From assembly GCA_938036345.1 (NCBI GenBank), contig CALHPJ010000005.1, positions 1 to 64,000 on the forward strand: DNA of 64,000 bases, written 5' to 3'. The notes under the pieces were generated by a model. That model saw only the letters and a program-made list of their open reading frames with translations. It had not been told where the DNA came from and did not search any database. This document shows positions 1 to 64,000 of the stretch, one piece after another (position 1 is the stretch's first letter; each line of letters opens with the position of its first letter). The translations under genes were made by a program, and so were the position numbers. The DNA is from an uncultured Thermofilaceae archaeon. GTDB taxonomy: Archaea > Thermoproteota > Thermoprotei > Thermofilales > Thermofilaceae.

Positions 1-7
1 GAGGTTT

Positions 8-223
8 ATGGAGCGGCTGGCGGGCCTCTACGATAATAACCCCGACTACGCCAGGCTGTTTATCGCGCTCGTTGCCTCCGCCCTGGCCGAGAGGGGTTTT
101 AAAGTTTCGCCGGAGGAGCTGCTGAACGCCTTTGAGCGCGACGATAGAAGCTTCATCAGCCTCTGGCTTGAAGAAATGGATATAATTCTCAAAGAGGAGG
201 GGGGGAATTGTGGAAGCTGTTGA
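8..223 (+). CDS. Small hypothetical protein, first gene of the G-protein locus
   Basis: This 71-residue acidic protein is not recognised. It is mostly helical in appearance and ends in a Cys-Gly-Ser-Cys tail that could bind metal or form a disulfide. The ATG is preceded by GAGG, a weak Shine-Dalgarno sequence, but the window edge is only 7 bases away and the frame is open upstream, so the gene could be longer. It overlaps the start of the next gene by 14 bases, which implies co-transcription with the zinc-ribbon, methyltransferase and GTPase genes that follow. No function is proposed. Confidence 0.55.
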   Translation: MERLAGLYDNNPDYARLFIALVASALAERGFKVSPEELLNAFERDDRSFISLWLEEMDIILKEEGGNCGSC

Positions 224-581
224 AGCCGATAGGAAAAGCAGGATAATCAAAATCCAATGCCCGCATTGCAGTGTTCCGCTCGTAGTTGAGGTTAAGCGGG
301 GGACCACCGTTGTGCGATGTGCCGGATGCGGAGGCTACACCTTGGTTCTTGCGGATGTGAACGCGGATGTGCGGGACGTTAGGCCAATCGAGGTCGCTGA
401 ACCCTTGAACAACCCCGGAAGGCTCAGGTTAGCGAGGCCGGAGTTCTGGCCTTCCACGCTGGAGCGCGTGAGGGAGCAGGTTATCGCGGCGTTAAAGGGC
501 GAGGGCGAGCTAACGCCGGAGGTGAGGAAGGCCGTGGAAGCCTTGCTTAAACTTGGTGTCTTAGAGCCTGAAGGTGGTTAG
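210..581 (+). CDS. Zinc-ribbon protein of the G-protein locus
   Basis: The 123-residue protein opens with a short zinc ribbon: a CPHC knuckle at about residues 17-20 and CAGC at about 37-40, on beta-strand-like sequence. A basic/proline linker and a helical C-terminal third follow. Start is GTG, preceded by a strong purine tract (GGAGGGGGG), so it is read from an internal ribosome site inside the overlapping upstream gene. The next methyltransferase gene begins at its stop codon. Such ribbons bind nucleic acid or protein; here a partner role for the methyltransferase or roadblock proteins is only inferred from position. Confidence 0.7.
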   Translation: MEAVEADRKSRIIKIQCPHCSVPLVVEVKRGTTVVRCAGCGGYTLVLADVNADVRDVRPIEVAEPLNNPGRLRLARPEFWPSTLERVREQVIAALKGEGELTPEVRKAVEALLKLGVLEPEGG

Positions 582-582
582 G

Positions 583-1566
583 ATGCCGGAGCTGTCCTTC
601 ATCCTATTCGTGCTAAAGATGGTCGGCAGCAAGGAGGGGCGTGAGATGCTGCACGCTGTGAGGGAAGTCGAGCGGTACGCGGTTTGGAAGATGCGCCAGG
701 TGCTGGAGGAGTCCGGAGCCGATAGGGAGATGGAGAGGAGGCCTTTCCACGGGTTTCCCGACCCGAGTTTCGCCAAACTCATTGGAGATATTATGGAGGC
801 CGAGGGCTTAGCCCGGTGGGAGGCGGATAGGTTGAAGTGGCTGCGTGATGCCGGTGAACCTCCTCCGGTAACTAACAGGTACGTTGTGTCCTTTAAGCCG
901 GTTATCGACAGGGTTTACGCAACCCTTCCGGACTCGCTGGTGAGCGGGGAAAGGTTTATGGCCCGCAGCTCGGCTGAGGCGGAAAGCAGAGCCGTGTTCG
1001 GGCGCTTCCTGGATAACCTGGGTTACAACCGGGTGAGAGAGCTGGTAGTGAAATGGGCGAGCATTCCGCCGGGCTCGTTAGTGGTGGACGTGGGTGCGGG
1101 GATCGGGCTTTCGTCTATAACGATCCTCAGGCTTGTCCCGGGTAGCCGCGTGATAGCCGTTGACCCCTACCAGCCGAACCTGGAGGTGACGAGGAGCTAC
1201 GCCGAGGTTCTCGGTCTAGGCGACAGGTTGGAGGTCAGGTTGGGAAGGGGGGAGGAAGTCCACAAAGTCGTTAAGAACGCCGACTTCGCGGTCATGATAA
1301 ACATTCTACACTGGTGCAGCGACCCGCTTACGGTTCTGAACGCTGTTAGGGAAGTCGCGCCTAAAGCTCTGCTGGCCCAAGGAGTTCTAGATGTAAAACT
1401 CAACCTAGCGCTTGCCCCTTTAGCTTATCTTTTGGGATCCAGTTTACCGCCAACGATGGAGCAGCTAATCGATTGGATCAAAATCGCCGGGTGGCGCATC
1501 GAGAAGCAGATGAGGCATCCGGTGCCCACCTTCATCCTAAAAGCTCAGAAAACAAGCTCCAAGTGA
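583..1566 (+). CDS. Class I SAM-dependent methyltransferase-like protein
   Basis: A Rossmann methyltransferase core occupies about residues 140-290: motif I reads VVDVGAGIGLSS, followed by the acidic motif II strand ending IAVDP. A roughly 130-residue helical N-terminal domain of unknown function precedes it. An alternative GTG start lies 9 bases upstream at 574, overlapping the previous stop; I prefer the ATG at 583 because GGTGG sits just ahead of it. It is the last gene before a strong internal promoter. Substrate unknown. A second, more degenerate methyltransferase-fold protein lies at 3326-4102, so the locus holds a pair. Confidence 0.75.
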   Translation: MPELSFILFVLKMVGSKEGREMLHAVREVERYAVWKMRQVLEESGADREMERRPFHGFPDPSFAKLIGDIMEAEGLARWEADRLKWLRDAGEPPPVTNRYVVSFKPVIDRVYATLPDSLVSGERFMARSSAEAESRAVFGRFLDNLGYNRVRELVVKWASIPPGSLVVDVGAGIGLSSITILRLVPGSRVIAVDPYQPNLEVTRSYAEVLGLGDRLEVRLGRGEEVHKVVKNADFAVMINILHWCSDPLTVLNAVREVAPKALLAQGVLDVKLNLALAPLAYLLGSSLPPTMEQLIDWIKIAGWRIEKQMRHPVPTFILKAQKTSSK

Positions 1567-1621
1567 ATTCCGCACGGTTTACTTAATCAGCGGTCACTAA
1601 TATGCACTAATTAACCGAAAC

Positions 1622-1643
1622 ATATTTAATCCGTATTTAATCC
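1622..1643 (+). promoter_or_regulatory. Tandem TATA boxes for the roadblock-GTPase operon
   Basis: The element TATTTAATCC occurs twice back to back in an AT-rich spacer. The second copy is centred about 23 bases before the TTG start at 1661, the spacing expected for a leaderless crenarchaeal transcript. The duplication could give two start sites or raise promoter strength. Confidence 0.6.
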
Positions 1644-1660
1644 TTAATCTAGGGATCCGT

Positions 1661-2032
1661 TTGAAGAGTAGATACGAGGCACTAAACGACATTTTGGAGG
1701 GTATGCAGAAAGATAACCCGGGGTTGGATGCTGTTGCTATTGTTACCAGCGACGGTATGCCGGTGGCTTCTCTTATGAAGGAGGCCGATGAGCTAAAAGT
1801 CTCCGCGATGGCGGCAACCCTCCAGGGTGTGGCCGAGCAGGTAATTAAAGAGCTTAGAGGGGGTAACATGGCGTACCTCGCGGTTAAAAGCGATAAGGGA
1901 ACACTATTGATTAAAAGCCTGAGTAGAGATTTCGTGCTCGTTATGCTGATCAGCGCTGAATCCAAGCTCGGGTACGCACTCTGGCAAGCGGAATCCGCCA
2001 TGGAACGTTTAAGTAAGGTGCTTTCACCCTAG
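1661..2032 (+). CDS. Roadblock/LC7 domain protein
   Basis: This 123-residue protein is a single roadblock/LC7 domain, the fold of MglB-like regulators of small GTPases. Typical features are an N-terminal helix, a strand with the AIVTSDGMPVAS signature at about residues 26-37, a long central helix, and the YLAVKSDKGTLLI strand pair. The TTG start is supported by the TATA spacing, since the transcript would begin at this codon. The Rab-like GTPase gene begins 5 bases after the stop, so the two are co-expressed. By family knowledge it probably acts as a GAP, GEF or scaffold for that GTPase. Confidence 0.82.
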   Translation: MKSRYEALNDILEGMQKDNPGLDAVAIVTSDGMPVASLMKEADELKVSAMAATLQGVAEQVIKELRGGNMAYLAVKSDKGTLLIKSLSRDFVLVMLISAESKLGYALWQAESAMERLSKVLSP

Positions 2033-2037
2033 GGTCT

Positions 2038-2571
2038 ATGAGAGCTTTCAAAATTGTTATGTGCGGGGACGGCGGAGTGGGGAAAACGAGCTTGGTCAGC
2101 AGGTTCACTGGCTCCCCCTTTAACCCGATGCAAAGGCTCACAGTTGGGGTCTCCCACCACGTAAGGGAGCTGTCGACGAGCGACGGCCCGGTCAAGCTTA
2201 TAGTGTGGGATCTAGGAGGAGAGGAGCGCTTCCGCTTTCTCGCCCCAGTGTTCCTGAAGGGTGCTAGGGGTGCCGTTTTCGTATTCGATGTAACGAGGGA
2301 GGAGACTTTCGAGCACCTGGAGGACTGGCTTGCCGTGGTTCTCGACGTGGCGGGCGATTTGCCGCGCGTCCTAGTTGGGAACAAGGTGGATATGGCGACT
2401 TACAGAGTTGTCTCACGCGAACGGGCAGAGGATTACGCAGCGCGCAAAGGCTTTCTGGCCTATTTTGAGACCTCAGCTAAAGACGGTGCTAATACGGATG
2501 TCCCCTTTATCGCCCTAGCTGAGTTTCTATCGGGGGTGGGAGATTGGCCGCAAGGGCTGTCCGTGTCTTAA
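2038..2571 (+). CDS. Rab/Ras-like small GTPase
   Basis: A 177-residue small GTPase with all G motifs: P-loop GDGGVGKT (residues 10-17), switch I threonine in LTVGV (T40), G3 WDLGGEERF (57-65), G4 NKVD (115-118) and G5 TSAK. The overall look is Rab-like rather than bacterial MglA. The position equivalent to catalytic Gln61 of Ras is Glu62, so intrinsic hydrolysis may be slow or depend on a partner. There is no C-terminal cysteine for lipidation. It follows the roadblock gene and overlaps the next zinc-ribbon gene. Confidence 0.88.
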   Translation: MRAFKIVMCGDGGVGKTSLVSRFTGSPFNPMQRLTVGVSHHVRELSTSDGPVKLIVWDLGGEERFRFLAPVFLKGARGAVFVFDVTREETFEHLEDWLAVVLDVAGDLPRVLVGNKVDMATYRVVSRERAEDYAARKGFLAYFETSAKDGANTDVPFIALAEFLSGVGDWPQGLSVS

Positions 2572-3329
2572 AGCTCATGTGCCCCGACTGCGGTAGGGGT
2601 GTGGAGTTCGTACTGGACGCGGGCACGTTGACGGCGGCCTTATCCAGCCCTACCGGCTTAGTGGGCGTCGCAGACTACCACGGCGACCACGTCTTTATTG
2701 TGTACGTTGACACTGAGGGACGCGATAGGGGGACTAGAGTTTACAGGACTCTGCAGAAAGGCGAGACGCTCAGGGTTAACCCGGCTTACCTGAACTACAT
2801 GACCCATATTAGCGGTTTCAGGCTTTTAACCGGAGGGGGAGCGGTTGAGTGCTACAGGAGGAGCCCGGGTACCGCGCTCAAGGTTTACGAGGAGAGCTCG
2901 GAGCTCGAGCTCGAGCTCGTCAACCTCGATTTGGCGAAATCGGCCGCCGAGTGGGCCAGGGGATACCTTAGGGGCCTGGCTAAAGTGCCTACAGCGGATC
3001 TTAGCTCAATACTGCTTTCCGCGCTGCTCCTCGACTCCAGCATAGGCACCCAGCCCTCCCCCTTCATGGCCAGGCTCTTTGAGCTAGCCTTCAAATCGAG
3101 AAGGCTCGTGGTGAGGGTCGACGCAGGCGCCTTGGCGCTTTTCAAAGAGTACGTAAACCGCCTGCCGTGGATATCGCCCAGGATAGTGGAGTGGGCCGCC
3201 GGCTTAGACGGCTGGCGACTCGTCGACGCGGTTCTAGCGCAGGACCCGATTACCATGCGGGAGAGGTTCAGCGGGATCCTAGCTTTGGAGAGAAGGGGGA
3301 TTGTGAGGTTTAAAGAGGTGGCTGAATGA
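2544..3329 (+). CDS. Zinc-ribbon-containing hypothetical protein of the GTPase operon
   Basis: A 261-residue protein of unknown function. It begins with a half zinc knuckle, CPDCGRG at about residues 13-19; no clear second cysteine pair follows. Beta-rich sequence up to about residue 110 and a helical C-terminal half follow. The TTG start at 2544 overlaps the GTPase gene by 28 bases; an ATG at 2577, directly before the cysteines, is a possible alternative. It ends in an ATGA overlap with the second methyltransferase-like gene. Its fixed place behind the GTPase suggests an effector or regulator, which is inference only. Confidence 0.65.
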   Translation: MAARAVRVLKLMCPDCGRGVEFVLDAGTLTAALSSPTGLVGVADYHGDHVFIVYVDTEGRDRGTRVYRTLQKGETLRVNPAYLNYMTHISGFRLLTGGGAVECYRRSPGTALKVYEESSELELELVNLDLAKSAAEWARGYLRGLAKVPTADLSSILLSALLLDSSIGTQPSPFMARLFELAFKSRRLVVRVDAGALALFKEYVNRLPWISPRIVEWAAGLDGWRLVDAVLAQDPITMRERFSGILALERRGIVRFKEVAE

Positions 3330-4102
3330 GCGCATGGAAATCAGCCTACGAGGCACTGGGGGACCTTGTTAAATCGACGGCTGGGACCCGCGAATCCGAA
3401 AGCGTCCGACGGGTTGCGGCCTCGGTTAAAGCCGGGGAGGGAGCCCCGGACCCCTACCTGCTTAAGGTTTTCAGGTTCCTCGCCGAAAGAGTGCCTCTAA
3501 TACGGGGCGAGAGGCCGTGGGATACGCCGGACTTTGCGTTATTCTCGGAGGCTATAATGCAATCCAGGGAGTTCGCCGACCTTCTGTGGAGCGGGTTATC
3601 GGCCTCGAAGAGGAGGGAGGGGGCCCTCGTGGACATGCACTGCGGACCGGCTGTGGGTTTGGAGTATGCAGCCAGGCTGTGGAGCAGGCTTATAGCGGTA
3701 GACCCCTCGGACGTTAACCTCTCAATAGCGGAGGAAAGGCTGAAGGGTATAGGGAGTCCTAGCTACACCTTAGTTAAGGGTGATTACGCAAGCTTCCTGA
3801 GGCATTTGAGCGAGCCAATAGGTTCCATTCTCATCGCCTCTCCTTCAAACTGGCTATACGAACCGATGCCGCTAATCTCCAGGGCCTTTGTCGCGCTTTC
3901 ACCGGGAGGCCAGCTCATAATGATAGCACCACTCGAGTGGGGGGAGACCAACCCGGTAACCCCGTTTCTCGTGGCCCTGGGGGGTACGGCCGGCATCTGG
4001 TCGGCTGAGCTGGTAAGAGCCTACGTTGAAGGGGAGAGATTCGAATCCATCAGGTTCAGAAGGGGGACTCTGCTCACGCTTGTTTCCGCCGTAAAGCCTT
4101 AG
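3326..4102 (+). CDS. Degenerate SAM methyltransferase-fold protein
   Basis: The 258-residue protein has a helical N-terminal third and a Rossmann-like domain from about residue 95. Motif I is altered to LVDMHCGPAVG in place of the usual D-x-G-x-G-x-G, and is followed by a canonical LIAVDPS strand, so SAM binding is plausible but catalysis is uncertain. It shares domain order with the methyltransferase at 583-1566. The start ATG overlaps the preceding stop (ATGA), showing translational coupling. Its last 29 bases overlap tail to tail with the gene on the other strand. Confidence 0.68.
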   Translation: MSAWKSAYEALGDLVKSTAGTRESESVRRVAASVKAGEGAPDPYLLKVFRFLAERVPLIRGERPWDTPDFALFSEAIMQSREFADLLWSGLSASKRREGALVDMHCGPAVGLEYAARLWSRLIAVDPSDVNLSIAEERLKGIGSPSYTLVKGDYASFLRHLSEPIGSILIASPSNWLYEPMPLISRAFVALSPGGQLIMIAPLEWGETNPVTPFLVALGGTAGIWSAELVRAYVEGERFESIRFRRGTLLTLVSAVKP

Positions 4103-4427
4103 CCGGGAACGGGAGAAAGATGGCCGGACCCTTCATGAAAATCGCTTTATCGGCATTTACGCCCTCCACCTCTACAATCTCCACCACACCCCTATTCACC
4201 GCTAGCTTGACCTTCCAATCCTTCCCTATCGCCACCACCAATACAGGCGAATCCAAACTCATAGCCGCAAAGGGCTTTAACGCATCCCCCAACTCTATGC
4301 CCTCGCTTACCTCCCCAATAGTCAGAGCAGAGCCGATAACCTCGTAGCCTCCCGCCACTACAGCGGTGGGAAAAGAGAGCCGCCTTCCCATCCTCCCTTT
4401 GAAAATGTTCTTCAACCTCCCTATCAT
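4074..4427 (-). CDS. Hypothetical protein coupled to the CvnD-like GTPase
   Basis: This 117-residue protein is not recognised. It begins with a basic amphipathic stretch that could touch membranes, followed by alternating beta strands and small helices. The strand VLVVAIGKDWKVKLAV (about 63-78) weakly recalls roadblock folds, but I do not claim membership. It starts at the ATG of an ATGA overlap with the stop of the upstream GTPase gene, so it is translated with that GTPase and is probably a functional partner. Confidence 0.6.
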   Translation of the reverse strand: MIGRLKNIFKGRMGRRLSFPTAVVAGGYEVIGSALTIGEVSEGIELGDALKPFAAMSLDSPVLVVAIGKDWKVKLAVNRGVVEIVEVEGVNADKAIFMKGPAIFLPFPAKALRRKQA

Positions 4428-4972
4428 ACCCCCTCGCCCCCTAAGAGGACCCTCAACGCATTGAGGCAGGAGCCCCTATTCAGTGCGACGAGCTCGACAA
4501 CGGGGTAGTTCACGGATCCGAATAGTTCGAATACCCTCTCTACAGGAAGCTTCGACGCGTCCCTCTTGTTTAGTGCAAAGACCCTGCTTGCAAAGCGATC
4601 AAGGTAGGGTTTTATGAGGCGCTCGTAGTACAGCCTGCTCCTCATAACTGCTGCCTCATCCGTCGTATCCACGAGGAAAATCAGATACTTGCAGCGCGCC
4701 GCTAACCCTTTGACCGTGAAGCTGAAACGGACCTGGCCGGGGGCTCCGTAGAGGAGGAGCTTCCTCCCATCCAGCTCGACGACGCCCAAGTCGGCGAAAA
4801 CGGTCGTGGAACCCTTTAGCTTGACCTCCCCCGCGCTAACGCCTATGCCGCTAAGCTCCCTGTCCGTGGTAATCGGCTTACCGCTGACGGTCCGTATGAA
4901 CGTGGTCTTCCCGGCTCCAAAGGATCCGGCGATGAGCACAGTCTCCGTAACCTGCAACCCGTTCCCCAGCAA
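4424..4972 (-). CDS. Small GTPase of the CvnD/MglA-like (COG2229-type) family
   Basis: A 182-residue P-loop GTPase: Walker A GSFGAGKT (residues 16-23), G3 YGAPGQVRF (75-83), G4 NKRD (135-138). The G-x-PGQ form of G3, with the usual aspartate replaced, is typical of COG2229 GTPases such as CvnD of actinobacterial conservons, which act with roadblock proteins. The TTG start coincides with the predicted transcript start and lies inside a perfect inverted repeat. Two roadblock-type genes diverge from the same spacer. It differs clearly from the Rab-like GTPase at 2038-2571. Confidence 0.83.
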   Translation of the reverse strand: MLGNGLQVTETVLIAGSFGAGKTTFIRTVSGKPITTDRELSGIGVSAGEVKLKGSTTVFADLGVVELDGRKLLLYGAPGQVRFSFTVKGLAARCKYLIFLVDTTDEAAVMRSRLYYERLIKPYLDRFASRVFALNKRDASKLPVERVFELFGSVNYPVVELVALNRGSCLNALRVLLGGEGV

Positions 4973-4988
4973 TAATCTTCTTATTGCT
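4968..4988. promoter_or_regulatory. Perfect inverted repeat over the GTPase start codon (candidate operator)
   Basis: AGCAATAA and TTATTGCT form perfect 8-bp arms around a 5-base spacer. The repeat covers the TTG start at 4972 and ends 4 bases short of the TATA box at 4992-5004. A protein bound here would block transcription initiation of the CvnD-like GTPase; in RNA only the arm nearest the start codon would be transcribed, so a DNA operator is the simpler reading. Confidence 0.45.
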
Positions 4989-4991
4989 AGG

Positions 4992-5049
4992 TTTTATATT
5001 TAATGCGCCGCTCTGCAACGTCGGGAGTACCTAATGAACATCTTTAAAT
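4992..5049. promoter_or_regulatory. Divergent promoters between GTPase and roadblock genes
   Basis: A minus-strand TATA box (TAAATATAAAAC, 4992-5004) lies about 26 bases before the GTPase TTG at 4972. A plus-strand box (TTTAAAT, 5043-5049) lies about 26 bases before the ATG at 5073. Both spacings predict leaderless transcripts and place the two halves of the module under adjacent control. Confidence 0.6.
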
Positions 5050-5072
5050 CACTGAGTTTGTAATCATTTTCG

Positions 5073-5396
5073 ATGGTGCCGTTAACAGAACCTACACTGA
5101 TAGTAGTTACAGCTGCCGCAGCCGTAGTTGTAGTAGCGGCGCTAGCCATAGCTATCTCGAAGTCACGGATGAAAAAAGATAAAGGACGGTACAAGTGGGC
5201 GGCGCTGGTCGATAGAAGGGGGTTAGTGGTGGAGGCGCAGGGGCAGGTAGACAAGGCGCTAGCCGCGTACGCTATTCAAGCGGTAAAGGTTTTTGAGGAA
5301 GCCGGGGGGCTTAGCGAGCTCAGAGCGCGGATAGGGGAAAGCGAGCTGCAAGTAACGCCCCAGGAAGACGGCATGTACAGGGTGGTCCTCAGATGA
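5073..5396 (+). CDS. Membrane-anchored small protein, probable roadblock-like
   Basis: Residues 7-29 form one strongly hydrophobic helix rich in Ala, Val and Ile, followed by a basic stop-transfer stretch (KSRMKKDKGR), so the rest should be cytoplasmic. The soluble part begins WAALVDRRGLVVEAQG, resembling the first strand and turn of roadblock/LC7 domains, then a helix and strands. It is only 107 residues, so the domain would be short. It overlaps the next roadblock gene by 4 bases (ATGA). It likely tethers the GTPase system to the membrane, an inference from topology and context. Confidence 0.68.
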   Translation: MVPLTEPTLIVVTAAAAVVVVAALAIAISKSRMKKDKGRYKWAALVDRRGLVVEAQGQVDKALAAYAIQAVKVFEEAGGLSELRARIGESELQVTPQEDGMYRVVLR

Positions 5397-5767
5397 GCGT
5401 TGAAGTGGTCCTCGGGGAGCTGGTAAAGAGGAGCATGGGCGAGCTGGAGCGCGCGGTGCTAGCGACGCTCGACGGGGTTGTCATAGCGGCCTCAAACCCC
5501 TCGGATATCGATGACATAGTAGCGGCACTCGGGGCGGCCGTAGTGGCGGGGGTGGGTGAGGCTTTTAGGCAGTATTTCAGCACCGGCGTTAGGGACGTCA
5601 TCGTCGAGCTGGAGGACGGCAGAATCGTTATGCTGAGGGAACTGAAAAACAGCGTGGTATGCCTTGTATCCAAGAGCAAACCGAACCTAGGCCTGATATA
5701 CTACCTTCTGGACAAGTACACCCAGCGAATTGAGGACTCAGTAAAGGGCACCACTACTCAACCTTAA
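5393..5767 (+). CDS. Roadblock/LC7 domain protein
   Basis: The 124-residue protein is a single roadblock/LC7 domain: N-terminal helix, strand ERAVLATLDGVVIAAS (about 18-33), a long alanine-rich central helix, then the strand pair DVIVELEDGRIVML and a final helix. It is translationally coupled to the membrane-anchored gene before it. With the divergent CvnD-like GTPase it gives the minimal GTPase plus roadblock set seen in conservons. Its last bases overlap the DUF1667 gene on the other strand. Confidence 0.82.
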   Translation: MSVEVVLGELVKRSMGELERAVLATLDGVVIAASNPSDIDDIVAALGAAVVAGVGEAFRQYFSTGVRDVIVELEDGRIVMLRELKNSVVCLVSKSKPNLGLIYYLLDKYTQRIEDSVKGTTTQP

Positions 5768-6176
5768 GAACATGCTGGCCAGCGTTCTCGCGCAGGCCTC
5801 CCTGGGCTCTCTGATCAGCTGAGGCTTTCACTCTCCTCGTAGCTACAAGCTCCACGCCCCCGGGGCACACCGCTACAACCTGCCCGATCTCGACCGGCGC
5901 GTCGGCCACCACTTCTGCTGTAGCCCTCATGATTTCTGCGATGCGGCTCTTCGGTACGCGCTGGCTCGTTTTAACCGAAACCACGGGGAGGTCGCCCCCT
6001 TTAACCTTGACCACGGTTATTACTACCCGCCTTGGGTCGAGCACCTCCTGCTTGGCGTACTCCACCCCCCTAGCGCACCCCGCACCCTCTACCCTTATTT
6101 CGCCACTCGGTAGCGAAAGCACCTTGAGCTCGCAGGCGGCTGGGCATACTACGCACGTAAGCGTTACCTCACTCAA
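5754..6176 (-). CDS. DUF1667 cysteine protein of the glycerol operon
   Basis: The 140-residue protein has CVVCPAAC at residues 8-15, a further cysteine in GAGCARG and one in CPGG near residue 105, four conserved positions suited to a zinc or iron-sulfur site. This is the DUF1667 family, known as a companion of FAD-linked glycerol-3-phosphate dehydrogenases in anaerobes. It overlaps the upstream oxidoreductase by 8 bases and is the last gene of the operon. It probably helps pass electrons from the dehydrogenase complex; the acceptor is unknown. Confidence 0.8.
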   Translation of the reverse strand: MSEVTLTCVVCPAACELKVLSLPSGEIRVEGAGCARGVEYAKQEVLDPRRVVITVVKVKGGDLPVVSVKTSQRVPKSRIAEIMRATAEVVADAPVEIGQVVAVCPGGVELVATRRVKASADQRAQGGLRENAGQHVLKVE

Positions 6177-7419
6177 GCGGTCTCACCTGGAAGACGAGCC
6201 TATCACCTAAGTTGGATATTGCCGAGGAGGGGGCTCTAAGCCTGATCATCTCCGAGGGCCTAACGCCCTGCTGATACAGCTTCAGATCGGACCCGAGCAG
6301 CTCGAAGAACACCCTTCTTTCGGGGCTCTTAACCCTCGCGTAAAACACCACATCCCGCTCGCCGCTGACGTAGTGGGGTACGATCAACCTCACGTTCCTG
6401 CCTTTTACCACCCTCTTCCACGCGACGCTTCCCGACCGGTTGCTGACGAACTCGTGAGCCCCTTCAGCGGCCCTCTCGCCCTGCTCGACGGCGTAATCCA
6501 CTAGGTCGTTTATAACCAGCGCGTTGCCAGCTGCGAAGACGCCGGGGACCGTTGTCTCCAGCGTTTCGTTGACAACCGGCCCCCCTGTAGCTGGGTCGAG
6601 GGCCGCCCCCATCTTCTCCAGCAACTCCACGTTGGGTCTTAAGCCCGCGGCCACCACAACGGTATCGCACTCCACTTCGAACTCCGTACCGGGTACGGGC
6701 CTCATCTCCTCGTCGACCTTCGCCACGACCACCTTCTCAACCCTCTTTCCGCCGCGGATGGAGACCACCCTGTGGCTTAGGTAGAGCGGTATCCCGAAAT
6801 CCCGGAGGCAGCTGACCACGTTCCGCATGGAGCCACCCGGGTAGGGGAGCACCTCGATTACGGCTTTCACCTCGGCGCCCTCGAGCGCGAACCTCCTGGC
6901 CATGATCAGGCCCACGTCACCAGACCCGATGATTACCACCCTCCGGCCCGGCATCAAGCCGTATAAATCCATCAGCGTCTGAGCCTCGCCGGCAGTGTAC
7001 ACTCCATCCGGCCTCTCGCCGGTTACGCCTATCTCGAACGCCGTCCTCTCCCGCGCACCCGTAGAGAACACAACCGCTTTGGCGTACAGCCTTTGAACCC
7101 CCTTCGGCGAGAGCACCGTTACGATCTTCTCGTCGAAAGCCTTCAACTCGATCGAGTGCACGTGGGATTTCAGGAAGAGCCCGACGTCCGCGCGCTGGAG
7201 CCGGTCGATGAGCCTGTAGACGAACTCCGGGCCCGTTAAATCCTCCCCGAAGACGTGCACGCCGAAACCCGTGTGGACGCACTGCAGCGGGATCCCCCCG
7301 AGGACCTCCCTGTTCTCAACCAACCCCACCTTCATGCCAAGCTCGCAAGCTTTCGAAGCCGCGGCGATCCCGGCTGGACCACCCCCCACTACAACTAGGT
7401 CGAGCTTCGTCTCTAGCAA
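6169..7419 (-). CDS. FAD/NAD-dependent oxidoreductase of the glycerol-3-phosphate dehydrogenase module
   Basis: A 416-residue two-dinucleotide-binding flavoprotein. The FAD Rossmann motif GGGPAGIAAA is at about residues 12-21, the NAD site IIGSGDVGLIMA at about 163-174, and the second FAD motif GVFAAGNAL at about 293-301. Only one cysteine (C47, GGIPLQC) is in the region where disulfide reductases carry a CxxC pair, so it is probably an NADH-linked electron-transfer subunit. It overlaps the glpA-like gene by 7 bases and the DUF1667 gene by 8. This trio is the form found in several fermentative bacteria. Confidence 0.83.
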   Translation of the reverse strand: MLETKLDLVVVGGGPAGIAAASKACELGMKVGLVENREVLGGIPLQCVHTGFGVHVFGEDLTGPEFVYRLIDRLQRADVGLFLKSHVHSIELKAFDEKIVTVLSPKGVQRLYAKAVVFSTGARERTAFEIGVTGERPDGVYTAGEAQTLMDLYGLMPGRRVVIIGSGDVGLIMARRFALEGAEVKAVIEVLPYPGGSMRNVVSCLRDFGIPLYLSHRVVSIRGGKRVEKVVVAKVDEEMRPVPGTEFEVECDTVVVAAGLRPNVELLEKMGAALDPATGGPVVNETLETTVPGVFAAGNALVINDLVDYAVEQGERAAEGAHEFVSNRSGSVAWKRVVKGRNVRLIVPHYVSGERDVVFYARVKSPERRVFFELLGSDLKLYQQGVRPSEMIRLRAPSSAISNLGDRLVFQVRPLE

Positions 7420-8903
7420 CTGCTCCCACCTCTGAGCAGAACCTTCACATCCCCTACGCCGTAGCCGGCCCGCTTAACGGTTACCTCGTGGAGCGGGGTG
7501 CCCGTGGCCTGGGAGATGATGAGCGCTATCCCCCACCTGCAGAACTGCCCCTGGCACCAGCCCGTCCCGGCCGTAGTCCTGAACTTAACCCCGTCGACTG
7601 TTACCCGCTCAAGCCCTATCCTCCTCATCCTTTCCACGGTTTCAACAATCTCGGCTTTGGACACCAGCCTGCAGCGGCAGACGATCGCTCCGTAGTCCGG
7701 GTTCGCCTTTACCAGCTGGTCGACTTCCTCGGGGCTCTTCCCCCTAACGCTGGTCACGCCCACCCTGTATGGGTTCCACGAGGGCTTGCGGCTCAGCCTT
7801 ACATCGTACTCTCCGGCTATGAGCTCTAAAACGTAGCCTGCAATCGCCGGCGCAGCCGTTAAGCCGGGGGACCGAATACCGGCCACGTTGACGAAGCCCC
7901 AGGGGTCGTCGTAGGCCTTAATCAGCCACTCGCCCCGGGGGGGCTCCGGCCTTAAGCCGGCGAAGAACCTGATCACCCTGTCGCGGGGCGGAACCTCCCT
8001 TAACAGCCTCGAGCCCTCCTCCATCACGCGGGAGAGGCCTTCCTCCGTCGTCGAAAGGTTATCTTTCTCCTCCTCGGGTAGGTCGTCGGCCGTGGGACCG
8101 AGCATGAGGTTTCCGTGAACCGTGGTTACGGCGTAAACCCCCTTTGTAACGGGCGTGGGAACCGGGTGCAGGATCATGCGCGGCTTAACGTGCACGTTTT
8201 CGTCGAAGAGGAGGTACTCGCCCCTCCTCGGCTTTATCCTGAAGTCCAGCTCCACGCCGGCCATGTGGGAGACGCGGTCCGCGTGCAAACCCGCGGCGTT
8301 GACCACTAAATCGGCTTCCACGAACCCCCTGCTGGTTTCCACGCCGCACACCTCCCCGCCGGAAACCCTGACCCCCCTCACCTCGGTCTCCGCCAGGAGC
8401 CTGACCCCGTTCTCCACGGCGTTCTCCACTATGGCGGCGACGGCCTCGAAGGGGGACACCAGGCCGGCGGTGGGGGCGTAAACCGCTCCGACGGCGCCCG
8501 GGTTGACCCACGGCTCGATCTGCTTAACCTCCTCCCACACCATTCTGACGCCTGGTACGCCGTTGAGCCTGGCGAGCTCCACGTACCTCGCGGCCCGCTG
8601 GGCCTCCTCCTCGCTGTAGAAGAGCATCAGCTCCCCCGGCCACCTGGCCGGGATGTCGAGCTCCTCGACCCATTTCCTCCACAGCCGGTTCCCCTCCACG
8701 CAGAGCCTCGCCCTAACCGGGTGCTCCCCCGGGTCCTCCTCGTGCCCCGGGTGGATGACGGACGTGTTAGCCTTGCTCGCGCCCCAGCCCACATCCGGCT
8801 CCCGATCAAGCAGAACCACGTCGAAGTTCTCGTACATGCTGAGCACCCTGGCTATCGAGGCCCCCACTACGCCGGCCCCGATAACCGCCACCTTCAGCTT
8901 CAC
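7413..8903 (-). CDS. glpA: FAD-dependent glycerol-3-phosphate dehydrogenase with BFD-like [2Fe-2S] domain
   Basis: A 496-residue protein: N-terminal FAD motif VIGAGVVGASIAR (residues 7-19), a DAO-type oxidoreductase domain to about residue 370, then a C-terminal BFD-like domain with CRC (about 413-415) and WCQGQFC (about 449-455), the four cysteines of a [2Fe-2S] centre. It should oxidise glycerol-3-phosphate to dihydroxyacetone phosphate. It starts 10 bases after the glycerol kinase stop and overlaps the next oxidoreductase, so all four genes form one operon. No membrane anchor subunit (GlpC) is visible. Confidence 0.88.
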   Translation of the reverse strand: MKLKVAVIGAGVVGASIARVLSMYENFDVVLLDREPDVGWGASKANTSVIHPGHEEDPGEHPVRARLCVEGNRLWRKWVEELDIPARWPGELMLFYSEEEAQRAARYVELARLNGVPGVRMVWEEVKQIEPWVNPGAVGAVYAPTAGLVSPFEAVAAIVENAVENGVRLLAETEVRGVRVSGGEVCGVETSRGFVEADLVVNAAGLHADRVSHMAGVELDFRIKPRRGEYLLFDENVHVKPRMILHPVPTPVTKGVYAVTTVHGNLMLGPTADDLPEEEKDNLSTTEEGLSRVMEEGSRLLREVPPRDRVIRFFAGLRPEPPRGEWLIKAYDDPWGFVNVAGIRSPGLTAAPAIAGYVLELIAGEYDVRLSRKPSWNPYRVGVTSVRGKSPEEVDQLVKANPDYGAIVCRCRLVSKAEIVETVERMRRIGLERVTVDGVKFRTTAGTGWCQGQFCRWGIALIISQATGTPLHEVTVKRAGYGVGDVKVLLRGGSSC

Positions 8904-8913
8904 AGCGCCCGCC

Positions 8914-10500
8914 TCAGTACCCGTAAGCCCAGGGCACCTCCTTCGCCCAGCCGAGGGCCCTCTTCACCGCGGCCTTCCACCCCTCGTAGAGCCTCTCCCT
9001 GGCAGCCGCGTCCATCCTCGGGTTGAACTCCCTCTCCGCCCTCCAGTTGCCCCGCAGCTCGTCTACACTCCCCCACACGCCGACCGCCAGCCCCGCCAGG
9101 TAGGCGGCGCCCAGGGACGTTGTCTCCCAGACCACGGGCCTCACCACCTTAACGCCCAGGATATCCGCCTGGAACTGGAGCAGGAAGTCGCTTTTCGCCG
9201 CGCCCCCATCCGCCTTAAGGATTTCCAGCTTTAAGCCGGTGTCCGCGGTCATCGCCTCCACAACGTCCCGGGTCATGTACGCTATGGACTCCAGCGCCGC
9301 CCGCGCCAAGTGCTTGCGCTCAGTCCCCCTCGTTATCCCCACTATCACCCCCCTGGCGTACTGGTCCCAGTAGGGCGCCCCCAAGCCCACGAACGCCGGG
9401 ACGAAGTAGACACCGCCCGTGTCCGGCGCGCTCTCGGCCAGCGGGTTCACCTCAGCGGAGACCTCGATTATCTTTAGGCCGTCCCTCAGCCACTGTATAG
9501 CTGCCCCTGTGACGAAGATGCTGCCCTCCAGGGCGTACACAGCCTTCCCGGGCTCGAGGCTGTAGAACACCGTGGTGAGCAGGCCGTGCTTCGACTCCAC
9601 AATCCTGCCGCCGGTGTTCATCAGCAGGAAGTTGCCGGTCCCGTACGTGCACTTCACATCCCCCTCCGAGAAGCCGGCTTGACCGAACAGCGCCGCCTGC
9701 TGGTCGCCGGCGTCGCCTGCGACCGGCACGCTTGCGCCACCGAGCAGGCCCGCAACCTCGGGCCCCGTGTAACCGTAAACCTCCTCGTCGCTCGAAGGCC
9801 TCGGAGCTGGGAGCGGTTCCCTCGGGATTTTACCGCTAACCTCCAGAAGCTCGTCATCCCATTCGAGGCGCTGTATGTTGAAGAGCATGGTTCTAGACGC
9901 GTTCGAGTAGTCGGTGACGTGCGCTCCCCCCTTCTCCGGCGTCTGCACCTCCCTAGCCCCGCGCGTCAGGTTCCATATGAGCCACGTGTCGATGGTGCCG
10001 ATGAGCACGTCGCCCCCGGAGGCTCTCTCCCTAAGGCCCGGCACGTTGTCCAGGAGCCACCAAACCTTGGTTGCGGAGAAGTAGGGGTCGGGAACCAACC
10101 CAGTCTTCGACTTCACCGCATCAGCGTAGTGCTCCTTCAGGTAATCCACGTAGGGGGCCGTCCGCCTATCCTGCCACACGATAGCGTTGTAGACCGGCCT
10201 GCCCGTGCGCCTATCCCATACGACCACCGTCTCCCTCTGGTTCGTAACGCCTATGGCCGCCAGGCTCCCTGGACCTGCTCGAGCCCTCTCTAAGGCCTCC
10301 TTCATGCAGAGCTTCGTGTTCTCCCATATCTCCAGTGGATCGTGCTCAACCCAGCCGGGGCGGGGGTAGATCTGCCTGTGCTCGCGGTAAGCCCACCCGC
10401 CCTCAACCGGTAAACCGTCTTTCGTGAAAAGCATCACCCTGGTCCCGGTTGTGCCCTGGTCTATCGCCATCACGTACTTCGGCGATCCCATAGCCTTCAC
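8914..10500 (-). CDS. glpK: Glycerol kinase
   Basis: A 528-residue FGGY-family kinase that phosphorylates glycerol with ATP. The N-terminal phosphate motif DQGTTGTR is at residues 14-21, the substrate motif [13 protein letters not shown] in the middle, and GTGNFLL and the adenosine-site [11 protein letters not shown] further on; length is normal. The GTG start at 10500 lies about 30 bases after a TATA box (CTTAAAAC, 10527-10535); an ATG three codons later is also possible. No glycerol facilitator gene is present in the operon, so uptake may be by diffusion or a distant gene. Confidence 0.95.
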
Positions 10501-10601
10501 CGCAGGGGTTGAGGCGTAGGTAAAAATGTTTTAAGCTGGCGCCCGCAGAGCGCGAGGGCATCCGCTAAGCATGTAAACCTTGGGTGCGGGAGTACGTAGA
10601 A

Positions 10602-12452
10602 ATGAGCGATTACAGGTTCCCGTACAGACCCCGCCCGCACCAGATCGAGGTAGCGCGCGAAATCAGGAAGGCTTTGAAAAGGCTAAACGTGGTGCTGGAG
10701 GCCCCGACGGGCTTCGGCAAAACGCCGGTGGTGATATACGCGCTGCTGCCGTACATCGAGAAGGGTAACCGTGTTATCTGGGCGGTGAGAACGGGGAACG
10801 AGACCGACCGGCCGGTGGAGGAGCTCTCCGCCTTCAGGAGGGAGCTCGGCTTGAGGCTCATAGGCTTGGGGTACCGGGGGAAGAGGGACATGTGCCTGCT
10901 CGCGAAGAGGCTGGGCGGGGAGCTCGACTACTCGGAGGTAGCCTACATATGCAGCAGGGAGCGCAAGAGGTGCGAGTTTTACCGGAGGCTGGAGGAGGGG
11001 GTGAACGTCGACTACCTGCTATCCAGGGGGGCGCTAACCCACTACGAGATCTACCGGGCGGCCGAGGAGCGGGGCCTCTGCCCGTACTTCCTGCAGAGGA
11101 AGCTCTTACCGTACGCGGACGTGGTAGCTCTTAGCTACAACTACATCGTGGACGAGGAGCTGGCCTGGAGCCTTAGGCTAGCCGTATCCTTCGGCGACTC
11201 GATACTGGTCGTCGACGAAGCCCACAACCTGCAGAACCTGAACCTCGGGGGCGACACCGTAACCGAGGGCACGCTATCCAGGGCGGCGGAGGAGGCGAGG
11301 GAGGTCAACAGCAGGGAGGCGCTGGAGCTCGTAAGGCACGCGCGGGACGTTGTCGAGGAGAAGTTCAGCGGCCTGCGCGAGGAGGAGTCCGAGGTATTCG
11401 ACCCGGCCAGCCTGGTGCCGGAGGGGGGAAGCCGGCTCGTCCAGGCGGCGCTCGAAGCCGGTGAAAGCGTCAGGGAGCTGAGGTACAGGCAGGGGCTCAG
11501 GCCGAGGTCGAGCCTCTACCACTTCGCCCGCTTCCTGGAAAGCGCCCTCAGCTTGAGGGGTGCGAAGGGGGTGGCGTTCATCGCCGAGCGCTTAGGGGGG
11601 CGCTTGAGCCTCAGCATCTGGGACATGCGCTCAGCCGAGATCCTCGGCGGAGTGTGGAGGAAGTTCAAGCGCGCGGTTTTCATGTCCGGCACGCTGAGCC
11701 CTGTCGAGGCGTTCGCGGAGACTGTGGGGCTGGAGAACTACTACGTCGTAAGCGCCCCGAGCCCCTACGATGAGACAAACGCCTCCGTCTACCTCGTCCG
11801 GGACCTCTCGACGAGGGGCGAGGAGCTCAGCGGGGAGATGGCCGCCAAGTACGTTGAGGGGATCGCCCGGCTGCTGTCCAGAGTGCGCAGGAACAGCGCG
11901 GTTTTCACCGCAAGCTACCGCATACAGGACGCCCTAATCAACGCCGGTTTGAGGAGGAGGGCTGAGGAGCTCGGCTACAAGGTCTTCGTCGAAAAGAGGG
12001 AGATGTCGGGCCTGGAGGCCTCGGAGACGCTCAGGATGTTCAAGGCCCTCGCCGCCGAGGGGCGGGGGTTGATCGTAGGCCCCATGGGCGGCCGCTTCGC
12101 CGAGGGGGCCGACTACCCCGGCGGAGAGCTGATGTGCGTCTTCCTGGCCGGGGTACCGTTTGAGAAGCCAACCACGAAAACCGAACTCTACATATCGTAC
12201 TACACGGAGCTGTACGGCGAGGAGAAGGGGAGGCTCTACGCCTACGTGTACCCGGCCATCAGGAAGGCCGCGCAAGCCCTCGGGAGGGCGCTGAGGAGCC
12301 CTAGGGACCAAGCCGTGCTGGCGCTCGGCGATTACAGGTACAGGAACTACGCGGCGCTGCTGCCGGACTACGTTAGGGAGCTGGTAACCGAGGTAAGCTA
12401 CGAGCGCTTGGACGGGGTGCGCCTCCCCTGGGAGCAGGTAAAGTACCTGTAG
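10602..12452 (+). CDS. XPD/Rad3-family (DEAD_2) superfamily 2 DNA helicase
   Basis: A 616-residue helicase. Walker A APTGFGKT (residues 34-41), the DEAH box VVDEAHN, MSGTLSP, and the motif VI region QALGRALRSPRD are present. Four cysteines between the Walker A and the DEAH box (MCLL, ICSRERKRC, LCPYF) match the Fe-S cluster of XPD-type helicases. It should unwind DNA 5' to 3', in repair. An upstream GTG at 10584 is in frame, but the TATA-like ATGTAAAC at 10571 is only 13 bases before it, so I use the ATG at 10602. It may be an XPD paralog rather than XPD itself. Confidence 0.88.
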   Translation: MSDYRFPYRPRPHQIEVAREIRKALKRLNVVLEAPTGFGKTPVVIYALLPYIEKGNRVIWAVRTGNETDRPVEELSAFRRELGLRLIGLGYRGKRDMCLLAKRLGGELDYSEVAYICSRERKRCEFYRRLEEGVNVDYLLSRGALTHYEIYRAAEERGLCPYFLQRKLLPYADVVALSYNYIVDEELAWSLRLAVSFGDSILVVDEAHNLQNLNLGGDTVTEGTLSRAAEEAREVNSREALELVRHARDVVEEKFSGLREEESEVFDPASLVPEGGSRLVQAALEAGESVRELRYRQGLRPRSSLYHFARFLESALSLRGAKGVAFIAERLGGRLSLSIWDMRSAEILGGVWRKFKRAVFMSGTLSPVEAFAETVGLENYYVVSAPSPYDETNASVYLVRDLSTRGEELSGEMAAKYVEGIARLLSRVRRNSAVFTASYRIQDALINAGLRRRAEELGYKVFVEKREMSGLEASETLRMFKALAAEGRGLIVGPMGGRFAEGADYPGGELMCVFLAGVPFEKPTTKTELYISYYTELYGEEKGRLYAYVYPAIRKAAQALGRALRSPRDQAVLALGDYRYRNYAALLPDYVRELVTEVSYERLDGVRLPWEQVKYL

Positions 12453-12530
12453 CCCATCCGGCGACCGAGCGCTAACCGCTTCACGCACCCGGGAGCCTCG
12501 GGCAGCGCGCGGCTCAACGTACCGGGATAG

Positions 12531-12540
12531 CCTTTTTAAG
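12531..12540 (+). promoter_or_regulatory. TATA box of the small transporter gene
   Basis: CCTTTTTAAG is centred about 24 bases before the GTG/ATG pair at 12558/12561, consistent with a leaderless transcript. A similar ACTTTTTAGA at 12931-12940 precedes the LUD gene GTG at 12961 by the same distance. Confidence 0.5.
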
Positions 12541-12557
12541 CCGCGGGGGCCGGGCGC

Positions 12558-12911
12558 GTGATGAGCGACGTTGCTCTAGCGCTGATCTCGGCGCTGCTGG
12601 GTTTAGCCGGCCAGCTAGCCTGGAGGTACGCGGTACCGAGGGGTACCCAGCTCAGCTTGGACTCACTTCTCAAGCTGCTGTCCGACAAGCTCGTTCTCCT
12701 CGGCTTCTCGCTCTACGCTCTCTCCACCCTAGCTTGGTTAGCAGCGCTGGGCAGGGGGGAGCTCAGCAAGCTTTACCCCTTGATCAGCATTAACTACGCG
12801 CTAGCGCTGGTGGCGGGGCGCCTGCTCTTCGGCGAACCCCTAACGCCGGCGAAGATCCTGGGCGTGGCGCTGATAACGGCGGGAGTCGCGCTGATCGCCG
12901 CCTCACGCTGA
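12558..12911 (+). CDS. Four-helix EamA/SMR-like small membrane transporter
   Basis: A 117-residue protein with four hydrophobic helices (about residues 4-24, 45-65, 75-92 and 99-115). The motif GELSKLYPLISINYALA followed by LLFGEPLTPAKILGVALI is typical of EamA/SMR drug/metabolite transporters, where the glutamate-proline step separates helices 3 and 4. As a half-size unit it would work as a dimer. The GTG is immediately followed by an ATG that could also be the start. Its substrate is unknown and it appears to be a single-gene unit. Confidence 0.75.
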   Translation: MMSDVALALISALLGLAGQLAWRYAVPRGTQLSLDSLLKLLSDKLVLLGFSLYALSTLAWLAALGRGELSKLYPLISINYALALVAGRLLFGEPLTPAKILGVALITAGVALIAASR

Positions 12912-12960
12912 GGCCCCGGAACCTCAGGCAACTTTTTAGACCGCTGAGCGTTCAGCGCCC

Positions 12961-13596
12961 GTGGAGGCTAAAAGCTGGTTCTCCAGGCGGCAGCTGGAGA
13001 TGGCTATCGAGGCGCTGAGGCGGAACGGCTTCTCGGCCTACCTTGCGCCGGGCCGGGAGGAGGCCAGGAGCACGGTGCTCAGCTTGGTGCCCGATGGGAG
13101 CACGGTCGGGGTTGGGGGCTCGGTTACCGTTCGGGAGCTCGGGCTGATCGAGGAGCTCGAGCGGAGGGGCTTCAAGGTGGTCCACCACTGGGTGCAGGCC
13201 GCCCCGGAGGTGGTTGAGCGCTTGAGGAGGGAGGAGATCGCTTCGGATGTCTTCCTGTGCAGCGTCAACGCCGTGACGATGGACGGGAAGCTGGTGAGCG
13301 TCGACGGGGTTGGCAACCGCGTTGCCGCGATGATCTTCGGGCCCAAGCGCGTAATCGTCGTAGCGGGCAGGAATAAGCTGGTCCGCGACGTGGGCGAGGG
13401 GCTGTGGAGGGCTAAGAACGTGGCGGCGGTGATGAACTGCAAGAGGCTTGGGCTTAAGACCCCCTGCGTTGAGCTGGGCCGCTGCCTGGACTGCAGCTCG
13501 CCGGAGAGAGCGTGCAACGTCACCGTGATCCTCGAGCGGAAGCCCTCCCGCACGGATTTCCACGTAATCCTGGTAGACGACGAGCTGGGGTTTTAG
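12961..13596 (+). CDS. LUD-domain (LutC/YkgG-like) protein
   Basis: A 211-residue LUD-domain protein. Visible family features are VGVGGSVTVRELG (about 42-54), the SVNAVTMDGKLVSVDGVGNRVAAM signature region (about 101-124), VIVVAGRNKLV, and a C-terminal cysteine cluster CVELGRCLDCSSPERAC. Relatives act in lactate or other 2-hydroxyacid oxidation, often with Fe-S subunits, which are absent here. The GTG start lies about 26 bases after a TATA box, so the transcript is leaderless. It overlaps the convergent ECF gene by 4 bases. Confidence 0.85.
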   Translation: MEAKSWFSRRQLEMAIEALRRNGFSAYLAPGREEARSTVLSLVPDGSTVGVGGSVTVRELGLIEELERRGFKVVHHWVQAAPEVVERLRREEIASDVFLCSVNAVTMDGKLVSVDGVGNRVAAMIFGPKRVIVVAGRNKLVRDVGEGLWRAKNVAAVMNCKRLGLKTPCVELGRCLDCSSPERACNVTVILERKPSRTDFHVILVDDELGF

Positions 13597-14333
13597 CTCG
13601 CGGATAGCCGCCTAAGGCGGTGCGCGGCGGGGAGGGCTACGGAAACCCCCACCAGCACCTGCATGAGGTTGAAGGGCACCTCGGCGATAGCCGCTACGCC
13701 GAGGATGAGCTGCTCGTAAAGGAAGTAGCCCAGGACCATGGCGGCTCCGCCGGACAAGAAGGAGAGCAGGGTCCAGGCATCGCCAACCCTCTTGAGGTTT
13801 GCGTAAACCAGGTAGACCCCTAGGACCGAGGCCGCGGCCAGCCACACCGCACCGGCGAGCTGCAACGTCCCATGGCCCGCGAGGGGTGTGAAGGGCAGGG
13901 CGAAGAAAAGCTCGGCGGTGCCCGTGTAGAGCAGGAGGCCGAATAGGCCTATTAGGATGGGGAGGGGGATCGACAGCAGCAGGTTAACGGCTGCGCCCCT
14001 CCCGGCGAAGGCTTTCGGGCGCCTCCTCACTAAAGCGGAGGCGATGAAGGCCTCGGCACCCTTGATGAGCAGGGTCGCCGGCGCGTAGTGGTAGTAGCCC
14101 AGCACTACGTCGGCCATCATCGAGCCGATGCCGCCGGCCAGAGCCGCCCAACCGGGCGGTAAAATGATGGAGGACAGGTAGACGGCGGATTCCCCGAAGT
14201 TGAAATACCCCCTCGTCTCCGGAATGTAGAGCGAGAAAGCGGCGGTGACGAGGAAAACCACCGAAGCCATGAGCGAGGTTAGAGCGATCAACCTGCTTCT
14301 ACCGCCTGCGGCTGACGCGGCCTGCTTCGGCAC
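13593..14333 (-). CDS. ECF-type transporter substrate-binding (S) component
   Basis: About six hydrophobic segments, with the typical ECF S features: an early helix, FNFGESAVYLSSIILPPGWA, and GGIGSMMADVVLGYYHYAPATLLIKG, which ends in the family's G-x-E contact region. It should bind a vitamin or small metabolite and depend on EcfA/EcfT, which are not in the window. The open frame extends to 14459, but a TATA-like element (CACTTAAACTTA, 14354-14365) is centred 26 bases before the GTG at 14333, so I start there (246 residues). A TTG at 14291 is another option. Substrate unknown. Confidence 0.75.
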   Translation of the reverse strand: MPKQAASAAGGRSRLIALTSLMASVVFLVTAAFSLYIPETRGYFNFGESAVYLSSIILPPGWAALAGGIGSMMADVVLGYYHYAPATLLIKGAEAFIASALVRRRPKAFAGRGAAVNLLLSIPLPILIGLFGLLLYTGTAELFFALPFTPLAGHGTLQLAGAVWLAAASVLGVYLVYANLKRVGDAWTLLSFLSGGAAMVLGYFLYEQLILGVAAIAEVPFNLMQVLVGVSVALPAAHRLRRLSAS

Positions 14334-14634
14334 GGGGCACCGGCACCGCGCTGCACTTAAACTTACCTCCGCAGCAGTGTCGGGGGCGGATCGGCGGCGG
14401 GCGAGTGCGCGGGGCCTGCAGATCACCGGCCTAGGGTTGCCGCAGACCACGGGTGCCAACTTTTCCGGGTATTGCTCGGAGCGCGTCAGGGTAGGCCCGC
14501 CGTCGAATGGATTAAGGGAGCTGGCGGTGCGCTGACCTGCTTCTACTTTAGGAGCATTGAGCTTGGCTTGAAACGCGGGAGTGGCTCGCGGGGTTCTCGA
14601 AAAACAAGGAAAAATCGGCTCTCTTCCCGCTAGC
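14334..14634. other. GC-rich intergenic spacer without a clear gene
   Basis: This 300-base spacer lies between the ECF S gene and the amino-acid permease, both on the minus strand. It contains the TATA-like element for the ECF gene at 14354-14365 and two short AT patches near 14550 and 14605. Open frames run through it only because the region is GC-rich. I found no riboswitch, tRNA or sRNA that I could defend. Confidence 0.5.
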
Positions 14635-15978
14635 TCAACTGCGCCTGTAGAGGAGCAGACCCAGCGCCGTTACCAGGGCCGTGCTGAGCCATACGATCCA
14701 GTCGTTAAAGCTCACGGCCAGGAACGCTAGGATCAGAACGTTGGCCATCAAGGGGAAAACCGGTACGCGACCGACGCTCAGGGGGGCCCTAAACGGCCTC
14801 GGCAGAGAGGGGTTTCTGAGCCTCAGCGCGACGAGCGCGGAGTTCACAAGGAGGAAAGCCAGCAGCACGGCCAGGCTGGAGGTCTTCCCAACCAGGTCGA
14901 TCAACTGGTACTCGAAACCCGCTACGCGCAGCCGCCACCCCGTTGCCTCCGGCAGGTACCAGGTTAAAAGCAGCAGCAAGGCGGAGACAACGCCGGCTAA
15001 CGCGACCGCTAAACTGGGGGTGCCCCTGCGGCGGTCCACGGAGCGGAAGCCGCTCCAGACAACCCCCTCCTCAGCTAGCCCGTACGCGAGCCTGGAAGCC
15101 GTGACCAGGAACCCGAGCGCGGTGTTGGTAGTCGCGAAGAGCGCGATGACCATCAGCAGGTGGAAGGCGGGAGCCCACGCCTTGGCGGCCGCATCCGCCA
15201 GCGGCGCGCCGCTCGAGCCCAGCTCACCCCAGCTCATCAGCCGCACAACGCTGAGGCTAACCAGCAGGTAAAGGAGCGTCGTGACCGCGACGGCCGCGAG
15301 TATCGCCTTCGGGATCACCCGCTCCGGGTTCTTGGTCTCCTCGCTCAGCGTCGGCTGGAACTCGAAACCCGTGTAGGCGAAGTAGAACACGGCGGCGCCC
15401 ACAAGCACCGCGACCCACGGCTCGACCGCCGGGTTGAAGGAGAGGTAGGCCGGCTCCCGGGCAGGCAGCAGGAGCCCGAGCAGGACCACGAGGAGCAGGC
15501 CGCCAGCCTCCGCCAAGGTAAACGCAGCGGAGAGAGCAGCCGACTCCTTAACCCCCAGCCAGTTCAGCAGCGAGAGCAGCAGCAGGAGCGCCAGCGCCAC
15601 TGGCACGGCCGCGTGCGAGCCCAGGCCGAGGAGCCGCGTAAAGTAGCCGGCGAAGCCCAGGGCCGCTGTAGCCGCGCCGGCCACGCCTTCGAAGAAAACC
15701 ATCCACGCAGCGAGGAAGGCGGGGAGCCGCCAGCCGGGGAAGGCCTCCAGGACGTACCGGTGCGTGCTCGAGGCGTAGGGGAAGACGCTGGCGAGCTCCG
15801 CGTACGATAACGCTGTGGAAACAGCTATAGCGCCCGAAAACGCCACACTAAGCCAGACCGCGTCGCCCACCAAGCCCGCGGCCCTGCCCACCAAAACGTA
15901 TATCCCGGCTCCCAGTATCAAACCTACGCCGAACAGCGTCGCGTAACCCAAGCCCAGCTCCCGCTTAAGCTCCCCCAC
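14635..15978 (-). CDS. APC-family amino-acid permease
   Basis: A 447-residue membrane protein with about 12 hydrophobic helices. The start GLGYATLFGVGLILGAGIYVLVG carries the APC signature G-x-G-I in helix 1, and FYFAYTGFEFQPTLSEETKNPER is the well-conserved loop after helix 6, with the E-E-x-K-N-P motif. It should import amino acids or related cations. The GTG start at 15978 is about 26 bases after a TATA box (GCTTTAAC, around 16004). It is a single-gene unit; substrate is not predictable from sequence. Confidence 0.88.
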   Translation of the reverse strand: MGELKRELGLGYATLFGVGLILGAGIYVLVGRAAGLVGDAVWLSVAFSGAIAVSTALSYAELASVFPYASSTHRYVLEAFPGWRLPAFLAAWMVFFEGVAGAATAALGFAGYFTRLLGLGSHAAVPVALALLLLLSLLNWLGVKESAALSAAFTLAEAGGLLLVVLLGLLLPAREPAYLSFNPAVEPWVAVLVGAAVFYFAYTGFEFQPTLSEETKNPERVIPKAILAAVAVTTLLYLLVSLSVVRLMSWGELGSSGAPLADAAAKAWAPAFHLLMVIALFATTNTALGFLVTASRLAYGLAEEGVVWSGFRSVDRRRGTPSLAVALAGVVSALLLLLTWYLPEATGWRLRVAGFEYQLIDLVGKTSSLAVLLAFLLVNSALVALRLRNPSLPRPFRAPLSVGRVPVFPLMANVLILAFLAVSFNDWIVWLSTALVTALGLLLYRRS

Positions 15979-16157
15979 ACCCGGGTAGGGGATGCCGCGG
16001 TTAAAGCGTTAACGCGCTTGAAATGCAAGAGAAACCCCAAAACAACCCGGCGGTACGCGCCCAGCTTTGAAGCGGATTTAACCGGGCGCCGGAGCGGCGT
16101 CACCCCGTCAACGTGAACGCGGTTCCCCACCGATAACGCACCGGCTAGCCGACGCAG

Positions 16158-16194
16158 CAAAAATAAAAAAATAAAAATTTTAATTTATTTTTTA
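16158..16194 (-). terminator. Poly-T terminator of the pilin gene
   Basis: Read on the minus strand, a 37-base AT island after the pilin stop codon contains several runs of 5-7 T, the usual archaeal termination signal. It is unusual in this GC-rich window and suggests a short, abundant pilin transcript. Confidence 0.6.
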
Positions 16195-16212
16195 CCCTTC
16201 GCTTGAGCGAAC

Positions 16213-16665
16213 CTACGGTAACGTCAGCAGCCTCGGGTACTCCTTACCACCGGTGCTGTGAAGCTTTACCTCTATGCTTAATCCAGCGGTAAACTTGGTC
16301 ACTCCGCACTTCCCATCCGCACCAATATTTATAGTTATGGTTGCCCCTCCTCCCGGGTTTATCGCTAACGGTAGACCGGAATCTGAGAGTTCCACATCAT
16401 CACAATTTTCAATATTTACTCCGTTGATCAGTATGAGGTCGATGCTCGTCGGCGTTGTACCCGTGTTCTTAACGGTCAAAATAACTTCCCATCCGCCGCC
16501 CTGAGCGGGCTGGGCGAGGGCGGATGTTATCTCCAGCTTCTCGGCTGCGGTGAACAGCCCGACGATGCCGGTCATCCAGAAGGCGACGGCTATTGCTACG
16601 GCGATCGTGACTGCGACGATGATCACGGTGGCGATGACCGGGCTTATGGCCTTCCTCCTGGCCAT
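16213..16665 (-). CDS. Archaeal type IV pilin (class III signal peptide)
   Basis: The 150-residue protein begins MARRKAISPVIATVIIVAVT: a short basic leader, a likely prepilin peptidase site between Ala6 and Ile7, and a hydrophobic helix of the ISPVIATVI type found in archaeal adhesive pilins. The rest is a beta-rich domain with two cysteines (C88 and C118) that may pair. It has its own promoter (AAAATATAAATC near 16699) and terminator, so it is probably the major filament subunit. The assembly ATPase gene lies immediately upstream on the same strand. Confidence 0.85.
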   Translation of the reverse strand: MARRKAISPVIATVIIVAVTIAVAIAVAFWMTGIVGLFTAAEKLEITSALAQPAQGGGWEVILTVKNTGTTPTSIDLILINGVNIENCDDVELSDSGLPLAINPGGGATITINIGADGKCGVTKFTAGLSIEVKLHSTGGKEYPRLLTLP

Positions 16666-16756
16666 GTCCTTCGATAATAATTGAGAGAAGGTGATTTATA
16701 TTTTTCGCATGTAGCGGGAAAACAACGCCATTCATTGCCGCGGTTGGTTACCGGTA

Positions 16757-18832
16757 CTACTCGGGCGGCAGCGCCTCGAGCTGCTTTTCGCCGAGCTCCG
16801 TTAACCTGTAGCTGACCCTGGGGGACCCGCCCGAGTAGCTCACCACAACCTCGACTAATCTTCTCTGCACAAGCTCGGAGAGGGCCTTCGCGTACACGTT
16901 GTAGGCTAGCCCCGCCGAGGAGCGGAGGACCTCCCTATCCGCCACCCCGCCCAGCCCCCCGAGGGCCTTGAGCACTGCAAGCGCCTCCTTGCTTATCACT
17001 ACCGGCTCGACGGCTGCTCCTCTTCTAACCTGTATTACTTTCGGGAGGGATCGAAGCGCCCGGATGGGGTCCGCCTCCGCGGCTGGTTTGGCGAGAACCG
17101 GCCCCGCGATCGGTTGAGCGGCCTGCGCAGCAGCCGGCGGAGCCACCGCGGGTACGCGCACCGAGGGCGCCGGCTGCGCCACGACGGGTGGCGTGGGTTT
17201 CACCTTGAGCTGCTCGAGCTCGCTGCGGGCCAGCTCGTACACCTCCCTGGGGTTCATGTAGTAGCGGTTTATCCAGATGAAGACGTCCTTCGTATCTTTG
17301 ACACCCTTCATCTTCAACCACTCGAGAACATGCCTCCTCCGCTCGATCTCCTCGAATACCTCGTCCACGCTTTTGCCCAGCCTCGCGGCAACAAAGCCCG
17401 CGTGGGTGCTGCCGCCGACGACCACGTGCGTGTCCCTAACCGGGTCCCAGCGGACTATCTCCCTGTACTTCTGGTAGTCCTCTACCTCCCAGAGGTGCCG
17501 CATCCTCCTGCCGACGCGCCCGTCCGGGAGAATAGTCCTCTCCACGTAGCAAGCCACGTTCAGCGCCGGGATGTACGCGGGCGCCACGTTCATCGGCGGG
17601 CTCGTAAGCCTCCTCACAGCGGCTTCGAGCGAGTCGGCGTGCATCGTGCTCATGCCGCCGTGCCCAGTCGCCATGGCCTGGAAGAGGACGAAGGCCTCGG
17701 AACCCCTGACCTCGCCGACGATGATGTAGTCGGGCCTGTACCTTAGCGAGAGCCTCACGAGGTCGTAGAGGGAGATCTCGCCGACCTTCGACTCCCCGAG
17801 GCCGTAGCTCTCCCTGCTGACCAGCTGGACCCAGTTCTCGTGGGGCAGGTTCAGCTCAGGGGTTTCCTCGATGGTGACGATCTTGAATCCGGGCTTGAAG
17901 AAGTTGGTAATGGCATTGAGGAACGTGGTTTTACCCGCGGCCGTGGCCCCGATCACCATGAGCGTCATCTTATTCTCGATCATCAGCCAAAGGTAGGCGG
18001 CGCTCCACGAGTCGATGTTACCCGACTCGATTAGCTCGACGATCGAGAACGGCCTTTCCCTGAACTTCCTGATCGTGAACGTGCTGCCCTTCGGGGATAC
18101 TTCCTCACCGTAGGTTGCCGCGAGCCGGTGCCTGCCGGGGAGCATCGCGTCCACGATGGGGAAAGCGGCCGAGATGTGCTTCCCGGCCATGTGGGCGAGC
18201 TTCACGATGAACTCCCTCAGCGTGTCCCTGCTCCTGAAAACGACGTTTGTGGGGATGGACTCGTAGTCCCTGTGCCAAACGTGTATGGGCCTGTCAACGC
18301 CGTCGCAGGAGATATCCTCCAGCTTGTAGTCGCGCATCAGAACCTCTATAGGGCCGTACCCTACGAGGTCTCTTTCGACGTAGTAGAGCACCCTGTTCCA
18401 GCTTTCCTCGCTTAAGCCGCGCGCGATTGCGCGGTACTTCTCCGCAAGCCTCCTAGCCTCCTTGACTATATGCTCCCTTACATCCACGTCGAACGAGGCC
18501 GGGGGTTCGAGCTCGACCGCTAGGATATCGACCAGCTTCTCCAGGACGCTCCTCTCCCCCCTTGTGAGCTGCACTTCCTCGACGAAGTACATCCGCTGGT
18601 TTCCTAACTCCGGCACTTCGGCGATTCTGACTTTAGCGTACGGTCTAGTAACCCAGTACTCCTCGAGGATTCTGTAGTGCTCTTTAAGCGGTAGTAAAAC
18701 TACGCTATCACCGGCTTTTTCCTCGACTTTCTCTCCGGGTTTCTCCCTTTTAGCTTTCTTGCCCCGGCTTTTAGCCTTCTTCTTCCTTTCTTCCCCCTTT
18801 TCAACCTCCTTCTCGGCGGCTTGGACGCTCAC
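16757..18832 (-). CDS. Type IV pilus assembly ATPase (GspE/VirB11-like) with C-terminal winged helix
   Basis: A 691-residue secretion ATPase. Order: a very basic low-complexity N-terminus (1-40), an N-terminal domain, Walker A GATAAGKTT (295-303), Asp box, Walker B IIVGEVRGSEA (about 363-373) and the His box. After residue 540 it extends beyond the usual end with a Pro/Ala linker (about 540-585) and a winged-helix-like domain (about 605-688) ending YRLTELGEKQLEAL. It powers pilus assembly. GTG start; a TATA box at 18861-18866 predicts a 6-base leader. The winged-helix fusion is unusual and resembles the small wHTH proteins nearby. Confidence 0.88.
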   Translation of the reverse strand: MSVQAAEKEVEKGEERKKKAKSRGKKAKREKPGEKVEEKAGDSVVLLPLKEHYRILEEYWVTRPYAKVRIAEVPELGNQRMYFVEEVQLTRGERSVLEKLVDILAVELEPPASFDVDVREHIVKEARRLAEKYRAIARGLSEESWNRVLYYVERDLVGYGPIEVLMRDYKLEDISCDGVDRPIHVWHRDYESIPTNVVFRSRDTLREFIVKLAHMAGKHISAAFPIVDAMLPGRHRLAATYGEEVSPKGSTFTIRKFRERPFSIVELIESGNIDSWSAAYLWLMIENKMTLMVIGATAAGKTTFLNAITNFFKPGFKIVTIEETPELNLPHENWVQLVSRESYGLGESKVGEISLYDLVRLSLRYRPDYIIVGEVRGSEAFVLFQAMATGHGGMSTMHADSLEAAVRRLTSPPMNVAPAYIPALNVACYVERTILPDGRVGRRMRHLWEVEDYQKYREIVRWDPVRDTHVVVGGSTHAGFVAARLGKSVDEVFEEIERRRHVLEWLKMKGVKDTKDVFIWINRYYMNPREVYELARSELEQLKVKPTPPVVAQPAPSVRVPAVAPPAAAQAAQPIAGPVLAKPAAEADPIRALRSLPKVIQVRRGAAVEPVVISKEALAVLKALGGLGGVADREVLRSSAGLAYNVYAKALSELVQRRLVEVVVSYSGGSPRVSYRLTELGEKQLEALPPE

Positions 18833-18860
18833 GCTGACTCAATATAGTCAAAGCCGGTAA

Positions 18861-18960
18861 TATATAACCGTAGCGCGTCTTTTACACCCGAGGTCTACAT
18901 TACCCGGTTGAAGCTGGAATGACCCCTCCGAGCGGGATTTAGCGTGAGGAATATATAACT
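18861..18960. promoter_or_regulatory. Divergent promoters of the pilus ATPase and TadC-like genes
   Basis: A minus-strand TATA box (GGTTATATATTA, near 18864) lies 32 bases before the ATPase GTG. A plus-strand box (ATATATAAC, 18951-18959) lies about 25 bases before the GTG at 18979. The assembly ATPase and membrane platform are therefore divergently transcribed from one 146-base spacer. Confidence 0.6.
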
Positions 18961-18978
18961 CGGCCGCGCCGCAGTGGT

Positions 18979-20787
18979 GTGGGTCTGGAGAGCCTCGCGT
19001 ACTCGCTGTTCGGCTGGGCCGGGGAACCGCTGGCGCGGATGTTCCCATGGCTGCGCAACGACATCGTGTCGGCCGACATGAGGGTTTACCCCTCGACCTA
19101 CGCGGCGAAGGTCGTTCTATTCTCCGTCGTAGCCGCCGTAGCGGGGGCTGCTGTAGCTGCGCCCCTTTCGCTTCTACTCGCGCAGGTCGGCCTCCTGGCC
19201 TTCGTGCAAGCTATCGCGGTATCCTCGCTAATCCCGCTGCTAGCCGCTCTCGTAGCGTTCGGAATAGGGATTGTTTACCCAAAAATAAAGGTGAGCAACA
19301 GGACGAGCAGCTTCGATTTAGAGGTGCCGTACCTCTCCGTGTACGTTACGGTGATGGCGACCGGCGGCATCTCGCCCTACACAAGCTTCGAGCGACTCGC
19401 CAGGGCGCCAGCGGTTCTATTCAGGGAGGTCAGGAAGGAGGCGGTACGGTTCTTCCTCAGGGTCCGCGCCATGGGCTACGACCCGCTTTCCGCGATCGAG
19501 GAGGGGGCTCAGCGCACACCCCATAACGGGTACAAGCAGCTGATGCTCGGCTACGCGGCCACGCTGAGAGCCGGCGGCGACGTTGTACACTACCTCCAGA
19601 GGCAGACCGAAGTCATGCTCCGGGATAGGGTTACGCAGGTCCGAGTGGCCGGCGAGCGGATAGGGATGCTGCTGGAGTCGTACATGGCCGTAGTGCTGCT
19701 AACCTCGATGACTATCTACGTGATGTACGTGGTGAACATGGCGCTTGCGCAGGCCGGGATGGGGCTCGCCGGCGGGGAGTTCCAGTTCGTGCTGTTTTCT
19801 TACATACTCATGCCGATGATGTCCGGCTTGTTCATCTACCTTGCCGACCTCATGCAGCCGAAGTACCCGGTTTACGACACTAGGGCGTACATCGTCTACT
19901 TCGCGGTGGGCATCCCACTGACCCTAATTTTGTTCGTGGGAATGGGGCTGCCCTTCATGCTCCCTCAGCCCCTAGCTGGAGTCCTATCGGCTGCGTTCGC
20001 GCCCCTCGTCCTGCTGGGCAGATCCCTAACTGCGGCCTTGGGGCTCGGGAGAGGCTACGAGAGCGGAGTGGGCATGGTGATATCGCTGTCGCTCGGCCTC
20101 CTGCCCGCTATGATCGTCGAGGCCCACTCGGCGGCGAAGTTCGGCGGCATCCAGTACGGGTTGACCCGCTTCCTAAGGGACCTAGTCGAGGTGAGGAAGA
20201 CGGGGATGTCCCCCGAGAAGTGCATCATCAACTTGAGGAACCGGGACTACGGGAAGTTCACGCCCTACCTGAGGGACATCGCCAAGCAGGTGGGGTGGGG
20301 CGTGCCGCTGAGCAAGATCTTCGAGCGCTTCTCGAGGGGTATGAAGAACTGGTTCGCCCTGATCTCAATGTACCTGTTAACCGAGGGCATCGAGGTCGGC
20401 GGCGGCACCCCGCAGACGCTCGAGGCCTTGGCCAGCTACGCGGAAACCCTGGAGCAGGTCGAGAAGGAGAAAGCTAGGGCTTTGAGGCCGCTGATACTGA
20501 TGCCGTACGTCGGCTCCCTCATAATTACGGTGGTAGTTTTAATAATAGTCAGCTTTATGGGCTCGCTGATGAGGTTCGCCGGCGCGGCCATCTCCGAGGC
20601 ACAGCTGGTAAACATGTTCCTGCCCCCGGTGATCCTCAACAGCTACCTGATGGGCCTCGCCGCAGGGAAAATAAGCTCGGAGAGGGTTGCAGCCGGGTTC
20701 AAGCACGCGCTACTCCTAACGCTGTCCAACCTGGCGGCGATGCTCGTCGCCCCAGCCATCACCGCAGGCTTAATGCCAAAGCTGTAG
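18979..20787 (+). CDS. TadC/FlaJ-like type IV pilus membrane platform protein
   Basis: The 602-residue protein carries two T2SF (GspF/TadC) cytoplasmic domains, at about residues 110-220 and 390-500, each followed by paired membrane helices; two further helices sit near 35-85. The second domain includes KTGMSPEKCIINL and GGTPQTLEALASYAE, typical of the fold. It is the inner-membrane platform on which the ATPase acts to extrude pilins. The GTG start matches the leaderless spacing. Its gene diverges from the ATPase and converges with the large pseudopilin-like gene. Confidence 0.87.
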   Translation: MGLESLAYSLFGWAGEPLARMFPWLRNDIVSADMRVYPSTYAAKVVLFSVVAAVAGAAVAAPLSLLLAQVGLLAFVQAIAVSSLIPLLAALVAFGIGIVYPKIKVSNRTSSFDLEVPYLSVYVTVMATGGISPYTSFERLARAPAVLFREVRKEAVRFFLRVRAMGYDPLSAIEEGAQRTPHNGYKQLMLGYAATLRAGGDVVHYLQRQTEVMLRDRVTQVRVAGERIGMLLESYMAVVLLTSMTIYVMYVVNMALAQAGMGLAGGEFQFVLFSYILMPMMSGLFIYLADLMQPKYPVYDTRAYIVYFAVGIPLTLILFVGMGLPFMLPQPLAGVLSAAFAPLVLLGRSLTAALGLGRGYESGVGMVISLSLGLLPAMIVEAHSAAKFGGIQYGLTRFLRDLVEVRKTGMSPEKCIINLRNRDYGKFTPYLRDIAKQVGWGVPLSKIFERFSRGMKNWFALISMYLLTEGIEVGGGTPQTLEALASYAETLEQVEKEKARALRPLILMPYVGSLIITVVVLIIVSFMGSLMRFAGAAISEAQLVNMFLPPVILNSYLMGLAAGKISSERVAAGFKHALLLTLSNLAAMLVAPAITAGLMPKL

Positions 20788-20809
20788 CTTCTAGGCACGC
20801 CTTCCTTGG

Positions 20810-23188
20810 CTAAGGTTTAACGACCGTGGGCGCGTACCTTTCGAGGAACATCGGGGCGTAGATGTAGGCGTTCTGCCACATGGTGCTGTCGCCGAGGTTT
20901 AGGAAGCCCGTACCCGATTTCTTGAAGTCGAAAATAACCGCCCAGAAGCTCAGCGTGAGCCCCTGGCTTACGGTTTTTGCTTCATTGTATGGCCAGAACG
21001 TGTACTCGACTGAGCCTTGCTTCGTTCCGCTCGGAGCGTATTTTGTCACGCAGAAGCTGGCGCTTGAACCCCCGACGTTCCTCAGAAGGTTTACCCCCGC
21101 CCAGTTCAGTACCACTGCCCTGCCGATGTCCTTGGCGCCGCTCCAGTGCGAAACCATGAGACCCGGATCCCCGTAGCACTCGACGCTGGGGCTCTCCCTC
21201 CACGGGAAGGGCGAGTTGTAAGTCCAGTTTGCCCGCGTTTGCCCTCCTACGGCCTGCAGGCCCGCTGTGAGGTATAGGAACATGTCGGCTATACCCCTCC
21301 CCATTTCGGTGCTAAGCCAATAGCCGCTTCCGCTTCTGGAGTTTTTCCAGTAGATGTAGGTGATAACGGGTATGTAGCGCGTACCGTTGACCACCTGCAC
21401 GATGGCTAGCGTGTCGTAGTAGTCTTCCCTAACGTCACCGCTCTGGTAAACGTTCCCGACCTTGGTTGTGTTGAGGGTTGCGAAAATCCTAATCGGCGCT
21501 TGAATCCAGGAGTACCTCATGTAGTTGTAGTACACTGTCCAAGTGCCGTATGGCCTGTAGCGGCCCAGCTTACCCTGGTACTCGTCAAACGCGTGGAGGT
21601 TATAGGGTCCGAATGCGTCGTCGGTGTAGGGATCTCTCAGTACAAGCGCCGCTACCCCCCCGTAGTCGCTGTAGCCCCTGGATTGCGGATGCTCCACATC
21701 GACGAACTCCACATCGTACAGCGGGTGCCAGATATCCTTGTGAACCGCGTCGCGCCTGTACTTTATCTGAGTAGGGTAGTGCGCGGGCTGCGCGTCCAGA
21801 TCGTCGTGCCACCAGATCGCTACGTACTGGTACCGGGTGCTTGTGGTGGGGAACCCGACCTGGAAGACAAGCCTGGTGTTGTACTTTTCCCCTTTAACGA
21901 AGTCCATCTGGGGATCGGACAGCCCAACCGGCCAGTTCACCTTCAAGCCGCGCCAGTTGACCACGGTCCAGTTCTCGTACTGAATCGGCCTCTCGGCGAG
22001 CGTGTTGAGCGTCCCATCGCTGCTAACGCTCACCCTAATCTGCTTTATGGGGATGAAGGGGATCGGCGGGAGCCACTTATCCTGGACCTGATCCACAGCG
22101 AGCTTTACACCCAGCCAGTACACGGATAGGTTGGAGCTGAGCTCGAGCGTGTACACCTCGTTGCCGATGCCGGACGGCCTGGCTATTACCCGCCTCTGCC
22201 CACTTGAATCGTAGTAAACCAGGGTATCCGGGGTGTTTCTCTTTACTCTGAAAAGGACGTAGTTGTACGTCGCGCCCTCCACTATTATGCCGCGCTCGTC
22301 GGAGACTACGACCATCAAGGGCGCGAACTGCCGCCCGGTTAACGGATCCGTGACCAGCCTGACCGCGGGCTCGAACTTTATAGTGTAGTTTCCCATTCCG
22401 ATGTACGAAACGTCCCTAATCCTAGCCCTCCTCCAGCCCCCCGTGTACCTGCCCGCCGAGTCCTCCTCGGGCACGTACACCCAGACCTTGCCCCGGGCGA
22501 GGAGCTTCTCGTAGGGAACCCCTCTGACCTGGGGCGGGTCGGTCGAGTAGTCGATGTCGCCGTCGTACCTCACGGTGATTGTCACGTTGTCGGCGCCGCT
22601 TCCCACAACGGAGAGCGTTAAGCCGACGAGCACGTCGCTTTCCCAGTTGTAGAAGCCGAGTACCGTGAGGTTCATTTTCAGCTTAGCGTAAGCGTAGCTG
22701 CCGGAGCTGGTCATGTACCAGTAGCCCTTCATTAGGTCGTACACGCTCCTGGGCCTCCCCAGCTCCCTCGACAAATCCAGCGTTAGTATCTCGTACGAGA
22801 TCTGTATCCCGTACTCGCCGTAGGCTTTAGTCACTGCTTGGCGCCAGTACTCCAGGTACGTTAGCGCGATGGCGCGGGCGATTGTGAAATTATGCCTGTT
22901 GCCGTAGTTCAGCCCCATTTCGCTAAATCTGCCGGTTAAATCGATGAACTCCGAGTAGTTGAAGTAGGCACGGGTCGCTACGGCCAGCATCGAAGCTAGC
23001 GCGCGCTTGAAATCCGCGGTTATGCTGGCAACAACTTCCCTCACAACGGGGCTCCTCGTCCGTAGAAACGATACGTGGGCTTCGTACACAGACACGAGAA
23101 CCGACATCACGAAGAGCGCCAGCATGAGGACCGTGGCTACGAGTATCTGCCCCCTCCGCCTTCCAGGGGGGAGTTTGAGCCGACTCAC
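20810..23188 (-). CDS. Large pilin-like, membrane-anchored surface protein
   Basis: A 792-residue protein beginning with a basic leader RRRGQILVATVLMLALFVM, which resembles a prepilin leader, and one hydrophobic helix (about 15-38). The remainder is a very large beta-rich extracytoplasmic region with many Tyr, Asn and Thr and several N-x-S/T sequons. It is the last gene of a three-gene unit with two other leader-bearing proteins (starts 24975 and 23696). I take it to be a minor pilin or a tip/adhesin protein of the pilus; no enzymatic motif is visible. Confidence 0.7.
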   Translation of the reverse strand: MSRLKLPPGRRRGQILVATVLMLALFVMSVLVSVYEAHVSFLRTRSPVVREVVASITADFKRALASMLAVATRAYFNYSEFIDLTGRFSEMGLNYGNRHNFTIARAIALTYLEYWRQAVTKAYGEYGIQISYEILTLDLSRELGRPRSVYDLMKGYWYMTSSGSYAYAKLKMNLTVLGFYNWESDVLVGLTLSVVGSGADNVTITVRYDGDIDYSTDPPQVRGVPYEKLLARGKVWVYVPEEDSAGRYTGGWRRARIRDVSYIGMGNYTIKFEPAVRLVTDPLTGRQFAPLMVVVSDERGIIVEGATYNYVLFRVKRNTPDTLVYYDSSGQRRVIARPSGIGNEVYTLELSSNLSVYWLGVKLAVDQVQDKWLPPIPFIPIKQIRVSVSSDGTLNTLAERPIQYENWTVVNWRGLKVNWPVGLSDPQMDFVKGEKYNTRLVFQVGFPTTSTRYQYVAIWWHDDLDAQPAHYPTQIKYRRDAVHKDIWHPLYDVEFVDVEHPQSRGYSDYGGVAALVLRDPYTDDAFGPYNLHAFDEYQGKLGRYRPYGTWTVYYNYMRYSWIQAPIRIFATLNTTKVGNVYQSGDVREDYYDTLAIVQVVNGTRYIPVITYIYWKNSRSGSGYWLSTEMGRGIADMFLYLTAGLQAVGGQTRANWTYNSPFPWRESPSVECYGDPGLMVSHWSGAKDIGRAVVLNWAGVNLLRNVGGSSASFCVTKYAPSGTKQGSVEYTFWPYNEAKTVSQGLTLSFWAVIFDFKKSGTGFLNLGDSTMWQNAYIYAPMFLERYAPTVVKP

Positions 23189-23192
23189 ACGC

Positions 23193-23696
23193 TCACCCCG
23201 AGTAGCCTATGGTAAACTCGATGTAGAGCACAGTCGCCCTGACGGAGTCCGGGTCGCTTGTGCACACGTACGTGAACTTCAGGCTCTCGGCCTCGTAGAG
23301 GGGCCTGCTGTGAAAATCCGGGGGGTTGGCAACGTAGCCCAGCGGCACGAGGGTCGCGGCCCCGCTGCTGTAGTCGAAATCCACCTTGCTGATGCCCATG
23401 TAGTACACCAGCCCCGGGGGGAGGCTGCTCATTATGAAGAAGTTGAGGGTGTCGTTCCACCCCACCGACCCTCCGAGGAGGGCCGGCCCGACCACCCTCT
23501 CGAATACCCCGGCTTCCGCCATGTTGTTGAGTAGGTTGTAGGCCAGCCTACGCAGATCGCTGGTCTCCCTGATGTACACGCTTTTCAAAGGCCTGGTGAA
23601 GGACATTACCATGATGATCACGGCGACTACTATGAACGTAGCCAACACCACCTCAATTATCCTGGTTTGACCTCTTCTCCGGCTCAAGATAGGCAC
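23193..23696 (-). CDS. Pilin-like minor subunit
   Basis: The 167-residue protein starts MPILSRRRGQTRIIEVVLAT with a basic leader ending in Gly, a glutamate six residues after the glycine, and a hydrophobic helix to about residue 33. This resembles type IV pilins, where a glutamate near +5 is common. The rest is a small globular domain with one cysteine. It begins 4 bases after the stop of the gene at 23701-24975 and ends 4 bases before the large protein's start, so the three are one operon. GTG start. Confidence 0.7.
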   Translation of the reverse strand: MPILSRRRGQTRIIEVVLATFIVVAVIIMVMSFTRPLKSVYIRETSDLRRLAYNLLNNMAEAGVFERVVGPALLGGSVGWNDTLNFFIMSSLPPGLVYYMGISKVDFDYSSGAATLVPLGYVANPPDFHSRPLYEAESLKFTYVCTSDPDSVRATVLYIEFTIGYSG

Positions 23697-23700
23697 CGGG

Positions 23701-24975
23701 CTACGGGTAGCCCTCGACGGTGCGCCATACGGTTAGCTCGACGATGTATGGGTAGTTGAATATTTGGGCCAGCCTTCTAACAGTCACCGAGTTAGCGGGC
23801 GCGCCCCTCCCGGTTCCGATGTCTATGTTGGGTACCCTGTTTATGACTATGGCCACCGGGTTACCCCTAAACTTGGCGAAGATGAAAATGTGGGAGGAGA
23901 GCTGCTCAACGTACTCGATGTACCCTACCAGGTACCACTGCTTAGCCGAGGGCAGCACGTTCCCCGCGGCGTTGCAGAGCGGGATGTCGTTCCTGAAGTT
24001 TCCCGAGCTATCCCGGCACCATACAACGCTCGTCACGTTGAGCAGGCTCTCGTACAGGGGGAGCACCTGCAGGAGGGACTCTTTGGTATGCACGGCGCCG
24101 GACCTTTTCCCACCGCGTCCGCGAACCTCGACCATCTCGATGTCTTTGTGGAGGAACACGTAATTGCCTATGATGTAGCCTTCGGCAGGGGAGTCGCCCT
24201 GGCTGGTGGTCGCGTAGCCCGCTACGCTGACGAAGCCCTGCCACTCAGCGTAGACCACGAGGAACGAGTAGTACCACTTCACGTTCCTTCTATTGCCCTC
24301 CCTGGTGAAGTAGTCGTCGAGGTGGCTGTAGAAGTCTAGCGTGCACATCCCCAGCGCGTCGGTCAACGTCGATACCGAGGATACGTTCTTTACTTCCAGA
24401 TCCCCCTCGTTGGGGTTGCCGCCCGGGTTTACCCTCACAATCACGTACATCCCCGTTACGTTGGCGTTAGGCAGGCCTACGTCGTAGTAGTTGTGCACCC
24501 TCACGCTGAAGGTCGCGGGGAAGCAGACGCCTGGCTTAACCGGGTAGCAGACGCCGGTTGGCGTGATCTGGATTCCAATCATCGGCTTCATTACGAAGCG
24601 GAAGCCGTACTCCCGGGATAGGCCTAGAAGCTCCGCAAACCGGGAGGCGTTCATGAGCAGCGGGTTCGGCAGCGTGCTGAGGTTGGCCAACCGCATCACC
24701 TTATCGGGGTCGACGACGTAGGGCGAGCGGGTCCCCTGCAGCGCTAAACCGAAGTCCTGGAGGGTATCGGAGGTCACCCCTATGTCCCTTCCCCAATCAG
24801 CCGGGTAGCCCGGGGTTAACAGTATTTTATCCATCACCCGCTCGGCAACAGTGTACAGCTGCTCCTCCCGGACCGGCTCGAGGGTCCCGACGGAGGCGCC
24901 GATCATCTGGTTAGCTACGAGGATTAAAGTGAGTATAAGCAAGCCAACCGCCAAATATTCGAGGGTGGCCTCCAT
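23701..24975 (-). CDS. Single-pass membrane surface protein of the pilus locus
   Basis: A 424-residue protein with an N-terminal hydrophobic helix (about 8-25) and an extracytoplasmic beta-rich region. Cysteines occur as a close pair in CYPVKPGVC (about 147-155), suggesting a disulfide. There is no clear prepilin leader: only MEATLEY precedes the helix. It starts a new transcription unit; a TATA element (AATTAATATAAC, near 25013) is 38 bases before the ATG. It resembles a minor pilin or assembly cofactor by size and position, and its function is not known. Confidence 0.65.
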   Translation of the reverse strand: MEATLEYLAVGLLILTLILVANQMIGASVGTLEPVREEQLYTVAERVMDKILLTPGYPADWGRDIGVTSDTLQDFGLALQGTRSPYVVDPDKVMRLANLSTLPNPLLMNASRFAELLGLSREYGFRFVMKPMIGIQITPTGVCYPVKPGVCFPATFSVRVHNYYDVGLPNANVTGMYVIVRVNPGGNPNEGDLEVKNVSSVSTLTDALGMCTLDFYSHLDDYFTREGNRRNVKWYYSFLVVYAEWQGFVSVAGYATTSQGDSPAEGYIIGNYVFLHKDIEMVEVRGRGGKRSGAVHTKESLLQVLPLYESLLNVTSVVWCRDSSGNFRNDIPLCNAAGNVLPSAKQWYLVGYIEYVEQLSSHIFIFAKFRGNPVAIVINRVPNIDIGTGRGAPANSVTVRRLAQIFNYPYIVELTVWRTVEGYP

Positions 24976-25018
24976 CGCCTATACCGAGTAAGACAATACA
25001 TTCCATGGTTATATTAAT

Positions 25019-25531
25019 TTAGCTTTCCACCCGCACCGCGGCGAAACCCACGTAGATGTATTCCCCCTCCCTGAAGGTTACTACGGCGGGCTTGTAGCCT
25101 GGAGGGAGGGGTAGCAGGATGGTGTCCGAAACCCGCATGCCCGCTACGGTGGCAACCCCTCTGACGGCGTGAACCGGATTTCGCCCGAAGTTCGGAACTA
25201 CTATAACCCTAACCTGGTAGTAGATCTGCAAGCTAGCGTTGACCAGGAGCCTGTTCTCCGCTAGCTCCCGGAGCTTGACGCTGTAGGGCTGCCCGCCCAG
25301 GGTGTCGGGGACCGTTAAGTACATGTACGTGTATTCGCCGCCGCCCAGCGTCTGAACCGAGACCAGCTCCACTATCTCCCTGGCTATGCTCTCCGCTGCC
25401 TCGACCAGCATCAGGTTTACCGACTGCATGTACGCCGCGAAGTAGGCGAAGGAGAAAGCGGATAAGATCAGCAGAGCCACCCCCAGCATGGTCAAGGTCC
25501 CTATTAGGTGGGAGACCACTGGGCTCGGCAT
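25019..25531 (-). CDS. Small pilin-like membrane protein
   Basis: A 170-residue protein with an N-terminal hydrophobic helix at about 12-35 (LTMLGVALLILSAFSFAYF) and a beta-rich C-terminal domain. It starts 4 bases after the stop of the gene at 25536-26408, so they are co-transcribed. Its topology is that of a pilin subunit, but the leader MPSPVVSHLIG does not fit the class III peptidase site well. Likely a minor filament or anchoring component. Confidence 0.62.
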   Translation of the reverse strand: MPSPVVSHLIGTLTMLGVALLILSAFSFAYFAAYMQSVNLMLVEAAESIAREIVELVSVQTLGGGEYTYMYLTVPDTLGGQPYSVKLRELAENRLLVNASLQIYYQVRVIVVPNFGRNPVHAVRGVATVAGMRVSDTILLPLPPGYKPAVVTFREGEYIYVGFAAVRVES

Positions 25532-25535
25532 GGTT

Positions 25536-26408
25536 TCACGCCGTGCTTACCTCTACCTCGGTTATCTTCACGATGACTACCGAGCCGTCGGCGTCCCCTT
25601 TACCCGGCAACCTTGCGGTACACTGCTTGGGCCCCAGCTCAACGGTTAAGAAAACCTCACTGTAGGTCCTCCTCTCGATCACGGTTTCCCTAATGTTTCT
25701 GAAAACCACCGGAATCGTCCCCGAGCCACCGACTGTCCCAAAGCCCAGCTTGAGCACGTGGACAGTGTAGAAGTTGTAGTTCCTGCTTACGCCTCCCTCC
25801 TTAACCGTGATGTTGCCGTTGTAGATAACCCTCACCCTATAGGTCTCCATAAAGGCGCAGGCGCCCCCCGTGAAGTTCTCGTAAACGACTACTATGCTCT
25901 CCCCCGGACCTACGATGAGTTTCTCCAGCTCGTACTCCAGCGCCCCGCGGGTGGAGAGCTCCGGGTAGAGCAGGCGCGGCACAGTTGTAACCAGGGGCCC
26001 TCCGCAAGCCACTATCCTACCCGGCTTAAATGACGCCTCGCTAACCTCTACGCCGTTTATCCTCACTCTTAGCGTTTCGGGGCGCGTTTCGAAGTTGATG
26101 CGGGTGCTTGTGAGGCCGAGCCTAATGTATCTCGAGCCGCCGGTCCCGAAAGCCACCTGCTCTAAAGCTGTAGCGGCGTAGGTGAGCAGCCCTTTAACGT
26201 TCTCGTACTCCATCATCTGCTTGTTCATGTCTATCAGCGACGTAGAGTAGTAGAGCGCGACGCTCACCACCGTCAGCATTATACCGGTTATGATCACGGT
26301 TGCTACAACCGTGGATATGCCTTTCCCGGCTTTCGGTGGAGGAGGCCTCATGTAGAATTCGAAAAATGCTTTACCCAGAGTGGAGCAGCGTAGGGGCGCG
26401 GGCCTCAT
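25536..26408 (-). CDS. Archaeal pilin-like protein with class III signal peptide
   Basis: A 290-residue protein in which KAGKGISTVVATVIITGI (residues about 26-43) is a typical archaeal prepilin leader, cleavage expected before ISTVV. The first ATG (26408) makes an ATGA overlap with the upstream stop, which favours it, but gives an unusually long 30-residue leader; an internal ATG at 26351 would give a normal 11-residue one. A large beta-rich domain with four cysteines follows. It probably is a structural or minor pilin. Confidence 0.72.
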   Translation of the reverse strand: MRPAPLRCSTLGKAFFEFYMRPPPPKAGKGISTVVATVIITGIMLTVVSVALYYSTSLIDMNKQMMEYENVKGLLTYAATALEQVAFGTGGSRYIRLGLTSTRINFETRPETLRVRINGVEVSEASFKPGRIVACGGPLVTTVPRLLYPELSTRGALEYELEKLIVGPGESIVVVYENFTGGACAFMETYRVRVIYNGNITVKEGGVSRNYNFYTVHVLKLGFGTVGGSGTIPVVFRNIRETVIERRTYSEVFLTVELGPKQCTARLPGKGDADGSVVIVKITEVEVSTA

Positions 26409-27928
26409 TCTCCGCGCCTTCTAACCACTACCACTACAACGGCGGCAGCAGCGGCTGCTATCAATCCTATGAGCAGGAGAGGCTGTGTGGTTAACAGATC
26501 GAGGATGGACAGCGGGGAGGAGAGGGGGGCCACCTCGTAGGTTATAGAGGGCGATGCGGCTGACCCCATCCTAGATGTGTAGCTAACAGTTATCGTGTAA
26601 GAGCCCGGCCTAAGGTCTAGCGGGTAGCTTCCGTAAACCCCTATTGCCGTCGCCCCACCGACGTCTGTCGTTCTCCTTGAAAGCGCTTCAGCCGGGTAAA
26701 CGTTGGATGCTACCACGCTGCCGGTGCTATCGACCACCCTCACCTCCACCATCGCTCCGGAGTACAGGGGCGCCGCCTGGAAGTGGAGCGTGGAGCCGGC
26801 TATCCATGCGCTGACTTTCGGCTGCGCAGCCACGGTCCTCAGCTTGGTGCTGGCGGTGGCGGGGGTGTACTTGCCGGACTCCACTCGGACAGTTAACTCC
26901 CCCTCGCCTTCAGGTAAGGACACGTATAGGGTCGGGCTGTAGGACCCGGAGTATACCAGCTGCCTGTTCCAGTACACGGTAGCGGTAACGCTCTCCCCGC
27001 TCTCCTGGGGTGGAACCAAAGTCACAGTTACCGGGGTGAGCGAGTTGGCAACCGCCAGCGAGGGAGCCGTTACCTGCGCCTTCCTTATTGGCCTTATCTC
27101 AATCGTTACCGGGTAGCTGTAGCTGTAAACGTAGCCCCAAGGCGTGATCGCGGAAACCTTCACTTCCGCGCTGTATCTCGCTCTGGCGAAGGGGCCAAGC
27201 TCTGATACGTTCATGAGCGTGCTCACGATCTTCGATTCGCCAGCCTGTATTCTGCCCGTGGTTAGCAAGTAGCATTGAACAGGTGCACCCGTGACCTCGA
27301 CTCTAGCGTTCTCGATAAAGCCCTCCCCCTCCACCCACACTTTGACGTTGAAGGCTATAACGTACGGTTCGTAGCTTTCGCTAAGGCTGGGTTGCACATA
27401 AACGTATGTCATGGGGGCCAAAACGGTCACGGGAATGCTGGCGAAAACGGAGTAGTAGCCCGAATTCGCGATCGTTTGACCGCCCTTCGGGGTAACCTCC
27501 GAGTAGTAGGAGATATCGATGCGCAGGCTCGAATCCTTTAGGTCCCCGGGCGCCATTTGTTGCGCGAAAAACCTCGGAGTAATCTTCACGGAGAGAGTTT
27601 GCGTTTCCCCGACCCTCAGCAGCACCGGGGTATCGGGGACGTACTCGAGGAGGCTGTTATCCAGCAGGAAGCGTATCCCCTTCAGGTAGAAGACCTTGAG
27701 GTCGCCTTCGACCTCCGTTATCCTCACGGTGATCGGCAACGTGTACTCCCTAGTCGCGACAAGCTCTTGGGGAACGGCTACGCCGACCTTAAGCCAGACC
27801 AAATCTATTTTCACTAAGGCCTCCTTCTGTATCACCTGAGTGTGGGCTGAAGGCGCGAGAGGCAAGAGTAGGAAAACAACCGCTAGGACGCTGAGTCGCA
27901 GCGTTTCGGCGCGCGAAGGCCCTCTCAT
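26405..27928 (-). CDS. Secreted, C-terminally anchored beta-sandwich protein of the pilus locus
   Basis: The 507-residue protein has a Sec-type signal peptide (about 8-30, LRLSVLAVVFLLLPLAPSAHT), a chain of Ig- or CARDB-like beta domains, and a C-terminal hydrophobic helix (about 484-502) followed by RRRGE, so it is anchored with its domains outside. The open frame reaches 27979, but a clear TATA box (GATAAATATTTATC) sits at 27959-27972, so I begin at the ATG at 27928. It heads a three-gene unit of pilin-like proteins and may shape or anchor the filament base. Confidence 0.75.
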   Translation of the reverse strand: MRGPSRAETLRLSVLAVVFLLLPLAPSAHTQVIQKEALVKIDLVWLKVGVAVPQELVATREYTLPITVRITEVEGDLKVFYLKGIRFLLDNSLLEYVPDTPVLLRVGETQTLSVKITPRFFAQQMAPGDLKDSSLRIDISYYSEVTPKGGQTIANSGYYSVFASIPVTVLAPMTYVYVQPSLSESYEPYVIAFNVKVWVEGEGFIENARVEVTGAPVQCYLLTTGRIQAGESKIVSTLMNVSELGPFARARYSAEVKVSAITPWGYVYSYSYPVTIEIRPIRKAQVTAPSLAVANSLTPVTVTLVPPQESGESVTATVYWNRQLVYSGSYSPTLYVSLPEGEGELTVRVESGKYTPATASTKLRTVAAQPKVSAWIAGSTLHFQAAPLYSGAMVEVRVVDSTGSVVASNVYPAEALSRRTTDVGGATAIGVYGSYPLDLRPGSYTITVSYTSRMGSAASPSITYEVAPLSSPLSILDLLTTQPLLLIGLIAAAAAAVVVVVVRRRGE

Positions 27929-27958
27929 ACCATGCTCGGTACATAGTTGCGCTCTATC

Positions 27959-27972
27959 TAGATAAATATTTA
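27959..27972 (-). promoter_or_regulatory. TATA box of the surface-protein/pilin operon
   Basis: GATAAATATTTATC is a perfect AT-rich palindrome centred about 38 bases before the ATG at 27928, giving a short leader of about 12 bases. It rules out the earlier in-frame start at 27979. Confidence 0.6.
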
Positions 27973-28110
27973 TCCTCACGATATGGGGGGTAAGCTGTCT
28001 GGTGCAGCATGTCCGGCAAGCCTGGGAGGAGGCGAGATGCAGGGTAAACCGCTAAATTCGCCCCACACGTCAACTATAAGGGGTTTCGACCTCCCGGAAA
28101 GTGGTGTAAG

Positions 28111-28443
28111 GTGCGTATAGAGGTTGACGGAAGCAGCTTTGAACTAGGATGGAGGGAAATAGCAATCCTACTGGCCCTTCTCTGGGCGAAATCCGGAGCC
28201 CTGCTGCTATCGCATTTTCGCAAAATAGAGCCGGATCCCGGGAAGCTTAACGAAGTAGTTGAGAAACTCAAAGCATTAAACTTGGTAGGCGAGGCTCCGG
28301 CGGGAAAGGCGCGGCTGCTCTACCTAACCGATCTGGGCTACAGGGCGGCTAAGCAGCTCGAAAAGATGGCTGAAGAGCTCGAAGCTTCGACGCAGGGGAC
28401 GAAGCGGCGGACGGCATGGGTTCCCCTCTTTAATTGGCAGTAA
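28111..28443 (+). CDS. Small winged-helix protein A
   Basis: A 110-residue protein: a short beta hairpin (RIEVDGSSFELGW), then a winged helix-turn-helix (about 15-85) ending in the wing and YLTDLGYRAAKQLEKM helix. GTG start; TATA box ACTATAAG near 28077. It is closely similar in layout to the proteins at 35249-35656 and 35657-35992 and to the C-terminal domain of the pilus ATPase. No effector domain is visible, so it may sense through protein contacts. It diverges from the pilus operon and is a candidate regulator of it. Confidence 0.75.
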   Translation: MRIEVDGSSFELGWREIAILLALLWAKSGALLLSHFRKIEPDPGKLNEVVEKLKALNLVGEAPAGKARLLYLTDLGYRAAKQLEKMAEELEASTQGTKRRTAWVPLFNWQ

Positions 28444-28483
28444 GCTTTAAATTTGCATATCCTCGGGGAACGCTGCGCAGGGA

Positions 28484-28696
28484 ATGCAAAGCAGTGAGAT
28501 CGCCAAGGGGGTTGCAGCCGCGAGAAGGGTTATCGAGCACGTAGGCCCAGAGCAGGGGTTAGTTATCTTGTGCCTGCTCGCTTCCCGCCTGCGAAGTCCC
28601 GGAACCGTTTTGAACTCTTACGATAACCAGCTGAGGACTAAGATTCTGGGCATGCTTAACTCCTCCCCGAATGCTAGCTTCCAGTTAGCCAACTAA
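28484..28696 (+). CDS. Small hypothetical protein
   Basis: A 70-residue protein, not recognised, with predicted helices at about 5-20 and 24-38. A TATA box (GCTTTAAATTTGC, 28444-28456) precedes it by the right distance for a short leader, which supports real expression. It lies between two winged-helix genes and may belong to the same regulatory group; the sequence does not show a full winged helix. It could also be a truncated relative of its neighbours. Confidence 0.45.
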   Translation: MQSSEIAKGVAAARRVIEHVGPEQGLVILCLLASRLRSPGTVLNSYDNQLRTKILGMLNSSPNASFQLAN

Positions 28697-28827
28697 GTAG
28701 CACCTCTCATTGCATGCTTTAATGCTTGGAAACATCTGAATCCACGCTAGCCATTAAGTTGCCCGAAAACAAGCGTAAAAGGTTTTTAAGACGGAAAGCT
28801 TTTAGCGTTTAGCGTGTCGAGTTTCCA

Positions 28828-29202
28828 ATGCTGGAGGGCTCAAAGGAGGAGCTACTCAGAGGCTACAGGGAGGCTCGTTGCCTTGTCTCCGCGCTCAACG
28901 CTCTACATAGGACTAGGATCTCCCTAGCCGATGGGGCGGGGGGCGCCGGTAGGGGACGGCTCGGAGTTAAGCATATAGGGGCTCTCCTCGCCCTGTACGA
29001 GCTAGGGAAAACCGCCTCAGTAACGCATGTCTCGAGCAAGATCGGGGTAAGCACCCGGCAAGCCCTCGAACTCCTAAGGGAACTCGAGGAGGCCGGGCTA
29101 GCCCGCGTGTTCTCCACCCCCTCCAGAGTCTACGCACTGCTAACGAAAGAGGGGGAGGAAAACGCCAGCGAGCTTCTAAAAATTCTATCTGCGCTGGTGT
29201 AG
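28828..29202 (+). CDS. Small winged-helix protein B
   Basis: A 124-residue protein with a helical N-terminus (1-35), a glycine-rich link (GAGGAGRGR) and a winged helix-turn-helix at about 50-110: IGALLALYELGKTASVTHV, recognition helix STRQALELLRELEEAG, and wing LARVFSTPSRVYALLTKEG. It looks like a DNA-binding regulator of the MarR/ArsR fold class. It has its own TATA box (GGTTTTTAAG, 28781-28790). The downstream gene is a beta-mannosidase with a separate promoter, which it might control. Confidence 0.72.
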   Translation: MLEGSKEELLRGYREARCLVSALNALHRTRISLADGAGGAGRGRLGVKHIGALLALYELGKTASVTHVSSKIGVSTRQALELLRELEEAGLARVFSTPSRVYALLTKEGEENASELLKILSALV

Positions 29203-29311
29203 CTTTCATTAATTATTTTTGCTCTAACACAAGCCGGAGTCAGCATTGCAACACTCTGTAAAGCTGAGCAACAGTTTTTAGCGGGCATTTTGAGCCTACG
29301 CGTGTTGAAGC

Positions 29312-31819
29312 ATGAGGAAAACCCTTAGCTTGGACGGGGAGTGGAGGCTACAGTGGTTCGAGTTCGGTCGCCCCGAGGGGCAGTTTGCCAAGGACTACGA
29401 CGACTCCTGGTGGTTTGAGGCGCGGGTACCGGGGGAGGTGCACGAGGTTTTGCTCGAGAGGGGTTTAATTCAGGACCCCTTCTACGCCGACAACTGCGAT
29501 AAAAGGGAGTGGGTGGAGTGCGTGGATTGGTGGTACCGTAAGCGCTTCTTCCTGCCGGAGGGATTCAAGGGAAGGAAAGTAGAGCTGGTTTTCGAGGGGT
29601 TGGATACTTTCGCCACCGTGTGGCTAAACGGGGTCCGCGTCGCCGAGTCGGAGGACATGTTCCTCCCGCTCCGAGTGGACGTGACGGATAAGCTGGAGTA
29701 TGGGGCGTGGAACACGATAGCCGTAAGGCTTGGGGCGCCCTGGTACGAGACTCTGAGGAGAGCTGGGGGGTTCAGCGAGAGGACGGTTGTCTGGAACGGC
29801 AGCTACGCCCGGGTTTACGCTAGGAAAGCCCAGTACCAGTATGGGTGGGATTGGGCTGCGAAGCTGCTGACGGTTGGCATATGGAGGGGTGTACGGCTAG
29901 AGGCCTACGATAAGGCAGTGCTCAGGGATGTCTTCGTCTGGACCAGGCAGGTGGGCAGCGGATGGGCTGAGCTGGAGGTTTGGGTCGAGGTCGAATCCCT
30001 GGGCGACTTCCAGGCGGAGCTCCTGTTTGAAGCCGTGTGCGGCGACTCGAGGATCTCGCACCCCGCTTCACTGAAGCTGAGCAGGGGCTTAAACGAACAC
30101 AGGTTCCGCGTAAGGGTCGATAACCCGAAGCTGTGGTGGCCCGTCGGTTACGGCGCGCAGAACCTGTACGATGCGCGCGTTGAGCTGAGGATGGGCGGCG
30201 AAGCGGAGGACGAGCGGAAGTTCAGGTTCGGCGTCAGGACTGTGGAGCTCGTTACGGAGTCGAGTGAGGCCCCCAACGGGAGGGTGCTCTACTTCAAGGT
30301 TAACGGAGTCCCCGTGTTCTGCAAGGGGGCTAACTGGATCCCGGCGGACCTGCTGATCTCCAGGCTGAGCAGGGAGAGGTACGCTGAGCTCTTGAAGCTC
30401 GCGGTCGAGGGGAACCACAACATGCTGAGGGTTTGGGGTGGCGGCTTAGTCGAGTACGACGATTTCTACGACCTGTGCGACGAGCTCGGCATCATGCTTT
30501 GGCACGACTTCCAGTTCGCCTGCGGCCACTACCCCGAGGGCGACGCGTTCCTCGAGTTGGTGGAGAAGGAGCTGGAAGCCACGGTCAGGAGGTTGCGGAA
30601 CCACCCCTCGATCGTGCTCTGGTGCGGGAATAACGAGGACGAGGCCCTCGAGTTGGCGAGCGGCTACGGCGTTTACAGGCACAGGAAGGACTTCGAAGTC
30701 GCTCCACGGGTCGTGAAAAAGCTCGACCCATCCAGGCCGTACAGGCCTTCAAGCCCGTGGGGGGACAATGGCCCAACGGACTCCGCTACGGGGGATGCGC
30801 ACAACTGGTCTGTTTGGCACGGCATGGCGCCGATCGAGAGCTACCTGCAGGATGAGTCCAGGTTTCTGAGCGAGTTCGGAATGCAGGCTGCCCCCCACGT
30901 CAACACGCTTAGGAGGTTTCTGCCGCCCGATAAGCTGTGGCCGATCAACGACCTCTGGACGTACCACTACCACGTACCCGACAAGCTGCTACCCTACCTT
31001 AAGGACTTTGGCGAGCCGAGGTGGCTATTCAGCTACATCTTCCTAACCCAGCTGGTTCAGGCGGAGGCGCTGCGGATGGCGATCGAGCACTGCAGGCGGA
31101 GGAAGTTCGTCTGCGGGGGCGCTTTGTACTGGAGCTTCAACGCTCCCTGGCCGAACGCGTGCTGGGAGACCGTTGATTACTACGGGAGGCCGAAGATTGG
31201 CTACTACGCGGCGAAAAGGGCCATGGCCCCGGTCATAGTTTCCCCACTTAAGAGGGGCGAGGAGGTAGAAGTATGGATCGTAAACGACGAGCTTAGGGCC
31301 GTCAAAGGTACGCTCACGGTTTCGGTGGTAGACGTGGCGGGGGGCAGGGTTGTAAGTGAGGAAAGGAGAGAAGTATCTGTTCCCCCCAACTCTTCGGTGC
31401 TCGCGGCCAAGTACGCTTCCCGCGCGCTCGTAGAGGACCCGGTCAGGCAGATAGTGCACTTCAAATTCGAGCATGGCGGTGGTTGCTCGAGGAACACGCT
31501 GCTGCCGGCGAAGCACAGGGACGTAAACTTCGCTCAAACGTCACTAGGGGTGGAGGTGGGGGGTGTTAGGCGGGAGGGAAACGACGTACTCATCGACGTC
31601 GAGATACAGGCTAACGGCTTCGCCCGGCTTGCCTACGTGGATATCCTCAACGATTACGTAGCAGTAGCCGATGACAACTACTTCGACATGCTACCCGGTG
31701 AAAAAAGGAGGGTTACGCTGAGGGTGAAGAAGCCCGGAGACCTCCTAGTGGTGGTGGTAGGTGCCCACAACGCCATGCCCGTTAGAAAGGAGATCCGGCT
31801 GCAGAGGGTTAACCGGTAA
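29312..31819 (+). CDS. GH2-family beta-mannosidase
   Basis: The 835-residue enzyme has the GH2 layout: sugar-binding jelly-roll (1-170), Ig-like domain, TIM barrel (about 290-620) and C-terminal beta domain. The acid/base is E442 in WCGNNEDE, and the nucleophile E521 in SEFGMQA, the usual mannosidase signatures; WNGSYARVYARKAQYQYGWDW is typical of this family rather than beta-galactosidase. There is no signal peptide, so it works in the cytoplasm on imported manno-oligosaccharides. It is a single-gene unit with TATA ACAGTTTTTA 30 bases upstream. Confidence 0.9.
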   Translation: MRKTLSLDGEWRLQWFEFGRPEGQFAKDYDDSWWFEARVPGEVHEVLLERGLIQDPFYADNCDKREWVECVDWWYRKRFFLPEGFKGRKVELVFEGLDTFATVWLNGVRVAESEDMFLPLRVDVTDKLEYGAWNTIAVRLGAPWYETLRRAGGFSERTVVWNGSYARVYARKAQYQYGWDWAAKLLTVGIWRGVRLEAYDKAVLRDVFVWTRQVGSGWAELEVWVEVESLGDFQAELLFEAVCGDSRISHPASLKLSRGLNEHRFRVRVDNPKLWWPVGYGAQNLYDARVELRMGGEAEDERKFRFGVRTVELVTESSEAPNGRVLYFKVNGVPVFCKGANWIPADLLISRLSRERYAELLKLAVEGNHNMLRVWGGGLVEYDDFYDLCDELGIMLWHDFQFACGHYPEGDAFLELVEKELEATVRRLRNHPSIVLWCGNNEDEALELASGYGVYRHRKDFEVAPRVVKKLDPSRPYRPSSPWGDNGPTDSATGDAHNWSVWHGMAPIESYLQDESRFLSEFGMQAAPHVNTLRRFLPPDKLWPINDLWTYHYHVPDKLLPYLKDFGEPRWLFSYIFLTQLVQAEALRMAIEHCRRRKFVCGGALYWSFNAPWPNACWETVDYYGRPKIGYYAAKRAMAPVIVSPLKRGEEVEVWIVNDELRAVKGTLTVSVVDVAGGRVVSEERREVSVPPNSSVLAAKYASRALVEDPVRQIVHFKFEHGGGCSRNTLLPAKHRDVNFAQTSLGVEVGGVRREGNDVLIDVEIQANGFARLAYVDILNDYVAVADDNYFDMLPGEKRRVTLRVKKPGDLLVVVVGAHNAMPVRKEIRLQRVNR

Positions 31820-31820
31820 G

Positions 31821-32369
31821 CTACCCCCTTTGCCACTTTGAACCCGGGATACTTCTTAGAACTTTGCAAACCTTCTCCTCGATGTCGCGGATCTCGTACT
31901 TTACCTCCAGCTTGCTTTTGTAGCGCACGCCGTCCCACCCCAGTAGCAGGTAGGCCCTGGGCTTGCATTCGAAGCATTTGGAGACGAGCCAGGCGTACAC
32001 CTTCGCTTGCATCTCCGAGTACCTGTCGGGCTCTGTGAAATACTTCAGCTCGGCGACCTCCACCGGTTTGCAGTCTACAAACCGGACTAGGTCGGCTACC
32101 CCGTAGATCCACGTGCCCTCAAGCTTGTAGGCGAGCGGGAGGGGGGTCCACGCCTCCCGCGAACCGCAGACCGCGTAGGGGTCGCCCCAGATGTTGTGCG
32201 CCTTCAGCCCGGCGTGGGCGCCACCCCCGTGCGACTTTGGGCTCGCTAATTTCCTGGCCAACTCCGTTACGGTCACCGAGCCCGGCGAAAGCGATGCCTC
32301 CTCGAACTGCGCCAACGCCCTCCTCACCCTCTCGATGCAGTCCGCTTGGCTGCGGGGATCTGCACCCAC
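31821..32369 (-). CDS. Stand-alone PD-(D/E)XK nuclease, RecB/Cas4-like
   Basis: A 182-residue protein with the nuclease core in order: TVTELARKLASPK (helix), GVADLVRF (first Asp), PVEVAELKYF (E-x-K), and QAKVYAWLVS (Q-x-x-x-Y helix). This is the RecB-type signature used by Cas4 and Dna2. Several cysteines occur in the C-terminal half (CFECKP, VCKVL), but the pattern is not the clear 1+3 cluster of Cas4. No cas genes or repeats lie nearby, so a DNA repair role is more likely. GTG start, TATA CTATAAATAG near 32412. Confidence 0.72.
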   Translation of the reverse strand: MGADPRSQADCIERVRRALAQFEEASLSPGSVTVTELARKLASPKSHGGGAHAGLKAHNIWGDPYAVCGSREAWTPLPLAYKLEGTWIYGVADLVRFVDCKPVEVAELKYFTEPDRYSEMQAKVYAWLVSKCFECKPRAYLLLGWDGVRYKSKLEVKYEIRDIEEKVCKVLRSIPGSKWQRG

Positions 32370-32553
32370 GGTAGAGCACCAGCCTCTCCTGATCAGCCCG
32401 ACTTGAGGCCTATTTATAGTTAGGCAGCTTTTGGCGGAGGGCTTCAGCCTATAACCTGCCTTGGGTCTACCGACCCGTGTTCGGGGAGCGCCTTAATTTT
32501 GCTCGCCACCTTGAGTGAGCAACGTTTAAATCAGAGCTGGTAAGCTCTGCATA

Positions 32554-33939
32554 ATGGACGTGGATTTTCTGCATAAAATGGTTGAGGAGGCTTGTAGCAT
32601 GGGCGCTTCCTACGCTGATATACGCTTGCAGGAGTTGGAGGCTTCCGGTATTTCTGTGAAAAACGGCAGCATGGAGGAAGCGTCAGTCTCCAGAAGAAGA
32701 GGTGTGGGAGTAAGGGTTCTCCTCGAGGGTGCTTGGGGTTTCTCCTCGACAGAGGTAGTAAGAGAGGAGGAAGTGAGGAGAGCTGTTGCTAACGCGCTCA
32801 AGATGGCGAAAACCTCGCTAGGCGCTAGGAGGAGGAAGGCCGGACTCGCAGAGGTGCCCATCCGGAGGGTCAGCTTAAGCTCCAAAGTTGCGGAAAACCC
32901 GGTTCACGTCGACCCGGGCGAGAAGGCTGGGCTCGTCCTAGAGCTCGAGAAGTTGATGAGGTCGCGCAGCCCCGCCGTGAAGGATACACATGCGTTCTAC
33001 GGGGATGTGCTAGACAGGAGGGTTTTCGTGAGCAGTGAGGGAGGGGAGGTGGTTGTCGAGAAAACCCGGGTGAGGTTTGCAGCTTACGTGGTCGCGTCGG
33101 AGAACGGCGCCCTATCACCGGCCTACGAGGCTGTGGGGGGCGTTAAGGGCTTCGAGTTGATGCGCGGCGAGGAGCCCTACAAGGCGGCTGAAAGCGCCGC
33201 CGAAAGAGCTGTACGGCTTCTGAAGGCTAGAACGCCCAAAGGCGGGTTGGCGGTAGCGGTCCTGGACAACAAGCTCCTAGCTTTGATTGTGCACGAGGCT
33301 TTCGGGCACTGCGCGGAGGCCGACCTAGTCCTCTCGGGGGATGTGCTCACGGGGAAGCTGGGGCAGCGGGTGGCATCCGAGCTGGTGACGATCGTCGACG
33401 ACCCCGGCCCTGAGCACGCCTATGGGTGGACTCCTTACGACGACGAGGGCGTAGAGGGGAGGAAGGTCGTAATCGTTGAAGAGGGTATCTTGAAAGGCTA
33501 CATGCACAGCAGGGAGACCGCGGCCGAGATGGGCGCCGAGCCCACAGGCAACGCGAGGGCCCAGGACTACAGTTTCGCGCCGATAGTTAGGATGAGGAAC
33601 ACCTACATGGAGCCGGGCGACTGGAAACCGGAGGAGATAATTGCCGAAACTAGGGAGGGGTACTACCTGAAGGGCGCCCTGGGCGGGCAAGCTGACACCA
33701 ACGGCGAATTCATGTTCGCTGTTCAGGAGGCGTGGAGAATCGAGAGAGGCGAGCTTACCGAGGCGTACAGGGGCGTCGCCGTGTCCGGTAGCGCGCTCGA
33801 GGTTTTAAGCAGCGTGGACGCGGTTGGCCGCGACTTCAAGATCGGCTTTCCGGGTACTTGTGGTAAAGGTCAAGCGGCCCCGGTAGACGGGGGTGGGCCG
33901 CATATCAGGTGCAGGATTATGGTTGGTGGTGCCCGGTGA
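32554..33939 (+). CDS. tldD: TldD metalloprotease subunit
   Basis: A 461-residue TldD/PmbA-family protein. The catalytic zinc motif HEAFGHCAEAD (H-E-x-x-x-H) is at about residues 247-257, within the strand-helix typical of TldD. With TldE it forms a heterodimeric protease that cleaves small or unfolded peptides. The ATG start is 26 bases after a TATA box (CGTTTAAATC), giving a leaderless transcript. The next gene, tldE, overlaps by GTGA, so the two are made together. Confidence 0.92.
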   Translation: MDVDFLHKMVEEACSMGASYADIRLQELEASGISVKNGSMEEASVSRRRGVGVRVLLEGAWGFSSTEVVREEEVRRAVANALKMAKTSLGARRRKAGLAEVPIRRVSLSSKVAENPVHVDPGEKAGLVLELEKLMRSRSPAVKDTHAFYGDVLDRRVFVSSEGGEVVVEKTRVRFAAYVVASENGALSPAYEAVGGVKGFELMRGEEPYKAAESAAERAVRLLKARTPKGGLAVAVLDNKLLALIVHEAFGHCAEADLVLSGDVLTGKLGQRVASELVTIVDDPGPEHAYGWTPYDDEGVEGRKVVIVEEGILKGYMHSRETAAEMGAEPTGNARAQDYSFAPIVRMRNTYMEPGDWKPEEIIAETREGYYLKGALGGQADTNGEFMFAVQEAWRIERGELTEAYRGVAVSGSALEVLSSVDAVGRDFKIGFPGTCGKGQAAPVDGGGPHIRCRIMVGGAR

Positions 33940-35252
33940 GCCTCGTAGAGGAGGTCGCGAGGTACGCCTTGAAGCTCGGAGCCGAGGAGGCCTTCGCGGC
34001 CTTGAGCAGGGCCAGGGTTTACCGAGCGGAGATAGAGAGCGACGAGATCGCTAGAGTGTCGTCAGCCGTGGTAGAGCGCCTATCGATCGCGGTCATCAAG
34101 GATCGGAGGATCGCCACAGCGACGGTTAACGACGTGGACAGGGATACGGCTATGAGGTGCGCGGAAAGGGCGTACAGGCTGGCTTTGGCCGTAAAGCCGA
34201 ACGAGAATTGGAGAGGCCTCCCGGAGCCGAAGCCTTTGCCGGCTGTTGAGGGTCTCTTCGACCGCCGCATCGAGCTCCTCGGGGCTGAGGAGGTCGTGGA
34301 TATGGCGAAGCACCTGCTGGACGCAGCCCGCGAAGTGAGCGGAAAGGTATCCCTAGTGAGCGCCGGCGTTGAAGCCGCTGTCGCCGAAACCGAGGTATTC
34401 TCCACCGCCGGTGCGCACGGGCTCCAGAGAACCACAACGTTCGGGGCGAACGCCATTGCCGTGGCCAAGGAAGCCGGGGTCGTCGGCAGCTTCTCCTTCG
34501 CATCCGACGCCTCACGCTCCCTCGACGTGGACGTGGAGCAGATCGCCCAGGAAGCCGCCTCCAAGGCCTTGGAATCGCTCCGCTTGAAGCCGGCTCCGAC
34601 GTTCAAAGGCACGCTGTTGCTCGACCGGGACTTCGCAGCCGAGGTTTTCCTCTCCCTAGCCCAGGCGTATAGCGGCTACAACGTCTGGAGCGGCAGCAGC
34701 CCGCTGGCGGGCAAGTTGAACGAACAAGTTTCGTCGGAGCTGTTGACGGTTGTGGACGACGGCACGCTACCGGGCGGCTTAAGGTCCTCAAGCTTCGATG
34801 GCGAAGGCTCCCCCACGCTGAGGAAGACGGTTATTGAGCGCGGGACCCTTAGGACCTACATCAACAACACGTTCACGGCCAGGCTCCTGGGCATGCAGCC
34901 GACCGGCAACGCGGACGACCTGCTCTCAGTAGCCCCCTCGAACACCGTTGTACAGGCGGGCGACATGAGCCTGGAGGAGATGGTGGGTGGAGTGGAGCGG
35001 GGGCTCTTCGTAAGCCGCTTCTCCGGCATGATCCGGTTCCAAGACGGCGTAATCTCCGGGACGGCTAAGCAGGCCTTCTACGTAGAGAGAGGCGAGAGGA
35101 AGTACCCGGTGGGCGAGTGCATGGTATCGTGCAACCTGTACGACTTAATCAGGAATATTAGCGGTCTCGGCAGGGAACAGTGGCGCACAAGCTACGGCGT
35201 CTACACACCCGTCGTGAGGGCTGAAAACGTAACATTCGTGGGTAAAGCCTAG
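33936..35252 (+). CDS. tldE: TldE/PmbA, partner subunit of TldD
   Basis: A 438-residue TldD/PmbA-family protein that lacks the H-E-x-x-x-H motif, as expected for the TldE partner. Shared family segments include GLFDRRIELL, NAIAVAKEAG, SSELLTVVDDGTLPGG and TGNADDL. I start at the GTG at 33936, which overlaps the TldD stop as GTGA; an ATG 27 bases upstream is in frame but less likely. It ends in a 4-base overlap with the convergent winged-helix gene. Confidence 0.9.
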   Translation: MSLVEEVARYALKLGAEEAFAALSRARVYRAEIESDEIARVSSAVVERLSIAVIKDRRIATATVNDVDRDTAMRCAERAYRLALAVKPNENWRGLPEPKPLPAVEGLFDRRIELLGAEEVVDMAKHLLDAAREVSGKVSLVSAGVEAAVAETEVFSTAGAHGLQRTTTFGANAIAVAKEAGVVGSFSFASDASRSLDVDVEQIAQEAASKALESLRLKPAPTFKGTLLLDRDFAAEVFLSLAQAYSGYNVWSGSSPLAGKLNEQVSSELLTVVDDGTLPGGLRSSSFDGEGSPTLRKTVIERGTLRTYINNTFTARLLGMQPTGNADDLLSVAPSNTVVQAGDMSLEEMVGGVERGLFVSRFSGMIRFQDGVISGTAKQAFYVERGERKYPVGECMVSCNLYDLIRNISGLGREQWRTSYGVYTPVVRAENVTFVGKA

Positions 35253-35656
35253 GCCCTGGTCGACAGTATTTTCTCCGCTTTTTCCGCAGCTTCCCAGCCT
35301 AAGCGCGTCAACAGCACTATTCTGCGCTGGGGAGTCTCCACCAGCGTTACCAGGTCCATCTCTTTGAGCTGCGTTGCGAGGCCTAGGCCCAGCTTCGAGT
35401 TGAGCCCCGTCAGCCTAGCTATCGTGTTCAGCACCTCGGCCCCGCCGGACCCCTTCAGGGCCAGTAGAGCGGCTACCTGCTTGTCGGTTAGCTCCAGCCT
35501 CCGGCCCCCGACCTCGACGGCCATTATGACCCTCTGAAGCTTTGGCGCCTCCCCCCGGATTACGTGTCTAGCCGCTTTCCTCTTTACCACCGAGACCGCC
35601 TCGGCCGCCTTGGTTACCGCCATCGCCAGCTCGCGGAGCTCCGCTAAGTCCTCCAC
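35249..35656 (-). CDS. Small winged-helix protein C
   Basis: A 135-residue protein: N-terminal helix with KRKAARH, a beta hairpin (VIMAVEVGGRRLELT), then a winged helix (about 55-130) ending RIVLLTRLGWEAAEKAEKIL. The layout hairpin-wHTH-helix is the same as in the proteins at 28111 and 35657. GTG start directly after the stop of the preceding gene, so the two winged-helix proteins are co-translated and may form a heterodimer. Target unknown. Confidence 0.72.
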   Translation of the reverse strand: MEDLAELRELAMAVTKAAEAVSVVKRKAARHVIRGEAPKLQRVIMAVEVGGRRLELTDKQVAALLALKGSGGAEVLNTIARLTGLNSKLGLGLATQLKEMDLVTLVETPQRRIVLLTRLGWEAAEKAEKILSTRA

Positions 35657-35992
35657 CTACCCCACCCCTGCAACTTTCTCCACCTTCCCCCAAATACCCG
35701 CTTCCTGGGCCCTCCTTTTAAGCTCGCCTGCCACAGCCAAGCCTAGCTCTGTGAGCGTGTATATCTTCACCTTCCTAACCGAGTAGCTCCTCACTAAGCC
35801 GAGCTCGGCCAGCTTCTCCGCCACCTTAACGGCGTTAACATAGTTCCCGGCAACGAGCTCCAAGTCGGAGAGGGTAGCCGCGTGCCATTCGAGCATGTAC
35901 ATGGCGAGCAGGGCGGCGGCCTCCCTCCACCCTATGGCTACCCGCTTCCCCTCAACCTCGACTATCACGAGTTTCCCATCCCGGTGGTTCAA
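35657..35992 (-). CDS. Small winged-helix protein D
   Basis: A 111-residue protein: beta hairpin LVIVEVEGKRVAIGW, winged helix (about 25-95) and C-terminal helix AVAGELKRRAQEAG. The frame is open to 36229, but TTG at 35992 forms a TTGA overlap with the stop of the LysE gene, which indicates coupling; a GTG at 35968 is the alternative. It is paralogous to the adjacent gene at 35249-35656 and to the one at 28111. Probably DNA binding; no ligand domain. Confidence 0.7.
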   Translation of the reverse strand: MNHRDGKLVIVEVEGKRVAIGWREAAALLAMYMLEWHAATLSDLELVAGNYVNAVKVAEKLAELGLVRSYSVRKVKIYTLTELGLAVAGELKRRAQEAGIWGKVEKVAGVG

Positions 35993-36603
35993 ATAATTTT
36001 TACTGTCGTAGCTAACAGGGATAACCCGAAGTAGAAAAGGGAGCCGCCCAGCAGTAGGAGAGCCGCCCGGTAAACCTTCGGGTTCAGCTTGCTCACCGAC
36101 CCGGCGCAGGCAACCGCGGTCAGCCACGCATAGTCGATCCACACGTGGGAGAGGTACATAGCGGCAAGCCCGGCTAAGCCCAGGGGGACCACCTCGGCGA
36201 TTAGCAGCGAGCCAACACTTAGCCACCAAGCGATGAAAAGTGGGTTGAACATGGTGAGCGCAAAACCGGTTGCGAGCACACCCCCCTTAGGACCCTCCCT
36301 CCCGCTGATGCCAACCCCCTTAACAGCGTCCCTGATAGTGAGCGCAGCAAAGAAAATCATCGAAGAGCAGCCGAGCACACCGAGCCATGCCCTGAGGGCC
36401 TCGGAGAACAGGAGGCTCGAAAGCCCGTAGAATACCGCTAAAACCACGGGCACTTCCGCCAGCGTGTGCCCTAAAGCTAGCCCGAAACCGGATCTCCACC
36501 CCTTCCTCGCCCCAACGGCTATTGAGGCCGCAGTAAGGGGGCCTGGGGCCAGCGCCCCCGACGCGCTTACTATCACAACCTTCAGGATGAAAGCCGGGTG
36601 CAT
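35989..36603 (-). CDS. LysE/RhtB-family amino-acid exporter
   Basis: A 204-residue membrane protein with six hydrophobic helices. Early LysE features are visible: SASGALAPGPLTAASIAVGARKG, GFGLALGHTLAEVPVVL and ALTMFNPLFIAWWLSVGS with the conserved N-P. It should export an amino acid or analogue. ATG at 36603 is preferred over a TTG at 36633 because the TATA-like element (near 36652) puts the transcript start between them. It is followed by two coupled winged-helix genes that may regulate it. Confidence 0.82.
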   Translation of the reverse strand: MHPAFILKVVIVSASGALAPGPLTAASIAVGARKGWRSGFGLALGHTLAEVPVVLAVFYGLSSLLFSEALRAWLGVLGCSSMIFFAALTIRDAVKGVGISGREGPKGGVLATGFALTMFNPLFIAWWLSVGSLLIAEVVPLGLAGLAAMYLSHVWIDYAWLTAVACAGSVSKLNPKVYRAALLLLGGSLFYFGLSLLATTVKII

Positions 36604-36705
36604 TTCGGACGGCTTATCCCGGCCGCTTATCAATGTTTCCCTTTACTTAGTAAAACGCCGGCTTCGCCTAATTTCTTGTAGTTGAAAGCGTTTCTAACGC
36701 ATTCG

Positions 36706-37413
36706 CTAGAGAAAACCCTTTTCCTTCAATGTGCGCAGCGCCTCTAGGAAACCCCTCCAGTAACCCTCCTTAGTAACTAGGGCGGCGGCTTCTTTGAGCT
36801 CCGGAGGGGAGTTTGCCAAAGCTACCCCGAGCCCCGCGACCTCAAGCATCGGCTTATCGACGCCGCTATCGCCGATGGCCACCACTTCGGATGGATCGAT
36901 CGCGAGCCTCCTGCAGGCCTCTAGCAGCCCGGCCCCCTTGTTAACGCCCAGCCTGTGTACGTGAATGGCCCACCCGCTGTACACCACCTCCAAGCCTAGG
37001 GGGCTCAGCTCGCCGGAGGCTTTAGCGACGGCTTCGCCCGCGCTCACGCCGGGCGCGGGGTGGAAGGCCATGTCGACGAAGCGGAACCTATTATGCCAGC
37101 TCTCTACAAGGACGTTCGCCAGCCTCTCCGCTACAAGCTTTCGGATCTCCAGCCCGTCCTCCTCCCGGCCGAGAATGTCGTAGCCTCCGCGGTAGCCGAT
37201 TACGCCGCCGTTCTCCGCCAGGACCAGCTTTGTGACTGGCAAGTAGCGGCCGAGCGCGTAGAGAGCTAGGTAAGAGTTCCCCGATGCGAGGATTACGTGG
37301 AAACCCTTAGTCCTCAGCCTCCAGAGAGCCTCTACAACTGGCGCCGGGATTTCTCCCTCTTCGTCCGTGAGGGTGCCGTCCACATCAACCGCTAAGCACT
37401 TTACTCGCTGCAT
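36706..37413 (-). CDS. HAD-family phosphatase (archaeal phosphoglycolate phosphatase type)
   Basis: The 235-residue HAD hydrolase has motif I DVDGTLTDEEG (residues 9-19), motif II serine in ILASGNS, a C2B-type cap domain, and motif IV GDSGVDKPML with the preceding NKGAG lysine region. It belongs to the Cof-like group that includes archaeal phosphoglycolate phosphatase. RuBisCO in the same window could make phosphoglycolate, but the two genes are 8 kb apart and not in one operon. The true substrate is not fixed by sequence. Confidence 0.8.
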   Translation of the reverse strand: MQRVKCLAVDVDGTLTDEEGEIPAPVVEALWRLRTKGFHVILASGNSYLALYALGRYLPVTKLVLAENGGVIGYRGGYDILGREEDGLEIRKLVAERLANVLVESWHNRFRFVDMAFHPAPGVSAGEAVAKASGELSPLGLEVVYSGWAIHVHRLGVNKGAGLLEACRRLAIDPSEVVAIGDSGVDKPMLEVAGLGVALANSPPELKEAAALVTKEGYWRGFLEALRTLKEKGFL

Positions 37414-37500
37414 TTGGGGACGTGCCTAACCGCCCCTATTTGAACCTCTTGCTAGTAGCCTGTGCGCAGAAGTTTTTACCTACCTCGCTAACAACAACTT

Positions 37501-39432
37501 GTGGCGGCTTCGAGCGATCTGGAAAGTGGTTTCACGTGGAGAGCCGCGCTCTTCGTTGTCATTGCAGCGCTGGTTTTCATCCCCGCGAGCACTTACCTGA
37601 ACTTAATCGCGGGTGTTTCACTGGGCTTAGTTGGAACCTACGCCCTCCTAGTCCTCTTCGCGTACGTCATGAGGCTTCTAGACTCGGATATGAAGCCCCA
37701 GGAGGTTTTTACCCTGTACGTTGGAGTCGGGTCCGTCTCCGGGATCGCGACAACCGCCTACTACCTTATCATCTACAGGATGTACTTCGTGCAGAGCCCG
37801 ATCTCCCAATCCTACAGCCTGATGGGTGTTCAGCTACCCGAGGTGGTGCCGGACTGGCTTGCTCCGCCCCTCTCCTCGACAGCTTACAGGGCCAGGACGT
37901 TCTTCCACCCGGACTTGGCGAAGCCTTTAGTTGCGTGGACCGTTGCCACGGCCTTGGCCATGCTGGCCGAGCTCTCGCTAGTCATAATCGCTGCGCACGT
38001 GTTCGTCGAAATACAGAAACTCCCCTTCCCCTACGCGCAAGTGGACGCCTCCATTGTAGAGGCGCTGTCGAGCGGCCAAAGGTTCAGGGAAACCGTCGGC
38101 TTCCTAGCTCCTGGCCTGTACGTCGGGCTCTCCTACGGCTCGCTCCTCTACCTTGGCTCAAGCCTCGGCTTCCCGCTGATCCCCCTCCCCTTCATCGATT
38201 TAACGAGGCTCACCTCCTCCATCTTGCCCGGAGCCGTTATAGGCTTGGCGACCAGCCTTATGCCCTGGGCAGCGGGCATGGTGGTGCCCTTTGGCATCGC
38301 GTCGGTAAGCCTCGCCATATCGCTCGCCGTATGGGTTTTCGGGAACTCGCTAATTCTGACAAACCCTGCGCTGAGGGAGGCGTTCCCGGAGTGGGTTTCC
38401 GAATACTACGGGGGGATGGACCTGATTAGAGTGCTGCAACGATCCCAAGTCAGGGTCTGGCTTCCCATACAAATCGGAGCAGCGCTGGGATTCGCGGCGC
38501 TGACTATTCTGAAGTACCGGAAAGCCCTCTCCGCGACCGTTAGAGTTCTGCGCCGTTCACTAGTGGGATCCGAGGATGGCGGCGCGCTCCCCTCGCTTCG
38601 GCTTGCGTTCGCCTGCTTCCTAGCCTCGACGCTCTCATCCGTAGCGGTATTCCACTATCTCCTGCCGAACTTCCCCATCATAATTGCACTGCTGACGTCG
38701 CTCGGCGTGAGCTTCCTCCTGGGGCTGATTTCGGCGGCGGTGGTCGGCGAGAGCGGTGCTTCTTTCTCGCCGCCCCCGTACCTGTGGCATACGATCGTCT
38801 ACCTAACGCCAGCTGAGGACTTAACCCCCAAGGAGGCCTACGCCGCCTTCGTATACCCGCCAGTTATCGCGGGCGGGGCCACGGGTGGGGGTGCGCAGGC
38901 GATGAAAGTAGCGTTGCTGACCCGCACCAAGCCAATCGACGTGGTGAAAGTTTGGGTGTTTGCGTACACTCTGGGACTGGTGATAAACCTCCTATCTCTC
39001 GACTTCTTCTGGAGGATTGCCCCGATACCGAGCAGCGCGTACCCCAACACGATTATCTCGATGCCGGCGTCCGCGATGATCGACTCGCTGCTGGTGACCA
39101 GGGCGCTTCGTATCCAGTCCCAACTGCTGGTTTTATCGGCTATAGGTACGGCCGGTCTAGCTGCCGCAGTCGAGCTAGCTGCGAAGGTTCTGAAACTGGG
39201 CGTCTCGTCAGCGGGCTTAATGCTAGGCCTGACCACCCCACCGGTGTACGCGATCCCCCTGTTCGCCGGATCCGCTGTAAGCAGGCTGGTCCTGCGCCGC
39301 TTCCTCGGAGAGCGGTGGGAGAGAGCTAGGAGCGCAATTGTGGCCGGCGTGCTGCTGGGAGAGGGGTTGGCCGCAACGATAGCCGTCGTGAGCCTTATGT
39401 TGGTCAAATCCGCGTGGCTCTGGCCTTGGTGA
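37501..39432 (+). CDS. OPT-family-like oligopeptide/metal-chelate transporter
   Basis: A 643-residue membrane protein with about 14-16 hydrophobic helices. OPT-like features are KLPFPYAQVDASIVEAL (compare the family's PFPSG segment), GGATGGGAQAMKVALLTRTKP, and the C-terminal GLTTPPVYAIPLFAGSAVSR. It probably imports peptides. GTG start with a TATA box (AGTTTTTACC, 37471-37480) at the leaderless distance. The following gene, a huge M28-like/FtsX protein, starts 6 bases after its stop behind a good ribosome site, so the two act together. Confidence 0.75.
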   Translation: MAASSDLESGFTWRAALFVVIAALVFIPASTYLNLIAGVSLGLVGTYALLVLFAYVMRLLDSDMKPQEVFTLYVGVGSVSGIATTAYYLIIYRMYFVQSPISQSYSLMGVQLPEVVPDWLAPPLSSTAYRARTFFHPDLAKPLVAWTVATALAMLAELSLVIIAAHVFVEIQKLPFPYAQVDASIVEALSSGQRFRETVGFLAPGLYVGLSYGSLLYLGSSLGFPLIPLPFIDLTRLTSSILPGAVIGLATSLMPWAAGMVVPFGIASVSLAISLAVWVFGNSLILTNPALREAFPEWVSEYYGGMDLIRVLQRSQVRVWLPIQIGAALGFAALTILKYRKALSATVRVLRRSLVGSEDGGALPSLRLAFACFLASTLSSVAVFHYLLPNFPIIIALLTSLGVSFLLGLISAAVVGESGASFSPPPYLWHTIVYLTPAEDLTPKEAYAAFVYPPVIAGGATGGGAQAMKVALLTRTKPIDVVKVWVFAYTLGLVINLLSLDFFWRIAPIPSSAYPNTIISMPASAMIDSLLVTRALRIQSQLLVLSAIGTAGLAAAVELAAKVLKLGVSSAGLMLGLTTPPVYAIPLFAGSAVSRLVLRRFLGERWERARSAIVAGVLLGEGLAATIAVVSLMLVKSAWLWPW

Positions 39433-39438
39433 GAGGAG

Positions 39439-42400
39439 ATGAAGCTGTACGCTTTGGTCGGCCTCGCGTTGCTGGTGTTCAGCACGACCGCGCTAGCTCA
39501 ACCGGCTCCGAAAACCCTTGAGCAGCTGCTTGACCAGCTAAACGCTGAAGCCGTTCTGGAGCACGCTTATACGCTCTCCACGTTGGGATCCAGAGTCACG
39601 GGGTACAGGGGTTACTACGCATCTGTCAGTTACATCGCCGGCCAGCTTAGTAGCTTAGGGTTAAATCCGGAGTACCGGAACTTTACCCTCCTAGTGCCTG
39701 TGGACGGAGGGAGCCGGATCAGGATCCCGGAGGCGGGGGCGGAGATCGAGGCATACGCGCTTTGGCCGAATGGGCACGTGGGGGTTTGGGACTGCAGCAA
39801 CCTGAGCGGAAAGCTGGTTTACGTTGGCGAAGGTAAGCTTGAGGACTTCGATGGAAAAGATGTGGAGGGCGCAATCGTGGTGATGGATTTCCGCAGCGGA
39901 GATAACTGGAGGTACGCTGCGAAATTCGGCGCCAGGGCGGTCGTGTTCGTCGGGTCGGGCGAAGCGGATAGATACGAGGCGTACTCCAAGTTCGAGTGGT
40001 ACGCCTTCTACCCGTTTGTGAGATTGTACGTGGAGGGGGAGGGGGCTGAGAGACTAGTTGAGTGCGCCTTAAGAGGCTACGCTGCAGTAATCGACTCACG
40101 GATCTCGCTTAAAGCGGTTGAGGCCAGCAACTTGCTGGTTAAGATACCCGGTAGAAGACAGGACGAGGCCGTGCTTGTGATCGCAAGTATTGACTCCTGG
40201 TCGGTCGTCCCCGCTTTAGCTCAGAGCGTGCACGACGCGCTTAACGTCGGCTTCCTGCTCGAGCTGGCAAAGGTCGCGACGCGAGCCCGCCTCGAGCGGT
40301 CACTGTGGGTCGCTTTTCTCTCAGGCCGCTGGCAAGGGTTGGCGGGGGCGAGGCGCATGGCGGACAGCTTCGCCTCGGACCCTGATTTGACCTCAGGGAG
40401 GAACGTGGTATGGTACGTTGTAGGCGTGGATTTCTCGGACGACTTCCCGGGCGTTTCGCTTGTATACGTGGGACACTTCTACCGCGCGGGGAGGGCGCTC
40501 CTCACGGCGAAGTATAGCTGGGTTCAGGAGCTGGTTACTGGGCGGCTTAACGATCTCGTGTACGCCTACCTGAGCCAAAGAAAACTGCTACCGGAGAACC
40601 TCGCCGGGGCTTACAGGGAGCTGGGGCTCATCAGGGACGTCGATTTGGTGGAGGGCCCGGATTGGAGCTGGACGGGCACTATGGCCACCCCTTACTTGCT
40701 GGATACCGAGCCGTTCGTCGTCGCCAACATGGCTGGTTTCACCATCAGAACGCAGTTCAGCTTCCGGAACTGGGAGGGCGTACCCGGTACCAGCCCGGTT
40801 AGGTGGAGCTACGTAGCCCCCCAGCTGTACCAAGCTGCAGCGCTCATACTCCAGATGCTGGCTGCAGAGGAGGTGAGGTTAAGCCGCTCCGCTTCGATCC
40901 CCACCCGATTCACGGGCCTCGGCGGCGGCGCAGCGGGCGTTCTCCTCTGGGGTCTGGTATCGTTTAGAGTCAGCGTGGCTTCCTTCAACCTCAGCACGGG
41001 CTGGTACACCCCCGTACCGGGCGCTATTGTCAGGGCTTGGAGCTACCCGCACACATACCCCTTCGCGTGCGCCTTGGAGGGAACCGGGCCCGATGGCACA
41101 GCAGAGATCGCGGGGTTATCCCCGCAGGGTGTAAACTACTGGCTCATCGAAGCCGTAAAGGTCGAAGAAGGCTCCGTGTACGTGGTTGACCACGGTGTGT
41201 ACGGTGTCCCGCCCGCGGCGCTTGTCGTTGGAGCGCTGCAGGATCCCATGCCGGTTTTCGTGCCAGTGTTTAAAGGGGGGGTTATAGTGCTTTTCGACGT
41301 TATCTCGCCGAGGCTTTTCAGAACAGGGGCGATGGACGACCCTAGAGCGGGGGGCGTTAGGGTGTGGTACAACTTTGGCGGAGAAGTGAAGGTGTACGAT
41401 ATTTGGACTAAAGCCGAGCCGATGCACTGGAGCAGCTACCTGGCCCCCCAGTACGACGTAGCTATGGTAGCGGCCCCCGTGGGCTCCAGGATCGTCGTCT
41501 CCGCTAAACCGGAGAACCCCTCTCTTGAGCCTAGACCCCTAATACTTTTAACCAACTCTACGGAGCAGGAGCCTGAGGGGTTGGGAGTTCAGGTTAAACC
41601 GGGCTTCACGCTGATCGCTACACCTACGCTGGCCTACTCGCTCGACACCTTCCGAGTTGCCCAATCCAGGTACTCTCAGTTGAAGTCGAAGGGCGTGCGG
41701 AGGCTGAGCGCAGAGGCCTACGAGAAGCACGCCAGCTGGTACATCTCGGCAGCCCTCAACGCGACTAAGGAGCGCAGGTACTCGGAAGCCTACAGGTACT
41801 CGCTCCTAGCCCTATCCTTCTCAGCCAGGTACTACGCTGAGGAGGTCATGCCCCTCTACGACGAAACGGCGAGAACTGCCGTGCTGATGCTGTTTATAGT
41901 GTTGCCCTCGGCGTACCTCCTCGAGAGGCTCCTAGTCCACAGCGAAGGGTTGAAGAGGGTCCTGGCGGTAGCGGGGGTCGGTGCTGCGGCGCTCCTCCTC
42001 TTCACCCTCGTGCACCCGGCAATGACGGTGCTCGCCAACTCCGCCATGTCCGTGCTGGGAACTTCCCTGCTTATGATCGCGCTGCTCGTGCTTGCTGTGT
42101 TCTCGAGCGAGACTTCACACGCCTTAAGGAGCTACGCCGCGTCCAAGCTGGGCTTCCACGAGTTCAGGAGGGAAGAGATATCGGCGGCGCTCATATCGGT
42201 TTCAACCGCCCTGGAGAACATGCGGAAGAGGCCCTTAAGAAGCGTTCTAACCCTTATGTCGATAGTCGCGGTTGCTGTAGCAGTAGTCTCGCTGACGTCT
42301 ACCTCGCCCACGGTGCTCACGTCGGCCTCAGTTGTTCACCGCCCCGCCGCTTACGAGGGGCTTGCCGTGAGGAGGGGGTTCGGGGTGCTGCAGGAGGTTC

Positions 42401-43887
42401 TCAGCGTCAAAACCGTTGAAGCGCTGAAGGGCCTGGCCGGGCTCGCTTCCGTGCCCAGGGTGTGGCTTTACCCAGTCTCGGTAAATAAGCTCGGGCCCTA
42501 CGGGCTTGTTGTCGGCAAAAGCGGTTACATCGCAGTTCAGGCCGTGCTTGGCTTGAACCCCCTTGAAGCCGACAAGGTATTGTCCCGCGCGGTAGTCAAC
42601 GGCTCGGCGTTCCACCCCCGCCACGTGTACGCCTGCTTGCTAACCACTAAGCAGGCCCGATCGCTCGGAGTAACTGTGGGGGACGAAATAGAGTACTCGG
42701 GGCTTAAGCTATCCGTCGCAGGGATCCTCAGCGAAGAGGTGCTGCAGGGGCTCCCCGGCGACCCGGACGGCTACCCGTACGTGCCGCTCGACCCGACGTA
42801 CTCGCCCACGCTCTACGGCTTTGCGGTCGGAGGAGGCCAGATAAGGCCGAGCCCCCTCGCCTGGGAGCGAGTCCTCGTAGTAACCGACGCGCTCGCACTG
42901 AAGCTGGGAGGCTTCGTCAACAGCGTTGGAGTCTTAACGGAGAACTCCACCTTCGATGCGATGATGGACTTAGCGCGCAGGGCCTGTTACGCGCTGGACG
43001 CCGGGGTCTCCATCCACAGCAACGGCACCTCCGTAGCGGTAAGCAGGGTCTTCGGTTACGCGCTTTTCGGGTGGGAATTCGTTATACCGCTCCTTGCGCT
43101 TGGATCTGTAAGCGTTGTGGTGACCCTGCTGGCGGCTGTTTACGAAAGGTCGAGGGAAATGCTGGTGTTCTCCGCTTTGGGGCTCTCCCCCCGCGGTGCG
43201 GCGCTGATGTTCACGGCAGAGTTCCTAGTTTACGGGCTCCTCGGCGCGTTCATTGGTTACGTGCTGGGCTGGGCGCTCTCCTGGCAATTCATATCCATGG
43301 GCCTTCTGCCGGAGACCTACGTGTTCAACTACGCATCAGCGGCAGTGATACTCGCTCTGGTAGCAGTCGTTTCTGTGTGCTTATCCTCAGCTGCGTACCC
43401 GGCGCTCAAAGCTTCGCGGCTTATAACCCCGTCCCTGGAAAGGGCTTGGAAACCTCCCACGAAGCCGCGCGGGGATTCGTGGGAGGTTGTTTTCCCGCTC
43501 AGGCTTGCGTCCAGGGGCGAGGCCTTAGGCTTGCTGGAGTACCTCCGGGAGTACTACGAAGGGGCTGGATCCTACAAGCCCAGCTTCCGAGTGGTAAGTA
43601 TTGAGGGCGTAGACGCTTCGAGCTTGGAGCTGAGGGCGAGGGTGCTGGTGGCCCCTGTGGAGAGCGGGACCGAGCAGGCGGTATCAATACGGGTTATCGA
43701 GCAGCCGGGTAAGAGGTACATTGTCGGCGTAACGGCTAAGCTGCTCGGGGGTTCGCGGGTTACCTGGCATAGCTCAGCGCCGTACTTCTTCGACGATATG
43801 AGAAAGCAGCTGCTCCTCTGGACGTCGCTAGCCGGAGAGGAGAAGGCCAAGTATATCAGTCGTGCAGCGCCCGCCGGGAGCGCCTAG
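39439..43887 (+). CDS. M28-peptidase-like domain fused to FtsX/MacB-type permease
   Basis: A 1482-residue protein. A signal peptide (1-20) precedes an M28-type exopeptidase fold with a PA-like insert (about 100-235) and core to about 480. Its metal ligands are lost: the H-x-D motif reads SIDSW (about 250-254) and the catalytic E-E motif reads SGRWQGLAG. A beta domain (about 505-590) and another soluble part follow, then membrane helices near 815-900 and an FtsX-like permease (about 930-1370), and a cytoplasmic-like tail. SD GGAG before the ATG. It likely binds peptides outside and signals or moves them. A paralog lies at 62759-64000. Confidence 0.82.
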   Translation: MKLYALVGLALLVFSTTALAQPAPKTLEQLLDQLNAEAVLEHAYTLSTLGSRVTGYRGYYASVSYIAGQLSSLGLNPEYRNFTLLVPVDGGSRIRIPEAGAEIEAYALWPNGHVGVWDCSNLSGKLVYVGEGKLEDFDGKDVEGAIVVMDFRSGDNWRYAAKFGARAVVFVGSGEADRYEAYSKFEWYAFYPFVRLYVEGEGAERLVECALRGYAAVIDSRISLKAVEASNLLVKIPGRRQDEAVLVIASIDSWSVVPALAQSVHDALNVGFLLELAKVATRARLERSLWVAFLSGRWQGLAGARRMADSFASDPDLTSGRNVVWYVVGVDFSDDFPGVSLVYVGHFYRAGRALLTAKYSWVQELVTGRLNDLVYAYLSQRKLLPENLAGAYRELGLIRDVDLVEGPDWSWTGTMATPYLLDTEPFVVANMAGFTIRTQFSFRNWEGVPGTSPVRWSYVAPQLYQAAALILQMLAAEEVRLSRSASIPTRFTGLGGGAAGVLLWGLVSFRVSVASFNLSTGWYTPVPGAIVRAWSYPHTYPFACALEGTGPDGTAEIAGLSPQGVNYWLIEAVKVEEGSVYVVDHGVYGVPPAALVVGALQDPMPVFVPVFKGGVIVLFDVISPRLFRTGAMDDPRAGGVRVWYNFGGEVKVYDIWTKAEPMHWSSYLAPQYDVAMVAAPVGSRIVVSAKPENPSLEPRPLILLTNSTEQEPEGLGVQVKPGFTLIATPTLAYSLDTFRVAQSRYSQLKSKGVRRLSAEAYEKHASWYISAALNATKERRYSEAYRYSLLALSFSARYYAEEVMPLYDETARTAVLMLFIVLPSAYLLERLLVHSEGLKRVLAVAGVGAAALLLFTLVHPAMTVLANSAMSVLGTSLLMIALLVLAVFSSETSHALRSYAASKLGFHEFRREEISAALISVSTALENMRKRPLRSVLTLMSIVAVAVAVVSLTSTSPTVLTSASVVHRPAAYEGLAVRRGFGVLQEVLSVKTVEALKGLAGLASVPRVWLYPVSVNKLGPYGLVVGKSGYIAVQAVLGLNPLEADKVLSRAVVNGSAFHPRHVYACLLTTKQARSLGVTVGDEIEYSGLKLSVAGILSEEVLQGLPGDPDGYPYVPLDPTYSPTLYGFAVGGGQIRPSPLAWERVLVVTDALALKLGGFVNSVGVLTENSTFDAMMDLARRACYALDAGVSIHSNGTSVAVSRVFGYALFGWEFVIPLLALGSVSVVVTLLAAVYERSREMLVFSALGLSPRGAALMFTAEFLVYGLLGAFIGYVLGWALSWQFISMGLLPETYVFNYASAAVILALVAVVSVCLSSAAYPALKASRLITPSLERAWKPPTKPRGDSWEVVFPLRLASRGEALGLLEYLREYYEGAGSYKPSFRVVSIEGVDASSLELRARVLVAPVESGTEQAVSIRVIEQPGKRYIVGVTAKLLGGSRVTWHSSAPYFFDDMRKQLLLWTSLAGEEKAKYISRAAPAGSA

Positions 43888-43986
43888 CGGGGCTTGCTAC
43901 CTCGCTTCCCAGTTCGCGCCTACCAGCCATATAGCGCTTCAAGCGAATACCCCGCCTAGCTGCAACCCCCTCCGCGTGGCGGGCAA

Positions 43987-43996
43987 AACTTTTTAC
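43987..43996 (+). promoter_or_regulatory. TATA box of the MttB-family gene
   Basis: ACTTTTTACA is centred 26 bases before the GTG at 44018. It fixes the start there and shows that the open frame upstream to 43862, which overlaps the previous gene, is not translated. Confidence 0.6.
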
Positions 43997-44017
43997 AGGC
44001 AGTTAAGCGGGCAAGCT

Positions 44018-45445
44018 GTGCCAAAGCCCGTCTTCAAGGTCCTGTCGAGCGGGGAGGCTGAGCAGGTACACGCGGCCGCGCTCCGCCTCCTATCTGAAAC
44101 AGGGGTTTACTTCGAGGATAAATCTGTTGAAAGGATCCTGCTAGAAGCTGGGTGCGAAGTCAAGGGGGGAAGGGTACTGGTGCACGAGGAGCTCGTTAAG
44201 GAGGCGCTTTCAAAAACTCCGGGGAGCTTCCCTCTCTACGACAGGGAGGGGCGCCTAGTCGCGACGCTGGGTGAAGGAGCGAGAGTGTTTAACCCTGGGT
44301 CTGCAGCGGTGAGGATCCTCGACTACCGTTCAACCGAACCCAGGATACCTACCCTCGGCGACCTGAGGGATTTCGTCAAGCTGGCGGACGCGCTCGAGTA
44401 CATCAGGGGGCAGAGCACAGCCCTCGTACCGAGCGACGTCCCAGTTGAGGTGAGCGACGCGGTGCGGCTTTACGTGGTTCTAAAGTACTCTTCAAAGCCA
44501 GTAGTAACCGGCGCTTTCACGATCGAAAACCTGCCCCTAATGGTGGAGATGCTGGCCGCCGTCCGCGCGGACTATCGCGAAAGGCCCTTCGCCATATTCG
44601 ACGCGTGCCCCTCGCCTCCCCTATCCTGGAGCGCTATCACCTCCAGGAACCTAGTCGACCTGGCTCGGTTGGGTGTACCGGCTGAAGTGGTAGCCATGCC
44701 AGGGCTCGGAGCCAACGCCCCAGCCACCGTGTACGGGGCCCTCGTGCAGCACCACGCAGAGGTCCTGAGCGCGGTTGTTGTGGTCCAGTTGGCGTCGGCC
44801 GGGGCTAAGGTAATTTACGGGGGTTCCCCCACAGTGATACACCCGCGCTCTGGAACCCCGATGATCACCGCCCCGGAGGCGGTGCTGGTAAGCCTATCTT
44901 ACATGGATATGGCCAAGTACGTGCACCTGCCTTGCCACACGTACATGGGGCTTGCCGACGCTAAGGTGCCCAACTACCAAGCCGGAGCCGAGGCTGCCTA
45001 CACCGCGGTGCTTGCCGCGCTCGCGGGCTTCGACGTCGTATCGGGCCCCGGAATGCTCGGCTACGAGAGCGTTCAGTCGATGGAGAAGCTCGTACTGGAT
45101 AACGAGGTGTGCGGGATTGCTTTACGCTTAACCAAAGGCTTCTCCGCTTCGCCCGGGGATGTGGACTTGATTAGGGAGGTTGTACTGGCAAGGCGGGGCA
45201 ACTTCATGGCGCACAGGAGCACGCCGGCCGCCATCAGGAGGGAAATCCACATTCCGAGGGTGTGGGATACGGAGCCTATAACCGAAAAGGGGGCTAGGGA
45301 CCTACTGGAGTGGGCTCACAGCGAGGTTGAAAGAATACTCAGGGAGCACGAGCCGCCAGTCCTTGAAGGGGATAAACTGAGGGATCTCGATAAAGTTCTA
45401 GGTAAACTTTGGAGCAGAGTGGGCGGCAGACCCCCGCAGGTATAG
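44018..45445 (+). CDS. MttB-superfamily (trimethylamine/betaine) methyltransferase
   Basis: A 475-residue protein with the MttB TIM-barrel: an N-terminal helical part (HAAALRLLSETGVYFEDKSVERILLEAGCEV) and core segments such as TALVPSDVP, TYMGLADAKVPNYQAGAEA and MAHRSTPAAIRRE. There is no in-frame amber codon, so it is a non-pyrrolysine member, likely using glycine betaine or another quaternary amine, with a corrinoid protein as acceptor. No corrinoid protein gene is nearby. The GTG start is set by the TATA spacing. Confidence 0.85.
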   Translation: MPKPVFKVLSSGEAEQVHAAALRLLSETGVYFEDKSVERILLEAGCEVKGGRVLVHEELVKEALSKTPGSFPLYDREGRLVATLGEGARVFNPGSAAVRILDYRSTEPRIPTLGDLRDFVKLADALEYIRGQSTALVPSDVPVEVSDAVRLYVVLKYSSKPVVTGAFTIENLPLMVEMLAAVRADYRERPFAIFDACPSPPLSWSAITSRNLVDLARLGVPAEVVAMPGLGANAPATVYGALVQHHAEVLSAVVVVQLASAGAKVIYGGSPTVIHPRSGTPMITAPEAVLVSLSYMDMAKYVHLPCHTYMGLADAKVPNYQAGAEAAYTAVLAALAGFDVVSGPGMLGYESVQSMEKLVLDNEVCGIALRLTKGFSASPGDVDLIREVVLARRGNFMAHRSTPAAIRREIHIPRVWDTEPITEKGARDLLEWAHSEVERILREHEPPVLEGDKLRDLDKVLGKLWSRVGGRPPQV

Positions 45446-45614
45446 AGCTGGTGAGCCTGTACACCCCTTTTAGCAACTCCGTGCTTCGGGCGCTTGGCCC
45501 CGCTACCGGATAGAGGAGCTTGGCGAACCCAGTTGCGCAAGCTTGATAAAGCAGCGGAGGGTTAGCTGGCCGTTTAAGCGGCATCCTAAAATACCAGATC
45601 GGTAAAGTAACCGG

Positions 45615-46946
45615 ATGCCAGTCGAGTTCGAGCCGTACCCCGAGTTCGTGAAACTAGGGTACCAGCCCGACCCGCAAACCGACGTGATAGTCTCCTTCCG
45701 GCTAACACCCGCCGAGGGGTTCACCGCAGAGGACGCCGCAGGCGGAGTGGCTGCAGAGAGTAGTACGGGCACGTGGACCACCCTCTACACGTGGTACGAT
45801 ACCGCTCGCTTGAACAAGCTGATGGGGAAAGCGTACTTCATCCAATCGCTCGGGGACGGCAGTTACGCCCTTAGAGTCGCGTACCCCCTCGAGCTTTTCG
45901 AAGAGGGCAACATGCCGGCCTTCCTCGCCTCCGTGGCAGGCAACGTGTTCGGGATGAGGAGGGTTAAGGGTTTGAGGGTTGATGACGTATACCTGCCCAA
46001 AGCGTTTCTCGAGCACTTTAAAGGGCCCCACAGGGGCTTGCAGGGGGTTCGGGAGATAATGGGCGTAAAGGACAGGCCGCTAGTGGGCACGGTACCGAAG
46101 CCGAAGGTGGGCTACTCACCCGATGAGGTTGAAAAGCTAGCGTACGACTTGCTAACGGGGGGCCTCGACTACGTTAAGGACGACGAGAACTTGGCTGGAC
46201 CCGGGTACTGCCGATTCGAGGAGCGCGCCCGCGCGATAATGAGAGCCATAGACAGGGCGGAAAAGGAAACCGGTGAAAGGAAGGTGTGGTTTGCCAACAT
46301 TACGGCGGACGTCAGGGAGATGGAGCGCAGGTTGAAGCTGGTGGCCGACTACGGTAACCCGTACGTAATGGTCGACGTGGTGATAACCGGTTGGTCCGCG
46401 CTCACCTTTGTGCGGGACCTGGCTGAGGAGTACGGCTTGGCTATACACGCCCACAGGGCTATGCACGCGGCTTTCACCAGGAACCAGTACCACGGGATCT
46501 CGATGTTCGTGCTCGCTAAGCTGTTTCGGGTAATCGGCGTCGACCAGCTGCACGTGGGGACGCCTGAGGTGGGTAAACTCGAGGCGAGAACAATCGACGT
46601 GATCAGGAACACTCGCGTGCTGAGGGAGCCCGTGTACAGGCCGGAGCCGGACGACGTACTCCACTTAGAGCAGCCCTTCTACCACTTGAAGCCCGCGATC
46701 CCTGTAGCTTCGGGTGGACTGCACCCGGGCACACTGCCCGAGGTGATGCGAGTCATGGGATCCGATATAGTGATCCAAGTCGGCGGCGGGGTTGTGGGAC
46801 ACCCGGACGGCCCGAAGGCCGGAGCTATGGCTGTTAGGCAGGCCATAGACGCCGCAATGCAGAAGATACCCTTGGACGAGTACGCTAAGAGCCATAAGGA
46901 GCTGGCAAGAGCCCTCGAGAAATGGGGGTACGTTAAGCCGATCTGA
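45615..46946 (+). CDS. rbcL: Form III RuBisCO large subunit
   Basis: A 443-residue archaeal RuBisCO. Catalytic motifs are intact: ESSTGTWT near the N-terminus, GTVPKPKVG (Lys175 equivalent), GGLDYVKDDEN with the carbamylated lysine and metal-binding D-E, HAHRAMHAAFTR, the loop 6 lysine in GKLEA, SGGLHPG and GGGVVGHPDG. Form III enzymes fix CO2 in the AMP/nucleoside salvage pathway, converting ribulose-1,5-bisphosphate to 3-phosphoglycerate. No AMP phosphorylase or ribose-bisphosphate isomerase gene is in the window. ATG start; TATA CTAAAATACC about 25 bases ahead; single-gene unit. Confidence 0.95.
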   Translation: MPVEFEPYPEFVKLGYQPDPQTDVIVSFRLTPAEGFTAEDAAGGVAAESSTGTWTTLYTWYDTARLNKLMGKAYFIQSLGDGSYALRVAYPLELFEEGNMPAFLASVAGNVFGMRRVKGLRVDDVYLPKAFLEHFKGPHRGLQGVREIMGVKDRPLVGTVPKPKVGYSPDEVEKLAYDLLTGGLDYVKDDENLAGPGYCRFEERARAIMRAIDRAEKETGERKVWFANITADVREMERRLKLVADYGNPYVMVDVVITGWSALTFVRDLAEEYGLAIHAHRAMHAAFTRNQYHGISMFVLAKLFRVIGVDQLHVGTPEVGKLEARTIDVIRNTRVLREPVYRPEPDDVLHLEQPFYHLKPAIPVASGGLHPGTLPEVMRVMGSDIVIQVGGGVVGHPDGPKAGAMAVRQAIDAAMQKIPLDEYAKSHKELARALEKWGYVKPI

Positions 46947-46950
46947 GCGG

Positions 46951-47799
46951 CTAGTAGAAATCGGTCAACCTGGTAGGAGTATCTTTCTTTTCTCCCTTCT
47001 CCGGGAACGCGGGCTCGCATACGACGCCGAGCTCATTGCATATTTCCTCGACCCTGCCTCTAACGAGCTTCCGCCACGAGGGCGGTGCGTTGATGCACTC
47101 AGGGTACCTTGCCGTAAGGGGGGACATCCGCTTTTCCATGCCTGGCTTAAACCTAAAGTAGTCGTAGATAAGCTTGGACCCCGTCTCAAGCGCAACCTCG
47201 GCTACCCGCCTTATGTTGAACTCGGAGTCATTAACGCCCCTGATTATCGGGCCGAGGAAAACCCAGGTTTCAATCCTGTTCTCCGAGAGGATCTTCAGAG
47301 CCTTCACTCTTTCGAGGGGTGGCGGCGCTCCCGGCTCGATCAGCTTCGCTAAGCTTTGATCGAGTGTCGTAACCGTCAGCCCGGCGTCCACCAGGTGCCT
47401 GCTCCGGGACAGTAGATCCAAGTCCCTGAGCACCAACGGGGACTTTGTCTGGATGCTAACCCTGAACCCCCCTTTGAGGAGGATTTCGAGCCCCCTCCGC
47501 GTCAGCCCCTCGCTAGCCTCAATCGGTTGATACGGGTCGGTGATCGTCGAAACCCCTACAACTCCCCGCTTGCAGCGCTTAACGTCCCTTGAAAGGGCTT
47601 CCAGAACGTTGCTTTTCACATAAACTACGCGTCCCCAGTTCTCCGAAACCTCGCGGAAGGGCGTGTAGTAGCGAGCGTAGCAGTACAGGCAGTTGTGGGA
47701 GCAACCGGCATACGGGTTATAGGCGTAGTCCAGGTCGTAGAGTCCGGATTTGGTGAGAGCGCCCCTAACTCTAACCCGCTTAACCTCTACCTCAGCCAC
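46951..47799 (-). CDS. Radical SAM protein (SPL-like family)
   Basis: A 282-residue radical SAM enzyme with CSHNCLYC (C-x3-C-x2-C, residues 33-40) in the context NPYAGCSHNCLYCYARYY, typical of the family related to spore photoproduct lyase and Rv2578c-like proteins. The barrel continues to about residue 225. It overlaps the NreA gene by 13 bases, so the two are translated together, which hints at a DNA lesion repair role. Its substrate is unknown. The gene converges with RuBisCO with only 4 bases between stops. Confidence 0.85.
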   Translation of the reverse strand: MAEVEVKRVRVRGALTKSGLYDLDYAYNPYAGCSHNCLYCYARYYTPFREVSENWGRVVYVKSNVLEALSRDVKRCKRGVVGVSTITDPYQPIEASEGLTRRGLEILLKGGFRVSIQTKSPLVLRDLDLLSRSRHLVDAGLTVTTLDQSLAKLIEPGAPPPLERVKALKILSENRIETWVFLGPIIRGVNDSEFNIRRVAEVALETGSKLIYDYFRFKPGMEKRMSPLTARYPECINAPPSWRKLVRGRVEEICNELGVVCEPAFPEKGEKKDTPTRLTDFY

Positions 47800-49007
47800 A
47801 GCTCCAGCCTCTCCTGCTGCACAAGCGCTTTCAACAAAGCGGATTTACTCAACCACACGCTGAGAGGGAGGCGCGTGGACCTCCCCAGCCTCTGAAGCAC
47901 TTCACTCAGCGTGTCGTAGCGCTCCGGCACCCCCTTGAAGAGCTCGCGCACGTTCTCCCTTACGAACCAGACGCCGATTGGTAGGAAAAAGCCCTCGTAT
48001 ATCTCCCTGATCAGTATAACCGTACCCTGAACCCCCTCCCTCAACATGTACTCCGCGGCCGCCAGGCGGGCAGCGTAGTAGCAGCCACCGAGCGAAGCAT
48101 AGGTTTTCCGGCCGTGGTAGCCTTCCCAATCCCCCTCAACTTCAACGGTCTTACCCGGGTTCCACGTGGTGTAGGGGAACCAGGCTTCTATCCACTCGTA
48201 GCTCCAAGCTCCGGGTGCGATTATCGCTACGAACGTGTTGTCCAAGTACTTTCTCTCGAAAAACAGGTAGCTGTCAACGCACTTCAACCCCCTTACCGCA
48301 TCGATCAAGCTTCTGGATACCGCGTCATCGACAGCGGTTATCGACCAGCGAGTCGGCACAAGTTTCCGGCGATGGCCCGCGCCAAGGGCCCCCACGGATA
48401 AGGCTCTCTGTATCGCGGAGACCGGTACTCCGCTGTTGTACAGGTTAAGTATGGCGTCCTCCGCCCTGAGATCCGAGTCGTAGTATGCTTTCTCGAGGGG
48501 GTGCGGGGGCTTGGGGTCCTCGAGAAGCCTCAGCCCCTCCACCGGGCCGGATGGGCCCATAGGTGGGGCAAACAAGTCCAGCTTCGCCCTAGGCTTCGGG
48601 GGCTTGGCGAACCTGAGCTCAACCTCAACGGGCTTTGACGAGATCGCCAGAAGTTGGAGGTCTTCAATACCCCGCGGCTCCCGCACGTTAACCTCCACTA
48701 CGCCGCGGATAAGGCTTAGCCTCATGTTAAGGATCTCGCTTAAACCTAAGCTTAACCACTTCTCCGGCTCATCGTACACCCTGGTATCGCCCACGAAAGG
48801 GGGGACGGCGGGGGATACGCGGACTTTGGGGTAACCGACCCTTCCAACGAATACCGAAGGGGGTGAGGAACCGTCTACGAGAGCCCCCTTCGGGACTTTT
48901 ACTCTCTCCACTGCGCTCCAGAGAGCGTAAACTGGGCACACGCTTTTACCGCAGAGGCCTTTTGCGCCCCTGCACAGCAGGCAGAGCGCGGCAGCTCGCT
49001 CGGACAT
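47787..49007 (-). CDS. nreA: NreA-family archaeal DNA repair protein
   Basis: A 406-residue Nre family protein. The N-terminal C4 zinc finger is CLLCRGAKGLCGKSVC (residues 9-24), and the family core is marked by KLVPTRWSITAVDDAVSRSL. The extreme C-terminus, QERLELWLR, fits a PCNA-interacting (PIP) motif Q-x-x-L-x-x-W-L, as reported for NreA. It acts in DNA damage tolerance with PCNA. ATG start two bases from the predicted transcript start. A perfect 8-bp inverted repeat lies between the TATA box and start. Confidence 0.87.
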   Translation of the reverse strand: MSERAAALCLLCRGAKGLCGKSVCPVYALWSAVERVKVPKGALVDGSSPPSVFVGRVGYPKVRVSPAVPPFVGDTRVYDEPEKWLSLGLSEILNMRLSLIRGVVEVNVREPRGIEDLQLLAISSKPVEVELRFAKPPKPRAKLDLFAPPMGPSGPVEGLRLLEDPKPPHPLEKAYYDSDLRAEDAILNLYNSGVPVSAIQRALSVGALGAGHRRKLVPTRWSITAVDDAVSRSLIDAVRGLKCVDSYLFFERKYLDNTFVAIIAPGAWSYEWIEAWFPYTTWNPGKTVEVEGDWEGYHGRKTYASLGGCYYAARLAAAEYMLREGVQGTVILIREIYEGFFLPIGVWFVRENVRELFKGVPERYDTLSEVLQRLGRSTRLPLSVWLSKSALLKALVQQERLELWLR

Positions 49008-49011
49008 CCTT

Positions 49012-49032
49012 GCGCAGAGATTCCCTCTGCGC
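49012..49032. promoter_or_regulatory. Inverted repeat between TATA box and start of nreA (candidate operator)
   Basis: GCGCAGAG and CTCTGCGC form perfect 8-bp arms around a 5-base spacer (ATTCC). The repeat overlaps the TATA box (GGTTAAAAGC, 49031-49040) and ends just ahead of the predicted start site, so a bound repressor would block initiation. Its geometry (8-5-8) is the same as the repeat at 4968-4988, but the sequence differs. Confidence 0.45.
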
Positions 49033-49147
49033 TTTTAACCGTAGCGCTTCGGAAAAACGTGGAGGCCCGCGCTCGAGTGCCGCGCACAGTGTGCCAGTTT
49101 TCTAAATTTTAGATACGCGATAAACCTATGTACCCCTAACTTCAGCT

Positions 49148-49240
49148 CTCATGGGGGCCGTTGGGCTGCTAAAGGCTCGTGGCTCACCCAAAGGGTAGGT
49201 CTCTGGGGGGCCCAGCCTTGCCCGGCGGCCCCCGGCAGAC
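49148..49240 (+). ncRNA. Candidate structured non-coding RNA
   Basis: A GC-rich stretch after an AT-rich leader. GGGGGCCG (49153-49160) pairs with CGGCCCCC (49226-49233); inside it TGGGC (49162-49166) pairs with GCCCA (49210-49214), and an apical hairpin forms from GGCT-C-ACCC (49181-49189) with GGGT-A-GGTC (49193-49201) around an AAA loop. A TATA-like GATAAACC at 49119-49126 would place the start near 49148. ACA follows the closing stem by five bases, which only loosely recalls H/ACA RNAs. It is not a tRNA, SRP RNA or RNase P RNA by motif. Confidence 0.35.
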
Positions 49241-49298
49241 ATTGAATCAGCTTGAAAAAACTCCTAGTATCGGAACAGAAAAAGGGAAATCGAGTTCC

Positions 49299-49820
49299 TT
49301 ATGCTTGAGGGGGCTTAATCCCCCTCTTCTCTACCGCTTTTACTAGGAGTACGGCGATTGCCGCGCCTATGAAGCCCCCAAGGGCGTGCAGAGCGGAGAA
49401 GTAAGGGAGTGAGACACCGGTCATGAAGAACGCGCCTATTATCAGGCCCGCTACCCACATAGATGCAACACCTGCGGCTATGACCAGCGCTGGCCCATAG
49501 GTCTGCGAGAAACATCTGCTGTAACCCAGCACCCATAGGAGCGCGTCGAGGACTGCGCTGGCTGCAGTGAAACCGAGGAAGTGCACAGCGCCGGGCCTAA
49601 GGATGAAGTTGAGAGCCGTGGCAAGAAGCCCCACCAAGGTCGCGGCACCTGGCTTTCTAACCCACCACGCCGCCAGTATCAACGATATACCGGCTAGGAG
49701 GTCGCACAGGATCGGTAGACGGGTCAGCTGCCAGAATATCGGCGCTAGCGTGGCGTTCACTACCGACCAGAACGCGGCGCTGATAGCTATCACGGCCGCA
49801 TCTGAGGTTTTGATCGCCAT
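49299..49820 (-). CDS. ECF-like integral membrane protein
   Basis: A 173-residue protein with about six hydrophobic segments. The pattern AISAAFWSVVNATLAPIFWQLTRLPILCDLLAG near the start and AGLIIGAFFMTG later resembles ECF transporter S components, as in thermophilic archaea, but the match is general. No EcfA or EcfT gene is nearby. ATG start; TATA ACTTAAAAGG near 49848 predicts a leaderless transcript. T-runs after its end (minus strand, around 49255 and 49280) could terminate it. Ligand unknown. Confidence 0.6.
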   Translation of the reverse strand: MAIKTSDAAVIAISAAFWSVVNATLAPIFWQLTRLPILCDLLAGISLILAAWWVRKPGAATLVGLLATALNFILRPGAVHFLGFTAASAVLDALLWVLGYSRCFSQTYGPALVIAAGVASMWVAGLIIGAFFMTGVSLPYFSALHALGGFIGAAIAVLLVKAVEKRGIKPPQA

Positions 49821-49886
49821 ACAATGCGCTAGGGAGAAAAATCCTTTTAAGTATTACTATTTTTTATAAAAATCATACGGCTGGAT

Positions 49887-52800
49887 TCAGCCGTGCAGCT
49901 CGACCACCGATATTGGGTGCACGTAGTACGGCTCAATGCTGACGGATTCTACATGCGCGTAGCTACTTACAACGTGCACCATGAGGGCCACCAGGTTGTC
50001 GCCGGGTTTGACGAGCGACTCCGGGATGTAGAAATCGGTCTGCGGACCCTCATTCACGAACCTCCCAAGGAACTGCCCATTAAAGTAGAGGAGCATTCTA
50101 ACGCCCCTGGCGTTGACCTTCAGCTTCAGCGGCGCGCTTACGTCCTGCCCCGGCTCCACCCTGAACCTGAAGCGTAGCCATACTATGCTGCCCTCGGAGT
50201 CCCTTGCCTCGAGCGGAAGGTCAGCGGCGCTCCACGCGCTCTCGTCGAGCCCCACCTTGTACCACCCCTCTGCTAAGCCCACCGTGCCGGGAGCTACCCT
50301 CCACTCGCCCTCCACCTTCACACTGTAAACCTTAAGCACAGGGTTGCCTCGGGGTAGCCACTCGGCCGCGATAGCTATTTCGTTCTCCCCCTCCTCCAGG
50401 TACTCCGTCAAATCCACAGGACCTAGGTAAACACCCAGGTAGTGCTTGTTCACGAATAGCAGCGCCCGCGTAGTGAACACCAGGATGTAGCGCCCTTCCT
50501 TTTCCTCGATCCGCAGCTTTTTGACGTACAACCCCCCTCCATCTATCGAATCCGCTCTTTCGGCCTTCTGCTCCAAGTTCGGGTCCCTCAGGAGGTTCTC
50601 AAGGGGTTCCGGCTTGTTTAAGAACTGCGTAAGGCTGAACTCCCTCCCGTAGGGGAGCGAAAAACCGACCCGCAGCCACCCCTTAAGCTCCTCCTCGCGG
50701 AGCTTGCCCAAGTAAACGCCTCCCACGATCCCGTTCGGGACGTAAACCTGCCCGTCGTTGGGATGCCCAATCGATTCGAGGATCACGCGTAGCTCGTTAG
50801 GGCCGGGCTTAAGCGCTCTTGAGGCATCTACCTCTATGCTGTGGTAAGCTGACGCTAGTGGTATGCCATTGAGTAGGACGGTGGCAAAGTCATTGAAGTA
50901 GCTTAAGTAAAGGCTGCGATCCCCCGATAACTCTTCGCTGACGTTGAACTTGATAGAGTATGTGGCGTAGCCGTTATCGAGGACGCCCGCAAACTCCAGC
51001 GGGGTTCCAGCTGCGATCGCCGTGCCTGCCCTGTACCCTTCCTCCCGCCTTGTTACCAAGCTTTTTCTCTCCGCCAACAACGGGCGGCGGCTCGGTACCT
51101 TAACTTCAAACATATACAGGTTTCCGTAAACTCGGAGCAGGGGTACTTCGCACCCGTCTACAATAAGGCTTTGCAGCGAGTGGGGGCTGTAGAGAAGGGC
51201 CGCGCCAGCGCTGCGCCCATCTAGCTCCAGCTCCAGCCGAAGCCTGCCCTCGGCTTTAGAAGCTGTGCCAACAAAGTACACGTTTGAGATTAGCAGGTAG
51301 GGTTCGCCGAACTCGTCTATTAACCATGTTCTCCCGGCCCTCTCCCTTGAGGTTGTGACAACTGTTAAGGTAAAGCCGCCTGAGCTGAAAACAGCCACAC
51401 CATCGGAGTCGCCGTGGGTGCAAGTCACTACGACGGCTTTCCCCCTCCCTTCGACGCTCACGCCGCTGGCGTACTCAACCGAAAGCTGGTCTTCAGCCTC
51501 TATTGCCAACCCTCCAGCCTCCCCTGGGTCGCCGTAAACGACGAGGACCGCGCTCGCGCCGTTGGCAAGTTTCAGCAAAGGTTCCGACGCTGTATAGGCC
51601 ACCTTGAAGGGCGTTCCCGGGATGGTGTAATTCAGTATCACAATTTTGGCGTTTCTCGCAGGGACGCGAATGGAGCCCGTATAGGGGTAAACCTCGCCGC
51701 GGTACTTTAACCGAGCGGAGCGGGGTTGGTCGCCGAGGTTCCTAAGCACCACTATAGCACCGCCCTCCTCGCTGACCCTCGGAAAAACATCTACACCGCT
51801 TTCCGAAACCTGCACCAGCCCCTCGGCCGGCTTTGTGGCAACCAGAAGGTCGTTAAACGTCCGGGTAAACATCGCTACGCGCTTCAACGCGTAGTACCTG
51901 TCGCGCAGGTAGCCCCACTCGCTGATCGCCGCCTCGTAGTCGTACGTGGTGGTAATGTATTTGCCAGTGTAGTACCCTGGATTAGTCCCACCGTGGAACA
52001 TATAGATGTTCACCGCGTTGATGCCGAGCCCAATCGATGTTTTCACGAGGGTTTCGGTCCAGGCAGCGGGAAAGCTCCCCCTGTTCGTGGGCAGTGGGGC
52101 ACCGAAGGTTGAAAACCAGCCTCCTTCAAGCTCCATATGCATCTTCGGCATCCCGGGTTGGGTTCGCACGTAGTTCCGCACTTTACTATCAAAGCCGGCG
52201 ATATCCCAAGGAGAGGGGTAATCGTCGATGGTGTTGATAACCGGCGTGCCTTCAACAGCCCAATCCTCGTTAGTTACGATGGGGAGATCCTGAGCATACT
52301 TCCTCGCTGCTTCGTACAGCTTCAGTATGTAGTTAACGTCGCCCCAAAAGTACTCGTTCTCCACCTGCACCATGATAACTGGTCCACCTCTCGCCACCGC
52401 ATATCTCTCAACGAGGGGGATGACTGTGCCGTACCAACCCTCTGCGTACGCCATGTACGTGGGATCTAAAGACCTTAAAACAGGGTTCTTCGTGTAGAGC
52501 CAGTTTGGATGCCCGCCGCTATCCCACTCAGAGCAAATGTAAGGCCCGGGCCTAGCGATAAAGTAGAGACCCAGGCTGGATGCTATCTGGATGTAGCTCT
52601 CCAAGTCCCTGCTGAAAGCGTTAGATTCGTAGAAAACGCCGGGGCCTTCCCCACCGAACAGCTTGAGCCCTTCCCTCGGTTCGTGCCAGTTCCATGCGAT
52701 GTAGCTGGCTACGGCATTTAAGCCAGCCCTCCTAGCTTTGAGAAGCCTGTCGTACCATTCTTCCCTGGGGACTCGGAAGTAGTGTATCTCCCCGCTAAAG

Positions 52801-52979
52801 ATGAAGACCGGCTGGCCGTTAATCTCGAAGAAGCCAACCGGGGGAGTGTAGCTCGACGTCACAGGTCCGTACCACCTCTCTCTGAAGTGCTGGGGGATGA
52901 AGAAAAAGCCTAGCACGATAAGCGAAATTAGTGCCGCTTCCAGAAATCTACGCGACACCGGCACTTGTAGCAAATCCAC
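49887..52979 (-). CDS. Membrane-anchored GH35 beta-galactosidase
   Basis: A 1030-residue GH35 glycosidase. A basic N-terminus and one hydrophobic helix (about 13-29) should hold it on the outer face of the membrane. The catalytic TIM barrel (about 45-385) has the GH35 signatures GPYICSEW, VQVENEY with acid/base E209, and MELEGGWF with nucleophile E283. The long C-terminal part holds beta-sandwich domains typical of large GH35 enzymes. It would cut galactose from external glycans. GTG start; nearby GTG codons downstream at 52964 and 52958 are possible as well. Confidence 0.87.
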   Translation of the reverse strand: MDLLQVPVSRRFLEAALISLIVLGFFFIPQHFRERWYGPVTSSYTPPVGFFEINGQPVFIFSGEIHYFRVPREEWYDRLLKARRAGLNAVASYIAWNWHEPREGLKLFGGEGPGVFYESNAFSRDLESYIQIASSLGLYFIARPGPYICSEWDSGGHPNWLYTKNPVLRSLDPTYMAYAEGWYGTVIPLVERYAVARGGPVIMVQVENEYFWGDVNYILKLYEAARKYAQDLPIVTNEDWAVEGTPVINTIDDYPSPWDIAGFDSKVRNYVRTQPGMPKMHMELEGGWFSTFGAPLPTNRGSFPAAWTETLVKTSIGLGINAVNIYMFHGGTNPGYYTGKYITTTYDYEAAISEWGYLRDRYYALKRVAMFTRTFNDLLVATKPAEGLVQVSESGVDVFPRVSEEGGAIVVLRNLGDQPRSARLKYRGEVYPYTGSIRVPARNAKIVILNYTIPGTPFKVAYTASEPLLKLANGASAVLVVYGDPGEAGGLAIEAEDQLSVEYASGVSVEGRGKAVVVTCTHGDSDGVAVFSSGGFTLTVVTTSRERAGRTWLIDEFGEPYLLISNVYFVGTASKAEGRLRLELELDGRSAGAALLYSPHSLQSLIVDGCEVPLLRVYGNLYMFEVKVPSRRPLLAERKSLVTRREEGYRAGTAIAAGTPLEFAGVLDNGYATYSIKFNVSEELSGDRSLYLSYFNDFATVLLNGIPLASAYHSIEVDASRALKPGPNELRVILESIGHPNDGQVYVPNGIVGGVYLGKLREEELKGWLRVGFSLPYGREFSLTQFLNKPEPLENLLRDPNLEQKAERADSIDGGGLYVKKLRIEEKEGRYILVFTTRALLFVNKHYLGVYLGPVDLTEYLEEGENEIAIAAEWLPRGNPVLKVYSVKVEGEWRVAPGTVGLAEGWYKVGLDESAWSAADLPLEARDSEGSIVWLRFRFRVEPGQDVSAPLKLKVNARGVRMLLYFNGQFLGRFVNEGPQTDFYIPESLVKPGDNLVALMVHVVSSYAHVESVSIEPYYVHPISVVELHG

Positions 52980-53103
52980 TTTGCCATAGATAAGCGTGCT
53001 GCCTCCGTCAGCTATGCTGGGAGTGCGCTGCTCCGCGCGCGTTCGGACGGGGAAAAGTGTTTAGCGGTCCAGGAATAAAGTGACATCCTCGCATACCAGA
53101 AGC

Positions 53104-53910
53104 TTAAAACTCAGCGCTAATCCAAGGCCTCTCTGAAACCACCCTGTACCCCAAGCTCTTGTAGACTTTAATGGCGGCCTCGTTGTTTTTCTCAACGTGG
53201 AGAAGGGCGACGGCGCCGGAGACAACAGCCTCCTTGGTCGCCTCCGATGTAACCGCTTTCGCGTACCCCCTCCCCCTGTATTCGGGCCTAGTGTAGACGT
53301 CGCCTATAATATGCACGTCGCGTAGGGCTAGGTACCTCGAGGCGGTCGAAGCCAGGGTGCCGTTAACCAGCAAGCCGTAGTACCTGTACTTGGTGAGGTA
53401 TTTCCTCGCCTCCTCCAGGCCGACGCTTACGCCCCTTGATTTGTTCAGTTCCACGAGGAGCTTGTCGTCGTCCGTCGTCAGCCTTCTTACCTGCTGGCCC
53501 GCGCTGTAAGGCTTGAAGCTGTGCTCGTCGCACACCATGTCGTAGCAGCTCCCCACCTCAGCGTACCTGAAACCCAGCTCGCTCAGTTTCTCGACCACTT
53601 TATCTACACCACCCCCCTCCACCTCGTAGAGTTGAATCAGCGCCCTCCGAGCAGGTCTGAGGGTGAAGCTTGACAGCAGCTCCTCGTCGACTCTCCAGAG
53701 GTGGATACTGTAGCCTTTCTGCTCCTCCCTCCGCACGAGCGCATACGACTTGACTCGACCACCCTCTAGGCTGAGGATCAAGCCTACGTTTTCAGGTTCG
53801 TAAATGAGGCTGTGGATAAGGTAGCAGTGGGGCGCCAGCCTGTGCGCCAGGTATAAGTTTACAAGCTGCCGCCATACGCGGTAGTTTAAGCTGCTAAGGC
53901 GGATTATCAC
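53104..53910 (-). CDS. GNAT-family acetyltransferase
   Basis: A 268-residue protein with a C-terminal GNAT domain (about 135-260): DVYTRPEYRGRGYAKAVT contains the acetyl-CoA motif R/Q-x-x-G-x-G/A, and NNEAAIKVYKSLGYR is the typical final helix-strand. The N-terminal half looks like a degenerate second GNAT lobe. FR47-like in style. GTG start 26 bases after a TATA box (GAGTTTAAAC near 53937), so leaderless. Substrate unknown; probably an amine or a protein N-terminus. Confidence 0.78.
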   Translation of the reverse strand: MIIRLSSLNYRVWRQLVNLYLAHRLAPHCYLIHSLIYEPENVGLILSLEGGRVKSYALVRREEQKGYSIHLWRVDEELLSSFTLRPARRALIQLYEVEGGGVDKVVEKLSELGFRYAEVGSCYDMVCDEHSFKPYSAGQQVRRLTTDDDKLLVELNKSRGVSVGLEEARKYLTKYRYYGLLVNGTLASTASRYLALRDVHIIGDVYTRPEYRGRGYAKAVTSEATKEAVVSGAVALLHVEKNNEAAIKVYKSLGYRVVSERPWISAEF

Positions 53911-53964
53911 ACGACCCCCCCAGTGCGCTTTTGTTTAAACTCTGCGGTTATCCGGCTCCCCTTT

Positions 53965-54186
53965 CTACAAGCGCTTGAGAAGACACACCAGCGCCGCTAC
54001 CAGGAAAGCGATAGCCGTGAGCTTAGCGTCTCCTGTTAGCAGCCATACAATCAGCGCCACCAGGCCGGCTGGTATGAGAAGCACAACGGCTTTGACTAGG
54101 AACACTATGATCAGCACACCTATGGCGACCAGCGCCAGCACTGCGAGCGTGCTGAGGAGCAACCCAATGAGCCCCGCAGGAGGCAC
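53965..54186 (-). CDS. Small three-helix membrane protein
   Basis: A 73-residue, very hydrophobic protein with three likely membrane helices (about 5-25, 28-48 and 55-70). It matches no enzyme or transporter known to me. A TATA box (CACTTTAAAAC, near 54212) lies 26 bases ahead of the GTG, which supports it as a real leaderless gene despite its size. It is a single-gene unit, and its function is not known. Confidence 0.6.
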   Translation of the reverse strand: MPPAGLIGLLLSTLAVLALVAIGVLIIVFLVKAVVLLIPAGLVALIVWLLTGDAKLTAIAFLVAALVCLLKRL

Positions 54187-54506
54187 AGCGAAAAGTGTCG
54201 TGGCGCTGTTTTAAAGTGTATCGGAGTAGCCGGGATCCCCCCATACCCCGCGCGGGGTGCAATTGCTGGCCGCGCAGACCACTGAAGTTGCGGCCAGCGG
54301 CGTACAAGACAAGCGTGATCAGTACACTGCACACATTCTTGCTGTTTTTGCTTCCCCTATTCCGATGTATGTCTGGGTCCCGGCTACCCAAATGATAGGG
54401 CCATACTCTAATATTTAAATTTTCCGTACCCTACACCGCCGTGACCTGCCGGTAAGTGGGTTAAGCTTTTTTACAGAGAGGCGTAGAGTGGAGGCGGTAG
54501 CTTTTC
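54187..54506. other. Intergenic region with several dyad symmetries
   Basis: This 320-base divergent spacer holds, in order: the TATA box of the small membrane gene (near 54212), a 14-base perfect palindrome ACCCCGCGCGGGGT (54245-54258), a 9-bp stem GCTGGCCGC/GCGGCCAGC (54265-54298, 16-base loop), nested stems CCCTAT/ATAGGG and TGGGT/ACCCA on the minus strand (54355-54400), an AT-rich element at 54408-54424, and the TATA box of the GT35-like gene (AGCTTTTTTAC, around 54471). No protein gene is seen. It may carry a small RNA or operator sites. Confidence 0.45.
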
Positions 54507-56162
54507 ATGGAGCAGCGGTTGACCGGAAAGCCCCACAGCGTGGTAGTTCTCGTGGCGATGGAGGCGTACCTGGAGGGGCTTCCAACGTATGCAGGTGGCT
54601 TAGGTCTCCTGACCGGAGATATTCTGCTGTCGGCTGCGGATATTGGTTACCCGATGGCCTGCGTAACGCTGCTGCACGATAGAGGTTACGTCCAGCATGA
54701 AGTTAGGGAGGGGAAAGTCCTCGACCACGACGAGCCGTACGACCCACTCGACCACCACGAGAAGCTGGGTTTAAAGCTGAAGCTCAACCTGCGGTCGGGG
54801 CCCATCTACCTGAACGTCTGGCGCCACTGGGTTAGAGGTTTTGAAAGCGAGGTTCCCGTGTACATGCTCGACTCGAACACGCCGGAAAACCCCAAAAACG
54901 TCAGGGAGCTCACTTCGAGGGTTTACATTGAAGATGGCGACGAGGAGCGGCTAGTTAAGGAGCTGATCCTAGGTTTAGGGGCATTGGAGCTCGTAGAGAA
55001 GCTGGGTTTACACGTCAAGAAGTTCCACCTGAACGAATCCCACGCCGGGTTCTTAGCGCTCGAACTCCTGAAGAGGTTTAAGAGCCTCAGAGAGGTTCGA
55101 TCGAGGGTTGTCTTCACCACGCACACCCCCCTACCCCACGGGCACGAGCAGTTTGACTACAAGCTGGTGGAAAGGCACTACGAGGTGCCCGCAGAGGTGA
55201 GGGCTGCGAGTCCGGGGGTTCTGAGAATGACGAAAGTGTTGGAGTTCCTATCCGGGTACTATAACTGCGTATCTTACAAGTTCAGTAGAGTCCACAGGAT
55301 ACTCTTCCCGGGCTCAGCTCCCGATTACGTTACGAACGGCGTTCACCACCTTCGGTGGGTGCATGACGGAGTGGCGAAACTGTACGATAAGTGGCTCAAC
55401 GGGTGGAGGAACGACCCTTCCCGGTTGGCTTACGCGGCGTCCATACCGATCAGGGAGGTTGAGGAGGTTAAAGCGCTGTGCAAAGCGGAGCTGGTTGACT
55501 ACGTCAACAGCCGCGCCGCCCTGAACAAAACGTTCGACCCGAGCTTCTTTACGATTTCCCTCAGGCGCAGGATAACTGGCTACAAGCGTGTTACGCTCGT
55601 GCTGCGCGACCAAGAGCTGCTGGAGGCGTTGGGGAAAAAGTATAATTTCCAGTTAATCTTCAGCGGCACCGTCCACCCCAAGGATTCGGATGGGCGGAAG
55701 GAGCTCGAGGCGATAATGGAGGCTATCTCGACTTTAGCCCACGTGCGGGTAGCCTTCTCCGGCAGGCGGGGAGCTAAGCTGGAGAAGCTGCTGGCAGCCG
55801 GCTCGGACCTATGGCTGCACACCCCCCGGCCACCCCTGGAGGCCTGCGGAACGAGTTGGATGCGGGCTGCTCTGAACCTCACGCCTACGCTGGCCTCGCG
55901 CGACGGAGGGGTTCTCGAGGGTATATTGGATGGGCACAACGGGTGGCTCTTTGGGGAGGACGCTACGTCGCCCGACGAGCCCTTCGACGAAAGATCCGAC
56001 TTAAAGGACTTCTACGCGAAGCTGCGCACGATACTGGACCTCTACTCGACGGATAGGGGCAGGTACACGTTGATAGCGATGTACGCGGCCGCAAAAATCG
56101 GCTCCTACTTCAACACGCACAGGGTGGTGAGAGAGTACATCTCGCGGGCTTACGAGACCTAG
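54507..56162 (+). CDS. GT35 alpha-glucan phosphorylase-like protein lacking the PLP lysine
   Basis: A 551-residue protein of the short archaeal/Thermotoga type of glycogen phosphorylase (GlgP). Family motifs are AGGLGLLTGD, HLNESHAGF, TTHTPLPHGHEQFD, NGVHHLRW, SGTVHPKDSDG and EACGTSWMRAAL. In active enzymes the last motif is GTSGMKAALNG, whose lysine carries pyridoxal phosphate; here it is Arg453 (codon CGG at 55863). Such a protein cannot bind PLP in the normal way, so glucan phosphorolysis is doubtful. TATA near 54471; single-gene unit. Confidence 0.82.
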   Translation: MEQRLTGKPHSVVVLVAMEAYLEGLPTYAGGLGLLTGDILLSAADIGYPMACVTLLHDRGYVQHEVREGKVLDHDEPYDPLDHHEKLGLKLKLNLRSGPIYLNVWRHWVRGFESEVPVYMLDSNTPENPKNVRELTSRVYIEDGDEERLVKELILGLGALELVEKLGLHVKKFHLNESHAGFLALELLKRFKSLREVRSRVVFTTHTPLPHGHEQFDYKLVERHYEVPAEVRAASPGVLRMTKVLEFLSGYYNCVSYKFSRVHRILFPGSAPDYVTNGVHHLRWVHDGVAKLYDKWLNGWRNDPSRLAYAASIPIREVEEVKALCKAELVDYVNSRAALNKTFDPSFFTISLRRRITGYKRVTLVLRDQELLEALGKKYNFQLIFSGTVHPKDSDGRKELEAIMEAISTLAHVRVAFSGRRGAKLEKLLAAGSDLWLHTPRPPLEACGTSWMRAALNLTPTLASRDGGVLEGILDGHNGWLFGEDATSPDEPFDERSDLKDFYAKLRTILDLYSTDRGRYTLIAMYAAAKIGSYFNTHRVVREYISRAYET

Positions 56163-56230
56163 ATCGGCACCTGTTCCGGGAGGGGCCCGTAATACACTTT
56201 TACCAGCGGGCAGCGTTAGACACTGGACCC

Positions 56231-57343
56231 ATGAGCTTAGACGTAAGCGTGAGGAGGCTGGGAGAGGGGGAGAGTGTAGTGGAGGCTTTCGAGGAGGGGG
56301 TTAAAGTTAGCTGGCTGTACTTGCTGGACCTTAAGTTACACTACGGGTCCTCCTTTATCCGCGCAGGCGGTGTAGCGGGTGTCTACACTCCCAGGGAGTT
56401 CAGGGGGCGCGGCTACTCCGCCTCTACGCTGAGCTACACGATCCGCCACATGAAGAAGCTCGGCTATCCGCTCTCGGCGCTCTTCGGTATACAGGAGTAC
56501 TACCACAGGTTCGGCTTCGCCACATTCATGGGAGAGCATACCGTGACCGTGCACCTGAGAAACGCGTCCAGGGTTAGGGGCGAAGAGTTCGACGTGGAGG
56601 TTTCCGAGGACCCGGCTTTCCAAAGCAGAAGGATAGCCGAAATCTATGAGAGGGTTAACGCCGCCTGGCCGGGGGCGAGGGTGCGACCACCCGGCGAGTG
56701 GAGGGGCTTTAGGAAGGGGGTTGCCTGGGAGCACAGCGCCAAACCCCTGCTGCTCAAAGCCTCGGGCGAGGTGGTGGCGTACGCCGCTGTGGAGAGGTGG
56801 CCGAGCCCCGAGGAGTTCCTCGTCGCCGAGGTCGGGGCTGTAGACCACAACCCCCGGCTGTACCGGGCTCTCCTGCAAAGCTTCTACTCGATAGCGCTAG
56901 AGGAGAGGAAAAGCCATATAACCGTCCACGTGCCCCCCGACCACCCATTCGCCGACGTCGCCAAAGTGTACGGGGCCACCTTAACGAGCTCGTACAGCTG
57001 GAGCGGCGGGGGGATGGCCAGGGTTATCTCGCTCGAGAAAGCCCTGGAGCAGATCGCGCCAGAGCTGGAGCGCAGGTCGAGGGGACTCGACGGAGACCTT
57101 ACGCTGGAGGTTGAGGGGGAAGCCGTAACGATCCGGGTGCGGGACGGGTCTGTGAAGGTGGAGGAGGGGTCCTCCTCTGTCAATTTAGTTAAGCTGGGGC
57201 CGGGCGACGCCGCCCAGCTTATCCTCGGGTACAGAGACCCCTTTGAACTACTCTCCTCTGTCGAGGCGCGGGGCCAGGTTGGGCTGTGCGCAGCCCTTTT
57301 CCCAAAGTCCACGCCGTACGTGTGGCAACCCGACCGCTGGTAG
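56231..57343 (+). CDS. Eis-like GNAT acetyltransferase with SCP2-like C-terminus
   Basis: A 370-residue protein. The first GNAT domain (about 40-130) has AGVYTPREFRGRGYSASTL with the acetyl-CoA loop and GIQEYYHRFGFATF, a segment typical of the Eis family. A second GNAT-like domain (about 130-265) and a C-terminal domain resembling a sterol carrier fold (about 270-360) complete the three-part Eis layout. It acetylates amines; the substrate is not known. ATG start with TATA ACACTTTTACC about 30 bases ahead. Confidence 0.8.
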   Translation: MSLDVSVRRLGEGESVVEAFEEGVKVSWLYLLDLKLHYGSSFIRAGGVAGVYTPREFRGRGYSASTLSYTIRHMKKLGYPLSALFGIQEYYHRFGFATFMGEHTVTVHLRNASRVRGEEFDVEVSEDPAFQSRRIAEIYERVNAAWPGARVRPPGEWRGFRKGVAWEHSAKPLLLKASGEVVAYAAVERWPSPEEFLVAEVGAVDHNPRLYRALLQSFYSIALEERKSHITVHVPPDHPFADVAKVYGATLTSSYSWSGGGMARVISLEKALEQIAPELERRSRGLDGDLTLEVEGEAVTIRVRDGSVKVEEGSSSVNLVKLGPGDAAQLILGYRDPFELLSSVEARGQVGLCAALFPKSTPYVWQPDRW

Positions 57344-57420
57344 GCGTATGCCGCTACACTTTCGCCCTACTTTTTGCGAGACATTTAACCCTTTGTAAAC
57401 CGCTTAAGAAGGGGTTCGCG

Positions 57421-58620
57421 GTGCTGAACGCAAGCATGCTCAGAACGATCGAGGATGTCATCGCGCGCGTGGAGGAGGAGCTGAGGAGGCTGGCGAAACC
57501 GGTAAACGCCGGGCGGTTGAGCAGGGCAGGGTTCGTGGACGGCAGCTTCGCTTTGGAGGAGAGGCGGGGTGTGTACGTACTATCCCTTTCGGCGGCCTCG
57601 CTCATCGTAAACGGCGACAAGCTTGAGAAGCTTTTACCCGGGAGCTCGAGGCCCCTCATCGCTATGCTCGCACCCAAAAGCTACGGCGAAGCAAGAGCCG
57701 GGCTTCTCATGTCCATGCTAGAGGTATTCGCCGCTCTAGACGTGGTCAAGATGGGCGTTGACGCGGTATTCCTCGATGGCAGCTACGTTTCCGAGATGAT
57801 GGCGCCCTTCGGCCACCCGCGCGATGTCCGAGAGAGGCTGCCCGAGCTAAGCCGCCTACATCTCGACATCGAGGACGAGTACGGGGAGAGGGCGGCGAGC
57901 CTAGTCCGCGGCAAGCTGGAGGGGGAGGGGCCCTTAGGCGGGTTCTCCAAGCTGCTTAGAGAAATGTCGGACCTAGCCAGCTCGCTCTACCAGGAGATTA
58001 GCGCTACCGCTTCCGACAACATATCCAAGAAGGAGGCCCTGGACTACTCGGTGGTGTACGTTGAGACAACGGCGTACCTGACCGCTCTTAGCGAATTCCT
58101 TGAGAGGTGCGCGGAGCTAAATACTGCGCCCTTATGGGTCGCGAAGGACGCGGAAAGCAGGTTCATAGTCGAGGAGAAGGGCATTGTTGGATGGTTGAAC
58201 GACCTCTCCCTGCTGGATTACTCGTGGAGAACACACGACTCAGTTTACACGTTAATCAAGGGACCCCCCTTCGGAAAACCTAGGCTCTGCGCAGCCTTGC
58301 CTACGCTGCTGAACGAAGTGTACAGCAGGTGGAACAGCTATGTTGTGCTGTACTTCAAGTTGAGAAAAGCGGGGCCGGTTTCGCAGATGACGTTCCCAGC
58401 TTTCGTCAGCCCCGACACCGCGATTGAAGCGGTTTCGATGCTCCGCGAGCTGTCCGACCCGAGAGGTTACCCGAGGCCCTTGAGCTACGTACACCACTTG
58501 GCTGTTTTGAACCCCGAAATAGTTCGCCTAATGGCGGACGAGCTGTATAAAAGAGAGCGCAACCCGATAATGAGGTCGATGCTCGCGCCCTCGGGTAGAG
58601 CGATGGCCGGGTTGAGGTGA
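57421..58620 (+). CDS. nurA: NurA 5'-3' nuclease
   Basis: A 399-residue NurA-domain nuclease. The N-terminal acidic active-site strand AGFVDGSFALEERRG, a later acidic strand VDAVFLDGSYVSEMM, and the C-terminal VHHLAVLNPEIVRLMADEL helix fit the family. NurA works with the HerA translocase in DNA end resection. The frame is open to 57286, but that would overlap the previous gene and precede the TATA box (CATTTAACC, about 57382-57390); GTG 57421 or ATG 57436 is the probable start. It overlaps herA by GTGA. Confidence 0.83.
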   Translation: MLNASMLRTIEDVIARVEEELRRLAKPVNAGRLSRAGFVDGSFALEERRGVYVLSLSAASLIVNGDKLEKLLPGSSRPLIAMLAPKSYGEARAGLLMSMLEVFAALDVVKMGVDAVFLDGSYVSEMMAPFGHPRDVRERLPELSRLHLDIEDEYGERAASLVRGKLEGEGPLGGFSKLLREMSDLASSLYQEISATASDNISKKEALDYSVVYVETTAYLTALSEFLERCAELNTAPLWVAKDAESRFIVEEKGIVGWLNDLSLLDYSWRTHDSVYTLIKGPPFGKPRLCAALPTLLNEVYSRWNSYVVLYFKLRKAGPVSQMTFPAFVSPDTAIEAVSMLRELSDPRGYPRPLSYVHHLAVLNPEIVRLMADELYKRERNPIMRSMLAPSGRAMAGLR

Positions 58621-60308
58621 AGCCCATGGAGGTTGGAAGGATCGTAACAGTTTACGGAAGGAGCCTGGTGCGCTTCGCGGTTTTCGAAGATAGGATGCAG
58701 CTAATGGCCAAACCCGGCATTTACGTGAAAGTGGAGTGCGGCGACACCTGGGCTTACGCCATGGTAGTCAGCTTTAACCTGCTGGACGAGCTGTACCGCA
58801 AAGGTAGGATTGTCGAGGAGCTTGAGGGCTACGCGGGGATCAGGCCGGCTAGAAACGAGCTGATCGCAATGCTCGTCGGCTGCAAGACGGGGGAGGGTAT
58901 TAAAAGGGGGGTGCCCGAGCTACCGCGGCCGGGCCAGGTAGTCTACGCAGCCACGAGCGAGGAGCTAGCCGAGCTGATGGGCCGCGGGGACATCGAGCTA
59001 GGGCGGCTCAGCTTCGACGCCAAGGTCCCATTCTCGCTCTCGCTCAACATGCTCTGCTCCCGCCACTTTGCTGTCCTCGCAATGACCGGGGCGGGTAAAT
59101 CCAACACCGTAGCTGTCATACTGGCGTCGATTCTCGAGAAGTACCCGTACTCCAGAGTCATAGTCATCGATACCCACAGCGAGTACGTGCCCCTGGCCAC
59201 CAAGTACGCTTCGGCTAGAGTGCTTACCCCCTTCGGCAAAGTCTCGAAGCTGATCGAGACGCGCTACGGAGTGGCGCCGAAGCCCCTCGAAGTACCCTTG
59301 TGGACGCTGGGCTTCGAGGACATCGCCGCACTCCTGAGGCTCGATCCGTCCAGAGCCACTAAGCAGATGATGTACCTGAGGAACGCTCTCCAGGAGGTCC
59401 GTGGCCAGCGGTTCCCCCAAGCCACAGCCGACGACCCGGTGTACTTCAAGCCGGAGGAGCTGAGGGAAGCCCTGGCCGACCAGGCTAAGGGCAGCAAGTA
59501 CACCGACCGCTCGCTGGAGGACCTCCTGCTGAAGGTCGACTCGCTACTGGACAACCCGGATCTAAGGTACATAACCCGACCCAGGCATAGCGAGGAGTTC
59601 TATGCCTCCGCCAACGCGAGGGAGCCCCAGAGGAGCGTCGAAACCTACGTAAGGGTTTACGGATCCCTCCTTGAGCCGGGTCTCAGCATAGTCTCGCTGG
59701 GCGGCCTGCCTAGCGACGCGCAGGCGTCCACCGTGTCAACGGTGCTGAAGTCGCTGTGGAGGCTGATAACCGCCAGCGTGCTAGCCGGCGCGCCCCAGCC
59801 GACCCTCGTGCTCGTGGAGGAGGCGCATAACTACGCTCCCCAGGGGAGGTGGAGCCCGGCCAAGGACATCCTCGAAAAGATGGCTAAAGAGGGTAGGAAG
59901 TTCGGCATCGGGCTCGGGGTGGTGAGCCAGAGGCCGCGGGAGCTCTCCCAAACGCTGTTAGCGCAGTGCGGCACGCTTATCGCGCTCAGAACTTCGAACC
60001 CCAGGGACCAGGAGTACATCCTCAGCAGCATGGAAGACGTGGTGGAGGAGCTCGTAGAGGGCCTCTCTGGGCTGAGCACGGGGGAAGCCTTAATCTCCGG
60101 CTCAGCCGCCCCAGCGCCGGCGATCGTGAGGGTCTACGAGTTCCAGGCGAGGTACGGGGTAGCCCTGGGGGGCAAGGACATCGACTGGCGCGAAGAGTGG
60201 GGCAGGCCTTCGCGACCCGTAAACCTAGCCCCCTACCTCGTGGGCGAGGAGGCGGAGGCAGAGGAGGGGCCCAGTACCAGGGAGCGGGGGATAGAGGAGT
60301 TTTTCTAG
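58617..60308 (+). CDS. herA: HerA DNA translocase
   Basis: A 563-residue HerA/FtsK-superfamily ATPase. It has the N-terminal HAS-barrel (1-110), Walker A MTGAGKS (156-162), Walker B LVLVEEAHN (about 400), and the sensor region SQRPRELSQTLLAQCGTLIALRTSN with an Arg finger downstream. It forms a hexamer that pumps DNA to NurA. GTG start overlapping the nurA stop; ATG four codons later is possible. The C-terminus IEEFF could be a minimal PCNA-type hook. Mre11 and Rad50, the usual neighbours in archaea, are absent here. Confidence 0.9.
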   Translation: MKPMEVGRIVTVYGRSLVRFAVFEDRMQLMAKPGIYVKVECGDTWAYAMVVSFNLLDELYRKGRIVEELEGYAGIRPARNELIAMLVGCKTGEGIKRGVPELPRPGQVVYAATSEELAELMGRGDIELGRLSFDAKVPFSLSLNMLCSRHFAVLAMTGAGKSNTVAVILASILEKYPYSRVIVIDTHSEYVPLATKYASARVLTPFGKVSKLIETRYGVAPKPLEVPLWTLGFEDIAALLRLDPSRATKQMMYLRNALQEVRGQRFPQATADDPVYFKPEELREALADQAKGSKYTDRSLEDLLLKVDSLLDNPDLRYITRPRHSEEFYASANAREPQRSVETYVRVYGSLLEPGLSIVSLGGLPSDAQASTVSTVLKSLWRLITASVLAGAPQPTLVLVEEAHNYAPQGRWSPAKDILEKMAKEGRKFGIGLGVVSQRPRELSQTLLAQCGTLIALRTSNPRDQEYILSSMEDVVEELVEGLSGLSTGEALISGSAAPAPAIVRVYEFQARYGVALGGKDIDWREEWGRPSRPVNLAPYLVGEEAEAEEGPSTRERGIEEFF

Positions 60309-60417
60309 TGGGCTTCGGGATGCTCGCCCCAGCTCTGCAGGCCTGAGCCGCCAGCACCCTTGGGCGCGCAGCACAGCAGCCTGGCATCCAGCCGGGCTCC
60401 GAGTGCGCGGCCTGGGT

Positions 60418-60852
60418 TTACCGGGGCGCGACGCCCAGCTTTGCAGCTAGCTCCTCCAGCCTCCTCACGAACTCCCTCTTGAAGCCGATGAAGATCCCGC
60501 CCTCCTTGCCGCCGACGTACGCTATGCTCCTCATGGGCGCGAGCGCGCTCACTAGCTCCGGGCACTCTATGGATACCTCCGGGGCGCGCTCCCCCCTGCC
60601 TCCAGGGCTCCCGCCCTCCCGGAGCTTAACCCTCAGCTCCTTCCCCGCGGTATAGACGACCGCGTACGTTGAGTCCCCGGGCGGCAGCAGCTCGTTCAGC
60701 CGGTCCGCCTCTACGTCCACGTGCGTTACCCTGGCCCTCGAGTAGCCCTTTACGTGAAGGTACACCGAGCAGTGGAGCTCGGCCCTCGAACGCCCGTAGA
60801 GTAGGGAAACCCTGGACCTCAGGGGGATCTTGCCCTCACCGGGGCCCGTCAA
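60418..60852 (-). CDS. Hypothetical protein coupled to the creatininase gene
   Basis: A 144-residue basic, beta-rich protein that I do not recognise. The ATG lies in an ATGA overlap with the creatininase stop, so both are made from one mRNA. It shows no membrane helix, metal site or nucleotide-binding motif. The pairing suggests a role in the same catabolic or cofactor pathway; this is inference from context only. Confidence 0.6.
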   Translation of the reverse strand: MTGPGEGKIPLRSRVSLLYGRSRAELHCSVYLHVKGYSRARVTHVDVEADRLNELLPPGDSTYAVVYTAGKELRVKLREGGSPGGRGERAPEVSIECPELVSALAPMRSIAYVGGKEGGIFIGFKREFVRRLEELAAKLGVAPR

Positions 60853-61607
60853 CGGGCTTCCGCCCTCTGTTGGCGCTCGAATTCCAAGTTCTTAACCTCC
60901 TCCACGAGCTTAACCAGAGCCTCCACGGCTATCTCGAAAACCCTAGCGCCCTTCTCGCGCGTGGCGGTAGTGGATGTGCCGAAAACGCCGCTCCGCACCC
61001 TATCGTCGGTTCTCTCGGGGAAGTAGCCCAGTCCGTCGGTGGGCAGTTTCGCCGGCTTCTCATCGACCGCCGCCTCCATCTTCACCGCCTCTGGGTGGAT
61101 GCAGAGGTTCAGCGAGGTCTCAACAGCCGCTGCGTGTCCCAGCTCGTCCTCGGGAAAGAGCCCCTTGAGCTGGGGCAGGGTCCACCACTCGTAGACAACC
61201 ACCAGAACCCCTTCATCCCTCAGCTCTCTCGCGAGCGAAACAAGGGCATGCAGGTTGCCGCCGTGCCCGTTTACCACTACGAGCTTCCTAACCCCGTGGC
61301 TTTTCAGCGAGATGATAACGTCCCTGACGTACTCCTTGAAAACCGATTCCCGCACCCAAACCGTACCCGGGAAGCTCGAGTGGTGCGAGCTGACCCCGAA
61401 AGGTATTGGCGGTAGAACGGTAACCCCGGTTCGCCTGCCAGCCTCCACGGCGAGACGGTACGCGATTAGGTGGTCCGTACCCAGGGGGTTCTGGGGGCCG
61501 TGCTGTTCCGTCGAGCCCACCGGCAGAAGCGCGACGCCGCAGCGCGAAAAGCGCTCGCCAGCTTCTCGCCAGCTAATGTGGGCCAACCTAACCTCCTGGT
61601 CCTGCAC
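60849..61607 (-). CDS. Creatininase-family metal-dependent amidohydrolase
   Basis: A 252-residue creatininase-family protein. Metal ligands are visible: E and H in LPVGSTEQHGP, D in LGTDH, H in NGHGGN, and E in GHAAAVETSLN. Relatives hydrolyse small cyclic amides, including creatinine, formamides and archaeal flavin-pathway intermediates (ArfB-like); I cannot decide which. The frame is open to 61658, but a TATA box (CCTTTTTACC, near 61633) is 26 bases before the GTG at 61607, so I start there. Confidence 0.83.
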   Translation of the reverse strand: MQDQEVRLAHISWREAGERFSRCGVALLPVGSTEQHGPQNPLGTDHLIAYRLAVEAGRRTGVTVLPPIPFGVSSHHSSFPGTVWVRESVFKEYVRDVIISLKSHGVRKLVVVNGHGGNLHALVSLARELRDEGVLVVVYEWWTLPQLKGLFPEDELGHAAAVETSLNLCIHPEAVKMEAAVDEKPAKLPTDGLGYFPERTDDRVRSGVFGTSTTATREKGARVFEIAVEALVKLVEEVKNLEFERQQRAEAR

Positions 61608-61618
61608 AGCCAGCAAGG

Positions 61619-61675
61619 GCGAAGCCCGGTAAAAAGGTTGCCTGCGCCCGCTTCGCAATGCTCGAAAGCTTTTTC
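61619..61675. promoter_or_regulatory. Divergent promoters: creatininase gene and small gene
   Basis: A minus-strand TATA box (CCTTTTTACC) is centred near 61633, 26 bases from the creatininase GTG. A plus-strand element (AAGCTTTTTCAC) centred near 61671 is 28 bases from the ATG at 61699. Both fit leaderless transcription. Confidence 0.5.
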
Positions 61676-61698
61676 ACGCCCGCCGCGAACTTCAGCCG

Positions 61699-61926
61699 AT
61701 GAGCAGGCTTGTGAGGCTGCTCCTAAGGAAGCTCGGCCTCTACGACCTCACTACGCACGAGGACAGGCTCGAGATCGACGCGGAGATTGAGAGGAGGACC
61801 GGCCTCAGCTGCGACGAGGCAATAGAGCGCGGCGCGATATCGAAGGAGGAATTCGCAGCGATAGTGCTGGAGGTCCTGAGGAGGAGGCGCAGGCCCTCAG
61901 CCGAAAGCCTGGTGATGCACGCCTAG
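61699..61926 (+). CDS. Small hypothetical charged helical protein
   Basis: A 75-residue protein of unknown function, mostly helical and rich in Arg and Glu, with a basic N-terminal helix (SRLVRLLLRKLGLYDL) and a central acidic helix (IDAEIERRTGLSCDEAIERG). A TATA element is at the right distance, so it is probably expressed as a leaderless gene. It diverges from the creatininase gene, and its stop lies 31 bases from the end of a predicted sRNA on the other strand. Confidence 0.5.
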   Translation: MSRLVRLLLRKLGLYDLTTHEDRLEIDAEIERRTGLSCDEAIERGAISKEEFAAIVLEVLRRRRRPSAESLVMHA

Positions 61927-61956
61927 GGGTCTTGGCACCGCACCTTCAAAACAGCC

Positions 61957-62012
61957 GCTCAGCAGGGTAAGTTCCTGTCACCGCTTCCCCCACTGGCGGT
62001 ATCATCACAACG
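61957..62012 (-). ncRNA. C/D box small guide RNA
   Basis: Minus strand: a perfect C box GTGATGA (62008-62002), 20 bases, a degenerate C' box GTGACAG (61981-61975), exactly 12 bases, and a D box CTGA (61962-61959). That is the archaeal C/D sRNA spacing, with D' weak (GGGA at 61989-61986). The D guide contains GGAACTTACCC, complementary to GGGUAAGUUCC of the conserved 23S rRNA segment near E. coli 1948-1958; five bases from the D box predicts methylation at about G1950. A TATA box (CTTTTAAAG, near 62038) lies 26 bases upstream of the predicted 5' end. Confidence 0.6.
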
Positions 62013-62033
62013 TCTATCTGAGTGTGAGTAAGG

Positions 62034-62043
62034 CCTTTAAAAG
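62034..62043 (-). promoter_or_regulatory. TATA box of the C/D sRNA
   Basis: GCTTTTAAAGG on the minus strand, centred near 62038, puts the transcript start at about 62012, four bases before the C box. Confidence 0.5.
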
Positions 62044-62049
62044 CCTGCT

Positions 62050-62758
62050 CCCAACCCCCGGCAGCACCCTAACCCAAGCGTCCCTTTGCTTTTCAGCAAA
62101 TCCCATAGCCTGGTAAGCAAAAATGGCTGGGGCCGGGGACTTGCTGAGCTATCAGCGCTTCGGGAGCTCAGTAAGCACGACCCCGCGTTTAAGGCAGACC
62201 TCGGTGAAGCCGTTTAGGGTTTGCATGAAGGGGTCTGGAAAACGGTGCCGCCTACCACCGCACCGTTACCTCTTGCAACGGGCAAATTGGAGCCATAGCG
62301 TCAAGGCTCTGAGCACGCCGATGTTAACTGTAACTGCGTCCAACCGCTTGAGCGAAGCAGACAGCTAGAAACCAGCCTACAGTCGAGTGGAACGCTCTAT
62401 CCGCCACATCGTCGACATTGCCTTTGGCCCCTCACTGCTTCGTTCAACAACTATGCGCGTACCCATTTCTCCAAGGTCAACCGGGAACCCACTGGGACCC
62501 AGAAACGGTCAGCAAAGCGGCAAAGCCAGCGCATCGCCTTTCAATGGGGGTTTTGCCCTAAGTACTACATTCTTTGGCACCGCTGTTGCATTCCCGATCC
62601 CTGCCTTCACCCACACTCATCTACTGCCTTCCAGAGTTGGCCATGGTTGTGAATACCCGTTTCCCGCCCCTCTACCCAAAGGTGGCTAGGGTGCCTCAGT
62701 CAAGCTGTTGATACCCTCCCTCTTTTAAAAACGAGGGTGGACCGGGTGGATATCATGG
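62050..62758. other. Unexplained 0.7 kb spacer, possible decayed gene on the minus strand
   Basis: No intact gene is seen over 709 bases, long for this compact genome. On the minus strand a frame from about 62695 to 62365 can be read with in-frame stops after about 22, 35 and 50 codons, including VWVKAGIGNATAVPKN and GFPVDLGEMGTRIVVE. It could be a decayed gene, perhaps the C-terminal tail of a TnpB-type transposase, but no zinc-finger or catalytic motif is present. A hairpin CCCTC/GAGGG with TTTTAAAA near 62720-62740 could end the permease transcript or start another. Plus-strand frames here are poor. Confidence 0.35.
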
Positions 62759-64000
62759 TTATACCTGCGGGGCTCCAGCCCTCTCTACGTAGTGGGCCCT
62801 TCTCTCTTGGGGTAAAGCCCTCCACATAAGTGCCTGCTTCCTCACCTCATCAATGAAGTAGTAGCTCAAGCTCTCCCACGCGCTCCTCGAGCCGGTGAGC
62901 CTCCTTAGCTTCAACATCAGCGTGTAAACCCTGCGGATTTCGTCGCCAACTAACCCGACTCTGGCCTCCTGAGTTACTCCCAACTCGTAGGGTGCTAAGG
63001 CTACGACTAGCGTGGTCACCGGCTCTGCGAGCGAGAGCGGCTCCGCCTCGCGAACTGTGAAGTACGGCCTCTCCTTCCCCATCCCTGTGAAGTATTCGTA
63101 GATATAGTGCAGAGAGCCGAGGGCCTCCTCCCTCGACGGGAACCTAATCGGGAGTGGTATCTCCCAGAAATCACCTCTCGGCTTAGTTGGAGGCTTCCAC
63201 CTCCTCTCAAGCGACGGGGTGATGAGAGTGGCTGCAACGAGGCTCGGGTAAAGGGAGGCTGAAAGCACAGAGAGGATCAAGACCGCGAAAGCTACAATCA
63301 TGAAAGCAGAGGCATAGTTTAAGGCATAAGCTGAGGGGAGGAAGCCGAGGAGGGCCATCAACCTGTTCGTTGCGAAGCCGAGCGCGTAGCCAGCGACAAC
63401 CGCAATGACCGCGTAGGTGAGGGCCTCTGTGACGTACATCAAGGCTGAACCGGATGGGGACAAACCAACAGCAGTGAAAACGTAGATTTCGCGCACCCTC
63501 TCCTTGATGTTTCCAAGCAGCGTAATGGCCATGTTCAAAGCGCCTATCACCAAGACTACCGGGATCATCTCCCAGCCGAGGAAGAGGTAGCTAGCAACCC
63601 TGGCTCCACTGAGCACGCCGACCCCTTTCGCTCCTACGTAGACTTTAAGGTCGGTAGCCAGTGCAACATCCCTCGCTACCCTTGTGAGCACTATCTCATC
63701 GACCGGTTCGCTAGGGAGTTCCACTGAGGCTAAGTAGCCGCCGCCTCTGAGAACGAAAGCGTAAGGTGCAATGATGAGCTCGTTCCAGCTTGTGCTAGAT
63801 GGCACCGTCGGCGGTGGGCCGGGGGGTTGCATAGCTATCGTTGGGTTGTGCTCCGGTCTCACCGGCGCCGGGCTCATCCCATCTAGGTCAACTAACTTGC
63901 TGGCCAAAACTTCGTCGAATACCCCAACAACGGTGAAGTCGAAGCCTGCATACGACACGCGGTCCCCGATGCTCACGTTTAACGCCTCCGCAGCGCTCCG
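62759..64000 (-). CDS. FtsX/MacB-type permease, C-terminal part (cut by window edge)
   Basis: The 413 visible residues are the C-terminal region of a permease clearly paralogous to the end of the 1482-residue protein at 39439-43887. Both share a soluble strand pair (SIGDRVSYAGFDFTVVGVF against TVGDEIEYSGLKLSVAGIL), FtsX helices, the linker LITPSLERRWKPPTKPRGD, and a C-terminal cytoplasmic domain ending in a Y-F-x-D helix. The frame remains open through the last base of the window, so the start and any M28-like domain lie outside. A GTG at 63976 is not the true start. Confidence 0.82.
   Translation of the reverse strand, partial: RSAAEALNVSIGDRVSYAGFDFTVVGVFDEVLASKLVDLDGMSPAPVRPEHNPTIAMQPPGPPPTVPSSTSWNELIIAPYAFVLRGGGYLASVELPSEPVDEIVLTRVARDVALATDLKVYVGAKGVGVLSGARVASYLFLGWEMIPVVLVIGALNMAITLLGNIKERVREIYVFTAVGLSPSGSALMYVTEALTYAVIAVVAGYALGFATNRLMALLGFLPSAYALNYASAFMIVAFAVLILSVLSASLYPSLVAATLITPSLERRWKPPTKPRGDFWEIPLPIRFPSREEALGSLHYIYEYFTGMGKERPYFTVREAEPLSLAEPVTTLVVALAPYELGVTQEARVGLVGDEIRRVYTLMLKLRRLTGSRSAWESLSYYFIDEVRKQALMWRALPQERRAHYVERAGAPQV

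Follow-up and report, generated by a model that had tools for sequence, protein, structure and literature searches.

The question that this locus raises is what a peptidase fold that has lost its catalytic residues could do on an FtsX-type permease, and how a transporter of another family, OPT, is related to it. The window, that is, the whole stretch of DNA analysed, comprises 64,000 nucleotides from an uncultured Thermofilaceae archaeon.

The OPT2-FUS locus and its inheritance

In the window, OPT2 (37501..39432, + strand) has a GTG start and encodes a divergent OPT-family membrane protein of 643 aa, while FUS (39439..43887, + strand) encodes a pseudo-M28/FtsX fusion of 1482 aa. The former was taken from the list of open reading frames and assigned at the family level by PF03169; the latter was assigned by Pfam, profile, and fold. 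Both reading frames and their spacing of 6 bases are as given in the preliminary description. The gap between the OPT2 stop and the FUS ATG is GAGGAG (39433..39438, + strand). By reading of the sequence, GGTGAGAGGAG is the ribosome-binding site for FUS and overlaps the OPT2 stop, so both proteins are probably co-translated. A second FUS paralogue reaches into the window with its C-terminal part (62759..64000, − strand); the remainder of this gene is located outside the window, and so are the OPT2 that belongs to it (C5:67234-69135) and, at C5:70461-71729, a DUF6785 gene. The genome has six paralogous FUS-OPT2 pairs, which were absent from the preliminary description. A search of a plasmid collection gave no match.

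Among 398 Thermoproteota genomes, FUS was present in 50, OPT2 in 51, and both in 49 (Fisher test; these co-occurrence statistics ignore phylogeny and shared ancestry). It had been proposed to check the conservation of the linkage, and it proved to be conserved and pair-specific: OPT2 was at 500 bp or less from FUS in 79 of 95 loci, in three gene orders and with strand changes, and the partner-specific co-inheritance of both proteins gave r = 0.82-0.87. When partners were shuffled within genomes, r was 0.31-0.34 with a maximum of 0.52, and none of 1000 shuffles reached the observed value. Adjacency is not obligatory, since in family f40 FUS is found apart from OPT2. Co-occurrence, linkage, and mirrored trees rule out a chance neighbourhood. 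FUS can be described as a cell-surface protein of a group of hot-spring archaea which is almost always inherited with its own partner transporter. Considering that 49 of the 50 FUS genomes have OPT2 and that the trees mirror each other, a physical complex between FUS and OPT2 is a direct and testable prediction, and its formation has good support from the genomic data.

The OPT-like identity of OPT2, which has 11-12 hydrophobic segments, held at the level of the family but not for the copy of the window alone, which had no OPT match in the Pfam search. PF03169 matched 21 of 52 OPT2 members (best 3.8e-14), and the family profile aligned with HvYS1 over positions 157-612 (E 3.7e-10). There is also a third partner, overlooked before, the second OPT-like gene DUF6785. 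It adjoins 64 of 94 FUS loci and is present in 47 of the 50 FUS genomes, although the OPT2-FUS pair of the window has no DUF6785 gene adjoining. One DUF6785 protein matched the OPT family of Pfam with E 7e-9, and DUF6785/DUF6784 are distant OPT relatives.

Domain structure of FUS and its candidate ATPases

FUS begins with a signal peptide, followed by an M28B fold with a PA insert, by beta domains, and by a coiled coil; a permease of the FtsX/LolC/MacB type comes next, and a Bet v 1/START-like domain in the cytosol closes the chain. All the coordinates that follow are on the + strand. Residues 1-20 (39439..39498; MKLYALVGLALLVFSTTALA) are a signal peptide or N-terminal anchor, with a helix at 2-19 in the model. 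The pseudo-M28B aminopeptidase domain covers approximately residues 35-476 (39540..40866) and was assigned to 2ek8 by profile and by fold: a 52-member profile of FUS residues 1-850 matched this M28B aminopeptidase with E 1.6e-33, and the AF2 model (pLDDT 91.5) with E 5e-23. Pfam M28 was detected in residues 231-313 (E 8e-5), and the domain has the alpha/beta fold of this family. The PA-like insert, around residues 110-221 (39766..40101), had already been recognised, and this was borne out by a profile match of residues 162-221 to the PA domain of ZNRF3; Pfam PA was also found in one homologue (L151) with E 8.6e-4, which is under the Pfam cut-off.

In profile alignments, S250-I-D252-S (40186..40197) has Ser in place of the first His ligand and retains the Asp of HxD, and G296-R297-W298 (40324..40332) has Arg and Trp in place of the catalytic Glu and the ligand Glu. 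The last His ligand is gone as well (G447 region). At the positions of the M28 two-zinc site the protein of the window has Ser250, Asp266 (candidate), Trp298, Asp331, and the Gly447 region, an incomplete set of ligands; the bridging Asp is residue 265 or 266, a one-residue uncertainty which arises because the gap was placed differently in two template alignments. The preliminary description had the zinc ligands and the Glu pair all replaced, citing SIDSW and SGRWQGLAG. Both motifs are real and the claim stands for three of the five ligands and for the catalytic base, but two Asp remain. It had also been considered that orthologues might keep the active residues. Instead, the catalytic Glu pair was missing in all 94 homologues covering the site, with no Glu at 297 or 298, and the zinc-2 ligands were lost in nearly all of them. 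Two Asp positions were retained. D252 was found in 94/94, the candidate position 266 carried D or E in 90/94, and most homologues kept D331. An active peptidase was rejected on the absence of the Glu pair from every homologue covering the site, and the alignments support the dead peptidase as a trait of the family.

The model places an extracellular beta-strand region at approximately residues 488-735 (40900..41643, modelled secondary structure) and an extracellular helical bundle or coiled coil at about residues 729-832 (41622..41934), which continues into the membrane. The first hydrophobic segment of FUS comprises residues 810-828, and three extra transmembrane helices were located around residues 810-904 (41866..42150) from the model and the hydrophobic segments. 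The Type VII permease unit, residues 932-1328 (42232..43422), was defined by fold and profile and by the FtsX Pfam family (residues 1218-1327, E 1e-13, 51.8 bits against a cut-off of 25.5). Its layout in the AF2 model (pLDDT 91) is TM1, an extracellular core at 954-1210, TM2, a coupling helix at 1238-1246, TM3, and TM4, so the assignment as an FtsX/MacB-type permease made from the sequence was correct. The unit matches LolC/LolE, MacB, and HrtB by fold and by profile. The best fold matches were LolC/LolE (LolE, E 1e-11), with LolCDE, YbbP (E 4e-6), and BceB (BceAB, E about 1e-4) as further ones; by sequence profile MacB was matched with E 4e-17. The ATPase coupling motif, E1236-R1237-x-R1239-E1240 (43144..43173), was identified by its conservation in 94 homologues: R1237 in 92/94, E1236 in 84/94, and E1240 as E/D in 92/94. 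The cytosolic C-terminal domain (residues 1347-1476, 43477..43866), which had been overlooked, is composed of modelled strands and helices, and the Foldseek match to Bet v 1/START-like folds (E about 2e-3, probability 1.00) suggests that it adopts this fold.

No linked ATPase was found among the flanking ORFs of the window, and in most genomes no ATPase adjoins FUS. The search for the cognate ATPase led to a plausible candidate in trans and to none beside the locus of the window. LolD/MacB-type ATPases in trans track FUS across genomes. Their identity is 75-99% in nearly all FUS-positive relatives and, in relatives without FUS, does not exceed 57%, two exceptions aside; at the scale of the phylum the family is present in 47 of the 50 FUS genomes and also in 23 genomes without FUS. 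In two complete genomes (G099 and G193) a small FtsX, two ATPases, OPT2, DUF6785, and FUS lie within about 14 kb. Considering this distribution, ATP coupling of FUS to the LolD/MacB-type ATPases is probable; the genome studied here has three more large FtsX proteins, and the ATPases could serve other FtsX proteins. A Yip1-like protein was also considered as a bridge between the FUS of f40 and the ATPase of G024/G026 and was discarded, the similarity being too weak (E 0.039 and 0.002).

Proposed mechanism and alternative explanations

We consider it rather probable that FUS-OPT2 is a Type VII ABC system of archaea, present in several copies, with a ligand-binding pseudo-peptidase ectodomain and dedicated OPT-type carriers. 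FUS would be the permease subunit of a complex of the MacB/LolCDE/FtsX class, and its surface domain a binding or docking head whose catalysis was lost before the family spread. LolD/MacB-type ATPases with genes elsewhere in the genome would hydrolyse ATP and thereby move the head through the FtsX helices (mechanotransmission), and OPT2, often with DUF6785, would serve as a carrier or channel in the membrane for uptake or release of the ligand. The several paralogous sets of a genome would probably attend to different ligands. We infer the binding of a ligand by the dead site, its handover to OPT2, and the direction of transport. More tentatively, it is possible that the system represents an undescribed class of hybrid transporter, in which ATP, by way of the Type VII motor, gates or energises an OPT carrier (often OPT2 + DUF6785) and the pseudo-peptidase head of the motor captures the substrate, with several paralogous sets per genome like SusCD pairs. 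The preliminary description spoke of a peptide-sensing or handover system, and its peptide found no support: the sampled neighbours of FUS loci had mixed functions, and among these 98 proteins there was no enrichment in peptide metabolism, with two M1 peptidases and few glycoside hydrolases. A peptide-metabolism setting was dropped with these two peptidases in 98 proteins.

FUS could instead be a BceB-like sensor working with an ATPase, in which the dead head detects a peptide or antibiotic, the movement of FtsX is the signal, and OPT2 is an ordinary regulated transporter. The fold match to BceAB, a cytosolic START-like domain that could relay the signal, and the variable heads of the paralogues fit this explanation. 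We think it unlikely, since the sampled neighbours include no recurring histidine kinase or response regulator and TrmB regulators are only 3 of 98, and a joint complex accounts better than a joint signal for the way in which each FUS is inherited with its own OPT2. FUS might also extract lipids or hydrophobic compounds like LolCDE or YbbAP-TesA, with the head as acceptor, the START-like domain as the lipid-binding end, and OPT2/DUF6785 flipping or carrying the product. Proteins with START/Bet v 1 folds often have hydrophobic ligands. The best fold matches of the permease are LolC/LolE, and YbbAP-TesA provides a Type VII ABC system with a hydrolase partner (PMC12646458). Nevertheless, LolC/LolE have neither the three extra TM helices nor an M28 head, the START assignment is a suggestion at the level of fold, and OPT proteins are not known as lipid carriers, which makes this an improbable explanation too.

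It is very doubtful that the M28 domain has remained a hydrolase or amidase that depends on metal, with a site rebuilt from H250, D/E266, H297, and D331. A rebuilt zinc site had been regarded as the finding that would overturn the loss of activity; what is left in the window protein is the Asp pair, and the full candidate site-1 set (H250, D/E266, D/E331) is confined to 33 of 94 relatives, 25 of them with H297 in the place of the former catalytic base. Since these 33 keep the whole set, a candidate one-metal binding site is conceivable in them, and the invariant D252 agrees with a rebuilt hydrolase site, but the lineage of the window has S250 and R/H297, zinc binding is not expected of an Arg at 297, Glu is found at 297 or 298 in 0/94, and a His near the last-ligand position in only 3/94. 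Finally, multi-copy paralogues in scattered positions and several copies that are decayed or incomplete (C22, C12) could point to a pairing without any joint biochemical role, which arose as a side effect of expression needs or of co-mobilisation in a block that is selfish or was transferred horizontally, but this is highly improbable given that gene order and strand have changed repeatedly and the linkage has outlasted this, that the FUS and OPT2 trees mirror each other, and that mobile-element genes do not recur among the sampled neighbours.

Comparison with known systems

Type VII ABC systems push on extramembrane proteins in division, lipoprotein transport, efflux, and lipid hydrolysis. 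FUS shares with MacB, LolCDE, FtsEX, HrtAB, and BceAB the four-helix FtsX unit, the core between TM1 and TM2, and the coupling helix between TM2 and TM3. It differs from them in the 1000-residue head of pseudo-M28, beta, and coiled-coil domains, in the three further TM helices that precede this unit, in the START-like cytosolic tail, in the separately encoded ATPase, and in an OPT partner that appears obligate. Known OPT proteins work as stand-alone carriers, while OPT2, itself divergent, is linked to an ABC permease. The likeness to HvYS1 (OPT/YSL, 7wsr; PMC9691689) is its alignment with the OPT2 profile. YbbAP-TesA of E. coli, a Type VII ABC system with a periplasmic hydrolase (PMC12646458), also combines such a permease with an extracytoplasmic enzyme fold, but TesA is an active and separate esterase, whereas the enzyme of FUS is fused, dead, and accompanied by an OPT-type partner. 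In the open-licence papers on M28, FtsX, and OPT combinations, DUF6785, and archaeal OPT, we found no description of a FUS-OPT2 system. If the proposal is true, a Type VII motor tied pairwise to a family of secondary-type carriers would be a new use of the motor, and DUF6785 and the archaeal OPT-like proteins, of no known role, would gain a testable setting. FUS-OPT2 extends far beyond one locus and points to a family of membrane transport machines that has not been described before.

The closest solved relatives of the head in sequence and fold, the M28B aminopeptidases 2ek8 and YwaD of B. subtilis (6hc6), are active two-zinc enzymes, secreted and without a permease, unlike FUS. The head also matches transferrin receptor 1, nicastrin, and nicalin by profile (E 5e-12, 2e-3, and 8e-8, respectively), in which the M28 fold was reused for binding after catalysis was lost, with a PA insert in the transferrin receptor. 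Nicastrin is cited as a substrate receptor with a domain of the aminopeptidase/transferrin-receptor superfamily (PMC2647162). FUS has in common with these receptors the M28 fold, the lost catalytic residues, and its nature as a membrane protein, ligand binding being putative. An enzyme turned receptor on an FtsX permease had been thought new; no precedent on such a permease was found, but for an enzyme turned receptor as such there is a precedent in the eukaryotic proteins. These are held by single-pass or other anchors and not on ABC permeases, and the head of FUS would be their prokaryotic parallel, an M28 fold without catalysis turned into a putative binding head.

Domain anatomy and the M28 site

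The fusion of a pseudo-M28 head with an FtsX permease (FUS, 1482 aa, window 39439-43887, + strand) was modelled in two parts with AF2. The model of residues 1-850, built on a 52-sequence alignment, had a mean pLDDT of 91.5 and a pTM of 0.88, and its closest solved structures were the M28B aminopeptidases 2ek8 and 6hc6, the P. aeruginosa aminopeptidase, the transferrin receptor, and GCPII. Because superposition of the whole model, which has several domains, was of poor quality (rmsd near 9 Å), the fold match is limited to the M28 and PA region. The sequence profile agreed with this fold (2ek8, E 1.6e-33; transferrin receptor, E 5e-12; nicalin, 8e-8). The model of residues 795-1482 (91 sequences, pLDDT 91.0, pTM 0.77) contained three additional membrane helices, the FtsX unit and its extracellular core, a coupling helix, and, on the cytosolic side, an alpha/beta domain. 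Structural neighbours of this model were LolCDE, MacB, HrtB, YbbP, and BceB. The resemblance of the modelled cytosolic domain to Bet v 1/START proteins, with a Foldseek probability of 1.00 and an E value of about 2e-3, suggests a fold of that kind.

HMM alignments to 2ek8 and 6hc6 placed S250 at the first zinc His, D252 at the Asp of HxD, R297-W298 at the catalytic and ligand Glu pair, D331 at the fourth ligand Asp, and residue 447 at the last His. Conservation was scored over 94 FUS homologues, which range from Thermofilales to distantly related Thermoproteota. Glu was found at 297 or 298 in none of them, the commonest residues being His (75/94) and Trp (60/94), respectively, and this absence argues that catalysis was lost before the FUS family spread. 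D252 was invariant, position 266 was Asp or Glu in 90 of the 94, H250 was retained in 50, and a His at 446-448 was present in only 3. By these alignments, zinc site 2 and the catalytic base are lost almost everywhere in the family; a candidate zinc site 1 is retained in 33/94 and lost in the lineage of the window, where this FUS and the three orthologues nearest to it, at 61-65% identity, all have S250.

The FUS-OPT2 pair and its conservation

The source genome (1.52 Mb, 24 contigs, 92% complete) is archaeal and carries the window on contig C5; among named public genomes, its closest relatives are Thermofilales MAGs. OPT2, a divergent OPT-family membrane protein of 643 aa, is encoded at 37501-39432 (+), six bases from FUS; this spacer, GAGGAG, also supplies a ribosome-binding site, which overlaps the OPT2 stop codon. 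The window copy alone gave no OPT match. Within the family, 21 of 52 members matched PF03169 with E values no higher than 0.1 (the best being 3.8e-14), one paralogue of this genome passed the Pfam cut-off, and the family profile aligned with the barley transporter HvYS1 over most of its length (E 3.7e-10). The basic observation of the preliminary description, a dead M28/FtsX fusion beside an OPT transporter, is confirmed.

Six full FUS and six full OPT2 genes were found in this genome, all 12 in adjacent pairs, along with incomplete copies at or near contig ends: two fragments of OPT2 and one remnant of FUS interrupted by a stop codon. The remnant (L051, G000:C22:51325-52701) has an in-frame TAA and is a decaying or broken copy. 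A second pair lies about 19 kb from the first on C5, with FUS on the - strand at window 62759-64000, truncated where the window stops (the whole gene spans C5:62774-67222), its OPT2 at C5:67234-69135, and a DUF6785 protein beside them at C5:70461-71729. DUF6785 (PF20581), a second OPT-like protein, was at most two genes from the FUS/OPT2 pair in 64/94 loci. It occurs near four of the six pairs of this genome and near orthologues of the window pair in genomes G006 and G009; the window's own pair is without it.

OPT2 was within 500 bp of FUS in 79 of the 95 loci fetched (63 co-directional and within 150 bp) and within 2.8 kb in five more, its position being downstream, upstream, or divergent. 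The 11 loci without OPT2 in the stretch were six of family f40, where OPT2 is elsewhere in the genome, and five on short or cut stretches. In genome-level counts, which ignore phylogeny, 398 sampled Thermoproteota genomes held FUS in 50, OPT2 in 51, and both in 49, and DUF6785 in 52, 47 of them FUS-positive; DUF6785 was absent from the 14 named control genomes. Over 81 pairs, OPT2 distances correlated with those of the partner M28 head (r 0.82) and FtsX part (r 0.87); swapping partners within genomes, which keeps genome membership fixed, gave a mean r of 0.31-0.34 and a maximum of ≤0.52 in 1000 trials.

The f40 loci (L150-L156) have Gfo/Idh-like and aldo/keto-reductase-like genes preceding FUS, no adjoining OPT2, and then conserved proteins of 339 and 296 aa without Pfam match; OPT2, DUF6785, and ATPase stand together at a separate site (L223-L225). 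In genomes of f16, the protein encoded directly upstream of FUS is 608-612 aa long and matches the YidC periplasmic domain (L176:9799-11622, L177:3709-5544, L178:2863-4692). Near the window pair there are a trimethylamine methyltransferase (MTTB) family protein (43862-45445, +), whose ORF lacks any TAG and is therefore of the non-pyrrolysine type, and whose homologues are repeatedly found among the FUS-locus neighbours sampled; a RuBisCO large-chain homologue two genes downstream (45615-46946, +, Pfam E 1e-87); and a PmbA/TldD-family metallopeptidase homologue by Pfam (33909-35252, +), preceded by an ORF at 32554-33939.

Candidate ATPases

No ATPase adjoins the FUS/OPT2 pair in the window. A gene for a LolD/MacB-type ATPase (type A) is truncated at the end of contig C16, its remainder very probably lying at the beginning of C4; a second, related gene (type B) is found at the start of C18. 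The two paralogous genes have an identical stretch of ~145 bases at the assembly break (L113, end of C16; L114, start of C18; L115, start of C4), which looks like recent gene conversion. Relatives of type A with 75-91% identity were present in most FUS-positive relatives, and FUS-negative ones had mostly ≤57%; the exceptions were G033 (type A, no clear FUS) and G017 (type B only) among the FUS-negative genomes, and G019 (type B only) and G025 (52%) among the FUS-positive. At the phylum scale such an ATPase occurred in 47/50 FUS genomes and also in 23 without FUS. That these parts form a set is best supported by two complete genomes, G099 and G193, where a run of ~14 kb contains, in succession, a small FtsX-like gene, two tandem ATPase genes, two uncharacterised genes, OPT2, DUF6785, and FUS. 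Elsewhere, type B adjoins a small FtsX-like protein. The source genome encodes three further FtsX proteins of very large size, whose ectodomains differ (L102 on C2, 1801 aa; L117:6108-9173; L118:6302-9556) and which may share the trans ATPases with FUS.

Proposed mechanism and relation to known systems

Proteins of the MacB class do not move the substrate through their own helices; ATP-driven motion is transmitted to work outside the membrane (PMC5985334), and in YbbAP-TesA a hydrolase is joined to a motor of this kind (PMC12646458). FUS carries the coupling motif of the motor together with a head of the binding type, the connection being a rigid coiled coil. In the simplest scheme, the head would probably bind or dock a ligand and be moved by ATP hydrolysis in trans, and the ligand would be taken across the membrane by OPT2, alone or together with DUF6785. 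Considering the M28 and OPT ancestry, a peptide is a plausible substrate; a metal chelate or a glycan is equally possible and a lipid less so. Glycoside hydrolases and oxidoreductases recur sparsely near some FUS loci and leave this choice undecided. Structure and evolution both lend good support to the proposal that an enzyme turned into a binding head carried by an FtsX permease; the peptide part of the proposal is not supported. The system, apparently undescribed in the searchable literature, belongs to the Type VII ABC class as a variant that is unusually linked to OPT-type carriers.
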